From a virus: a DNA stretch of 39,292 bases. The stretch spans positions 1-39,292 of IMG/VR virus record IMGVR_UViG_3300046010_004820. One strand, written 5' to 3'. Below are positions 1 through 39,292 of this stretch, piece by piece; the stretch's first letter is position 1, and the number at the start of each line of letters is the position of its first letter. Below the pieces are notes generated by a model. The model ran no database searches. It was not told where the DNA came from and saw only the letters and a list, made by a program, of their open reading frames with translations. A program made the translations under genes and the position numbers.

Positions 1-2
1 AG

Positions 3-824
3 GAGATGCTTGAGAACCGTTCGGCTCAGGCTCTTGTCAACGTCGCGGGTAAGATGTCCAGCCGGCTCTTGGAGTCGATGGAGCAGTACCTCGGGGTCGA
101 ATGGGTGAAGGACGGTTACGCTGCTGGTAACGAGCTTTCGTTCCACGGCCTGGAGTCGTTCTTCGGCAACAACGGCACGCTCAACGTGTCCACGGGTGCC
201 ACCCGGGCGGCGAACGCTGCGGATCCCTTTGGCTCGCCCAGTGACACCTACGCCGGTCTTTCGACGGCGCTCGGTGCGTACGGTGGCAGCCAGATCACTG
301 GCGTGTGGCCGTCCGGCCGAGCCGATCCTGAGTTCGACTTCTACTCTCCGATCATTGTCAACACAACTTCGACCTACTTCGGTGGTTCGACGTGGGCTGC
401 CAACGCTCGGAAGGCGATCCGCGAGGGCCTGCATCAGGCTCGTCGCAACGACACCAAGGAAGACCAGATCGACATGGTCCTGCTTGATCGTCGGCTGTAC
501 ATCGACTTCCTGAACTCGCTTGAGTCGGCCGAGCGGATCATCGTCACGCCGGGTCGTCCCAACGGGCTTCGCAGCTTCGGCTTCAGCGATGTCACGGAGT
601 TCGACGGCGTGGAGGTCAGCTCGGACGTTTCGGTTCCGGCGAACACGGGCTACGGGCTCGCCATCGGGAACATGGAACTCCTGTCGATGGAAGGTCAGCT
701 GCTTAACAGCGAGGGACCGTTTTACGACGAAATCACGCAGCAATATCGCTACGTGGTGTCCATGCTCGGCAACCTGAAGTTCAAGTCGCCGCGTAACTTC
801 TTCAAGCTCCAAGCTCTCGCCTGA
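3..824 (+). CDS. Major capsid protein (5' partial)
   Basis: Major head subunit, probably HK97-fold. The visible part includes a G-L-E-S-F-F-G stretch, an N-A-A-D...D-T-Y-G/A-G-L-S-T segment and a P-I-I-V-N-T-T-S motif that I recognise from coat proteins of short-tailed phages. The frame is open to the left edge (codon at 3-5 is not a stop). The ATG at 6 follows AGGAG too closely for a normal ribosome site, and about 272 residues is short for the family, which normally has an extra N-terminal arm. I therefore treat the gene as cut by the window edge. The decoration protein follows 17 bases downstream. Confidence 0.85.
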   Translation, partial: EMLENRSAQALVNVAGKMSSRLLESMEQYLGVEWVKDGYAAGNELSFHGLESFFGNNGTLNVSTGATRAANAADPFGSPSDTYAGLSTALGAYGGSQITGVWPSGRADPEFDFYSPIIVNTTSTYFGGSTWAANARKAIREGLHQARRNDTKEDQIDMVLLDRRLYIDFLNSLESAERIIVTPGRPNGLRSFGFSDVTEFDGVEVSSDVSVPANTGYGLAIGNMELLSMEGQLLNSEGPFYDEITQQYRYVVSMLGNLKFKSPRNFFKLQALA

Positions 825-841
825 GAAAGGAATAATCACAG

Positions 842-1486
842 ATGGGACTCCAGGTTGATCCGCCGTTCGGTCTTGGTCAGGTGTTCGGGCCCACTACGCC
901 CAACGACAGCCTCACCGGCCCGGCAAGTGGTTCGTATGGTGATAACTGGGTTGGCTCCGTGAAGGAATTCACGGATGTCAATCCGACGACTGGTGTGGTG
1001 CGCACCAACCGTCGCAAGGTCTGCGTGGCCGTCCGCAACGCTTCGGGCGTGGCGCTCCAGGCCAAGCGTCTGGTGGCGTTCAGCACGTCGGCTGGCAAGC
1101 TGTTCTCGGAAGTCGCTGGCTATGCCCGGCTGGAGAACGAAGAGCGGGTCGGCGTGGTGGACGAGTACCTGCCGGCGACGGGCGTGGCCAACGGCGAGGT
1201 GTTCTGGGTGACGGTGGAGGGTCCGACCGAGGTGGCGTGCGCCATCACGGGCACCAACATCGCTTCCGGTGACCGTCTCGCTGCCATCACGGCTGCGGCC
1301 AGCACGGGCTCCATCACCAATGCGTCCACGGACGCTGCTGGTCGGGTGACGCCTTCGCCTCTGTCGAACGCCACCACTGCCGCTGGCAACAACGGCATCG
1401 GCGTCATTGGGTACGCGACCTCGGCCGGTACGACCACCGGCACGGGTGCGGTCTTGGCGCTTCTTAGCACGCGGTTTCGCGGGTAG
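842..1486 (+). CDS. Capsid decoration/stabilisation protein (DUF2190-like)
   Basis: A 214-residue protein rich in Gly, Ala, Thr and Val, with no membrane segment. Its position directly after the capsid gene and its beta-rich composition (alternating V/A/G/T with many short strands, e.g. G-V-I-G-Y-A-T-S near the C-terminus) fit head decoration proteins of the DUF2190 type, which bind the capsid exterior and stabilise it. The assignment rests on position and composition; no decisive motif is visible. AAAGGA lies about 10 bases before the ATG. A strong hairpin follows the stop codon, suggesting the two capsid genes form one highly expressed unit. Confidence 0.65.
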   Translation: MGLQVDPPFGLGQVFGPTTPNDSLTGPASGSYGDNWVGSVKEFTDVNPTTGVVRTNRRKVCVAVRNASGVALQAKRLVAFSTSAGKLFSEVAGYARLENEERVGVVDEYLPATGVANGEVFWVTVEGPTEVACAITGTNIASGDRLAAITAAASTGSITNASTDAAGRVTPSPLSNATTAAGNNGIGVIGYATSAGTTTGTGAVLALLSTRFRG

Positions 1487-1510
1487 TCGCCCCTAACGGG
1501 GCTTCGGGGG

Positions 1511-1545
1511 GACGGGGCTCGGCCGGGAAACCGCCGGGCCCCGTC
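1511..1545 (+). terminator. Hairpin terminator after the capsid genes
   Basis: A 13-bp stem (1511-1523 with 1533-1545, one G-U pair) closes a 9-base loop of CGGGAAACC. The tail is ATCCATCC, with few T residues, so efficiency is uncertain. A smaller GCCCC-TAA-CGGGGC hairpin lies just upstream near 1489-1502. It would separate capsid-level expression from the genes downstream. Confidence 0.6.
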
Positions 1546-1563
1546 ATCCATCCGGGGTGAACT

Positions 1564-1719
1564 ATGGAACAAGCCGCCATCCAGAATCTGGACTTCCTGC
1601 GTCAGTTGATCGCAGAGACTCGCGGCGACATCCCCTTCATGGACATGCTGCGTCTGCGCATGCTCCAAGGCTCTGGCTTGGGGACTGATGCTTTGTCGAT
1701 TCAACAGGAGGATCGGTGA
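1564..1719 (+). CDS. Small hypothetical protein, 51 aa
   Basis: An ATG-to-TGA frame of 52 codons starting M-E-Q-A-A-I-Q-N-L. It appears helical, with a hydrophobic stretch around F-M-D-M-L-R-L-R-M-L. Its TGA overlaps the ATG of the next gene, the coupling used throughout this window. No family recognised. It sits between the capsid genes and a disordered structural protein, so a minor head role is possible but unproven. Confidence 0.5.
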   Translation: MEQAAIQNLDFLRQLIAETRGDIPFMDMLRLRMLQGSGLGTDALSIQQEDR

Positions 1720-2753
1720 TGCTGCGTGCGCACAACGACCCAACGAACCCGAGCGCTCCTCCTCCCGCCCCCACGGGCGACCAGTACGTTGACCGTCTCA
1801 CCGTCCCGGCCCACATTCCGCGCCAGCAGCTTTTGGCGTGGCTCAAGACTCCCGCCGGCCAGCAGTGGCTGGAGCAGTCGAAGGGCGTGAACGTCACCAC
1901 TACGCAGGGCTGGGGGCCACAAGGCGCTCAGGCGCAGCCTCTGGCAGCGCCGGCCGAGGAGATCCAGGAATGGGTCAAGGAGTCTGGCTGGAACCCATTG
2001 GACGAGCCCGATCCGCCTCTGATGGCCGACATGGCTCCCGACTACTACCAGCAGTGGAACTCACTCTGGAAAGCGTACCGCCAGCAGTACCCGACGTGGA
2101 CCCGCGAGCAGCTGCGAACTGCCGTCCACCAGACGATCATGCAGAAACTTGGCCAAGGGCAGAAGGAGTTTGAGTCTCGCTTCGGGCCTCCCAAGCCTCC
2201 ACCGCCGCCGATGTCCGAGGGCGAGCAGCTGCGTCAGTTGATCGGTGAAGGTCGCAAGCAGATGGAGTCTGAGCTTCAGAGGCAACGGGCCATGGACCAA
2301 CTGAAGCATGAGTTCGGCCAGCGCCGCGCAAGCGACAAGCAGGACCAAGAAGTCCTGAACAGCGGTCGCCAGTGGCGGTGGAACGGCAACAACTACGTGT
2401 ACGACGACACGGACGAAGCCCAGGCCCTGCGTGACGCCTCTAGGCAAAAGGCTCTGGATGATCAGGTGGCCAAGAATCAGGCGCAAGCCCAGAGGCAGCA
2501 GCAGATGTTCCAGAAGCCCCAGGCGGGCGCCAGCGCTTCAGTGCCCAAGCCCGGTCAGGCCCAGCCCATTCAGCCCCAGCCTCAAGGAACTCCCTACGGC
2601 TTTGTGGACCAAGACGGCGACGGCATCAGCGACTACGACCAGCTTGGCCCGTCCTACGCGCCCATTGCCGTGCCCCCAGGCTTCCGGCCCAACACCGGCG
2701 CTAAGGGGAACATGGCCCCCATCGGGCCTCAAGGCCAGCGTTGGGCGTTTTGA
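1719..2753 (+). CDS. Gln/Pro-rich putative structural protein with a Ca-binding-type loop
   Basis: A 344-residue, mostly disordered or helical protein full of Gln, Pro, Lys and Arg, with charged helices around residues 165-250. Near residues 296-308 it carries V-D-Q-D-G-D-G-I-S-D-Y-D-Q, the D-x-D-x-D-G spacing of EF-hand, dockerin or thrombospondin-3 calcium loops. The ATG at 1719 is preferred over the GTG at 1716 because AGGAGG at 1706-1711 gives better spacing. Position between capsid and packaging genes suggests a virion or assembly role; function unknown. Confidence 0.6.
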   Translation: MLRAHNDPTNPSAPPPAPTGDQYVDRLTVPAHIPRQQLLAWLKTPAGQQWLEQSKGVNVTTTQGWGPQGAQAQPLAAPAEEIQEWVKESGWNPLDEPDPPLMADMAPDYYQQWNSLWKAYRQQYPTWTREQLRTAVHQTIMQKLGQGQKEFESRFGPPKPPPPPMSEGEQLRQLIGEGRKQMESELQRQRAMDQLKHEFGQRRASDKQDQEVLNSGRQWRWNGNNYVYDDTDEAQALRDASRQKALDDQVAKNQAQAQRQQQMFQKPQAGASASVPKPGQAQPIQPQPQGTPYGFVDQDGDGISDYDQLGPSYAPIAVPPGFRPNTGAKGNMAPIGPQGQRWAF

Positions 2754-2778
2754 CGCCAACAGGCTAATACTGTAAAAT
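2750..2778 (+). promoter_or_regulatory. Sigma70-type promoter for the packaging operon
   Basis: -35 TTGACG (2750-2755), a 17-base spacer, and -10 TAAAAT (2773-2778). The -35 box overlaps the stop codon of the upstream gene. Transcription would begin around 2785, shortly before the glycosyltransferase ATG at 2804. Local AT-richness in GC-rich DNA strengthens the call. Confidence 0.6.
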
Positions 2779-2803
2779 TGTACACCTACCCCCAAGGTGC
2801 TGC

Positions 2804-3697
2804 ATGGAACACAAGTTCAACATCGGATTCTGTACGTTCTCCTACGGTGGGAACGGCGGCATTGCCTCAGAGGTGCCGCAGATCCGCGAGTGGATGGTCC
2901 CGCTCGTTGCCGGCCTGACGCAGGACAAGCGTATCGCCAGCGTCCGCTACTGGAACATCGCGGACACCCCGGTGACGATGTCCAGGAACAAGGCCGTTCT
3001 GGACGCCCGCGCGGCCAACGTCGATGTGCTGGTGTTTGTCGATTCCGACATGACGCCTGACCTGTACTCAGGCTACGACCCGCAGGCCAAGCCGTTCTTC
3101 CAGTCGTCGTTCGACTTCCTTGTGAATCACTACCACAAGGGGCCATGCGTCATCGGGGCGCCGTACTGCGGGCCGCCGCCGAATGAGTGCGTGTACGTGT
3201 TTGAGTGGCGCAACCTCCGCACCGACAACCCGAACCCCGACTTCCAGCTGAAGATGTACGAACGCCAGCAGGCTGCGTCCATGGCGGGTGTTCAGCCGTG
3301 CGCTGCCCTGCCCACTGGCTTGATCATGTTCGACATGCGGGCCTTTGAGGTCACCGAGCCCAAGAAGGACGGCGACAAGCCGTGGTTCTACTACGAATTC
3401 ACGGACAAGTACGAATCGCAAAAGGCGTCCACGGAGGACGTGACCATGACCAGGGATCTCTCCTTGGTAGGCGTTGAGAAGCTGGGCTACAGCCCCGTGT
3501 ACTGCAACTGGGACGCTTGGGCCGGGCATCACAAGCCGCTGGTGGTTGGCAAGCCGCTCTTCATTGAGCCCAAGGACATCTCGGCCAAGCTCAAGCAGTG
3601 CTGGGAGGCCGGCGTGGATCCGAGCGTCAAGACACTTGAGGTCCAGCCCAAGGGCTCACTGAAGAACTTCATCGACAGCAAACTTGGCCGAGCATAA
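2804..3697 (+). CDS. GT-A type glycosyltransferase
   Basis: A 297-residue protein resembling phage-encoded GT-A fold glycosyltransferases, which move a sugar from a nucleotide-sugar donor to DNA, protein or cell-surface glycan. The DxD metal and nucleotide-sugar motif appears as V-F-V-D80-S-D82-M-T at the end of a beta strand. An upstream T-M-S-R-N (about 58-62) matches the conserved S-R-N region, and E211-D212 in a late acidic segment could be the acceptor-side residues. No signal peptide or membrane segment, so it acts in the cytoplasm. It is first in the packaging operon, an unexpected place. The acceptor cannot be told from sequence. Confidence 0.75.
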   Translation: MEHKFNIGFCTFSYGGNGGIASEVPQIREWMVPLVAGLTQDKRIASVRYWNIADTPVTMSRNKAVLDARAANVDVLVFVDSDMTPDLYSGYDPQAKPFFQSSFDFLVNHYHKGPCVIGAPYCGPPPNECVYVFEWRNLRTDNPNPDFQLKMYERQQAASMAGVQPCAALPTGLIMFDMRAFEVTEPKKDGDKPWFYYEFTDKYESQKASTEDVTMTRDLSLVGVEKLGYSPVYCNWDAWAGHHKPLVVGKPLFIEPKDISAKLKQCWEAGVDPSVKTLEVQPKGSLKNFIDSKLGRA

Positions 3698-4346
3698 GAC
3701 CTGCATAGCGTGCGGGCGTTCTCTGCCTGCAACCCCCGCGAACTTCCACAAGTCCAAGGATGGATTCCACGCCCGCTGTCGGCGGTGTCGGAACAAGAAG
3801 GAACGCGGGGCCCGGCAGCGGAAGCGCAACAAGAAGCTGGAGGAGATTGAGAAGGGCGCGGTGGACTTGTTCATCGCCTCGGCTCGCATCGGCGGGGCCA
3901 ACATCCCGCACTCCTCCGAGTTGCTTGAAGTGATGATGACCTACTTCGGGGGCGTGTCGGGGTTTGCGAACGCATACCTCAAACAATTTTACGACGCCCC
4001 CAGTGGGGGAGCCTTCCGCACCAAGATGCTGGATGGCGTGATGCGGCTCATCGTCAACAACACGGCGATGGGCGGGGCGAAGAAGCCCTTGGAGTTGATG
4101 ACCGAGGAAGAACTGGAGGCCGAGGCTCGTCGCCAGATCATGGAGGCGGCCATGGCCATGCGCGTGAATGGTGAACCCGTAAAGCTGGAGAACAAAAGTG
4201 GAGACGTGCGAGACGTGCAAGTGGTGGAGGAGGCGGATCAGTCCGGAGTACGGGAAGTGCATGAGATACCCGCCGACAGTGATCCCCTATCAGCTGACGG
4301 CGGAGTACCCGACGACGGGCCTGGAATGGGCCTGCGGGGAACATGA
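3684..4346 (+). CDS. Zn-ribbon protein, putative terminase small subunit
   Basis: TTG start at 3684, overlapping the glycosyltransferase by 14 bases. The N-terminus has C-I-A-C-G and C-R-R-C-R pairs (zinc ribbon), followed by a basic helix. The middle (residues about 50-165) looks helical, as in small terminase subunits that recognise phage DNA. It lies immediately before the large terminase, which is the main reason for the call. The last 50 or so residues overlap the frame of the Cys-rich protein at 4198 and look like low-information read-through. A TTG start is needed to retain the first Cys pair. Confidence 0.55.
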   Translation: MAEHKTCIACGRSLPATPANFHKSKDGFHARCRRCRNKKERGARQRKRNKKLEEIEKGAVDLFIASARIGGANIPHSSELLEVMMTYFGGVSGFANAYLKQFYDAPSGGAFRTKMLDGVMRLIVNNTAMGGAKKPLELMTEEELEAEARRQIMEAAMAMRVNGEPVKLENKSGDVRDVQVVEEADQSGVREVHEIPADSDPLSADGGVPDDGPGMGLRGT

Positions 4347-4386
4347 GAAAAAAGCACCCGAAGATCCCGCCGCCGGTCAGCCCTGA
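4198..4386 (+). CDS. Cys-rich mini-protein (C-x2-C-K-W-W type)
   Basis: A 62-residue protein from a GTG start with M-E-T-C-E-T-C-K-W-W, G-K-C-M-R-Y-P-P and W-A-C-G-E-H-E. This spacing of four Cys with conserved Trp and Pro is a common small metal-binding phage protein whose function is not known. It lies wholly out of frame inside the end of the 3684 gene and the start of the large terminase gene. The recognisable motif shows this frame is the coding one over 4198-4340. GGAG lies a suitable distance upstream. Confidence 0.6.
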   Translation: METCETCKWWRRRISPEYGKCMRYPPTVIPYQLTAEYPTTGLEWACGEHEKKAPEDPAAGQP

Positions 4387-6028
4387 CGGCATCGAAAACC
4401 TGGGCGTGACGCAGCACGCCTTCCAGCAGATTCGCGAGGTGCAGGCCGAACTGGCCGAGCGCCGCCTAGAGGCCCTTCGTCTGTATCGCCCCATGCCGCA
4501 CCAGGAAGAGTTCCACAAGTGCGTGGCGAGCGAGCGGATAGTGCTGGGCGGTAACCGTGGCGGAAAGAGTTTGGCAGTCGCTGTTGAAGCCGCGCGCGCT
4601 GTCACTGGCCAAGACCCATACGGCAAGTACCCGGAGAAGGACGGCAACCTCGCAATAGTCGGAAGAAACTGGCCCCACATCGGGCTCGTCATTTATCCGA
4701 TTCTGTTCAAGGCCGGCGCGTTCCGGATCATCAAGGACGAGCATACGGGCCAGTGGCGGTCCATCCAGAAGGGCGACGACAAGTCCAAGAGCAAGCCGGC
4801 TCCCCCGCTCATTCCGCCGCGAATGATCAAGGACATGTCCTGGGTGTTGAAGAACGCCGGCTACCTGAACAAGGTGGAGTTGACCAACGGCTGGACGATC
4901 TGGTGCTTCTCGTCTGAAGGCGAACCGCCCCAAGGCTATCAGGCCGACATGATTTGGCTGGACGAAGACTTGAACAATGAGCGGTGGGTCGGTGAGTGCC
5001 AAGCGCGGCTCGCGGATCGCAAGGGCCGATTTGTGTGGAGCGCGATGCCGCACTCAAAGAACGATGCGCTCATTGGTTTGTGTGAACGCGCCGACAAGGC
5101 GGTTGAGGACAACGTCCCAGATCCGATCATCAAGAAGTTCACCTTCCGCTTCTTGGACAACGACTTCATCGACACCGAAGAGAAGAAGAAGAACATCGAA
5201 CGCTGGGCGGCTCTCGGGCAGGAAGAGCTTCGGATGCGGGCCGAGGGTGAGTTCACCACCGAATCCACGCTCATGTACCCGTCGTTCAATCCGGCGGTCC
5301 ACATCCTCCAGAGAACGGAACTGCCCGATGGAAAGGTGCCGGCCGACTGGACGCGGTACGTTGGCATCGACCCCGGGCATGCGGTGATGGCGACCCTATT
5401 CGCCGCAGTCCCGCCGGATGAGAAATACCTGCTGATCTACGACGAACTGTACATCCGGAACTGCAACGCCCTGATCTGGGGCGAGCAGTTTGCGGAGAAG
5501 GCCAAGGACCAAGCCTTCCGCGTGTTCATCATGGACATGCACGGCGGCGCTCTCCGTGACCTTGGTTCGGGTCGCCTCCCCCATGAGTTGTACACCGAGG
5601 AACTCAAGAAGCGTGGGATCAAGTCGCAGGCTTCGGGAGTCTCCTTCATCCCGGGGTCGGACGACATTGCGGCGCGGACAGCGCTCGTTCGCCAAATGCT
5701 GCACGTCCGGGGCGACGGGACGACCAAGCTCAAGATCCTGGACGGCGCCTGCCCCAATCTCATGCGCGAGATCAAGCGGTACAGAAAGAAGACCACATCG
5801 GTCAACGGGCAGATGTTCGTCACCGATGTCCCGTACACGCGAGGCGATGTCCACGCCTGTCAGGTACTGGAGTACCTCTGCGCCTACGAACCCAAATACT
5901 ACCCACCCCCCAAGGTCTTTGGCCCCGAGCCTTGGTGGGTGAAGTACCTAGCCGACAAACGTCGTCGGCAGGGACAGAGCGAAGATAGCTACGTGATCCT
6001 TGGGCCGACAGGGAGTCTGCGACGATGA
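4343..6028 (+). CDS. terL: Terminase large subunit
   Basis: ATP-driven DNA packaging motor and headful or cos nuclease (561 aa). The ATPase domain has Walker A G69-G-N-R-G-G-K75-S and Walker B M-I-W-L-D207-E208-D. The C-terminal RNase H-like nuclease has Y-V-G-I-D343-P-G, then F-I-M-D398-M-H, then R-G-D502-V-H, the usual acidic triad spacing. Length is normal for a phage TerL. The ATG overlaps the stop of the upstream gene (ATGA). It is followed with a short overlap by a small gene and then the portal. Confidence 0.95.
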   Translation: MRKKHPKIPPPVSPDGIENLGVTQHAFQQIREVQAELAERRLEALRLYRPMPHQEEFHKCVASERIVLGGNRGGKSLAVAVEAARAVTGQDPYGKYPEKDGNLAIVGRNWPHIGLVIYPILFKAGAFRIIKDEHTGQWRSIQKGDDKSKSKPAPPLIPPRMIKDMSWVLKNAGYLNKVELTNGWTIWCFSSEGEPPQGYQADMIWLDEDLNNERWVGECQARLADRKGRFVWSAMPHSKNDALIGLCERADKAVEDNVPDPIIKKFTFRFLDNDFIDTEEKKKNIERWAALGQEELRMRAEGEFTTESTLMYPSFNPAVHILQRTELPDGKVPADWTRYVGIDPGHAVMATLFAAVPPDEKYLLIYDELYIRNCNALIWGEQFAEKAKDQAFRVFIMDMHGGALRDLGSGRLPHELYTEELKKRGIKSQASGVSFIPGSDDIAARTALVRQMLHVRGDGTTKLKILDGACPNLMREIKRYRKKTTSVNGQMFVTDVPYTRGDVHACQVLEYLCAYEPKYYPPPKVFGPEPWWVKYLADKRRRQGQSEDSYVILGPTGSLRR

Positions 6029-6348
6029 GTGAGTACGTGATGCCGGAAGTGCGCCTGGGCGAGTGGGTCTACTTCTATGCCCATGAGGGCGCCGATCCCT
6101 CCGTGGGCGTGGTGACGAAGGCTTCCAAGGAGACGGTGGTCCTGTGGGTCATCACCCCCGGCTACGGTGGAACCGAGAAGCCCAGCGTCCACCACACCAG
6201 CGACCCCCGGCTGGCGGATTACCCGGACTGGAAGCCGTACGGCCTGTGGGAACACCAGCCGCGCGACCCGAAAGTCTCCATTTTGTCCGAGAAACTCGCG
6301 TTCTTGGAGAAGAAGCTGGCTGACCTGGAGGGGCGTAAGGCGAAGTAA
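6025..6348 (+). CDS. Small hypothetical protein with C-terminal coiled coil
   Basis: A 107-residue soluble protein starting with an ATGA overlap on TerL. The first 75 residues are beta-rich (E-W-V-Y-F-Y-A-H, V-V-L-W-V-I-T-P), suggesting a small barrel. The last 28 residues (I-L-S-E-K-L-A-F-L-E-K-K-L) form a leucine-heptad coiled coil. I do not recognise a named family. Its place between TerL and portal suggests a packaging accessory, an inference from order only. Confidence 0.6.
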   Translation: MSEYVMPEVRLGEWVYFYAHEGADPSVGVVTKASKETVVLWVITPGYGGTEKPSVHHTSDPRLADYPDWKPYGLWEHQPRDPKVSILSEKLAFLEKKLADLEGRKAK

Positions 6349-6375
6349 ACGGACATTGATCAGTAGGGAGACTGT

Positions 6376-8379
6376 ATGTCCGAAGAGAATCCGCTGCGGC
6401 CACTTGTCCAGGCTTGGCTGAAAAAGATCGACTTGGCGAAGAAGCACAAAGAGCCCTTCACCAAGGACGGTCAGGAGGCCATGGACTTCTTCTGCGGCGA
6501 TCCGGACTTCATGTGGCGTGATGCGTACGCCCGGGGAGAGAAGGGCTACAACCGTGGCCTTTCTCCCCCGGAATTCCGGATGCAGATCAACCGTGTTTAC
6601 GAGGCCGTAAAAATCTTCGGCGCCGTCATCTGCCACCGGAATCCCCAGCGAACTGTCACCCCTCGGCAGTTCCCGATCATCGGCCCGGCCATGCTTGGGA
6701 TTCAGCCCCAGCCCCCTGTTCCGCAGATGGGGCCCGATGGTCCGGTGATGGGTCCGGACGGCCAGCCGGTGATGATGCCCGACCCCGGCATGCAGATGTA
6801 TCAGCAGATGATCCAGCAGCAGGGGATGAGTTGGGAACGCCGGAAGCTGATCTCCAAGCTCTTGGAAGACTACCTCAACTACACCCCCAACGAACTGGAC
6901 CTCAAGACCCACTCACTGAAGGTGGTGGAAGAGGCGTTCATCAAGGGCGCCGGCGTCTGGTGGCATGAGCTTTACCAGCCTCCGGGTGGGTCGGCGGCAA
7001 TCGCGGGATCGTTCTTCGACTCCATCGACAACCTCGTCTGGGATCCCGACGCGGACGAGATGGAGGACATCCGCTGGGCTGCGAGGAAAAGAGTTCAGCC
7101 CATCAACGAGGTGGCGGCCAAGTTCAACCTGAGCCCCGACCAGCTGAAGGGTCATTTGGAGAGCTACTCCGCCAAGGCCGAAGAAGAACGCCGGGGATAT
7201 GAGTACCGCCGCAAGAACGGCAAGACCAACGACCTCGTCTGCTACTGGGAGATTTACTCCAAGACGGGCTTTGGGGATCGGCTCAAGGATGCGGACGAGA
7301 ACCTCAAGGGCAAGTTCGACGCTCTCGGAGCGAACTGCTACATCGTCGTTGCGGAGGGGATTGAGTTCCCGCTGAACATCCCGCCCGCGGTCTTGCAGGA
7401 GGACGTGGATGAGACGGGCATCCCCCAGCAGCTGTTCCTCAACGCCCAGTGGCCCATTCCCTTTTGGGTCGAACCGAACGGCTGGCCATTCACCGTCCTG
7501 TACTGGAACACCAAGCCGGGATACTCATGGCCGTTCTCGCTGGTGCGCCCAGCTATCGGGGAATTGAGATTCATCAATTGGGCGATGAGCTTCCTCGCCA
7601 CGCGGATTGCGACCAGTTCGCAGACCGTCATCGGCGTGTCCAAGTCTGCGGATCCGGACATCAAGGCCAAGCTCTTGGAGAAGGCCGAGGGTGGTTTCAA
7701 GATTGTTGAAATCTCGGAAGCCATCGGCCGGAATGTGAATGATGTGATCTCGGTCTTCCAGATGCCTGGGGTCACCCAGGACATGTACCAGATCATCGCG
7801 GAAGTCACGGCACTGTTCGACCGGAGAGTGGGCCTGACCGAGCTGATTTACGGCATGACCAGAAATCAGTTCAGGTCAGCCGCAGAGGCCAGCGTGAAGG
7901 CCGAACAGATTTCGGTTCGCCCCGACGCCTATGCGAACGCTCTGGAGGACGCCATGACCATGGTGTCCCGCAAGGAGGCTCTCCTCGCGCGGTGGATGGT
8001 GAAGCCAGAGGACGTGGCTCCGCTTCTGGGGGGCATGGCGGCGCAGGCGTGGGCCATGCACGTCCAGTCCGAGGATCCGGAGTCGATGATCCGCGAGTAC
8101 TCCTACCGGGTCGAAGCAGGGAGTATCAGGAAACCAAACGTCGCGACGAAGACCGAGAACCTGAACAACTTCATGCAGATTGTGATGCCCGTGGCGCAGG
8201 GTCTGATGCAGGCCGGCAATCCGCAGCTGTTCAACTCCATCCTGTCCATGTGGGGCTCGGTCAACCAGATGGACGTGCAGGAGTTCTTGGTGCCGCCGCC
8301 ACCACCTCCTGGGCCGCCGCCGGGCGGGCCGACTCCTGATGCCCCGCAGGGCCCTCCCCCTGAGCCGCAAGGACAGTGA
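6376..8379 (+). CDS. Portal protein
   Basis: A 667-residue portal subunit: the dodecameric ring at the capsid vertex through which DNA passes and to which the tail is fixed. Called from size, position after TerL, and features typical of podovirus portals: an N-terminal helical region with F-R-M-Q-I-N-R-V-Y-E, a middle beta region (Y-E-Y-R-R-K...L-V-C-Y-W-E-I-Y), and a long helical stem region with Q-F-R-S-A-A-E-A-S-V-K-A-E-Q. The C-terminus is Pro-rich (from about residue 635). AGGGAG precedes the ATG at 6376. It overlaps the next gene by GTGA. Confidence 0.85.
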   Translation: MSEENPLRPLVQAWLKKIDLAKKHKEPFTKDGQEAMDFFCGDPDFMWRDAYARGEKGYNRGLSPPEFRMQINRVYEAVKIFGAVICHRNPQRTVTPRQFPIIGPAMLGIQPQPPVPQMGPDGPVMGPDGQPVMMPDPGMQMYQQMIQQQGMSWERRKLISKLLEDYLNYTPNELDLKTHSLKVVEEAFIKGAGVWWHELYQPPGGSAAIAGSFFDSIDNLVWDPDADEMEDIRWAARKRVQPINEVAAKFNLSPDQLKGHLESYSAKAEEERRGYEYRRKNGKTNDLVCYWEIYSKTGFGDRLKDADENLKGKFDALGANCYIVVAEGIEFPLNIPPAVLQEDVDETGIPQQLFLNAQWPIPFWVEPNGWPFTVLYWNTKPGYSWPFSLVRPAIGELRFINWAMSFLATRIATSSQTVIGVSKSADPDIKAKLLEKAEGGFKIVEISEAIGRNVNDVISVFQMPGVTQDMYQIIAEVTALFDRRVGLTELIYGMTRNQFRSAAEASVKAEQISVRPDAYANALEDAMTMVSRKEALLARWMVKPEDVAPLLGGMAAQAWAMHVQSEDPESMIREYSYRVEAGSIRKPNVATKTENLNNFMQIVMPVAQGLMQAGNPQLFNSILSMWGSVNQMDVQEFLVPPPPPPGPPPGGPTPDAPQGPPPEPQGQ

Positions 8380-8927
8380 CTCATATGGACCTCCCCTACG
8401 ACATCGCCAACGCCCACTCGTCGGTCAGGGCCCACTATCTGAAGATGGTGAACGAAGGCCAGTCGCCTCGCTTCGCTGAGATGTGCGCCCTCCAGATCGC
8501 TCCAGGAAGTCTGGGGTCAGACCGCGCGTTCATGGAGGGCCGATACAACAACCAGCAGCTGGACGACCTCCCGAAGTATCAGGCCCAGTGGCTAGCCAGA
8601 GAGGCTCGGCAGTCGGGCATCAACATCTCGGGCAAGTACTACGCCGCCGGCCTTGCGGACAAGCGCGGCTGGAAGGATCCCGAGGCGTGGGTGTCCGGAA
8701 CCGATGACATCCTGCGGGTGGCGAAGAAGCGCGGCAAGACCGTGGCTGGTGCCGTGAACTACGACGCCGGCCCTCCTCCGCCGCCCAAGCGGGTTCCCCT
8801 GAGCGAGCGGATCATCAAGGAGGAGATCGCCCGCGAGAAGCAGATGAACCCCGGCCTGAAAGTCACTCCCGAGCTTCGGGAGAAGATCATTGAGAAGCAC
8901 GCACACCCAAAGCTGAGAGGCAAGTAA
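8376..8927 (+). CDS. Hypothetical structural-module protein
   Basis: A 183-residue, charged, largely helical protein. The GTG at 8376 overlaps the portal stop; an in-frame ATG at 8385 is the alternative start. A Pro tract near residues 130-136 separates an N-terminal domain from a lysine-rich helical tail (E-R-I-I-K-E-E-I-A-R-E-K). It lies directly downstream of the portal. A scaffolding or portal-associated role is possible, but nothing in the sequence proves it. Confidence 0.6.
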   Translation: MTHMDLPYDIANAHSSVRAHYLKMVNEGQSPRFAEMCALQIAPGSLGSDRAFMEGRYNNQQLDDLPKYQAQWLAREARQSGINISGKYYAAGLADKRGWKDPEAWVSGTDDILRVAKKRGKTVAGAVNYDAGPPPPPKRVPLSERIIKEEIAREKQMNPGLKVTPELREKIIEKHAHPKLRGK

Positions 8928-9262
8928 TGGCGATCATTGAGCGACTCTTTACCCCTGGCACGTCCATCGCTGCGGTGAGTGCGGCGACGACCACCAGCCC
9001 GCGTTTCCCGTTTGGCCGGTTTGCCGGCGGCGGCGTAATCATCGGCAACACCGGAGGCGCCACCCAGATCAACTGGCACGCCGCCACGGGCCATGAATCC
9101 ACGCCGGTGCAAATTTTTGCTGACGGCTCGGCGGTCACGTCTGCCGTAACCGTTGGTGCGATTCCGATTCCGGACGCCTGCTTTGGCTTCCCGTGGATCG
9201 CTCCCATCGTCTCGTCCGGTGGTACGACGACCGTGAGCATGAACGTCTGCGTGAAGGGCTAA
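8927..9262 (+). CDS. Small beta-rich hypothetical virion protein
   Basis: 111 residues rich in Gly, Ala, Thr, Val and Ile, with TAATG coupling to the upstream gene. Alternating hydrophobic and small residues suggest an all-beta fold (V-I-I-G-N-T-G-G, V-Q-I-F-A-D-G-S). It resembles small head-fiber or decoration-like proteins in composition only. It is followed 4 bases later by the propeller/LamG protein, so it may be a tail or receptor-binding accessory. Confidence 0.55.
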   Translation: MAIIERLFTPGTSIAAVSAATTTSPRFPFGRFAGGGVIIGNTGGATQINWHAATGHESTPVQIFADGSAVTSAVTVGAIPIPDACFGFPWIAPIVSSGGTTTVSMNVCVKG

Positions 9263-9265
9263 TCT

Positions 9266-10810
9266 ATGCCGATGTCACCGAGACTGCTGCGGCCCGGAAA
9301 GCAGGCGGTGCCGCTTTGGATCGCAGCCGGATACGGCGTCACAAGCAACCAAGACCCATACTGGCGCGAGAATGGGCTTGTGTTCGTCTCCACGGACGGC
9401 GCGTCGTTCTGGAACATCGGTGACGAGCGCGGCGTCAACATTCCAAGCGAGGGCATCAACGACCCAACGGTTCTCCAGTGGCGTGGCGCGTATTACATGT
9501 GCTACGGCGGAGGCGGTGGAGAGGCCGGGAAGGTCGGCACGCGATTCATAGCGGTAGACAAGTCCATCAACTTGATCGACTGGGAGCGAGTGGTTTCGTT
9601 TGGAGGAGACGACACTTCCGGCGGCATTGCTGTTCCAACGTGGGTCGTTGACGCGCAGGGGCCGGCGATTATTGGCATCAACGATCCGCCCCACAGCGTG
9701 GTTTGCCTGCGCCCACCTTCTGAAGACCCTGCAACGTGGGGTGGCACTTGGTCGTCCACGCTTCTCAAGGACGCCACAGACACCAACCTCAACCAAGGCA
9801 ATACGTTTGTCGTCTACAAGGACGGGACGTATTACATGGCCTACAACGATGTTGGCTGGGACGGCTACAAGAAGCGAACCAGCACATCACTGACAACAGG
9901 ATGGAGCGCATCGTCTGCACTTGGCATTAGTGACGAAGCGGACAACGGCGACTCGCTGACCCTCGTTCTAAAAGAAGACGGCGGTTTTCGCTTTCATGCC
10001 AGCAATGGCAACTCTCTCACTGGCGATATGTGGTACTGGGACTCGGCCGACTTCTCCACATGGGGTGAGGCTACGCCGATGACGTTCGTCGGTGCGGACG
10101 AGGAGTTTCTAATCAACTGGGTACACATCAGCCGGGTGAAGGTTTCGGCCTCTCTATACGCCCGCCTGCTGTCTTACGCTCCGCCTCCGCCGCCCCCTCC
10201 GCCGCCACCGGCAGTGTCGCTGCTTCTCAACTTTGACACATCATTCGATGACGCAAGCGAGAACGACTACACGGTGACAGACAGTGGGGCGACCATTTCG
10301 ACATCTACCAAAAAGTACGGAGCGGGCGCTGGGTACTTCGACGGCGACTCCAGCCTAAGTATACCCAGTGGCGCGAACGTATCGGGCGATGGGGATTGGA
10401 CAATTGAATTTTGGATATACATCTCTACCGCACAGGATGCGGGCGTTCTCGTATCCGATTCTTCTGGTGGAGTGAATATCTCATGCGGCTACGGTGGCTT
10501 GCGTCCATTTGTGGGTGTGACTGGAGTGTCGATTTACTGCCTTGTTGATGAGCAAGATGCGATTTCAGAGGGGCAGTGGCATCACATCGCGGCAACGCAA
10601 TCGTCAGACACAACGCGGATATTCATTGACGGCGTGCTAAAGCAGACGGCATCGCACTCTTCAGGGTTTGCGACTTCTTCAGCCACAATCGGCAGAAACG
10701 CGGGCGAAACGCTCAACGGATACGTCGATGACTTTAGGATCGTAAAGGGTGCGGCCGTCTACACCGGCAACTTTACGCCGCCGACCGGGCCACTGAGCGC
10801 GACGTTGTGA
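9266..10810 (+). CDS. Receptor-binding protein: GH43-like propeller plus LamG domain
   Basis: A 514-residue two-domain protein. Residues about 1-300 have repeated W/Y-G, Y-Y-M-C-Y-G-G and Y-Y-M-A-Y-N-D blade signatures resembling five-bladed beta-propeller glycosidases of the GH43/GH32-like type. An uninterrupted Pro tract at about 306-316 acts as linker. Residues about 318-514 are a LamG/concanavalin-like jellyroll: S-L-L-L-N-F-D opening, W-T-I-E-F-W-I-Y, G-Q-W-H-H-I-A-A-T, I-F-I-D-G-V and Y-V-D-D-F-R-I-V. Such domains bind or cut carbohydrate, so it probably recognises host surface glycan as a tail spike or fiber. Whether the propeller is catalytic is not clear. Confidence 0.75.
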   Translation: MPMSPRLLRPGKQAVPLWIAAGYGVTSNQDPYWRENGLVFVSTDGASFWNIGDERGVNIPSEGINDPTVLQWRGAYYMCYGGGGGEAGKVGTRFIAVDKSINLIDWERVVSFGGDDTSGGIAVPTWVVDAQGPAIIGINDPPHSVVCLRPPSEDPATWGGTWSSTLLKDATDTNLNQGNTFVVYKDGTYYMAYNDVGWDGYKKRTSTSLTTGWSASSALGISDEADNGDSLTLVLKEDGGFRFHASNGNSLTGDMWYWDSADFSTWGEATPMTFVGADEEFLINWVHISRVKVSASLYARLLSYAPPPPPPPPPPAVSLLLNFDTSFDDASENDYTVTDSGATISTSTKKYGAGAGYFDGDSSLSIPSGANVSGDGDWTIEFWIYISTAQDAGVLVSDSSGGVNISCGYGGLRPFVGVTGVSIYCLVDEQDAISEGQWHHIAATQSSDTTRIFIDGVLKQTASHSSGFATSSATIGRNAGETLNGYVDDFRIVKGAAVYTGNFTPPTGPLSATL

Positions 10811-11004
10811 CGCTCTTCACCTTAGAGAGAGACGGCATGGTTGCGGCAGCGATTCTTGCAGTGTCGCTCTGGGCGTCGGAGCCGGGCGGGCTGCTGTACG
10901 CGATGTGGCAGGCTGCGGACCAGGCCGTGCTAGGGCAGGCGGTCGAAGTGCTGCCGTGGGCCGCAGCCGTCGCCCTGCTGCCACCCGAGCCACTGCAAGC
11001 CTAG
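10807..11004 (+). CDS. Small hydrophobic protein
   Basis: 65 residues from a GTG that overlaps the upstream stop (GTGA), or 55 residues from the ATG at 10837, which has a purine-rich GAGAGAGAC upstream. Residues about 11-60 are mostly Ala, Leu, Val and Trp, enough for one or two membrane segments, with no Lys and very few charges. It could be a small membrane protein, even holin-like, but it sits in the tail-gene region. Three hairpins follow it. Confidence 0.45.
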   Translation: MTLFTLERDGMVAAAILAVSLWASEPGGLLYAMWQAADQAVLGQAVEVLPWAAAVALLPPEPLQA

Positions 11005-11005
11005 A

Positions 11006-11074
11006 CCGCGGAAACAGCCGCGGGGCGGATCCGCCAAATGGCCCGGGAGGACATTGGCTAGTAGGCACCTCCCG
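11006..11074 (+). promoter_or_regulatory. Three consecutive hairpins before the adaptor gene
   Basis: Hairpin 1 pairs CCGCGG at 11006-11011 with CCGCGG at 11018-11023. Hairpin 2 is the perfect palindrome GGCGGATCCGCC at 11024-11035. Hairpin 3 pairs CGGGAGG (11044-11050) with CCTCCCG (11068-11074). The GAGG ribosome site of the next gene (about 11074-11077) lies at the foot of hairpin 3. No T-run follows, so these look more like mRNA stability or processing structures than terminators. Confidence 0.4.
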
Positions 11075-11082
11075 AGGTATGC

Positions 11083-12225
11083 ATGGGCTATCTGACCTAT
11101 TTTGACTGCGTAGAGCATTTGATCGTCAGTTCGTTCGGCGGCCCCCAGGACGCCGAGCAGCGGGACATCCGGGTCGCCATTCAGCGGGCGTACCAAGAGA
11201 TCACCCAGATCAGGGACTGGTCCTTCTATCACGTCCACGGGCGGGTTGTGACGGACGCCCCGTACACCGCCGGGACGATTGAGATGACCGACAGCGATTC
11301 GGTCGTCCTCACGGGCGGGAGTTTTGCCACGGCCGGGATGACCGCCGGAAACGCCAAGGACTGGACGATCCGCGTCGGGGCCAGGGCGTTCCCGGTGAAG
11401 TCCTATGACTCCGCCACCACTCTGACGGTGGAACTGGAGAACACGGAGTCCGTTCCCGCCGGCACTGGCTATGTCCTGTACCGCATGGTCTACCCACTGC
11501 CGGAAGACCTGCGGAACATGGACGAGCCTTCCAATGAGTTCTTCTGGTGGTCGGGTATCTATTTGACCCCGGACGAGGCGATGAAGGTGGAGCGTGTCAA
11601 CTACCGCTCCGGGTTTCCTCTGCATTGGACGATCATCAAAGATCCGCACTCCTCGGGCTGGGCGATCAAGCTCGTCGGATATCCGATCAAGCGGGAGACG
11701 ATTGACTTCACCTACCGCCGCAAGGCGCGGGGCATCCGGTATTCGGGCCATGAGACGGTCGCTCGGGCCGGGACGATCTCCGCCAGCAGCACATTGATTG
11801 TTGGCCTTTCTAGCTCCTTTTCCGCCGCCATGGTGGGCTCCATTCTGCGGGTCGGTGACACAACCGCCCAGCCTGGGCCGATTGAGTCAATGAACCCGTA
11901 CGTTGACGAGCGGATGATCACATCTCAGTCCAGCGCCATAGCGCTTTCGGTGGACTCGTCCATCAACATTCCATCCGCGACGAAGTACCTCATCACCGAT
12001 CCCATCGACATCCCGTCGCACATGCACAACGTGATGCTGTCGGGTGCGGAGTACTGGCTGGCGAGGATCCGCGACAACAAGCCCGACAAGGCATTTGCCA
12101 TGTACCAGCGGGATTTGAGGCTGGCCATGGAGCAGGACGTGCTGGCGCCTGCCTCGGGTCGGTCGAAGGAAATCTGGGCCGACCGTGGCTGGCGATCACC
12201 TCTTCAGCCGGATGGTGGAACATGA
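11083..12225 (+). CDS. Head-tail adaptor / tail tubular A-like protein
   Basis: 380 residues. It opens with a helical region (A-E-Q-R-D-I-R-V-A-I-Q-R-A-Y-Q-E-I) followed by W-S-F-Y and a long beta-rich middle, and ends with a helical segment (A-E-Y-W-L-A-R-I-R-D-N). This is the layout of podovirus adaptor (gp11/TTPA-like, SU10-type) proteins that form the ring between portal and nozzle. The middle contains a beta insertion around residues 58-125 (G-T-I-E-M-T...L-T-V-E-L). It lies immediately before the nozzle-like gene, as expected for a neck protein. GAGG precedes the ATG by 5 bases. Confidence 0.7.
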   Translation: MGYLTYFDCVEHLIVSSFGGPQDAEQRDIRVAIQRAYQEITQIRDWSFYHVHGRVVTDAPYTAGTIEMTDSDSVVLTGGSFATAGMTAGNAKDWTIRVGARAFPVKSYDSATTLTVELENTESVPAGTGYVLYRMVYPLPEDLRNMDEPSNEFFWWSGIYLTPDEAMKVERVNYRSGFPLHWTIIKDPHSSGWAIKLVGYPIKRETIDFTYRRKARGIRYSGHETVARAGTISASSTLIVGLSSSFSAAMVGSILRVGDTTAQPGPIESMNPYVDERMITSQSSAIALSVDSSINIPSATKYLITDPIDIPSHMHNVMLSGAEYWLARIRDNKPDKAFAMYQRDLRLAMEQDVLAPASGRSKEIWADRGWRSPLQPDGGT

Positions 12226-12491
12226 TCACCATCGATACCTGGAAGGGTCTGATGTCCAACGGCAGCCCGTACGCTGCCCCGGTTGGTTCGGCCGTGACGC
12301 AGGTCAACTTTCAATGCCGTCGCCCCGGTGAGCTTGCGGCAAGGGGAGGGCAGCAGGCGGTGACCTTCTCGGCGTCGGCCAGCAATTCCATCCCGGTCAT
12401 ACAGATGTTCCGTTGCCCAATCGGCTCTCTGGAAAGTGTGGTCTTCCAGAACTCCTCGGGCGACGTGTACATCGCCAAGGGCTTGCAGTGA
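12222..12491 (+). CDS. Small hypothetical tail-region protein, 89 aa
   Basis: Starts with an ATGA overlap on the adaptor gene and ends in a GTGA overlap with the nozzle-like gene. It begins T-I-D-T-W-K-G-L-M-S-N and ends S-S-G-D-V-Y-I-A-K-G-L-Q. This resembles the first strands of nozzle or TTPB proteins (parameter-like 'G-L' and 'G-D-V-Y' blade motifs). It may be a detached N-terminal piece of the nozzle. Soluble and beta-rich; exact role unknown. Confidence 0.55.
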   Translation: MITIDTWKGLMSNGSPYAAPVGSAVTQVNFQCRRPGELAARGGQQAVTFSASASNSIPVIQMFRCPIGSLESVVFQNSSGDVYIAKGLQ

Positions 12492-15157
12492 CAAAGATTT
12501 TCACTGGCACAACAGCCTCCCGCAATGTTCCAATGACGTTCGCTCGCGGACGCAACGGGGACATCTACGGCGTCAACGGATACGAGCGCGGGATCCGCTG
12601 GGACACCGCTACGGGCACGGCGGAGCAGCTTGGGATTTCCGCACCCACAAGCGCGCCGACGCTTTCGTCCGGTGCTGGCGATGGAAAGTTCTACCTGTCG
12701 TCCATCGATGTCGTTGACGGCGGGTACGGGTACACCACAGAGCCACAGGTGAGCATCATTGGCGGCGTCAGCGCGTCCTGCACTGGCGATTCATCCACGG
12801 ACATCATCACCTGCAACAGCCACGGGCTCGCGGACAACGATCCCGTGCTGTTCACCGCCCTCAGCGGCGGAACCGGGCTGACTGTTGGGCGGATTTACTA
12901 CGCCATGTCCACGTCCACCAACACGTTCAAGGTCAAGCCAACAATCGGCGGCTCGTCGGTCAACTTCAGTTCAAACATCACCGCCGGAACAGTGTCGCTG
13001 CCTCCGGGGCGTGGCGGTCGGAGTGGCGCGCCGGCCAAGGCCAAGGCCAAGATGCTCAACGGCCGTGTCAATCGCATTGTCATTCAAGAGTACGGGACCG
13101 GGTACGACCATGCGCCGTTGATCTCGGTTGGCCCCCCGACGCAGGCAGACAGCGACGGGACTGGATGCGTGCTGACGGTCCAAGTCTCGGGCCGGGTGTC
13201 GGAAATTCAAATCTCCAATCTCGGCTCAGGGTACACCGCTGCGGTTTCCTGCACCATCGGCCCGCCCCCGGCCGGTGGCGAGCAGGCCGTCTGCCGCATG
13301 TGGCCATCCAACAGCCAAGCCGGCGTCATCTACCCCGTGCATCGCGGGTCGGGATACACCTCCACGCCATCGGTCAGCCTGGCCGGCGGCGCGGCAGGCA
13401 GTTGCGTGATGGACTACGAAGTGATCGGCGTGACCGTGACTTCCGGCGGGTCTGGGTATCGGGGACGCCCGCGAGTCGTCTTCTCTGGGGGATTTGGCGG
13501 CGGGGCCGTGGCCGAGGCGGTGGTGGGGCCAGACGGCTCCATCAGTTCAGTGCGCATGCTGCATGGCGGGTCGTACAGGAACCCGCCGACCGCGACCTTG
13601 GTCCCCGATTGGAGTGCCGACCCCAAGGCCGCCGTACTGAAGCCGGTGATGACGGCCGCACTCAAGGGTAAGTACTGGGCTGCCATCCGGTATGTGGACG
13701 ACACCGCCGAAGACGCTGGAGGCCCGATCCCCTCCTCCATTACGGCGCTGGCCGACATCGAACTGGACACCAACGGCGGCTCCATCAGTTGGTCTTGGAC
13801 CAATACCGGCATTGAGACGCGGGCCGACAAGATCGAACTGTGGCGAACAACCGCCGACCAAGGTCTGGTCCTGTACCGCGTGGCGTCACTCAGTCGCTCC
13901 TCAACGTCCTACACCGACACGTTCTCGGACGCGGAACTGATCAACACCGAGCGGACGAACTACGCCGCCATGCCGATCACGCTGCCGAACGGCCAGCTGA
14001 ACGCCAGACGATTTACGCCGCCGCCGCAGAACAAGTCCGCGATAGTGATGTTCCAAGACCGGGCGTGGTATGGCGTCGATGTCCCGGGCAGAAAGTACAA
14101 CGGCTCCACCGATTCCGCCGCCGCCGAGCCGAACGCCCTGTACTTCTCCGAGGCCGACGAGCCCGAGGCCGTGCCTGAATCCAACCAGATCATCATTCAG
14201 GAGAACGTCAAGGGCCAAGACAAGATCACGGCGCTCATGCCCTTTGGCGGCGGCATGGTTGTCTTCCAAGAGCGGCACTGCTACCGCCTGAGCTACGTGG
14301 CCCAGCCGCTCATTGATGCCAATATCACGCTCATCGGCCAGAGAGGCTGTCTCAACCAGCGATGCTGGGACGTGTACGACAACGTGGCCTACGTTGCGGA
14401 CGGGGCCGGGATGTACATGCTGGACGGCGCCAACGCGGTCCCGATCTCGGACGCCATCGACAACTACTGGACCGACGACATCATCCACTTCGGGTCCAGC
14501 AAGTGGTTCTTTGTGCGTGTCGATCCCGTGACGCGGGTAGTCAGGTTCTTCCATTCCGTGTCCGCAGGCCGCCCAGACAGGGCTCTCTGTTTTCATCCCA
14601 TCACCAAGGCATGGTGGGTTGAGGTGTATGCCCAGACGTTTGCCGGGGCGGAATGCCTGACGACCAACGGCCGGCAGCGGATGATCGCAGGAGCCCAGAA
14701 CGGGAACCTGTATCTCTTTGACTCCGGAAGCCAAGACATCAACTCTTCTGGGAATTCTGCGTCCATTGCCTGCCAGTACCGCACGGCCAACATGCCGCTG
14801 TCGATGACCGAAAACAGCCGCGCCGTCAGGGTGCTGTACCAACCAACCACCGCCGACTGCACGCTCTCGCTGGCGTTGCACTACAACGACTCCTCCACTG
14901 CCCGCCCGGCGGCGGTGCGAACGGATCGCGGCAGCGGCTTCACCACGGACGGCGGCTCCAGTGCCACGCTGAACCTCAAGACCACTCGCTCGGCTCTTGG
15001 CGATGCCACTGGATACGCAATCTGCAACTACGCCGGCCGGGTGGACGACAGGTCTTCCGGAGGCGACAGGCACATCGCCATCAACCTGTCGCTGACACGT
15101 CCATCGGGAGAGTCGGCCATTCTGTACGGCGCAGCCGTGGAGGGAGTCGGACAGTAA
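12488..15157 (+). CDS. Nozzle / tail tubular B-like protein with repeat insertion
   Basis: 889 residues from the GTG at 12488. The C-terminal half reads like podovirus nozzle proteins: G-K-Y-W-A-A-I-R-Y-V-D, then M-V-V-F-Q-E-R-H-C-Y-R-L, V-A-Y-V-A-D-G-A-G-M-Y and Y-L-F-D-S-G-S, the propeller blades of the tube through which DNA leaves. Residues about 72-370 hold six copies of a G-Y-x3-P-x-V-x3-G-G type repeat (near nt 12718, 13090, 13217, 13340, 13442 and 13561), predicted as stacked beta turns. This repeat block is an insertion relative to ordinary nozzle proteins and may be an exposed side domain. Confidence 0.7.
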   Translation: MTKIFTGTTASRNVPMTFARGRNGDIYGVNGYERGIRWDTATGTAEQLGISAPTSAPTLSSGAGDGKFYLSSIDVVDGGYGYTTEPQVSIIGGVSASCTGDSSTDIITCNSHGLADNDPVLFTALSGGTGLTVGRIYYAMSTSTNTFKVKPTIGGSSVNFSSNITAGTVSLPPGRGGRSGAPAKAKAKMLNGRVNRIVIQEYGTGYDHAPLISVGPPTQADSDGTGCVLTVQVSGRVSEIQISNLGSGYTAAVSCTIGPPPAGGEQAVCRMWPSNSQAGVIYPVHRGSGYTSTPSVSLAGGAAGSCVMDYEVIGVTVTSGGSGYRGRPRVVFSGGFGGGAVAEAVVGPDGSISSVRMLHGGSYRNPPTATLVPDWSADPKAAVLKPVMTAALKGKYWAAIRYVDDTAEDAGGPIPSSITALADIELDTNGGSISWSWTNTGIETRADKIELWRTTADQGLVLYRVASLSRSSTSYTDTFSDAELINTERTNYAAMPITLPNGQLNARRFTPPPQNKSAIVMFQDRAWYGVDVPGRKYNGSTDSAAAEPNALYFSEADEPEAVPESNQIIIQENVKGQDKITALMPFGGGMVVFQERHCYRLSYVAQPLIDANITLIGQRGCLNQRCWDVYDNVAYVADGAGMYMLDGANAVPISDAIDNYWTDDIIHFGSSKWFFVRVDPVTRVVRFFHSVSAGRPDRALCFHPITKAWWVEVYAQTFAGAECLTTNGRQRMIAGAQNGNLYLFDSGSQDINSSGNSASIACQYRTANMPLSMTENSRAVRVLYQPTTADCTLSLALHYNDSSTARPAAVRTDRGSGFTTDGGSSATLNLKTTRSALGDATGYAICNYAGRVDDRSSGGDRHIAINLSLTRPSGESAILYGAAVEGVGQ

Positions 15158-15996
15158 TGTTCACGCTCCAGTCGGGCCAGATTGAGAACGCCTTGCGCCT
15201 TGGGGGAATGCAGGACATTTCCGCCAAGGAGATGATGCAGGGCATGGCCAACTGCGCCGCCCCATTGGAGCATCGCGGGCCAGTGGCGCTAACGCAGCCC
15301 GTGGTCAATTTCTTCCCAACGATTACTCCGCCCGGAGCGCCGCCGAACGTCCGGATCTCGGGCCCGCAACTCAAGAACGTCTTCATCGACATTCCGCCGT
15401 TCGTTCCGTACGTGCCGCCCCTGATTCCCTACCCACCCGCCGATGAGTGGCGCGATATCCCGTACTTCGACCAACCGATCCTGAGCGTCCAAGGCCCGGC
15501 TGACCTCGGCCCCGTGACTTCGGACAGTGTGACCACTGGACCGCTGGACGCTACGCAGATCACCAACTCTGGCGACGTGGTGAACCAAGGCGACATCATC
15601 AACCAGGGCGACACCACCAACTACGGCGACACGGTCACCACCAACCAGACCGTGCAGAACACCTCGGTCGCAAACAACACCGTCATCAACAACGGCGACG
15701 TGATCAACCTGGGGTCGGTCCACAACGAAGTCTCGCACAACTACGAAACCCACAATTACGGGCCGACCTACAACCACAGCGAGACGTGGATGTATGACCA
15801 GATCAACATGCTCGGCCCGGTGGTTCTCCAGCAGCCGCCGGTTGTCGCCGGGCTTCCCGTGAACCCGTTCGACGTGGATATCGTTGTGGACGTGATCTGG
15901 GACGGCAGCACCCTGACCAAGCGGGTGGCCTCCTGCACAGTATTCGGCATCAAGAGACAGGAAGCGGACACGCTGGTCCTGGACTGCAATGCGTGA
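15157..15996 (+). CDS. Putative tail fiber with N-x-G-D beta-solenoid repeats
   Basis: 279 residues. Residues 1-125 are Pro-rich and probably anchor to the tail (P-P-F-V-P-Y-V-P-P-L). Residues about 130-205 are a tandem hexapeptide-like array: N-S-G-D-V-V, N-Q-G-D-I-I, N-Q-G-D-T-T, N-Y-G-D-T-V and then N/T/V-rich turns, typical of trimeric beta-helices in spikes and fibers. The last 45 residues form a separate beta domain (D-I-V-V-D-V-I-W-D-G-S-T-L). TAATG coupling links it to the nozzle-like gene. Confidence 0.65.
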   Translation: MFTLQSGQIENALRLGGMQDISAKEMMQGMANCAAPLEHRGPVALTQPVVNFFPTITPPGAPPNVRISGPQLKNVFIDIPPFVPYVPPLIPYPPADEWRDIPYFDQPILSVQGPADLGPVTSDSVTTGPLDATQITNSGDVVNQGDIINQGDTTNYGDTVTTNQTVQNTSVANNTVINNGDVINLGSVHNEVSHNYETHNYGPTYNHSETWMYDQINMLGPVVLQQPPVVAGLPVNPFDVDIVVDVIWDGSTLTKRVASCTVFGIKRQEADTLVLDCNA

Positions 15997-16087
15997 CGCC
16001 GCCGAAATGCTGGTTATCTCGGCCATTTTGAATCATTTCGCCGCAGGCGCGTATCGGAATTCCCGCTTCCGGGGCAATAAGAAGTAG
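15989..16087 (+). CDS. Very small ORF, 32 aa
   Basis: ATG at 15989 overlaps the end of the fiber gene. The product is M-R-D-A-A-E-M-L-V-I-S-A-I-L-N-H-F then a basic tail ending G-N-K-K. It has an amphipathic or weakly hydrophobic helix (residues 6-18) and a cationic C-terminus. It fills the gap before the next gene, whose ribosome site AGGAGG begins right at its stop. No family recognised; could be spurious. Confidence 0.4.
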   Translation: MRDAAEMLVISAILNHFAAGAYRNSRFRGNKK

Positions 16088-16096
16088 GAGGATCTC

Positions 16097-17008
16097 ATGC
16101 CAAACTATCCGTTCCAGGCCGCCGGCCAGAAGCAGTCGCAGCCATCTTGGGGCATGCCGCGCCAGAGCGGTGCCCAGCAGCAGGGCGCCCCGTCCTTCTC
16201 GCCGCCCCAGCAGCAGAGGCCGTCTGACGCCGCCTATGGCGCGCAGTCCGCGAAGGACCAGTCGCTGTTCAACAACATCGGCAACATGGGCATTGGCTAC
16301 GGGAACGTGCTTGGCCAGCTGGGCACCAGCCGAAACAACGCTCTGACCAACCAGAGCATCGCCGCCGCCAACGCCTACAACGGCATGGCTGCCGGGTGGA
16401 TGAACACCATGGGCCAGCTTGGCCAGTACGGCACCGCCTTGGCTGTCGGAGCCGGCCAGAACATGGCCGACGCCAACAAGTACAACATGCTGGGCGGCGC
16501 CTTGCAGGGGATTGGGAATGCAGGCGGCATGGGGTTTGGGGGCGGTGGATTCAGCGCCTCTGGACCCGAGGGCGGGCTTGCCAGTGGCGGCTACGGCGGT
16601 GGCGGATACGGCGGCGGCTTTGGGGGCGGGTTCGGCGGTGGTGCCCCTCGCGGCGGCGGCTCGCAGAAGCAAAGCGCCGTGGACCCGTTCCAGGCAGGCA
16701 TGGGCTTCCTGGGCGGCCTGCGTGGCGACCTGAACAACAGCGGCAACTTTGCCCGTGGCGCCATGGGCAACATGCAGGACGAGTTCCGCATGAACCGCGC
16801 CGGGATTATGAACAACGACATCCTGAACTCCGTGAACTCAGGAGCCGGGATGGGGTATGACGCCCTGTTCCGCGCCAACGCCGGCAGCGATTACGGATTC
16901 AACACGCAATACAACCGGCCTGTGGACAACACCCGCGACAGCTATCAGTGGCGGGCGCCGCAAGCCTCCAACAACCGGGGCTGGTACGGTGGGGGCTGGG
17001 CTTGGTGA
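16097..17008 (+). CDS. Gly/Gln-rich internal virion protein
   Basis: 303 residues. A Gln/Pro-rich N-terminus (to about 45), a helical middle rich in N, G, A and M (L-G-Q-L-G-T-S-R-N-N), then a Gly-rich block at about 150-195 with repeated Y-G-G-G and F-G-G-G, and a C-terminal region ending W-Y-G-G-G-W-A-W. No enzyme motif. It opens the run of seven coupled genes that occupies the usual place of ejection proteins, so it is probably carried in the head and released into the cell at infection. Strong AGGAGG site 5 bases upstream. Confidence 0.6.
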   Translation: MPNYPFQAAGQKQSQPSWGMPRQSGAQQQGAPSFSPPQQQRPSDAAYGAQSAKDQSLFNNIGNMGIGYGNVLGQLGTSRNNALTNQSIAAANAYNGMAAGWMNTMGQLGQYGTALAVGAGQNMADANKYNMLGGALQGIGNAGGMGFGGGGFSASGPEGGLASGGYGGGGYGGGFGGGFGGGAPRGGGSQKQSAVDPFQAGMGFLGGLRGDLNNSGNFARGAMGNMQDEFRMNRAGIMNNDILNSVNSGAGMGYDALFRANAGSDYGFNTQYNRPVDNTRDSYQWRAPQASNNRGWYGGGWAW

Positions 17009-17376
17009 TGCAGTTCAACACCAGCATCAATCCGCAGGCGCGGGGATATGACGCATCGGCTGGGATGCGGCGCCTTGAGGCCGAGCCTCCGCGGTTTTAC
17101 GGCGATCCTTCGTTGCAACAGCACTTCTCGGACGTGTACCGCCAAGAAGGAAAGAAGCAAGCCATGGACCTGAGCCGGATGAACTCCCAGGCTCAGGCCG
17201 GATACACGCAGAAGGCCCAAGACGCTCAGAACGAATCCGTTCTCGCCGGCCTCGGGCTCTTGGGCAGGCAGCGTGACAACGCCCAGCAGCGGCAGCAGTC
17301 GCAGCAGCAGATGGCCTACGGGTGGCTCAATGACATATACGGTGGCGTGTCGTCGCTCTTGGGGGGGCTGCTCTGA
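17008..17376 (+). CDS. Small putative ejection protein A
   Basis: 122 residues from the ATG at 17008 that overlaps the upstream TGA. Gln-rich and helical, ending I-Y-G-G-V-S-S-L-L-G-G-L-L. The C-terminal hydrophobic motif is echoed in the next protein (V-N-S-I-L-S-G-L-L), suggesting the two are related or use the same assembly signal. Position in the internal-virion-protein block is the basis for the call. Confidence 0.55.
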   Translation: MQFNTSINPQARGYDASAGMRRLEAEPPRFYGDPSLQQHFSDVYRQEGKKQAMDLSRMNSQAQAGYTQKAQDAQNESVLAGLGLLGRQRDNAQQRQQSQQQMAYGWLNDIYGGVSSLLGGLL

Positions 17377-17858
17377 TGGGGTTCTCCAACGTCAACCTGT
17401 ACACGCAGCCGCAGCCGCCGACGTTCGCGCAGAACCAGACTGACGCCCAGGCCAACTACTACAAGGCCGCAGCGGATCAGGCGGCGGATCCGCGGTTCAA
17501 CGCCAAGCAGTACACCCGTGGCGGCATCTCGCATGGCAAGGGCCAAGACTACCTCGGAGCCATCTCGGGCGCCATGTCCTACGCCGACAACATGGCCAAG
17601 GGCGAGCAGGCCCGCATGAGCGATGCATGGGCCAACGCCAACCGCGGCCTGGGCGATTCCGTTGGCCGCGAGCGTTACGGCATGGCACTGGCTGGGCTGC
17701 AAGAGCAGCAGGCCCAGAACGACTACATGAACCGCCTGCAAATGCAGCAGCAGTCCATGAACTTCATGGGCAACATGTTTGGCAACGTGATGGGCTCTCT
17801 CGGTGGAAGCAAGGGCGGATCGCTCAACGTGAACTCCATTCTCTCTGGATTGCTGTGA
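17376..17858 (+). CDS. Small putative ejection protein B
   Basis: 160 residues, TGATG-coupled at both ends. Begins with Pro and Gln-rich sequence, has a helical middle (R-Y-G-M-A-L-A-G-L-Q-E-Q-Q) and a Met/Gln-rich segment (N-R-L-Q-M-Q-Q-Q-S-M-N-F-M-G-N-M-F). The end, N-S-I-L-S-G-L-L, resembles the end of the upstream protein. The composition fits T7 gp14-like internal proteins that interact with membrane, but there is no diagnostic motif. Confidence 0.55.
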   Translation: MGFSNVNLYTQPQPPTFAQNQTDAQANYYKAAADQAADPRFNAKQYTRGGISHGKGQDYLGAISGAMSYADNMAKGEQARMSDAWANANRGLGDSVGRERYGMALAGLQEQQAQNDYMNRLQMQQQSMNFMGNMFGNVMGSLGGSKGGSLNVNSILSGLL

Positions 17859-18124
17859 TGCCAAAGATCGACTTCGACCTCAACGACCTGACCAACTCCG
17901 CCCTGCGGCGGATGGTTCGACAGCTTCTGTCGGCCACCGACTCCGAGGAGAAGGCCATCCTGAATCGACTCTCCAAGCCCAAGAAAAACGACTTGGCCGA
18001 CCTGGACGAGGAGATGCACGGCAAGCCCAACACGCCCGAGATTGAGGAGGGGGATGCCTTCGACCTGGAGGTGTCTGGTGACGAGGGCGACAGTGAAGCT
18101 CCCAAGAAGAAGGGCAAGAAGTAA
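17858..18124 (+). CDS. Acidic small virion-region protein
   Basis: 88 residues starting M-P-K-I-D-F-D-L-N-D-L, with a helical N-terminal half (A-L-R-R-M-V-R-Q-L-L) and an acidic disordered second half (E-I-E-E-G-D-A-F-D-L-E-V) closing with a Lys-rich tail. Overlap-coupled to both neighbours. No recognised family. It may be an assembly chaperone or minor internal protein, inferred from its place between virion genes. Confidence 0.5.
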   Translation: MPKIDFDLNDLTNSALRRMVRQLLSATDSEEKAILNRLSKPKKNDLADLDEEMHGKPNTPEIEEGDAFDLEVSGDEGDSEAPKKKGKK

Positions 18125-19053
18125 TGGGTAAGTACGACGACATCATTGCCATGGGCCGCCGGATGTACGGCAGCGTCTCCCCATCGGACGCTGCGCGTGC
18201 AAGCCGAGTGGCTGGCGATCCGGACTTCCTGCGCCGCCTGGAGGCAGAGCAGCTTCAGTGGAAGAATCAGTTCGGCTTTGAGCCCGAGCGCCTTTACCCG
18301 TCCGACGTGAACGTGCAGGTGGCTGGTCGCCGCCTGGATTCCGGCATGCCGCCCGAGCCCGATATGACTCTCGGCAGCCCGTCGTTTGATGCGCTCTACA
18401 AAGCCGCCGGTCAGTTCGACCAGCTGCGGACGGGCCGGATGGCTAACCTTCGCAACCAGAACCCCGAGCTTGTGAGGATCGCCGCCAGTCAGATCAACGA
18501 GGCCGACGATGCTGCGCGTGCTGCGCGGGCTGCGAAGCCGAATCGCGCTGCCGATGCCGCCGCGATTGCCGCTGCTGCCGGTGGTGTCGGCCTGATGGTG
18601 GCCCCGACCTCCATGGCTCCCGGGTCACGCAAGGCTTCTGCGGAGCCCATGGGCGAGCCGGCCGATCTGGTGGAATCCGGCAACCCGGCCGACCTGCGCG
18701 ACGAGCCCGTGTCCACGGCATCCGTTCCCAACAAGCCCGACCCGGCGTACGAAGCCCGCCAGATCCTCCAGAAGCTCAATGCCATGCGGCGAGCGGCTGG
18801 CGGAGAGGTTCCCGAGGCGCAGGCAATGATGGCCGAGGCCAATCGTCTTTTGGCTATGGCGGATGAGACTCGCAATGCCCCCGGGTATGAGCCCGAGATG
18901 CCGACCGACTACCACGGGCAGGCCACGCTCCTGATCCAGAAGCTGAACCAGATGCGCCGGCAGGCCGGTGGCGAGGTTCCGCAGGCCGCGCAGATCATGG
19001 CCGAAGTTCGGCGTCTTCAGGCAATGGGCGACAACCAGAGGTGGAGTAACTGA
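18124..19053 (+). CDS. Putative internal virion protein with duplicated helical unit
   Basis: 309 residues. A helical N-terminal domain, an Ala-rich segment around 125-155 that could be weakly hydrophobic (A-A-I-A-A-A-A-G-G-V-G-L), and a C-terminal pair of near-identical units beginning at about residues 210 and 266. Each unit has Q-K-L-N-x-M-R-R-x-A-G-G-E-V-P, then A-x-x-M-A-E-x-x-R-L, then A-M. The repeat is an internal duplication within the gene. It belongs to the coupled ejection-protein block. Confidence 0.55.
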   Translation: MGKYDDIIAMGRRMYGSVSPSDAARASRVAGDPDFLRRLEAEQLQWKNQFGFEPERLYPSDVNVQVAGRRLDSGMPPEPDMTLGSPSFDALYKAAGQFDQLRTGRMANLRNQNPELVRIAASQINEADDAARAARAAKPNRAADAAAIAAAAGGVGLMVAPTSMAPGSRKASAEPMGEPADLVESGNPADLRDEPVSTASVPNKPDPAYEARQILQKLNAMRRAAGGEVPEAQAMMAEANRLLAMADETRNAPGYEPEMPTDYHGQATLLIQKLNQMRRQAGGEVPQAAQIMAEVRRLQAMGDNQRWSN

Positions 19054-20720
19054 TGGCAACGACCGACTTCTCTCACCTCACGGACGAGGAGCTTGATGGC
19101 CTGTACGCCGTTGCGAACGGCCGCCCGGCGGAGATGCCAAACGCCGCCGAGCGCCAGGCTGTCATCGCGGAGTGGAGTCGTCGGCGTGCCGGCCTGCGGC
19201 CCAAGGCTCCGGACAACGTCGAAAACGATCTGGACGCCTCGGCGTCACCGATCACGCCCGACCCAGCGGTTAAGCCGAAGGCCAAGCCGCAGGCTGCGCC
19301 GTCAGCCTATACGGTTCTGCGAGACGAAAACGCAGAGGATCCGCAAGAGCGACTGAACGACATCGTCAACCAGCCCGGCCTCCGCCCCGGCGAGACGCTT
19401 GAGCAGTACGGCCAGCGTTATCGGGCCGCATTGGCCGAGAATCGCAGGGCCGCCATGGCACAGGCCCGGCCGTACCGCGAAGGGAATGTCAGCCCCGACG
19501 CCGATCAGGCGGAATACGACTCCGCGACCGGGCTTACCCTTCCTCCTGAAGAAATGGAGTGGGCATCAGATCGGGCCGCAGAATACCAGCGTGGCATTCA
19601 GCGTGACTATGCAGCAACGCAAGCTGCCGAGGACGCCAGAGAAGACCAGTTCCGTAGGGCCCGGCGTGGCCTGCCAGTGTCTCCGGTCCCTGCGCCTAGA
19701 AATTACACCGGAGCGCCAATCGACACACCGGATCCTTTTGACACTGACGAGGAAGCTCAGGCTTACTCGCAACGCTATCGCACGGATGAGGTGCTGCCGG
19801 TCGGCGTGCAGGCACGCATGGGAGTCTCCGACCCCGCTGCCGGCGGGGTGCCGCAGCGCGGAGAGTTCACCGCCTCGCAACAAGACGTTGACATGCGGCG
19901 GCGTGGATTCGTTCCCGTATACACTCCGGACGGTGTGGCGTATCAGCTGGAGGGGGTGCAAACCGGAACTCAGGGCATGCCTGGACTGCGAGGAATGCGG
20001 CCAGGATTAACGGCCCCGCAAGAGTCGCTGGGAGGCAAAGGAAAGTACAGGGTTGAGACGCGGATGGGGCCAGTTGGTCCGCAGCAGGTTTTGGTTCCAA
20101 CAGACGAGTTTCGCAAGCAACAGAATGACAACAACAAGCGGCGCAGCGCCGATTTGAAACAAGCAAAAGACGGGCGTCTTGCTCACTGGCGCGCCGTCGC
20201 CATGCTGGCTGGTGGATCTCAGAACCTCAACTCTGGCAACCGTGCGTTCTACAACCAGTTGGCCATGCTGCCTGAAGCCGAACGGCAAAAGCAGCTTCAG
20301 TACGCGCTGCCGGGTGGCCGGGAGCGGGCTGCGGTGGAGGCGGCCAACCACCAGCGAGCATTTGAGATTGCGCGGCAGAGGGCGGCGGGCGAGGGTTTCC
20401 AAGGCGAAGACGGCATGCGTCAGGCGCAGTGGCAGCAGATGCAGCGTGACGCCGCGATTGCCCGGGCGGATCAGCTGATCAAGAAATATCCGAGAGGCTG
20501 GGATGGAATGTACGACTACGCGGATGTCGAAGAGGTCCGCAACGCCGTCGAACGCCAGCACCCGGGAATGGGTGACGCCGCCGTGGCGCATCTGCGAGTC
20601 AGGCCGCCGGCAGGGGCCGCTCCGCGGCCTGGGTCGGCCCGCAACGACGCTCCATTGCCGCTGCCCGAAGGTCACGGCGACCCGGGCCGGATGCCAGACG
20701 GCTCGTACCCAATGATGTAA
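19053..20720 (+). CDS. Large putative internal virion protein, 555 aa
   Basis: A 555-residue, charged, Pro/Arg/Gln-rich protein, TGATG-coupled to the previous gene. It begins with a compact helical domain (L-T-D-E-E-L-D-G-L-Y, then E-R-Q-A-V-I-A-E-W-S-R-R). The middle is largely disordered and the C-terminal third is helical and basic (R-E-R-A-A-V-E-A-A-N-H-Q-R-A-F). No lysozyme, protease or nuclease motif. By order and size it corresponds to the second of the large internal (T7 gp15-like) proteins, with no visible sequence similarity to support more. Confidence 0.55.
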   Translation: MATTDFSHLTDEELDGLYAVANGRPAEMPNAAERQAVIAEWSRRRAGLRPKAPDNVENDLDASASPITPDPAVKPKAKPQAAPSAYTVLRDENAEDPQERLNDIVNQPGLRPGETLEQYGQRYRAALAENRRAAMAQARPYREGNVSPDADQAEYDSATGLTLPPEEMEWASDRAAEYQRGIQRDYAATQAAEDAREDQFRRARRGLPVSPVPAPRNYTGAPIDTPDPFDTDEEAQAYSQRYRTDEVLPVGVQARMGVSDPAAGGVPQRGEFTASQQDVDMRRRGFVPVYTPDGVAYQLEGVQTGTQGMPGLRGMRPGLTAPQESLGGKGKYRVETRMGPVGPQQVLVPTDEFRKQQNDNNKRRSADLKQAKDGRLAHWRAVAMLAGGSQNLNSGNRAFYNQLAMLPEAERQKQLQYALPGGRERAAVEAANHQRAFEIARQRAAGEGFQGEDGMRQAQWQQMQRDAAIARADQLIKKYPRGWDGMYDYADVEEVRNAVERQHPGMGDAAVAHLRVRPPAGAAPRPGSARNDAPLPLPEGHGDPGRMPDGSYPMM

Positions 20721-23700
20721 ATGGCCCGCTCGCCTCTCTTCGATTTGTACGATCCGTACGGCATCCTCCAAGATCAAACGGATCTCGGGCTGTCGGACTT
20801 TGAGCCCATCGGCGTTGCGCCCATTAGGCGCCGCAAGCCGTCGATCACCGACCTCATGCCGGAAGAGCAGCAGAGCAGCATGCTCCGCACTCTTGCCTCT
20901 GCGGGCTCCAGTGGCTTGGCTGGGCTTGGGTGGATCTTGGACACCCCCGGTTCGATGGTTCGCGGGCTCCTCTCAGAAGGCCCGGGCAAAGCGTTGTCGG
21001 CGTTGTGGGAGACGAGCGACGACCGCGTCACCGGGCGTGAGCTTCTGCGCCAGTACGGAATGGCTGGCGACGAAGATACGTGGGGCAACTTCGCAGGCTC
21101 GCTGATTGCGGAGGCGGCCCTAGATCCATTGACCTACATGTCGTTCGGCATGAACCAACTCCTTGGCGCCCCGGCCAAGACGCTCGTCGGCAAGGCCGCA
21201 CAGAAGTCCGGCATGCTCCAGGACTTCGATCTGTACGCCCGCAACACCATGAACATGGGTCGCCGGCAGGGCATGCGCGAGGCCACGGCTCGCAAGATCC
21301 TGAGCGACATGGCGCCCGATGCGGCCGAGACTGCTCGCAAGAGATTCGCACAGAACCTCTCCTCGCTGAAGGGCCTGGAGGGCGATGCGTACAACGCAGC
21401 CCTAGACCAAGCGCTGGACGCCCCGCTAGCCAGGATGAATCGCATCGGCATTCCCGTCTATTCGGAAGGCGCCACGGACCTGTTTGGCAAGAGGGTTGGT
21501 GATTACGTTGCCAAGGTGGGCGACGATTTGGGCGAGGGCCTGATGACCAATCCCTACACGGGCCCAGCGCTCACGCGGTTGAACGCCGCCGTGGGCGATG
21601 CTGACGTGCTGGGGATGACCGACTACGACCGCCAGTGGGAGGCAAAAGAGCTTGCTTCGTTGCGACGGCAGCGACTCGCCAAGGATCGTCGCATGCTGGG
21701 CGACATCCAGATGCAGGCCGACGAGGCGCTGCGGGAAAACGGGTACTCGCTCAACAACCCCATCATCTCCGAAGCCCTGCGGGTCTACGCCGAGCGGCCC
21801 GATCTTGTGCCCGAGGAAATCCTTGGACTGTTCGATCTCCCAGAGATGCAGAGGCTGACTGGCTTCTGGGAGGGCTATCGGGACGTGGCTCCGGTTCGGG
21901 CCAAGGAGCGCGGGCTGCGTCTGGACGAGATGAACTCGCGGGCTGGCACGGGATTCTTCCCTCGCCAGCAGACAGCGTTTGATGTTCCCCAAGCGCCGCA
22001 GTGGCCCAAGGGCGTCACGCCGCCGGAGGGCGTGAAGAGGCAGTACACTCGCGGCAACAAGCGGGTGAACTTCTCTGACAACTTCGGCCGCTCTCGTCGC
22101 GAAGACTTGGACGTGATGGGCGGAAGCGACACCATCAACCGGATGTCAATGGACCGCGACCTTCCGGCCGCGCTGCGAAACGCAGACAACATCCAAGCTC
22201 GCGAGTTGCTGGATCGGTGGGCGGCCCAGAACCTCTCGGACGAGGGCGGCCTGTACGGCTGGATGGACGCGAAGGACACCAAGCTCCAAGATCAGATTGA
22301 CGACCTGACAGCCCAGAAGGATCGCTTGTTTGGAAGGGCCGGCGGATCGACCGAGGCGACCGACAAGCTCCAAGCACAGATCGACTCCCTCAAGGCGTCT
22401 GCCGATGAGCCGGGCTATCTGTACGAAGCGCCGCCTCTCCCCAAAAGCCATCCCTTGGCAGAGCAGGCTGCAAGACTTCAGGAGCAAGTGCGGGCAGCGG
22501 AGGCCGGCGGCGAGTTGCACCGGGTCGGTGAACTGCGGCGACAGCTGGATTCCGTGACAGCCCAGATCCCCGAGGTGGCTCGTCAAGAGTGGGCCGGGTC
22601 CATGTACTCAAAGCTCGCGGATTTCCTGCGAGCCATGGATCCCCAGCACGCCAGCAAGAACACCCCAATCTTTGGCCAGAACTCCTTCAATGAGATGTCC
22701 CGGTATGTGACCGGCCGCGGGCGGGTTGAAACCGACGCGGAATTCATGCTGAAGCTGCTGAAGAAGCAGGCGGAGAAGCTCAACGCAGACGGTGTAGTCG
22801 GGGGCGTCAACTACACGGCCGAAGAGGCGCTGTCGCAGCTAGGCATGAAGGGCGAAGACGCGGTGAGTGTTCTGGAGCGCACCCTCGGGCGACCGCTGTC
22901 CGAGGTATCGTTCCCCAAGAAGTTCATCGACGACTGGTCGCGAGTCGTTGACTCTGGGCGAATGCCTCCCGAGCTTTCTCCGGTTGCTGAGAAAGCCACC
23001 GACTTCCTCCGCTCATTTAAGACGCTGGCATTGGCGTCTCCCTCCCGGCTGTCGCGTGACTCATATAGCGGAGCGTTCGCTGCGGCAATGCGGGGCTCAT
23101 TCAATCCAGTGGACTGGTATGTCGGCACTCAGCTACGCAAGGGCAACTACGACCCCCTGGTGAAGCCGATGCTCGGCGGCCTGATTCCGCCCAGACTGGC
23201 TGGCCTTCCGGAGTACGAAGAACTGCTTCGCACCAATCCGGAGGAGGCGGTGCGGAAGTTCCTCCTAGATGCCGGTGGTGAGGGGCTGGGCACCAGCACG
23301 GCCAGCGACGAGATGTTGGATGGCGTGGCCAACGCCGGCATGCGGGAACTGTACCCAGGCGGGGCGCGGCCTGAGCCCGGCGATCTTCGCAGGCGGTTCT
23401 GGAATCCGGACAGGACATTGCGCGAGGCCGCGAGGGACTACAACCCGTTTGCCGTGCGGGGCGGCAACGGCAATCGCAATCCGATCCTGGAGGCATTCGA
23501 CCGTGGCGCCGAGGTCACCGACGCCGGCAATCGCTACGGCACGTACCTCAACCAGATCCGACAGGGCGCCGCGCCATCCGAGGCGGCAAGGATTGCCAAC
23601 CTGACGCAGGTGGACTACCGGCCCGAGTCGTTCACGGACTTTGAGCGCAACGTCCTGAAGCCTTGGGTTTTTCCGTTCTATTCGTACACGCGAGGCATCA

Positions 23701-24530
23701 TGCCCCTGATCGGGGATGAGCTTCTGGAGCGGCCGGCAGGGCTCATGGGCCAGAGCGTTCGCGCCATCACCCGTGGTTCGGCGCCCACCGAAGACAACTT
23801 CACCCCCGAATACCTGCGGCAAAGCGCGGCCATTCCATTGCCGGCCGGCATGCTGTTTGGCCTAGACGAAAACTCGCCGCTGCGAAGATACCTCACCAAC
23901 ATCGATCTGCCCTTTGAGTCCGCGATCAACCTGATCACCCCGGGCGTGGGCAACAACCCCTTGGAGGTTGTTGGCAACACGCTGTCCAAGACGGCTCTCA
24001 ACGTCCTCGGGCAGACAAGCCCGCTGATCAAGGGACCTCTGGAGCAGGTGACCAATCGGCAGTTCTATAGCGGCCGGCAACTCAGCGACCTGTACTCCAT
24101 GCTGGAGCAGACTCTGGGTGCGCCGGGCAGGCCGCTTGAGCAGCTGCTGGTAAACCTCCCAGGCGGAAGTCGAATCCTCGGGACGGCGCGCCAACTGGCG
24201 GATGACCGCTTAGATCCATCCGAGAAGTGGAGCAAGCTCGCCGTCAACACGCTGACGGGTCTGAAGTTCCAGGACGTGGACCAAGAGCGGACCAAGAGGC
24301 TGGCGGCGAGAGACATGCTGAACCAGCTGCTCTCCACCACCCCGGGCGTGAGAACCTACGAAAACGTCACCGTCCCCGAGGATGTCCTGCGGGCCATGCC
24401 GAAGGAGCAGCAGGACATGTACTTGCTGTACAAGATCATCCAGGCCGAGGCGGCGAAGCGGGCCCGGGACAAGAAGCGGGCCGAAACAGCACTGGATCCA
24501 CTCCAAGTGCTAGGGGTTCTGGACCGCTAG
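20721..24530 (+). CDS. Giant internal virion (ejection) protein, 1269 aa
   Basis: 1269 residues, the largest protein here and last of the virion block, starting directly after the upstream stop. N-terminal region with A-G-L-G-W-I-L-D-T-P-G-S and A-A-L-D-P-L-T-Y-M-S-F, typical of large phage internal or polyvalent proteins. Two coiled coils at about 522-561 and 582-616. A conserved-looking L-K-P-W-V-F-P-F-Y-S-Y-T-R-G at about 979-992. The C-terminus is helical and Lys/Arg-rich. It corresponds in position and length to T7 gp16-like DNA-ejection proteins; I see no transglycosylase motif. Its end overlaps the convergent integrase by 21 bases. Confidence 0.65.
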   Translation: MARSPLFDLYDPYGILQDQTDLGLSDFEPIGVAPIRRRKPSITDLMPEEQQSSMLRTLASAGSSGLAGLGWILDTPGSMVRGLLSEGPGKALSALWETSDDRVTGRELLRQYGMAGDEDTWGNFAGSLIAEAALDPLTYMSFGMNQLLGAPAKTLVGKAAQKSGMLQDFDLYARNTMNMGRRQGMREATARKILSDMAPDAAETARKRFAQNLSSLKGLEGDAYNAALDQALDAPLARMNRIGIPVYSEGATDLFGKRVGDYVAKVGDDLGEGLMTNPYTGPALTRLNAAVGDADVLGMTDYDRQWEAKELASLRRQRLAKDRRMLGDIQMQADEALRENGYSLNNPIISEALRVYAERPDLVPEEILGLFDLPEMQRLTGFWEGYRDVAPVRAKERGLRLDEMNSRAGTGFFPRQQTAFDVPQAPQWPKGVTPPEGVKRQYTRGNKRVNFSDNFGRSRREDLDVMGGSDTINRMSMDRDLPAALRNADNIQARELLDRWAAQNLSDEGGLYGWMDAKDTKLQDQIDDLTAQKDRLFGRAGGSTEATDKLQAQIDSLKASADEPGYLYEAPPLPKSHPLAEQAARLQEQVRAAEAGGELHRVGELRRQLDSVTAQIPEVARQEWAGSMYSKLADFLRAMDPQHASKNTPIFGQNSFNEMSRYVTGRGRVETDAEFMLKLLKKQAEKLNADGVVGGVNYTAEEALSQLGMKGEDAVSVLERTLGRPLSEVSFPKKFIDDWSRVVDSGRMPPELSPVAEKATDFLRSFKTLALASPSRLSRDSYSGAFAAAMRGSFNPVDWYVGTQLRKGNYDPLVKPMLGGLIPPRLAGLPEYEELLRTNPEEAVRKFLLDAGGEGLGTSTASDEMLDGVANAGMRELYPGGARPEPGDLRRRFWNPDRTLREAARDYNPFAVRGGNGNRNPILEAFDRGAEVTDAGNRYGTYLNQIRQGAAPSEAARIANLTQVDYRPESFTDFERNVLKPWVFPFYSYTRGIMPLIGDELLERPAGLMGQSVRAITRGSAPTEDNFTPEYLRQSAAIPLPAGMLFGLDENSPLRRYLTNIDLPFESAINLITPGVGNNPLEVVGNTLSKTALNVLGQTSPLIKGPLEQVTNRQFYSGRQLSDLYSMLEQTLGAPGRPLEQLLVNLPGGSRILGTARQLADDRLDPSEKWSKLAVNTLTGLKFQDVDQERTKRLAARDMLNQLLSTTPGVRTYENVTVPEDVLRAMPKEQQDMYLLYKIIQAEAAKRARDKKRAETALDPLQVLGVLDR

Positions 24531-25343
24531 CTCTATCGGCGGCACCAGCTGCTCTTGCTGGGTTTCCTCCGCGTACAGCAGCCTGTCGATGTACCGGGAC
24601 TTCATCTTGGGATCCTTATGTCCCAAGTGTCTGGTCGCGTCTTTCCCGTTGATTTCGGCATAAGTTGCCCCTGACCTACGCAGGTACTTGGTGGATCCGG
24701 ATGCCTCGGCCAGTTTGACCAAGAGGCGCATGGCCGCTATCATCCGGCTCCTTCCGATCAAGTCCCCGAAGATGCGGGGCCCCTTGCGGGGGAGCAGAGC
24801 GATGGCACGCATCGCATTGTCGTCCAGGTAGACGACGTGCGGATGGCTGGTTTTCGCCTGCGGGATGAGGATTCTCTGGCCACGGATGGCATCATGTCGA
24901 ATCGCCAGCAAATCGTTGAGACGAAGGCCGGTGCTGTAGGCGGCCAGAATCCACGCCGGCAACAGAACATTCAGCGGGCAGTGGCGCGTACGCCCCGGCA
25001 TCTGCGCTGCCATCGCAAGCAGGCCCCGGATCTGCTCATGGCTCCACGCAATGGGGTTGGGCTCTGGGACTTTGACGCGGCGGAGGGGGCGCACTATACT
25101 GGCGTCCACCAGCCGCTCGGAGGCGGCGAACTTCAGCAGGGAACGGAGCATCCTGCGATGGTTATCTACGGTCGATGGGGCCAGCGTTTTCAGGGCCTCC
25201 GTCAGGTACTGGTCGATCTTGTCGGGCGTAAGCTCCTCGGGCGTCCATGGCAACCTGCGACACAGGACGACCAGCTGCTCAAGGTAGCCGGGCGATCCGC
25301 CGACTCTATTGCAGTACGCAGAAGCGAATTCAACGAGCGTCAT
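24510..25343 (-). CDS. int: Tyrosine recombinase / phage integrase
   Basis: 277 residues from the ATG at 25343, which has AGAGGTG upstream; a GTG at 25352 would add three residues. An N-terminal SAM-like DNA-binding domain (residues about 1-95) is followed by the catalytic domain with R141 (T-G-L-R-L-N-D), K164 (Q-A-K-T-S-H), K219-Y-L-R222 where many relatives have H-x-x-R, H242 (H-L-G-H-K-D) and nucleophile Y251 (S-R-Y-I-D). It joins phage attP to a host attB site. It lacks the extra helix region of integron integrases. It is the only clear minus-strand gene, beside the candidate attP. Confidence 0.92.
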   Translation of the reverse strand: MTLVEFASAYCNRVGGSPGYLEQLVVLCRRLPWTPEELTPDKIDQYLTEALKTLAPSTVDNHRRMLRSLLKFAASERLVDASIVRPLRRVKVPEPNPIAWSHEQIRGLLAMAAQMPGRTRHCPLNVLLPAWILAAYSTGLRLNDLLAIRHDAIRGQRILIPQAKTSHPHVVYLDDNAMRAIALLPRKGPRIFGDLIGRSRMIAAMRLLVKLAEASGSTKYLRRSGATYAEINGKDATRHLGHKDPKMKSRYIDRLLYAEETQQEQLVPPIELAVQNP

Positions 25344-25391
25344 GGTGCGCACCTCTGGTCAGGGGGAATACCCTCCAGAGACGAAGCGCAC

Positions 25392-25427
25392 GGTTGGTCA
25401 GCGACGAAAAATCGCTACAATCCAACC
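25392..25427. repeat. Nested inverted repeat between int and the candidate attP
   Basis: GGTTGG (25392-25397) pairs with CCAACC (25422-25427). Inside it AGCGA (25400-25404) pairs with TCGCT (25412-25416) around an A-rich loop. It covers both boxes of the predicted promoter, so it could be an operator, an integrase arm or core site, or both. Confidence 0.5.
25394..25421 (+). promoter_or_regulatory. Promoter reading into the tRNA-like attP
   Basis: -35 TTGGTC (25394-25399), 16-base spacer, -10 TACAAT (25416-25421). The predicted start is about 25428-25431, exactly where the tRNA-like sequence begins. It would also be the only visible rightward promoter for the recombination genes. Confidence 0.5.
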
Positions 25428-25430
25428 AGA

Positions 25431-25458
25431 GCACCCCTAGCTCAATTGGATAGGAGCG
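25431..25458 (+). other. tRNA 5'-half, candidate attP core
   Basis: The sequence reads like the start of a tRNA gene: acceptor 5' strand GCACCCC, TA at positions 8-9, D-stem GCTC, D-loop AATTGGATAG with the invariant GG, and closing GAGC. After that, tRNA-like character is lost: no anticodon arm pairs, and no GGGGTGC acceptor partner follows. A partial tRNA next to an integrase gene is the classic sign of an attachment site. It resembles tRNA-Arg in general layout, but the isotype cannot be fixed from the 5' half. Confidence 0.55.
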
Positions 25459-25637
25459 CCCTCTTTGCCCTCGTCACCTGGGCTCTGGCCCGTGACTGGT
25501 GGATTTTACGGGCCCTCTGGCTCGCGGCCCTGACGGCCGCCATCTGGCTCAACACGCTGGGGCTGGTCTGCACCCTTCTGGTGCTTGGACAGCTGGCAGA
25601 AGCGCTCACGGAGTTGTCTCGGGCAAGGAGGCCCTAA
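25446..25637 (+). CDS. Possible small membrane protein overlapping attP
   Basis: A 63-codon frame from TTG at 25446, which lies inside the tRNA-like sequence. It encodes a strongly hydrophobic, Trp/Leu/Ala-rich product (W-W-I-L-R-A-L-W-L-A, then L-N-T-L-G-L-V-C-T-L-L-V-L) with two likely membrane segments and a basic C-terminus. Its TAA overlaps an ATG at 25637 in TAATG fashion. No ribosome site and no ATG or GTG are present. Either a real moron-like membrane gene or a by-product of GC-rich sequence. Confidence 0.3.
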   Translation: MDRSALFALVTWALARDWWILRALWLAALTAAIWLNTLGLVCTLLVLGQLAEALTELSRARRP

Positions 25638-25649
25638 TGGATTGTTCCT

Positions 25650-25671
25650 GCCCCACGGACGGGGCTTTTCT
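25650..25671 (+). terminator. Short hairpin with T-run before the exonuclease gene
   Basis: GCCCC (25650-25654) pairs with GGGGC (25661-25665) over the loop ACGGAC, followed by TTTTCTT. It resembles a small intrinsic terminator or attenuator, ending a few bases before the GGAGG site of the 25688 gene. The short 5-bp stem makes it weak. Confidence 0.45.
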
Positions 25672-25687
25672 TAACGGAGGTGTACGC

Positions 25688-26533
25688 ATGGATATCGGTG
25701 AATTGCCGGCCAAGGTGGTCGGGATGTCGAACGAGGATTACCGCAGGGCACCCGGCGACAGCCGTTCGTTCCTGCATTCGGTCGCCAAGTTCGGCGGCGA
25801 GGCCCAGCGATGGCAGGACCAGGGCCGCAGCCTGTGGGGGGGCAATGCCGCCACGGCCAAGGGGTCTGATTTCGATTCCCTGATCACGGGCGTGCTGGAG
25901 GGGCAGAACTACGACGACCTGCTGGTGGTCCCGCCGGAAGAGGTGCTGGGTGCCAACGGCTCACGGTCCACCAAGGCGTACAAGGAGTGGGCGGCGAGCC
26001 AGACGGCCATCGTCTGCTCGGCCAACGAGCGGGCCCAGTACTCCGAGATGTACCGCAGCATGGTGGCCTGCCGCCCGTGCTTTGAGTTGATGCAGGCGAC
26101 CACCGGCACGCAGTGGTCGGTGTTTTTTGACATCGACGGTCACCTCCTGAAGGTCCGGCCGGATGCCTGCACGCCGACCTTGTGGTGGGATCTCAAGACC
26201 ACCAGCCACGGGTGGGATCGCATCTATCGAAGTGCGATTGACTACGGCTACGCAGAACAGGCGTGGCTCTACACCGAGGGCGCAAAGGCTCTTGGGTACG
26301 GCGACTTCCGGATGCCGTTCGTTTTTGTGCAGACCGTGCCGCCCTACGGCTGCCGCGTCTTCTATCTCCCCGAGCAAATGGTTGAGCAAGCCGGGCAGCG
26401 GTTGCGCGGCGTGATGGAGCAGGTGCGCCTGCGTCGGGCCACGGGCGTGTACATGCCCGAGGAGTCGAACGAGATCACGGAGCTTGAGGTTCCGGCGTGG
26501 GCGATGAGGCAAGAGGAGGAGGTGGTTCTATGA
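25688..26533 (+). CDS. RecE/YqaJ-like PD-(D/E)XK exonuclease
   Basis: 281 residues. The nuclease core shows D159 (R-P-D-A-C), then D168-L-K170 (W-W-D-L-K-T-T), the PD-(D/E)XK signature, followed by Q191-A-W-L-Y195, the Q-x3-Y helix of the RecE/Cas4-like exonuclease group. The N-terminus S-R-S-F-L-H-S-V-A-K-F matches the substrate-binding start of these enzymes. It resects double-stranded ends to make 3' single strands for the ERF protein encoded next. Start at 25688 has GGAGG at ideal spacing; an in-frame ATG at 25637 would add 17 residues across the terminator hairpin. Confidence 0.85.
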   Translation: MDIGELPAKVVGMSNEDYRRAPGDSRSFLHSVAKFGGEAQRWQDQGRSLWGGNAATAKGSDFDSLITGVLEGQNYDDLLVVPPEEVLGANGSRSTKAYKEWAASQTAIVCSANERAQYSEMYRSMVACRPCFELMQATTGTQWSVFFDIDGHLLKVRPDACTPTLWWDLKTTSHGWDRIYRSAIDYGYAEQAWLYTEGAKALGYGDFRMPFVFVQTVPPYGCRVFYLPEQMVEQAGQRLRGVMEQVRLRRATGVYMPEESNEITELEVPAWAMRQEEEVVL

Positions 26534-27162
26534 ACGATTCCAATTTCATCTTGGGCCCGAGCAGTTCCCCGGAGACGGCGGAACTGACGAAGGCGTTGGC
26601 CAAGGCCCAGGCGGATTACCCGGTTGTGGCTTTCGACAGTGCGAACCCGCACTTCAAAAGCAAGTTCGCGAGCTACGCGCAGTGCTGCGATGCCTTGCGC
26701 GGGCCGTTGAACAAGAACGGTTTGTGTCTTCCCGACTTTCGACCCGGCTTCGTCAACGGCGCCTGGGTGGTGGTCGGGACTCTGCGGCACTCCTCGGGGC
26801 AGTGGATCAGCGGCGTTGCTCCGCTGATGAACCCCAAGGGTGACATGCAGGGATTCGGTGCGGCGATGACCTATGCCAAGCGCACGCTCCTGATGGCGCT
26901 CACCGGAGGTTTCTCCGGAGAGGCCGACGACGACGGGCAGAGCGTTTCGGCACAGGCCAAGGAGCCGGCCAACGGTGCGAAGCACCTTGTCTACCAGCAG
27001 GGTGCGCTGGATGCGATTGCCAAGGCCCCGAGTGAAGCCGAGGCGAAGAAGCATCTGGATCTGGTGGAGTTGCGAGTGCGAGAGAAGGCCGTGCCGGCGG
27101 AAGTGTTTCGCAGGTGCGAGGCCGAGTTCAAGAAGGTCTGGAAGAAGGAGATCAAAGCATGA
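26530..27162 (+). CDS. erf: ERF-family single-strand annealing protein
   Basis: 210 residues with the ERF hallmark: A-F-D-S-A-N-P-H-F-K-S-K-F-A at about 34-47, then G-V-A-P-L-M-N-P-K-G-D, and the core G-F-G-A-A-M-T-Y-A-K-R-T-L-L at 108-121. ERF rings bind single-stranded DNA and anneal complementary strands in phage recombination. It is ATGA-coupled to the exonuclease and the SSB genes, giving the standard exonuclease/annealase/SSB module. The C-terminal 70 residues are charged and helical, probably for partner contact. Confidence 0.9.
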   Translation: MNDSNFILGPSSSPETAELTKALAKAQADYPVVAFDSANPHFKSKFASYAQCCDALRGPLNKNGLCLPDFRPGFVNGAWVVVGTLRHSSGQWISGVAPLMNPKGDMQGFGAAMTYAKRTLLMALTGGFSGEADDDGQSVSAQAKEPANGAKHLVYQQGALDAIAKAPSEAEAKKHLDLVELRVREKAVPAEVFRRCEAEFKKVWKKEIKA

Positions 27163-27500
27163 GCGGTTACCAGCGTTTCATTTGTGTCGGCAACCTGACG
27201 AAGGACGCCGAGAGCCGGATGGTCGGTGAGTCGGAGGTCGGCAAGTACAGCCTTGCCGTCAATGGCTACAAGGACAGCGTTGAGTTCTTCGACTGTGAAC
27301 AGTGGAAGGTCGGCGGGGTTCTGCCCTACCTGACCAAGGGCACCTCGGTGCTGGTGGAGGGCGAGCTTCAGACCCAGCGGTGGGAGAAGGACGGCCAACC
27401 ACGCAGCAAGCTGGTGGTCAAGGTTCACAAGCTCCAGCTGCTCGGCGGCAAGAAGCGCGAGCAGGCCATGGAGGAAGAGTTCGCTACCGATTTCCGTTGA
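27159..27500 (+). CDS. ssb: Single-stranded DNA-binding protein
   Basis: 113 residues of OB-fold type: I-C-V-G-N-L-T-K-D-A-E opening, F-D-C-E-Q-W-K-V, L-T-K-G-T-S-V-L-V-E-G-E-L and K-L-V-V-K-V-H-K-L-Q-L-L-G-G. The usual disordered acidic tail of bacterial SSBs is reduced to about 15 residues (E-E-E-F-A-T-D-F-R) and lacks the canonical final D-x-P-F. Probably protects single strands during recombination and replication. ATGA-coupled to ERF; a strong terminator follows at once. Confidence 0.85.
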   Translation: MSGYQRFICVGNLTKDAESRMVGESEVGKYSLAVNGYKDSVEFFDCEQWKVGGVLPYLTKGTSVLVEGELQTQRWEKDGQPRSKLVVKVHKLQLLGGKKREQAMEEEFATDFR

Positions 27501-27511
27501 GAGTGCGCGCC

Positions 27512-27557
27512 GCCCGGGGGGTCGGGTTTCTCCGTCCCGGCCCCCCGGGCCTTCTCT
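27512..27557 (+). terminator. Strong hairpin terminator after ssb
   Basis: A 15-bp stem (27512-27526 with 27536-27550, one G-U pair) closes a 9-base loop and is followed by CTTCTCT. It ends only 12 bases before the helicase ATG, leaving no room for a new promoter, so it may act as an attenuator of helicase expression. Confidence 0.7.
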
Positions 27558-27568
27558 AACACAACACC

Positions 27569-28072
27569 ATGCAACTACGCGACTACCAAGACGAGCTTGT
27601 CACTCAGAACCTGGACGCCATGCGTCGGGGCGTAAAGGCGACTCTTAACCACCTCTTTACCGGGGCTGGCAAGACCGTCTGCTTCGTCACCATGGCCGAC
27701 AGGATCCACGGCCGGACGTTGATCATCTGCCCCTTGCGCGAGCTTGTCTGGCAGACGGTCAACAAGGTCAGGGAAATCTGCGAGTCCGATCCAGGCATTG
27801 AGATGGCTGACTATGTGTCGGACGAGGATGACATGTTCCCCACCAAGGTTGTGGTGGCTTGTAAGCCAACCCTCCTGAGCAAGCGGGGCGGGGAGTACAG
27901 GTACAAGCGGTTCACCGACATCTCGCTGGTGATTGTCGATGAAGCTCACCTGATGTGTTCCGAGGCGGTCGTTGAAATGCTCCGGTACTTCCAGGAGCAG
28001 GGTGCGATGGTGGCTGGGTTCACGGCCACGCCTTTCCGGATGGACGGCAAGGCCATGCTCAAGGGTGCGTGA
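27569..28072 (+). CDS. DEAH superfamily 2 helicase, N-terminal RecA lobe
   Basis: 167 residues holding all lobe-1 motifs: L-R-D-Y-Q-D-E-L (Q-like), F-T-G-A-G-K-T (Walker A, 31-36), L-I-I-C-P-L-R-E-L (Ia), V-I-V-D-E-A-H (II, 124-127) and F-T-A-T-P-F-R (III, 152-157). It stops at the inter-lobe linker, and the second lobe is encoded in the -1 frame starting with a GTGA overlap. The two together equal a normal phage helicase. No Shine-Dalgarno sequence precedes the ATG. Either a two-subunit enzyme, a frameshifted gene, or a programmed frameshift. Confidence 0.8.
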   Translation: MQLRDYQDELVTQNLDAMRRGVKATLNHLFTGAGKTVCFVTMADRIHGRTLIICPLRELVWQTVNKVREICESDPGIEMADYVSDEDDMFPTKVVVACKPTLLSKRGGEYRYKRFTDISLVIVDEAHLMCSEAVVEMLRYFQEQGAMVAGFTATPFRMDGKAMLKGA

Positions 28073-29097
28073 TGGACTTCTACAACGAACTCATCGGCGG
28101 ATACGACCTGCGGTGGGCCATCGACAATGGCTGGGCCGTGCCACCGGTCTGCAAGCTCGCCCGTGTCGAAGGTCTTGATCTGTCACAGGTCAAGATCGTC
28201 AACGGCGACTACGCCCAGCAGGCCCTGCAAGTCGAACTGAACAAGGAGGCCAACCTTCACCGGCTGTGCATGATCTGCGCCGAGGAGATGGAGGGGCCCA
28301 CTGTCCTGTTCGCCGGCAGCGTGTTCGCCATGCACGGCGCGACCAATTACCTCCGCAACAACTACGGCATCAGGGCGGTGGAGGTCTGGGGCACGCAGGA
28401 TCCGGAGGAGCGTGATGAGGCACTTCGACAGTTCAAAAGCGGACAGGCGCAAGTTCTTGTCAACTGCGTTGTCGTTGCCGTGGGCTTTGACTTTCCTCCC
28501 ACGCAGACTCTTATCCTCGGCCGACCCACCCGCTCCAGGTCGTTTTGGCTTCAGTGCGTTGGACGAGCCACTCGCCCTCTCCCCGGTGTTGTTGACTACG
28601 AAGGCTCGGATGCACCCGGCCGTCTTGGAAGGATCCGAGATAGCGGCAAGCCTCATTTCAAGATCGTTGACTGCACTACCGGATCCTTGGACCACTCCCT
28701 CATCACGTCCGTGGACATGTTCTGCGAGGGCGACAAGGAAGTCCGGAATGCTGTCAAGCGCGCGGCCGAGAAGACGCCGCTGACTGAAGAGCAGATGCGG
28801 GAACTGGCGGCCAAGGAGGCGGCCAAGATCGCCGCCGCGAAACAGATCGAAGAGATGCGCAAGAACACCCATGGTCGGGGTGCAGGTCGCGTCTCGGGGC
28901 AGGTGGTTGACATCGCCGCCCGGTCCACGCGGTCGGTCGGAACATACCGAAATCCCCTGCGTGGCCAGTACCACCACGTCAAGTTGGGGGCTCTGCCGCC
29001 GGGCTACATCAACTGGGCCGTCAACAACACCAAGGGGTGGATCAGGGATCTGTTCATCAAAGAAAGGACGAGGCGCAGTGAGCGACAAACGGCCTGA
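28069..29097 (+). CDS. DEAH superfamily 2 helicase, C-terminal RecA lobe
   Basis: 342 residues from a GTG overlapping the stop of the lobe-1 gene. It begins with linker sequence (F-Y-N-E-L-I-G-G-Y-D-L-R-W-A-I) and then has T-V-L-F-A-G-S-V (IV), V-A-V-G-F-D-F-P (V, about 136-143) and Q-C-V-G-R-A-T-R-P (VI, 162-170). The C-terminal third is a helical, basic extension (K-E-A-A-K-I-A-A-A-K-Q-I) of unknown job, possibly DNA or partner binding. It cannot hydrolyse ATP without lobe 1. Confidence 0.8.
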   Translation: MMDFYNELIGGYDLRWAIDNGWAVPPVCKLARVEGLDLSQVKIVNGDYAQQALQVELNKEANLHRLCMICAEEMEGPTVLFAGSVFAMHGATNYLRNNYGIRAVEVWGTQDPEERDEALRQFKSGQAQVLVNCVVVAVGFDFPPTQTLILGRPTRSRSFWLQCVGRATRPLPGVVDYEGSDAPGRLGRIRDSGKPHFKIVDCTTGSLDHSLITSVDMFCEGDKEVRNAVKRAAEKTPLTEEQMRELAAKEAAKIAAAKQIEEMRKNTHGRGAGRVSGQVVDIAARSTRSVGTYRNPLRGQYHHVKLGALPPGYINWAVNNTKGWIRDLFIKERTRRSERQTA

Positions 29098-29410
29098 CCT
29101 GCTACTGGACGAGACGGTGGAGTCGTTGTTGGAAGTGTTCGATACGCGGCATGTGTTTCCCAAAGAGTTCATCACGGAGGTAAGGAAAGATGAGCAAGGT
29201 TTCTTTCGGAGATTGTGGACTTCGTTTAAGGCATGCTTTGGCTTTCGCCGGGCAGATCCGCCATCGGTGCCTGATCAACAAGGAGGCTGCGAAGTGGGTG
29301 GCAGCGGATCTCGGACTGGATGTGGCACAGACCGAGGGGGCGGTGAGGCTCCTCAAAAAGCTGCCCCGCCCCCCGTCCCGCGAGCGGCTGGCGCTCGTCG
29401 CCATGCGTGA
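29078..29410 (+). CDS. Possible small hypothetical protein
   Basis: A GTG frame overlapping the helicase end by 20 bases. The first 55 residues look like a genuine helical protein (D-L-L-L-D-E-T-V-E-S-L-L-E-V-F-D). After about residue 58 it becomes Gly/Pro/Arg-rich, where the overlapping 29190 frame is the better coding candidate. It may be real with a shorter functional part, or the N-terminal relic of a shifted gene. Function unknown. Confidence 0.35.
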   Translation: MSDKRPDLLLDETVESLLEVFDTRHVFPKEFITEVRKDEQGFFRRLWTSFKACFGFRRADPPSVPDQQGGCEVGGSGSRTGCGTDRGGGEAPQKAAPPPVPRAAGARRHA

Positions 29411-29795
29411 CCCCGGGCTGGATGACGCCGACATCGCTGAAATGTTCGCCATGCCCATCGCTTGGGCGGCTGACGTGCGTGATCGCTGCGAGGAGCTTCG
29501 GGTGGCCGAGCCGATCAGCGAGTACCTGGAGTATCTGGAGGAGGGCCTTCGCCCCGGCGATCCGACGCCGGCCGAGATCCTCGTCCAGGCCGAGAGGCTT
29601 CGGCTGGATCGGCCACCCGAGATGCGGATGCCGCTTCTGCGGCCACGGAGGGTGCCAGTGGCAGATTCCCAATCTTTCATGGAGGGGCAATGCGTTCGTT
29701 CAAGTCGGCTCTCCGTAGCGGCCAGGACGCCGAGCGGAGGTGGGTGGGCGACCGTCGCAGCGAAGGGCTGGCGGTCGCCCACGGGAAGAAGCTGA
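29190..29795 (+). CDS. Hypothetical protein with HTH-like segment
   Basis: 201 residues. The ATG at 29190 has GGAGG and AAGGA upstream. Residues about 60-110 look like a helix-turn-helix (R-L-A-L-V-A-M-R-D-P-G-L-D-D-A-D-I-A-E-M-F), followed by an acidic helical region (I-S-E-Y-L-E-Y-L-E-E-G-L). The last 35 residues overlap the 29690 gene in another frame and look like read-through. A DNA-binding role is possible. No named family recognised. Confidence 0.5.
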   Translation: MSKVSFGDCGLRLRHALAFAGQIRHRCLINKEAAKWVAADLGLDVAQTEGAVRLLKKLPRPPSRERLALVAMRDPGLDDADIAEMFAMPIAWAADVRDRCEELRVAEPISEYLEYLEEGLRPGDPTPAEILVQAERLRLDRPPEMRMPLLRPRRVPVADSQSFMEGQCVRSSRLSVAARTPSGGGWATVAAKGWRSPTGRS

Positions 29796-30307
29796 TCATT
29801 GCGAGACACAACAAGAACACGGACCACGTTGAGTCTCCCGATGCCGTTGGGCTCGTTTCGATAGAGATCAAGGAGCGATCTCTCTCATTCACTTCACCGG
29901 AGGATTATCCCTATGACACAGTCTTCGTTGACGACATGCGAGGTCTTGGACGCGAGCGACTCCAGCACCTCGCCTATGTCTACCTCAGCAAGCCCACCGG
30001 ACATTGGGTGTGGCTCACGCCCCTTGACCGGGACGAATCTTGGAAGGAGGAGGACGTTTACGACCGGGGGCGGAGGCACAACGTCCCCACGCTGGTCGCC
30101 CCCAAGAGGTTCCTGCGGCACGCCGAATCACTGCGAGCTTTCCTTTACCCACACCACCTACTGGATCTTGTCGATGGAGAAACCGGAGCCTTTGTCAGCG
30201 GAGGAGGAGAAGTTGAAGAACGAGATCGCTACGTTGCGCAAACGCATCCAGACATTGGCGGAAGAAAACTTCCTCCTGCGCCAAAAACTCGCAAACGTAT
30301 GGGGTGA
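29690..30307 (+). CDS. PD-(D/E)XK-like phage nuclease
   Basis: 205 residues with GGAGG 4-8 bases upstream. The core shows E15 in the first helix, D51 (S-P-D-A-V-G) and E59-I-K61 (V-S-I-E-I-K-E-R), a plausible PD-(D/E)XK active site, followed by H-L-A-Y-V-Y-L-S and H-W-V-W-L-T-P strands. It may cut or resolve DNA. The last 43 residues overlap the small coiled-coil gene at 30174 in another frame and are probably not functionally important. Confidence 0.6.
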   Translation: MRSFKSALRSGQDAERRWVGDRRSEGLAVAHGKKLIIARHNKNTDHVESPDAVGLVSIEIKERSLSFTSPEDYPYDTVFVDDMRGLGRERLQHLAYVYLSKPTGHWVWLTPLDRDESWKEEDVYDRGRRHNVPTLVAPKRFLRHAESLRAFLYPHHLLDLVDGETGAFVSGGGEVEERDRYVAQTHPDIGGRKLPPAPKTRKRMG

Positions 30308-30311
30308 GTGA
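30174..30311 (+). CDS. Small coiled-coil protein, 45 aa
   Basis: Starts M-E-K-P-E-P-L-S and continues with leucine/isoleucine heptads (E-I-A-T-L-R-K-R-I-Q-T-L-A-E-E-N-F-L-L), a leucine-zipper-like coiled coil. It lies within the end of the 29690 gene in another frame. The heptad pattern makes this frame the more convincing one there. No ribosome site stands out. Possibly a small dimeric regulator or accessory; function unknown. Confidence 0.5.
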   Translation: MEKPEPLSAEEEKLKNEIATLRKRIQTLAEENFLLRQKLANVWGE

Positions 30312-30454
30312 TGAACCTTGTCAGCGAGCATGACCAGAACCGGGTCCGTGATCTGGAGCATGAGGTCCAGGCACTGGCCGAAAACTTTCAGGCGCTCCGC
30401 AATGTGCTGGACGCCATCCGCGCCATGGTGGAGGACAGAGATGGTTCACGTTGA
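30311..30454 (+). CDS. Small coiled-coil protein, 47 aa
   Basis: ATG overlaps the stop of the previous gene. It encodes 47 residues, almost entirely one amphipathic helix (V-R-D-L-E-H-E-V-Q-A-L-A-E-N-F-Q-A-L). Like its upstream neighbour it is a short coiled coil, so the two might pair. It overlaps the next gene by 14 bases. No family recognised. Confidence 0.5.
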   Translation: MNLVSEHDQNRVRDLEHEVQALAENFQALRNVLDAIRAMVEDRDGSR

Positions 30455-30626
30455 GGAGCGGATCGACGCCGCGATCCATGACTACCAGCTGCTCGGCGGC
30501 CAGGGGATCTCAAGGGACGGGGCGTGGTCGGTTGTCAACTATGTCGGGCCGTCGTCTGTCCTGGCCCTGCTGGCCGAGGCGGCAGAGGAGATCAAGCACC
30601 TACGAAAGCAGCTGGCATCCAAATGA
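30441..30626 (+). CDS. Small helical hypothetical protein, 61 aa
   Basis: ATG at 30441 with GGAGGA upstream. The product M-V-H-V-E-E-R-I-D-A-A-I-H-D-Y is soluble, with a Gly-rich turn and a C-terminal helix (L-A-L-L-A-E-A-A-E-E-I-K-H-L-R-K-Q-L). Common sort of phage early protein; function unknown. Coupled by ATGA to a membrane protein gene. Confidence 0.5.
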   Translation: MVHVEERIDAAIHDYQLLGGQGISRDGAWSVVNYVGPSSVLALLAEAAEEIKHLRKQLASK

Positions 30627-30766
30627 GCGGACCACTGATCCTGATCTCCATGTGTATCTATTTTTTCGTTGGCATTGAGCAAGGCCTTAAAGGAAACTAC
30701 GCCGGCTTCATCATGTGGTGCAGCTACGGAACGGCGAACATCGGCCTCTGGATGATGAGCAAATGA
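30623..30766 (+). CDS. Small membrane protein, 47 aa
   Basis: 47 residues with two hydrophobic stretches (L-I-L-I-S-M-C-I-Y-F-F-V and Y-A-G-F-I-M-W-C-S-Y-G). Likely spans the membrane once or twice, with a short polar loop (E-Q-G-L-K-G-N). ATGA-coupled to neighbours. Possibly a superinfection or accessory membrane factor; no family recognised. Confidence 0.5.
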   Translation: MSGPLILISMCIYFFVGIEQGLKGNYAGFIMWCSYGTANIGLWMMSK

Positions 30767-30894
30767 CCGACCGTGACCACTTCGCCGCTGCGGCACTGGA
30801 TCGTTTGCGAAACATATCTGTCTTGATAAGTAACACTAATGAAATTAGGGGCAGCGGCAGCAATGAAAGGACACACCATGCCGAAAGACGTTGA
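30763..30894 (+). CDS. Short phage protein, probably truncated at the cassette array
   Basis: 43 codons, beginning M-T-D-R-D-H-F-A-A-A-A-L-D, the start of a common small phage protein family (M-T-x-R-D-x-F-A-A). After about residue 20 the sequence turns Asn/Ser/Arg-rich and runs into the first attC-like site, with its stop inside that site's loop. The family normally continues for 30-60 further residues of a different kind, so the gene seems cut by the array. Overlaps its neighbour by ATGA. Confidence 0.45.
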   Translation: MTDRDHFAAAALDRLRNISVLISNTNEIRGSGSNERTHHAERR

Positions 30895-30924
30895 TGAGAT
30901 GTCCGCTGCATCGCGTGGTTCTGT
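30852..30924 (+). repeat. attC-like site A (left arm diverged)
   Basis: CAGCGG at 30852-30857 pairs with CCGCTG at 30903-30908, across a 45-base loop; the right arm continues CATCGCGTG to the box GTTCTGT at 30918-30924. The inner-arm and loop layout match site E base spacing exactly (45-base loop, ATG 26 bases after the CAGCGG start). The outer-left box is not recognisable; a TAAC at 30831-30834 is the nearest candidate. Loop carries AAAGGA and an ATG at 30878. Confidence 0.55.
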
Positions 30925-30956
30925 GGTTTGTTGGATGACACAACAGGAGAATCGAA

Positions 30957-31232
30957 ATGATCTACAACGCAATCAAGCGGCGAGACAACCTCATCTCGGG
31001 GCTGCGCGACTCGCAGGAGTTTTTCTGCAATGCCATGAACAGGCAGCATGGCAGCCTCATCGACTGGATGAGGTGGCAGATTGAGAAGCGCGAGACGCGG
31101 CTGGAAACCATAGGGCTCATCGCGAAGGCAGGCGGCGAGCCACTGACCGCAGATGCCGCCAGGACGGCCGGCGAGGTGGCGGCATTTCAGGCCGTGCTGG
31201 CGTACATCAACAATGGATGGAAGGCAGAGTAG
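30957..31232 (+). CDS. Cassette gene 1: hypothetical helical protein
   Basis: 91 residues from an ATG with CAGGAG upstream. Mostly helical and charged (M-R-W-Q-I-E-K-R-E-T-R-L-E-T), with an Ala-rich C-terminal helix (A-A-R-T-A-G-E-V-A-A-F-Q-A-V-L) and no Cys cluster or membrane segment. It lies between attC-like sites A and B, its TAG ending 3 bases before the outer box of B. No family recognised. Confidence 0.6.
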   Translation: MIYNAIKRRDNLISGLRDSQEFFCNAMNRQHGSLIDWMRWQIEKRETRLETIGLIAKAGGEPLTADAARTAGEVAAFQAVLAYINNGWKAE

Positions 31233-31235
31233 CCC

Positions 31236-31291
31236 ACAGAACACGCAGGATAAGCGGCGGCCCCGCCGTCCGCTTCATCCGCTGGTTCTGG
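31236..31291 (+). repeat. attC-like site B
   Basis: Outer box ACAGAAC (31236-31242) and GTTCTGG (31285-31291) pair. Inner arms GGATAAGCGG and CCGCTTCATCC pair with one extra unpaired base on the right arm. The centre GGCGGCCCCGCC forms a further stem. Starts 3 bases after the stop codon of cassette gene 1. Confidence 0.65.
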
Positions 31292-31340
31292 GGCGAATCG
31301 AACGTATTGGAAAACCAACGGAAAGCGACGGATTACGAAT

Positions 31341-31553
31341 ATGACTCGGGCGACGACAAGTCGGGGAAACGTGTCGCAAAAAGCCAAGCCTCGCTACACA
31401 TCGCGGCCTGTGTTGTGGGGGCTGCGACGAAGGGGCGGGCTGTACGAGCCAATGGTTTTCGGCACCAAGCAGGCGGCGTCGTTTCACGCAGCAGCGGCGA
31501 TTGACGGGCTGACGGTGGTGGCGCTGCACGCCAAATCACGGGCGAGCAAGTAG
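31341..31553 (+). CDS. Cassette gene 2: small basic protein
   Basis: 70 residues, strongly basic at the N-terminus (R-G-N-V-S-Q-K-A-K-P-R-Y), then V-L-W-G-L-R-R-R-G-G-L-Y-E-P and an Ala/Val-rich end (D-G-L-T-V-V-A-L-H-A-K-S). No ribosome site is obvious. The TAG stops 2 bases before site C. Nucleic-acid binding is possible from charge alone; no family recognised. Confidence 0.5.
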   Translation: MTRATTSRGNVSQKAKPRYTSRPVLWGLRRRGGLYEPMVFGTKQAASFHAAAAIDGLTVVALHAKSRASK

Positions 31554-31555
31554 CC

Positions 31556-31606
31556 ACAGAACGCCAGCGATCAGCGGCGTCAGTCCGCTGCATCGCTTGG
31601 TTCTGG
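31556..31606 (+). repeat. attC-like site C (clearest copy)
   Basis: ACAGAAC (31556-31562) and GTTCTGG (31600-31606) as outer boxes. Inner arms AGCGATCAGCGG and CCGCTGCATCGCT pair fully except for one unpaired base, exactly the extrahelical-base pattern of attC. Loop CGTCAGT. Total 51 bases. The left inner arm fits the general attC pattern A-A-C-G-Y-Y...A-G-C-S-G-C closely. Confidence 0.7.
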
Positions 31607-31629
31607 GAGCGTAGTGAAAGGAGTTGACG

Positions 31630-31857
31630 ATGCAGACAGCAAGGCGATGGGCCTCCGCAAAGAACAAGCGGCTACCGCCACTGATGAAGTCGGTGCTGGT
31701 GAAGATCGACTCTGCGTGGGGGGCGTCGGGCGAGCGAGTGACGATTGGCTGGCGAGCAGAGCAAAAGCGTTGGATTGTGTTGACGGCGGTTGGGTCGGAG
31801 GATGCAAAGGTTACCCACTGGATGCCGCTACCGGCCCCGCCAACGGACGGCAAGTAG
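31630..31857 (+). CDS. Cassette gene 3: DUF551-like protein
   Basis: 75 residues from an ATG with AGGAG at ideal spacing (an in-frame TTG lies at 31624). The C-terminal V-T-H-W-M-P-L-P-A-P-P is the signature ending of DUF551 proteins, small phage or prophage proteins of unknown function, and W-I-V-L-T-A-V-G fits the strand before it. The N-terminus is basic. It ends 3 bases before site D. A phage-type gene inside a cassette unit is notable. Confidence 0.65.
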   Translation: MQTARRWASAKNKRLPPLMKSVLVKIDSAWGASGERVTIGWRAEQKRWIVLTAVGSEDAKVTHWMPLPAPPTDGK

Positions 31858-31860
31858 TCC

Positions 31861-31945
31861 ACAGAACGGCTGCATTGAGCAGCCCGAGAAAGGACGTTGA
31901 TATGACACAGGACGCTGACGGGTCTGCTCCAATGCTTGGTTCTCA
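31861..31945 (+). repeat. attC-like site D (long loop)
   Basis: ACAGAAC (31861-31867) pairs with GTTCTCA (31939-31945) with partial match (AGAAC/GTTCT). Inner arms GCATTGAGCAGCCC and GGGTCTGCTCCAATGC pair except for two extra bases. The 34-base loop (31886-31919) contains AAAGGA and the ATG at 31902 of the next gene. The arm sequence differs from sites A, C and E, yet keeps the same structure, which argues for selection on fold. Confidence 0.6.
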
Positions 31946-32231
31946 GGAGCCTGTCGGGTGGGTTGTACGGGACATCACCGGAATACACTCAAGGCTGCAC
32001 GCGAACCGTGAGGACGCTGAGGCTTTCGCAAACTGCCAGCCAGTTGGGGAGGTTGTGCCGCTTTTCGCCGCACCAGCACTGACTGACGAGGAGCGGGAGG
32101 CGGTTGGCTTCGGCATGAACTCGCTGGATGTGGCTTGCAGCCGAATGCAACCAAAGATTTACGCGCAAGAGATTCGGCATCTGGAGAAAGCGTCAGATGC
32201 GCTTCGCGGCCTACTCAAGCGACTTTCCTGA
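31902..32231 (+). CDS. Cassette gene 4: phage-type small protein starting inside attC
   Basis: 109 residues. The body (E-P-V-G-W-V-V-R-D, then P-V-G-E-V-V-P-L-F-A-A-P-A-L-T-D-E-E-R-E-A) is a familiar phage protein type, with a helical C-terminus. The only reasonable start is the ATG at 31902 in the loop of site D, with AAAGGA upstream. The first 13 residues (M-T-Q-D-A-D-G-S-A-P-M-L-G) are therefore encoded by the recombination site, and the crossover point falls inside the reading frame. The TGA overlaps the outer box of site E. Confidence 0.65.
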   Translation: MTQDADGSAPMLGSQEPVGWVVRDITGIHSRLHANREDAEAFANCQPVGEVVPLFAAPALTDEEREAVGFGMNSLDVACSRMQPKIYAQEIRHLEKASDALRGLLKRLS

Positions 32232-32317
32232 GAACGCCAGCGATCAGCGGCATCGAACACAGGAGCGACCATGCCAGACGAGGTTGATGAGATGTCCGCT
32301 GCATCGCGTGGTTATCA
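32229..32317 (+). repeat. attC-like site E (long loop)
   Basis: Outer box TGAGAAC (32229-32235), which includes the stop codon of cassette gene 4, and GTTATCA (32311-32317). Inner arms GCGATCAGCGG and CCGCTGCATCGC pair with one extra base. The 45-base loop has AGGAG and the ATG at 32271. From GTTGATGAGATG to the GTT box it is identical to site A over about 31 bases. Confidence 0.65.
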
Positions 32318-32576
32318 CATGAAACGAAACATTGGGGCCGAACTGGCCGCTCGCATGATGCACCTAAATGAAATGCTTGCCAATGGCGAAAGCGTTGGGG
32401 CTATCAGTCGGGCCGACGTTGATAGCCCGCACCCTGTCGCATCTACACCCGATCCGCACGCTACACCGGGCGATGGTACATCGCAGGGCGAGTGTATGGA
32501 TGGACGCTCGTTGCGAGAGTTCCACAGGCGTCTAATGGCGATGGGTGGCGTACCGGGCCGCATCTGGGAAGAGTGA
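32271..32576 (+). CDS. Cassette gene 5: hypothetical protein starting inside attC
   Basis: 101 residues from the ATG at 32271 in the loop of site E (AGGAG 6 bases upstream), or 85 from the in-frame ATG at 32319, just after the GTT box. The leader M-P-D-E-V-D-E-M-S-A-A-S-R-G comes from the site itself. The body is helical then disordered (D-S-P-H-P-V-A-S-T-P-D-P), with a C-terminal basic helix (L-R-E-F-H-R-R-L-M-A). The stop codon overlaps a lone TGAGAAC box. No family recognised. Confidence 0.55.
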   Translation: MPDEVDEMSAASRGYHMKRNIGAELAARMMHLNEMLANGESVGAISRADVDSPHPVASTPDPHATPGDGTSQGECMDGRSLREFHRRLMAMGGVPGRIWEE

Positions 32577-32635
32577 GAACCATCTAATTATCCCCACCTG
32601 AGCCGGGCCTAATGCCGCTATTCGCAGGATTATCC

Positions 32636-32767
32636 ATGGCTGGAAACATGATCGAAGAACTCCCTGACTCAAAGCTCCCCTGGTGGGACAACCACTACGA
32701 GGGCACGTCCTCCGACGATCCCGAGGATGGGTATCCATATGACATTGGAACGAAGGTTCAGGAATGA
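32636..32767 (+). CDS. Small acidic protein, 43 aa
   Basis: 43 residues, M-A-G-N-M-I-E-E-L-P-D-S followed by L-P-W-W-D-N-H-Y and an acidic D/E/Y-rich end. ATGA overlap with the next gene. It marks the return to ordinary phage coupling after the cassette array. Function unknown. Confidence 0.45.
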   Translation: MAGNMIEELPDSKLPWWDNHYEGTSSDDPEDGYPYDIGTKVQE

Positions 32768-33408
32768 ACGCTGACATTCCCTACCTCCCGGTCTGGGTGC
32801 GGCGCAAGTTCGTCGCCAAGGGCGGGGGCATGGAGAAGGGCTACGCTTTTGCCATCTCGTCATTCACCGGGCGGGCCCTGGCGTTCCATGTAATGCTTCA
32901 GTCAGGAGCGCATTACCGTCACGTTCCACTTCACGCTTTGTCCACGCGGCCAATCTCCAAGGACCGCCCCATCACAGACCTCCAGCTGTGGGACTGCTTC
33001 ACCTACCGGCCCGTAGTGACCACGTTCGCCTACCTCCTTGACCATCCGTGCGTATGTTACCTCCCCAAGGAAGAGGTTCCCGGGAAGTACCTGTTCACCG
33101 TTGACTGGTTGCCCGATCCCCATCCTGGCTGGGTGTTACAGCCCGACCAGAACAAGTGCGCCCACGTCCTGGCCCTGGCTGACGGGAACATCGCCGCCCT
33201 GCCGACGAACAGAATCGTCTGGAGGGACGGATTTTTTGTGGGTTTGAGTGGATCCGCGAGGCGGGGTGGGTATATAACGCAGTCTCAGACCTACCACGCC
33301 GAGGGCGGGTGGGATTTCAGTCAGGATGACTCTTACTTTTACAGGCCACAGGAGGGCCGTACAGGGGCGATGGCAGCTGGGGCTACCCCAGCACGTTCCG
33401 AGGGCTGA
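32764..33408 (+). CDS. Conserved-type phage hypothetical protein, 214 aa
   Basis: 214 residues, soluble, alpha/beta, rich in aromatic residues: Y-L-P-V-W-V-R-R-K-F-V-A-K, then L-Q-L-W-D-C-F-T-Y-R-P and F-A-Y-L-L-D-H-P-C-V. Such proteins occur in accessory regions of many phages without known function. The last 30 residues are low-complexity Gly/Ala/Arg. Overlap-coupled with the upstream gene, followed by a 400-base non-coding gap. Confidence 0.6.
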   Translation: MNADIPYLPVWVRRKFVAKGGGMEKGYAFAISSFTGRALAFHVMLQSGAHYRHVPLHALSTRPISKDRPITDLQLWDCFTYRPVVTTFAYLLDHPCVCYLPKEEVPGKYLFTVDWLPDPHPGWVLQPDQNKCAHVLALADGNIAALPTNRIVWRDGFFVGLSGSARRGGYITQSQTYHAEGGWDFSQDDSYFYRPQEGRTGAMAAGATPARSEG

Positions 33409-33624
33409 AAAGCCGGCAGAACGAAAGCCAGGGCCCCGAGACAGTAACTGATAGACAGCGTGCGTCATTTTCTGGTTGTCCCGCACGGAAATCTCAGCAC
33501 CAGCATAAAGAAACGCCTGCCTACGCAGGAGCGGCCAGTCCGCACAAGTCAGCTAGTCACCGCGCGAAACCCCGGGCAACGGGCTGGTAGTTGATCCAGC
33601 GAAACCCCCACGTCCCGGTCCATT

Positions 33625-33698
33625 TGCCGAGAGCCTAACGATAAGGCGTTGACTGGCAGCCCCAAGGGCTTACCGACAGGCGTTCCTGCCTCTCGGCA
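33625..33698 (+). ncRNA. Cloverleaf-like structured RNA candidate
   Basis: A 9-bp outer stem, TGCCGAGAG (33625-33633) with CTCTCGGCA (33690-33698), encloses three hairpins: GCCT/AGGC (about 33633-33647), AGCCC-CAA-GGGCT (33658-33670) and CAGG-CGTT-CCTG (33677-33688). Length (74) and shape resemble a tRNA, but the D-loop GG, a pairing anticodon arm and the T-loop are absent. Either a tRNA-like relic or an unrelated folded RNA. Confidence 0.35.
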
Positions 33699-33748
33699 TG
33701 GGAGGGGGTCTGTTCTGGATTCGCGAATTTGGAAAGCGACAACGCATT

Positions 33749-33777
33749 TTGACCCTAAAGGTGGACTGCCGTACACT
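33749..33777 (+). promoter_or_regulatory. Sigma70-type promoter for the nuclease operon
   Basis: -35 TTGACC (33749-33754), 17-base spacer, -10 TACACT (33772-33777). Transcription would begin near 33784, about 30 bases before the GTG of the endonuclease VII gene. Confidence 0.5.
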
Positions 33778-33812
33778 CCCTGCACCCTACGGAGCGGGAA
33801 GCGTGAAGGAGC

Positions 33813-34202
33813 GTGATAGTTGAAGCAAGGAAGACATGCAGAAAGTGCCTGCGTTATCTGCCACTGTGCGATTATCCCGGCAGCCCCGGCGGTCGCGATG
33901 GCCGCAGGACGAATTGCAAAGAATGTGAAAGCAATTATCGACGCCAATGGAGCTACGGCCTGACGACTGAAGAGGTCGCAACCTTTCTTCAAATACCAGT
34001 ATGCCAGTCTTGCGGCGCTGGATTGAAAAGCTCGTACGCTCAAAAGTTCGACCACTGCCATTGCCGCGGTCACTTCCGTGGAGTGGTCTGCCACGCTTGC
34101 AATAGCTCCTGCCAAGGCCGTGCCGAGGAAGCCATCATCCGGCTCCAGAAGTGCATCGACTACCTTCGCCGTGACCTGGAGCGGATCAGTGAACAAGTCT
34201 GA
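33813..34202 (+). CDS. Recombination endonuclease VII
   Basis: 129 residues. Zinc-binding C9-R-K-C12 and C35-K-E-C38 near the N-terminus, then C64-Q-S-C67, and the family core F-D-H81-C-H83 followed by G-V-V-C93-H-A-C96-N97, the beta-beta-alpha metal nuclease fold of T4 endonuclease VII relatives. These cut branched DNA such as Holliday junctions, and help in packaging or recombination. GTG start at 33813; AAGGAG sits very close to it, so the exact start is uncertain. Overlaps the HNH gene. Confidence 0.85.
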   Translation: MIVEARKTCRKCLRYLPLCDYPGSPGGRDGRRTNCKECESNYRRQWSYGLTTEEVATFLQIPVCQSCGAGLKSSYAQKFDHCHCRGHFRGVVCHACNSSCQGRAEEAIIRLQKCIDYLRRDLERISEQV

Positions 34203-34587
34203 ACGCTCCGCCCTGCTGGAATGGGTGGCCGAGCATCGCTGCTGTGCCGTTTGTTGGTGGCCTGAGTCCGATGGCCGCCGCCGGCTGGAGGTTCACCACC
34301 TCGTTGGCGGCGCTGGAAGGAAGCATGACATCCGAAATTACCTTCGGCTCTGCGCCAACTGTCATACAGTTCTTCATTCCGGCAGCAGAGTTACTGGACT
34401 GGTAGACCTGAACGCTCGTATACTGTTGGGCGTTAAACAGGATTGCGATCCCGACAACTACGACCCGGCCTTCTTGGCCAGCCTGAAACACAAGAAGCAT
34501 CTGGGGTACGACCCAGAACCGCTGCCTGAGTACTACGACGAACAACGACACAGGAATGTCAGGGGATGGAACACGCGGACCCCATAG
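34189..34587 (+). CDS. HNH endonuclease
   Basis: 132 residues from the GTG at 34189, 14 bases inside the previous gene. The domain has C19-A-V-C22, E-V-H36-H37-L (first HNH His pair), R-N50-Y and C55-A-N-C58-H59 then L-H63, a standard zinc-containing HNH. The C-terminal half is a substrate or DNA-binding tail. It could be a packaging-type HNH or a homing-like nuclease. Adjacent to endonuclease VII, giving two His-metal nucleases in tandem. Confidence 0.75.
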   Translation: MNKSERSALLEWVAEHRCCAVCWWPESDGRRRLEVHHLVGGAGRKHDIRNYLRLCANCHTVLHSGSRVTGLVDLNARILLGVKQDCDPDNYDPAFLASLKHKKHLGYDPEPLPEYYDEQRHRNVRGWNTRTP

Positions 34588-34943
34588 TCACCGTCACCCG
34601 CCTCTTGCGGCATGACACCTACGACCTCCGGATGTACTGCCCCGCGCTCAGGGCTCGGGCTACGGTGTACATGACCCCCATGGGAGTCTGGTGCGACGAC
34701 GAAGCACGCCAGCACGCCTTGGACTGGATCGAACTTCACGCCGAGAACGACAGGCTCCGCCTGATCACGGCCGACTGGCTAAGGGATGAGTACGGCCGGC
34801 TGCTCGGGGATCTCCAAGACCTGAGATCCGGGGAAACCCTGACCGGCTACTTGATGTCCGTGAACGCGGCCAAGCGTCGGCCGCACCACGTTATGGATGT
34901 GATGTACACGCTGGCTTCGGCACCGGAGGTGGACGAATGCTGA
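34566..34943 (+). CDS. Hypothetical protein, 125 aa
   Basis: 125 residues, soluble, with an N-terminal beta region (I-V-T-V-T-R-L-L-R-H-D-T-Y-D-L-R) and then long charged helices (A-L-D-W-I-E-L-H-A-E-N-D-R-L-R-L-I). Overlaps the HNH gene by 22 bases and the next gene by 7. No family recognised; phage early-region type. Confidence 0.5.
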   Translation: MEHADPIVTVTRLLRHDTYDLRMYCPALRARATVYMTPMGVWCDDEARQHALDWIELHAENDRLRLITADWLRDEYGRLLGDLQDLRSGETLTGYLMSVNAAKRRPHHVMDVMYTLASAPEVDEC

Positions 34944-35176
34944 TCGGTGACCGGACAAAGACGACGAACTACACCATCGACTACTGGTGGGAGCCCAGCG
35001 GTACTCAGGACACCAAGCTCGGGAATGCCGTTGGTTCCTGGATTGGGCAGAACGCCCGCGTCCTGGACAAGAAACGCGCCGACGAAACCATCAAGCTGAT
35101 CACCGAGCAGTTCCCCTACCTGAGTCAGGTGGAGGCGAGGCACGCCCAGCTGCACTCCGCGAGGTGGGCCCGATGA
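34937..35176 (+). CDS. Hypothetical protein, 79 aa
   Basis: 79 residues. Opens M-L-I-G-D-R-T-K and Y-T-I-D-Y-W-W-E-P, with a helical C-terminal part (A-D-E-T-I-K-L-I-T-E-Q-F-P-Y-L). Coupled by short overlaps on both sides. Function unknown. Confidence 0.5.
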   Translation: MLIGDRTKTTNYTIDYWWEPSGTQDTKLGNAVGSWIGQNARVLDKKRADETIKLITEQFPYLSQVEARHAQLHSARWAR

Positions 35177-35571
35177 GATCACGGGACAAGGGCGCTCGGG
35201 GGGAAAGGGACGCTGCCGCTGCCTGGGTGGCGGCGGTGGGCGGTTGCGCCAGACGGGGCCAGCAGTTTGCCGGCGGGACCGAATCGCCGGATGTCGTTTG
35301 CTCGCAGGAAAACATCCACCTGGAGGTCAAGAGGACCGAGCGGGGCAATCCCTATGTGTGGATGGAGCAAGCCGTCCGCGATGCCGGTTCCAAGATCCCC
35401 GTGGTCCTGCATCGTCGGAACGGCAAAGAGTGGCTGCTGATCGCGAGGCTCACGGATGCCAGCCGACTTTCAGAGGAAATTGCTGCGACGGTTAAAGAGG
35501 TGGGCGGAGGAGCGGTTTCCCCTGCCCTACCCGGTGAGAGTGTACCTGCGGCCGAGCAGCAAGATGCGTGA
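35173..35571 (+). CDS. Resolvase-like PD-(D/E)XK nuclease
   Basis: 132 residues from the ATG at 35173 (ATGA overlap). The start R-D-K-G-A-R-G-E11-R-D and then S-P-D40-V-V, L-E51-V-K53 and M-E-Q67-A form the archaeal-type Holliday-junction resolvase/VRR-like active site seen in many phages. It probably cuts branched DNA or acts as a nuclease in recombination. The last 38 residues overlap the next gene's frame and look Ala/Glu-rich and unimportant. Confidence 0.7.
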   Translation: MRSRDKGARGERDAAAAWVAAVGGCARRGQQFAGGTESPDVVCSQENIHLEVKRTERGNPYVWMEQAVRDAGSKIPVVLHRRNGKEWLLIARLTDASRLSEEIAATVKEVGGGAVSPALPGESVPAAEQQDA

Positions 35572-35800
35572 TCACTTGGGCTACTTTGAGTTCGATTACG
35601 AAGTGGACCGGGGCGTGATCTGCATCAGCGATTCGCAGGGACGAGAGGGATTGATCGACACTTTTATGGAGGAATACGCCCATGCCCGCTGCTCGCACCT
35701 CATCGACACGGAAGACAACGACGCGGACCCGCACCACCACCCCAGTTTCTGGGCGGAGTACGGAAGGCTGGTCAAGGCAGCCCGAGAAATCGCATGGTGA
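35456..35800 (+). CDS. SprT-like protein with altered zinc motif
   Basis: 114 residues. The N-terminus (L-R-R-L-K-R-W-A-E-E-R-F-P-L-P-Y-P-V-R-V) and core resemble small SprT/WSS1-type metalloproteins of phages. Their usual H-E-x-x-H is here E72-E73-Y-A-H76-A, so the first zinc His is replaced by Glu. A later H93-H-H-P-S-F-W (third ligand region) and E101 remain. It may be inactive or use Glu as ligand. It overlaps the upstream gene by 116 bases; the conserved-looking N-terminus supports the long start. Confidence 0.6.
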   Translation: MPADFQRKLLRRLKRWAEERFPLPYPVRVYLRPSSKMRDHLGYFEFDYEVDRGVICISDSQGREGLIDTFMEEYAHARCSHLIDTEDNDADPHHHPSFWAEYGRLVKAAREIAW

Positions 35801-35807
35801 TCCCTAC

Positions 35808-36071
35808 TTGGAAATCTGCGAGCAGCTGCACAGCCTGCTGACCAGGAAGCGAGGGTACTACGGGTGCAAGGACGCCCCGCTTTCCAACGCCCTCGGGGTG
35901 CTGGAGGACGGGATCGACCCCTGGAAATACCAGATCGCCCGGGTTGGGGAGAAGTGCCGCAGGCTCCGGGGTGAACTCCGGACAATTGATATTAGGGACA
36001 CCCTTTTGGATATCGCCGGCCACGCCGTTGTGGCCATAGCCTGCTTGGACGTGATGGAGACTGACGAATGA
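35808..36071 (+). CDS. DUF1599-like phage protein
   Basis: 87 residues from TTG at 35808. The sequence E-I-C-E-Q-L-H, R-K-R-G-Y-Y-G-C-K-D-A-P-L-S-N, then G-I-D-P-W-K-Y-Q-I-A-R and D-T-L-L-D-I-A-G-H-A-V matches the small helical DUF1599/MazG-like phage family, thought to bind or process nucleotides. Relatives usually have a few more residues before the conserved start (the frame does encode H-G-D-P-Y upstream), but there is no start codon there, so the true start is unclear. Confidence 0.55.
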   Translation: MEICEQLHSLLTRKRGYYGCKDAPLSNALGVLEDGIDPWKYQIARVGEKCRRLRGELRTIDIRDTLLDIAGHAVVAIACLDVMETDE

Positions 36072-36400
36072 ACCTCAAGATTCTCCGATGGCTCTTGTCC
36101 CACCGCGAGGTGCTGACGCAGATCATCGACGCCGTGAAGAGCTTCGACCGCACCGCCGGCCCGATGAAGAACTGGGAACTGGTGGACAAGATCGCCCGGC
36201 TGGTCATCCCCGTCCTGAGCGAGGAGGACATTAAGATCCTCGCCACCAAGCCGGATGACTGGACCGAGGACTATGACACGGTCAGCAGCTTCGCCCTCGG
36301 TGCGGAGTGCGCGGCCCAAGGGTTCGACTGGGCGCTCATCGCCAAGGTGTTGATCCCGATCCTGGAACTCATCATCAGGGCCCTGGCCACCGATGAGTGA
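36068..36400 (+). CDS. Hypothetical helical protein, 110 aa
   Basis: 110 residues, almost all helix. The C-terminus W-A-L-I-A-K-V-L-I-P-I-L-E-L-I-I-R-A-L is strongly hydrophobic or amphipathic and could lie on or cross a membrane. Preceded and followed by ATGA-type overlaps. A role near lysis is possible given the genes that follow, but nothing diagnostic is visible. Confidence 0.5.
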   Translation: MNLKILRWLLSHREVLTQIIDAVKSFDRTAGPMKNWELVDKIARLVIPVLSEEDIKILATKPDDWTEDYDTVSSFALGAECAAQGFDWALIAKVLIPILELIIRALATDE

Positions 36401-37337
36401 CATCGTCCACCTTCCTCCGTACACCGTTGACTTCCTCCATGTGCCGCATTCGGTGCAGGAGGGGGTTGACTGGGGTGTGAGCAGCTACGGGATCCCCGAA
36501 CTGTGGCGGCGCACCCGGGGGGAAGGCGTGACGGTGGCGGTGGTGGACTCAGGGATCGCCCGTCATCCATCGCTCACTGATGTGGTTGTCGATCACCGGA
36601 ACTTCACGGCGGATACCGACCCTTTCGATTCGCTCGGGCACGGGACGCATGTCGCAGGAGTGATCGCCTCCAACAAGGGTCTGGCCAAGGGCATTGCGCC
36701 TGGGGCCAAGCTCATATCGATGAAAGTCCTCGGCCACTCTGGCATGGGGAGGACCGAGTCGGTTGCAACCGCCGTCAGGCATGCGGCCGAAGCCAACGTG
36801 GACATCATCTGCATGTCGCTGGGATCATCCCACCCCGACAGCCGGCTGCATGATGCTATCCGCTATGCTCACGGGAAGGGGGTGATCATTGTCTGCGCGG
36901 CAGGGAATGATGGTGGAGCGGTCAACTACCCTGCTGCGTTCGCTGAGACGATTGCCGTTGGCGCTGTGGACAACAAGGGCGAGGCGTGCGAGTTCTCCTG
37001 CCGCGGCAAGGAGGTCGCCGTCGCTGCTCCTGGTCAGGACATCACCAGTACGTGGCTGGCCAACGGCTACGCGACCATCTCGGGGACGAGCATGGCCGCG
37101 CCGTTCGTCGCTGGCGTACTGGCCCTGTACGTGTCCGAGAAGAAGTCCAACGGCCAGAAGGTCACGCACCAAGATGTGATCAAGGCGTTGGGCCAGACGT
37201 GCCGTGACGTTGGCGCCGTGGGGCGTGACGATGTCTACGGGTGGGGGCTCTTGGATCCGCACAAGCTCCTGCACTACGCGCCGCAGGCGGTCCCAGGCGG
37301 CGTGACGATCTACATTCCGGGGGGCAAGGTTGTATGA
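36393..37337 (+). CDS. Subtilisin-like serine protease (S8 family)
   Basis: 314 residues with a complete subtilase active site: D52 (A-V-V-D-S-G), H83 (G-H-G-T-H-V-A-G), oxyanion N172 (A-A-G-N-D-G) and S233 (G-T-S-M-A-A-P). The catalytic domain spans about 27-290. No signal peptide or long propeptide is present. Subtilases are uncommon in phages; candidate roles are virion protein processing, host protein cleavage or wall degradation. It is followed at once by two small exported or membrane proteins and a papain-like protease. Confidence 0.92.
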   Translation: MSDIVHLPPYTVDFLHVPHSVQEGVDWGVSSYGIPELWRRTRGEGVTVAVVDSGIARHPSLTDVVVDHRNFTADTDPFDSLGHGTHVAGVIASNKGLAKGIAPGAKLISMKVLGHSGMGRTESVATAVRHAAEANVDIICMSLGSSHPDSRLHDAIRYAHGKGVIIVCAAGNDGGAVNYPAAFAETIAVGAVDNKGEACEFSCRGKEVAVAAPGQDITSTWLANGYATISGTSMAAPFVAGVLALYVSEKKSNGQKVTHQDVIKALGQTCRDVGAVGRDDVYGWGLLDPHKLLHYAPQAVPGGVTIYIPGGKVV

Positions 37338-37552
37338 CGCGCATTCAGATCATCAGTCTCATCGCCATCGCAGGAGCCGCCGCGTGGTCATACTTCCCCC
37401 GCTCCATGCTTCGCATCCCTACTGTGAAGCCAAAGGGCCCCGATGTTTTGGGGCACATGCGTTCGGTCATGGAGATCCGCAACACCTACACGTCCTCGGA
37501 GGTGCAGACGGCGGCGACGGCGCTGCTCCAGGCTCTGCTCAACGCCAAATGA
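37334..37552 (+). CDS. Small single-span membrane protein
   Basis: 72 residues. One N-terminal membrane segment or signal anchor (I-I-S-L-I-A-I-A-G-A-A-A-W) after a T-R start, then a soluble helical tail (E-V-Q-T-A-A-T-A-L-L-Q-A-L-L). Its ATG overlaps the stop of the subtilase gene. Could be a spanin-like or pinholin-like lysis component; inferred from topology and neighbours. Confidence 0.5.
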   Translation: MTRIQIISLIAIAGAAAWSYFPRSMLRIPTVKPKGPDVLGHMRSVMEIRNTYTSSEVQTAATALLQALLNAK

Positions 37553-37956
37553 AACACCTCCCGCTCGCCCTGTCGGTCCTTGTGTTCGCTTTGACTCTCG
37601 TCCCCCAACGGCCAGCCGTCACCGGCCCCGTCGCAGACGCGCTGCGATCCGCCTCCTCCACGGATCGCGCACGGGTGGCCAGCGTTTACCGCGCGCTGGC
37701 CGATGTGACGGTGCGTGATGCCGGCAAGCAGATTGCCACGCTTGCCACTTGGCGCAGCATACATGCTAGCTCGCTGCGGCTGGCTGTTGGGGGGACTGAG
37801 TTGGTCGGGAAGTACAAGGGTCTGGATGTCGCCGTGGACACCGTCCTACGGGACGCACTAGGCGCAGCCGAGAAGGTGGACAACGTCGCCCTGACACCGG
37901 ACGTGGTGGAGAAGCTGGCGGCCGGCTGCAAGGAAGTGGTGCGACAGAGTGAGTGA
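37549..37956 (+). CDS. Exported small protein with signal peptide
   Basis: 135 residues. A clear signal peptide (M-K-H-L-P-L-A-L-S-V-L-V-F-A-L-T-L-V) ends near residue 25, with no lipobox Cys. The mature part is helical (A-R-V-A-S-V-Y-R-A-L-A-D-V; D-V-V-E-K-L-A-A-G-C). Sits between a membrane protein and a protease gene. A periplasmic role, possibly during lysis, is likely but unproven. Confidence 0.5.
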   Translation: MKHLPLALSVLVFALTLVPQRPAVTGPVADALRSASSTDRARVASVYRALADVTVRDAGKQIATLATWRSIHASSLRLAVGGTELVGKYKGLDVAVDTVLRDALGAAEKVDNVALTPDVVEKLAAGCKEVVRQSE

Positions 37957-38905
37957 CGAACTGGACACACCGTACTCGCTGCTGCGGGCGTACGAAGACG
38001 GGCTGACGGGGTATCTCAACGACCCTCGGGCCAAGTACGAATTCCTGGATTCGCAGAAGTACCAGTTCTTCAAAGAGCCCAACATCCAGAACTCTGGCAA
38101 GGGCAAGCGGGCCCTGCTCTGGCAGTACGCCAAGAAGTTGGACTCCAATTGTTTTACCGAGAGGCAAACGACTGGAGATTGCGTAAGCCACGGAAGCCGA
38201 AACGCACGGGACATTACCCGCGCCGTGGAAATCTTGGTGAAGCGGGAGCCCGAGGAGTGGTTCCGCATGGGGGCGACCGAGCCCACGTACGGTGCCCGAG
38301 GTCACGGTGGTGAGGGCATGGCCCCCGGCCGTGCGTCTCAGTTTGAGCGGGACGTTGGCTTCCTGGCTCGGGACAACTTCCCGGGTGTGGTGGACCTGAC
38401 GAAATACAACAGCACCATCGGCTCTCGGTGGGGCTCGTCGGGCGTGCCAGAGAAGGTGAAGGAGTTGTGCCGACGCAACAAGGTCGGCGTGATCTCCAAC
38501 GTCTTGTCGCAGGCCGACCTGATGGACGCACTGTTCAACGGGTACGCCGCACACTCAGGTCAGTCGGCGGCATGGTCGCCATCTCCGAACTCCAAGAACA
38601 TTCACCCCAGGTCATCGCCACCGTGGGGACATGACATGGTGATCGCCGGCTATGACGACACGCAGGAGTACTGGCCGTTCCGCGTGTGGTTCATCATCAA
38701 CAGCTGGGGACCGTGGAACCAGCCCGTGAAGAGTTGGCCCAAGGACTACCCCGAGCAAGTCCCCGGCATGATCGTCACCTCCGCAGACGACTTCGATGTC
38801 TGCGTCTCCGCCGGGGACTGCTGGGTGTATGGGTCAATCGATGGCTACCCCCCTCAGTCGCTGCCCGACCTCGGCTCCATCGGACTCCTGAACCATGGTG
38901 AATGA
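37949..38905 (+). CDS. Papain-like cysteine protease (C1 fold)
   Basis: 318 residues from a GTG overlapping the upstream gene. The triad is in papain order: Q73 (oxyanion), C78 (G-D-C-V-S-H-G), H228 (W-G-H-D-M-V-I-A-G) and N251 (I-I-N-S-W-G). The first 65 residues are a charged N-terminal extension; there is no signal peptide. C1 proteases are rare in phages. With the subtilase it makes two unrelated endopeptidases in one operon. Possible targets are host wall or surface proteins or virion precursors. Confidence 0.85.
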   Translation: MSDELDTPYSLLRAYEDGLTGYLNDPRAKYEFLDSQKYQFFKEPNIQNSGKGKRALLWQYAKKLDSNCFTERQTTGDCVSHGSRNARDITRAVEILVKREPEEWFRMGATEPTYGARGHGGEGMAPGRASQFERDVGFLARDNFPGVVDLTKYNSTIGSRWGSSGVPEKVKELCRRNKVGVISNVLSQADLMDALFNGYAAHSGQSAAWSPSPNSKNIHPRSSPPWGHDMVIAGYDDTQEYWPFRVWFIINSWGPWNQPVKSWPKDYPEQVPGMIVTSADDFDVCVSAGDCWVYGSIDGYPPQSLPDLGSIGLLNHGE

Positions 38906-39170
38906 ACTCATCCTGCTCCTCGGCATATCGCAGCCCGACATGACCGGGCCCGTCGCAGTGGAGGCGGCGTACCTTCTGCAAACCACATCCCCCGTGGAGA
39001 GCAAGAAGTGCTGCGGCCTGTGCAAGAACGGCAAGGTGACGCATGGGGATGGGCATGTCACGGACTGTGCCTGCCCTCCCGATTGCAAGTGCAAGACCAA
39101 GGGCGCAGTCCTCCACCCGACATCCATCCTGAAGCCGTCATGTCAGAGTTGCGTAACGCCGACGAGGTAG
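38895..39170 (+). CDS. Cys-rich small protein, 91 aa
   Basis: 91 residues with a hydrophobic N-terminus (E-L-I-L-L-L-G-I) and a compact Cys-rich stretch: C-C-G-L-C-K-N-G, then D-C-A-C-P-P-D-C-K-C and C-Q-S-C near the end. Likely binds zinc or forms disulfides. Overlaps the protease gene by 11 bases. Family unknown. Confidence 0.5.
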   Translation: MVNELILLLGISQPDMTGPVAVEAAYLLQTTSPVESKKCCGLCKNGKVTHGDGHVTDCACPPDCKCKTKGAVLHPTSILKPSCQSCVTPTR

Positions 39171-39292
39171 TGGCGGCCTGCCTGAAAGAGACGGGCGCCG
39201 GGAGATACAGCAAGCATGCAGTACAGGTGGCGAATCTGGCGATCATGCTGCTCCCAGATGGCGCGATCTCTCTCCGCTCGTATCGCCAGTCC
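39140..39292 (+). CDS. Start of a hypothetical protein (3' partial)
   Basis: ATG at 39140, open to the window edge (51 codons). It starts M-S-E-L-R-N-A-D-E-V-V-A-A-C-L-K and continues H-A-V-Q-V-A-N-L-A-I-M-L-L-P-D-G. Overlaps the previous gene by 31 bases. No family can be assigned from this fragment. Confidence 0.4.
   Translation, partial: MSELRNADEVVAACLKETGAGRYSKHAVQVANLAIMLLPDGAISLRSYRQS

Follow-up and report, generated by a model that had tools for sequence, protein, structure and literature searches.

A probable integrase-less integron with attC-like sites and an attI-like end in uncultured tailed phages

Clusters of attC sites without an integrase have been described by Qi et al. (2023) in 17 phages, for example Tetrasphaera phage TJE1 and Polaribacter phage P12002L, the number of phages reported being 21 (PMC9892861). 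In that study, five of six tested phage sites were recombined by IntI1, and the recombined junctions fit GTTRRRY; a term search of its text found no mention of inverted gene polarity or of start codons within attC (PMC9892861). In class 1 integrons, ORF-11 of attI1 places a Shine-Dalgarno sequence and a start codon inside the recombination site, which helps to translate cassettes lacking such signals of their own (PMC8876359). The original prediction for the locus analysed here, an attC cassette array inside a phage genome, had held that such arrays have no common precedent in tailed phages, a claim contradicted by the 17 phages of Qi et al.; the present array is an unusually widespread variant of an integrase-less cluster already known (PMC9892861). 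Searching the open-access literature, we found no report of inverted polarity across whole arrays, of start codons in attC loops, or of a large phage lineage with attI but without integrase.

The array resides in an IMG/VR virus record of 39,292 bases, the whole of which was analysed and is referred to as the window. Matches to terminase, portal, virion protein, exonuclease VIII, Erf annealing protein, helicase and RusA resolvase identify the window as a tailed phage. Isolated phages contain no more than distant relatives of its terminase, and BLASTN of the array region against them returned zero matches. The array phages are a large uncultured group, with hosts that are probably planctomycete bacteria.

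In the interval 30,852–32,580, the window has five attC-like sites on the plus strand, four complete and one a half site, and a small ORF comes after each of them on the same strand. Five same-orientation repeats with AAC/GTT boxes had been predicted here; four are complete, but the first (30852–30924), which lies at the array's distal end, amounts to a half site, in which the inner arm, the 3' arm and GTT are present and the outer 5' arm and the AAC box are missing. This half site folds no better than shuffles, and its loop region contains ATG codons with a frame open through GCA TCG CGT GGT TCT. The first cassette body (30921–31239) carries an ORF of 91 aa (30957–31232) without family match, and between its start (GTTCTGTGG) and its own end (CCACAGAAC) 9 of 9 positions agree. 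Site 2 (31234–31291; AAC-to-GTT core 31240–31287, loop of 12 nt) precedes an ORF of 70 aa without family match (31341–31553), and site 3 (31554–31606; core 31560–31602, loop of 7 nt) precedes the DUF551 ORF at 31630–31857. DUF551, already named in the original prediction, is the sole recognisable family among the window cassette ORFs (PF04448, E 2e-7, computed on ORF 31624–31857); this ORF has a probable ATG start of its own with its own AGGAG.

From the two remaining sites, ORFs start within the loop itself. Site 4 (31859–31945; core 31865–31941, loop of 41 nt) holds a Shine-Dalgarno-like AAAGGA and an ATG at 31902, from which an ORF (31902–32231) reads MTQDADGSAPMLG and then SQEPVGW...; site 5 (32227–32317; core 32233–32313, loop of 45 nt) holds AGGAG and an ATG at 32271, from which a second ORF (32271–32576) reads MPDEVDEMSAASRG and then YHMKRN.... 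Neither product has a family match. As in the first cassette, the start of cassette 4 (GTTCTCAGG) matches its own end (CCTGAGAAC) at 9 of 9 positions. Just before four of the sites there is a stop codon (TAG at 31230–31232, 31551–31553 and 31855–31857, TGA at 32229–32231), as had been foreseen. The four complete sites form 10–11 of 11 stem pairs with a single unpaired C in the 3' arm. On folding, sites 2 and 3, with short loops, reach z-scores of -4 to -5, and the complete long-loop sites 4 and 5 reach about -1 to -1.6. No attC-like family was reported when the window was searched against Rfam at E values up to 5. The array closes with an attI-like end (32572–32636), where a final AAC (32578–32580) is followed by CATCTAATTATCCCCACC ... 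GGATTATCC; the array does occupy its predicted interval, but this end, at the interval's very edge, had been missed. Past it, at 33500–33720, the window has a stretch with GCCTAACGATAAGGCGTTGAC.

The window array belongs to a family of sites that is widely distributed in IMG/VR. A scan with 18 bases of the 3' arm retrieved at least 119 stretches, to which three further scans added loci, giving 258 viral loci (2.45 Mb), some of which share one contig or come from near-identical phages. In these loci, a structural finder located 555 high-confidence sites, as compared to 4 in dinucleotide shuffles; a generic AAC/GTT hairpin finder was dropped because its output was too noisy. At least one high-confidence site was present in 226 loci, a lower bound because the loci were recruited by patterns of this same site family, and one array (L031) has 15. 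Loop lengths fall mainly into classes of 5–7, 11–15 and 41–48 nt; some long loops, as at L031 4975–5056, lack a start codon and enclose another inverted repeat, nested within them. When sites were picked by geometry only, stem pairing was bimodal, with 502 places at 9–11 pairs and 129 at 0–8. The stems covary: at pair 9, which occurs as CG, GC, TA and AT, 98% are paired against 55% expected under independence. With the extrahelical base left free in the search, 165 of 172 sites with full pairing had C there. The repeats are thus attC-type sites, as originally proposed: they are imperfect hairpins in which L'' and L' form the stems and the extrahelical base keeps to one side, and arrays of at least two of them, lacking an integron integrase, correspond to the definition of a CALIN. 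The hairpin geometry claimed at the outset stands, but the sites depart from the R boxes RYYYAAC/GTTRRRY, since GTTRRRY fits only 4 of the 555 sites on the 3' side and 1 on the 5' side, the GTT/AAC core itself being imposed by the search design. With R boxes that are almost never GTTRRRY, the arrays may have been missed until now, and because tools tuned to this motif may overlook them, phage integrons are maybe far commoner than the 21 phages reported (PMC9892861). A bacterial scan for short-loop sites gave 22 places, about half like ordinary attC and the remainder like chance. On a bacterial MAG contig (L130, 139–2200), the same attC and a 263-aa ORF occur twice, 1268 bases apart, as a duplicated cassette.

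Circular cassettes make a specific prediction: the bases after GTT at a cassette's start should complement the bases that precede AAC at its end, and no match is required between both R boxes of a single array site. The first five bases after GTT matched the same cassette's end at frequencies of.93,.96,.90,.83 and.72, and their own site at.72,.80,.46,.29 and.40, the random level. Among informative cassettes, 152 matched their own end and 7 the downstream R box of their own site, which bears out the proposal that small genes were collected as cassettes; R'' is thus complementary to R' of the same circular cassette, cut between G and TT. Chromosomal integrons of planctomycetes that have IntI served as a positive control, and all 10 cassettes compared showed the same signature. 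Among 34 pairs of homologous genes whose surroundings differ, the site upstream was the more similar one in 27. Crossover mapping on the 26 closer pairs (16 clusters) revealed that identity, against a background of.66, climbs from.48 to.86 on crossing the upstream AAC and drops from.94 to.61 on crossing the downstream one; therefore, the mobile unit is the attC plus the gene following it. Judged from these alignments, the crossover at the 5' AAC end (gene orientation) is the classical position, between G and TT, of an inverted attC. The exchange visible in cassette signature and crossover mapping also speaks against repeats never tied to gene exchange, one of the outcomes that the original prediction had named as its refutation. 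Between loci L052 and L100, a 285-base difference has breakpoints close to AAC ends, and cassettes more than 95% identical occur in differing neighbourhoods and phages. As a counter-case, some near-identical genes have dissimilar upstream sites (e.g. bodies 99% and sites 43% alike), so that exchange at the GTT side or homologous recombination, the phages having Erf, also happens. Independent swapping of leaders and gene bodies by GTT crossover was ruled out as the main mode, given that the crossover maps to AAC.

The orientation of the sites differs from what had been assumed. The arm first read as the usual attC left arm is in fact the reverse complement of the classical right-hand half: reverse-complemented, the phage site reads CCGCTGATCGCTGGCGTT, like that half, and the sites point the other way. 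The classical half consensus used for this comparison reportedly goes back to Stokes et al. in 1997. By a crude longest-ORF measure, 180 of 220 phage genes run in the same direction as the site and 40 in the opposite one, compared to 2 same and 7 opposite in planctomycetes; in bacterial loci with the same stems, the majority of site-adjacent genes are oriented opposite to the phage genes. Phage cassette genes thus run opposite to the usual attC polarity, which looks new.

Long-loop sites seem to provide gene starts. Of 158 long-loop sites, 114 have an ATG whose frame, the same one in each, stays open through the R box, as do none of 73 short-loop sites, and 104 of these 114 have a Shine-Dalgarno-like motif. 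The second frame of long-loop sites has no ATG, and in the third another ATG occurs in 78. An open frame of at least 60 codons comes after 77% of long-loop sites in the ATG frame, versus 22–24% in the other frames. The next frame lacks a start of its own in 86 of 110 leader sites; after short-loop sites, the next gene has its own start in 63 of 68 cases and the frame is startless in 1 of 68. In total, 208 distinct fused ORFs (at least 70 aa) read from the attC ATG into the gene. Long attC loops carrying a Shine-Dalgarno motif and an ATG in frame with the gene look new. Changes in the leader at codon positions 1, 2 and 3 numbered 3258, 4657 and 4755, with no clear third-position excess; as strong purifying selection on the leader peptide is not apparent, the start and frame, and not the peptide, seem to matter. 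Pfam matches among 75 fused ORFs comprised DUF551 (8), C5 DNA methylase (4), N6/N4 methylase (3), HNH (3) and Mom (1), a cargo that suggests counter-restriction and other accessory functions.

In gene orientation, an AAC marks the array ends, and the conserved sequence after it is mostly AACCAGTG(T/A)TT.T.CGG..CC..ATAA; the window end represents a sister class (AACCATCTAATTA) that includes L002, L013, L082 and others. Scored with a matrix of the phage ends, the sequence next to an intact intI of one Planctomycetaceae genome reached 22.6 and a second genome 12.7, and no shuffle came to 7. Among the planctomycete intI loci examined, only 2 had a closely matching attI, and in the first matching genome (Planctomycetaceae) the cassette genes point away from attI. 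A scan based on nothing but the attI motif recovered new loci, most of which, where enough upstream DNA is available, have attC and matching R boxes there. Based on its position at the array boundary and its sequence resemblance to planctomycete attI, the conserved end is a putative attI-like insertion site.

An intact integron integrase was not detected: none of 90 array phage records, most of them incomplete contigs, scored above the TIGR02249 cut-off. One of the 90 (G473, IMGVR_UViG_3300008120_000140; locus L372) has a truncated integron-integrase N-terminal fragment in a 159-aa ORF (12184–12579, minus strand, E 1.8e-21), perhaps the relic of a lost intI. Given that 72 of 392 Planctomycetota genomes have an integrase above the cut-off, against none of the phage records, host IntI acting in trans is the most likely enzyme. 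The main rival holds that the phage's own tyrosine recombinase, in the window a 280-aa protein at 24510–25352 on the minus strand, moves the cassettes in a self-sufficient system with a non-IntI enzyme. It draws on a Phage_integrase match in 24 of 40 array records, nearly always single, and on catalytic conservation, as the recombinases, mostly of about 300 aa, form one family with invariant R, K, R, H and Y and mostly a TGER or AER motif. We consider this rival unlikely. The window protein could be ruled out as IntI, TIGR02249 being unmatched, the position of the recombinase relative to the array varies, and several array contigs of at least 28 kb lack it. Moreover, its strong matches in three Planctomycetota genomes have no arrays in their flanks, the attI-like end is similar to its counterpart on chromosomes that carry intI, and the protein is most simply a lysogeny integrase.

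Alternatively, the arrays could be dead relics, captured once from host integrons and now changing only by homologous recombination between similar sites, as the missing integrase and the off-consensus R boxes would allow. This is quite improbable in light of the nearly identical cassettes found in different phages and neighbourhoods, and random R-box pairing within sites, combined with pairing kept within cassettes, suggests continuing precise exchange. That the hairpins are regulatory RNAs (terminators or translation-coupling elements) spread by homologous recombination would suit their place after stop codons, the start signals in the long ones and the phage-encoded Erf and exonuclease VIII, but it predicts neither cassette ends that match cassette starts over their own sites, nor AAC breakpoints, nor an attI-like end common to intI loci, and with the near-constant extrahelical C also against it we give it hardly any credence.

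We therefore regard the locus as a likely integrase-less integron, made up of an attI-like 3' end and an attC cassette array in a tailed phage, with cassettes exchanged by integron-type recombination. Sequence comparison is the basis for site structure, cassette boundaries, crossover, attI-like end, intI absence (90 records), polarity and in-frame ATG. With somewhat less confidence, we favour a widespread phage lineage with a bare platform of attI and attC array run in trans by host IntI, in which inverted long-loop attC sites supply the ribosome-binding site, the start codon and the first 13–19 codons. In the likely reading of the locus, the array lies in the phage's early region, the host being probably a planctomycete, and cassettes, each an attC plus the gene after it, are exchanged where a folded attC presents its AAC/GTT (R box), with the crossover at the 5' AAC end. 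The host's chromosomal IntI would act during infection or lysogeny, transcription should proceed from an upstream phage promoter towards attI, and the attC-loop start signal would allow each cassette to be translated wherever inserted. If this is true, phages are routine users and carriers of integron cassettes, a gene-exchange network links them to planctomycete chromosomes, and a recombination site doubles as a translation start, making a cassette translatable at any insertion point; the DNA methylase and Mom-like cargo hints at swappable counter-restriction.

Compared with known systems, the arrays share with the phage CALINs the attC clusters without integron integrase in tailed phages and the methyltransferase cargo, but differ in extent: the related site family here spans at least 226 loci, against 17 phages there (PMC9892861). 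Like attI1 ORF-11, they combine a recombination site with translation start signals; in attI1, however, these act by coupling and on the first cassette only, whereas the phage starts lie in attC loops array-wide and are fused in frame (PMC8876359). To the planctomycete chromosomal integrons (IntI, TIGR02249) they are tied by the attC geometry AAC-N4-stem...stem-N3-GTT, the cassette signature and, in two genomes, a similar attI. In contrast to the phage arrays, these integrons carry intI, have R boxes mostly closer to consensus, and direct most cassette genes away from attI, whereas the phage genes run towards it.
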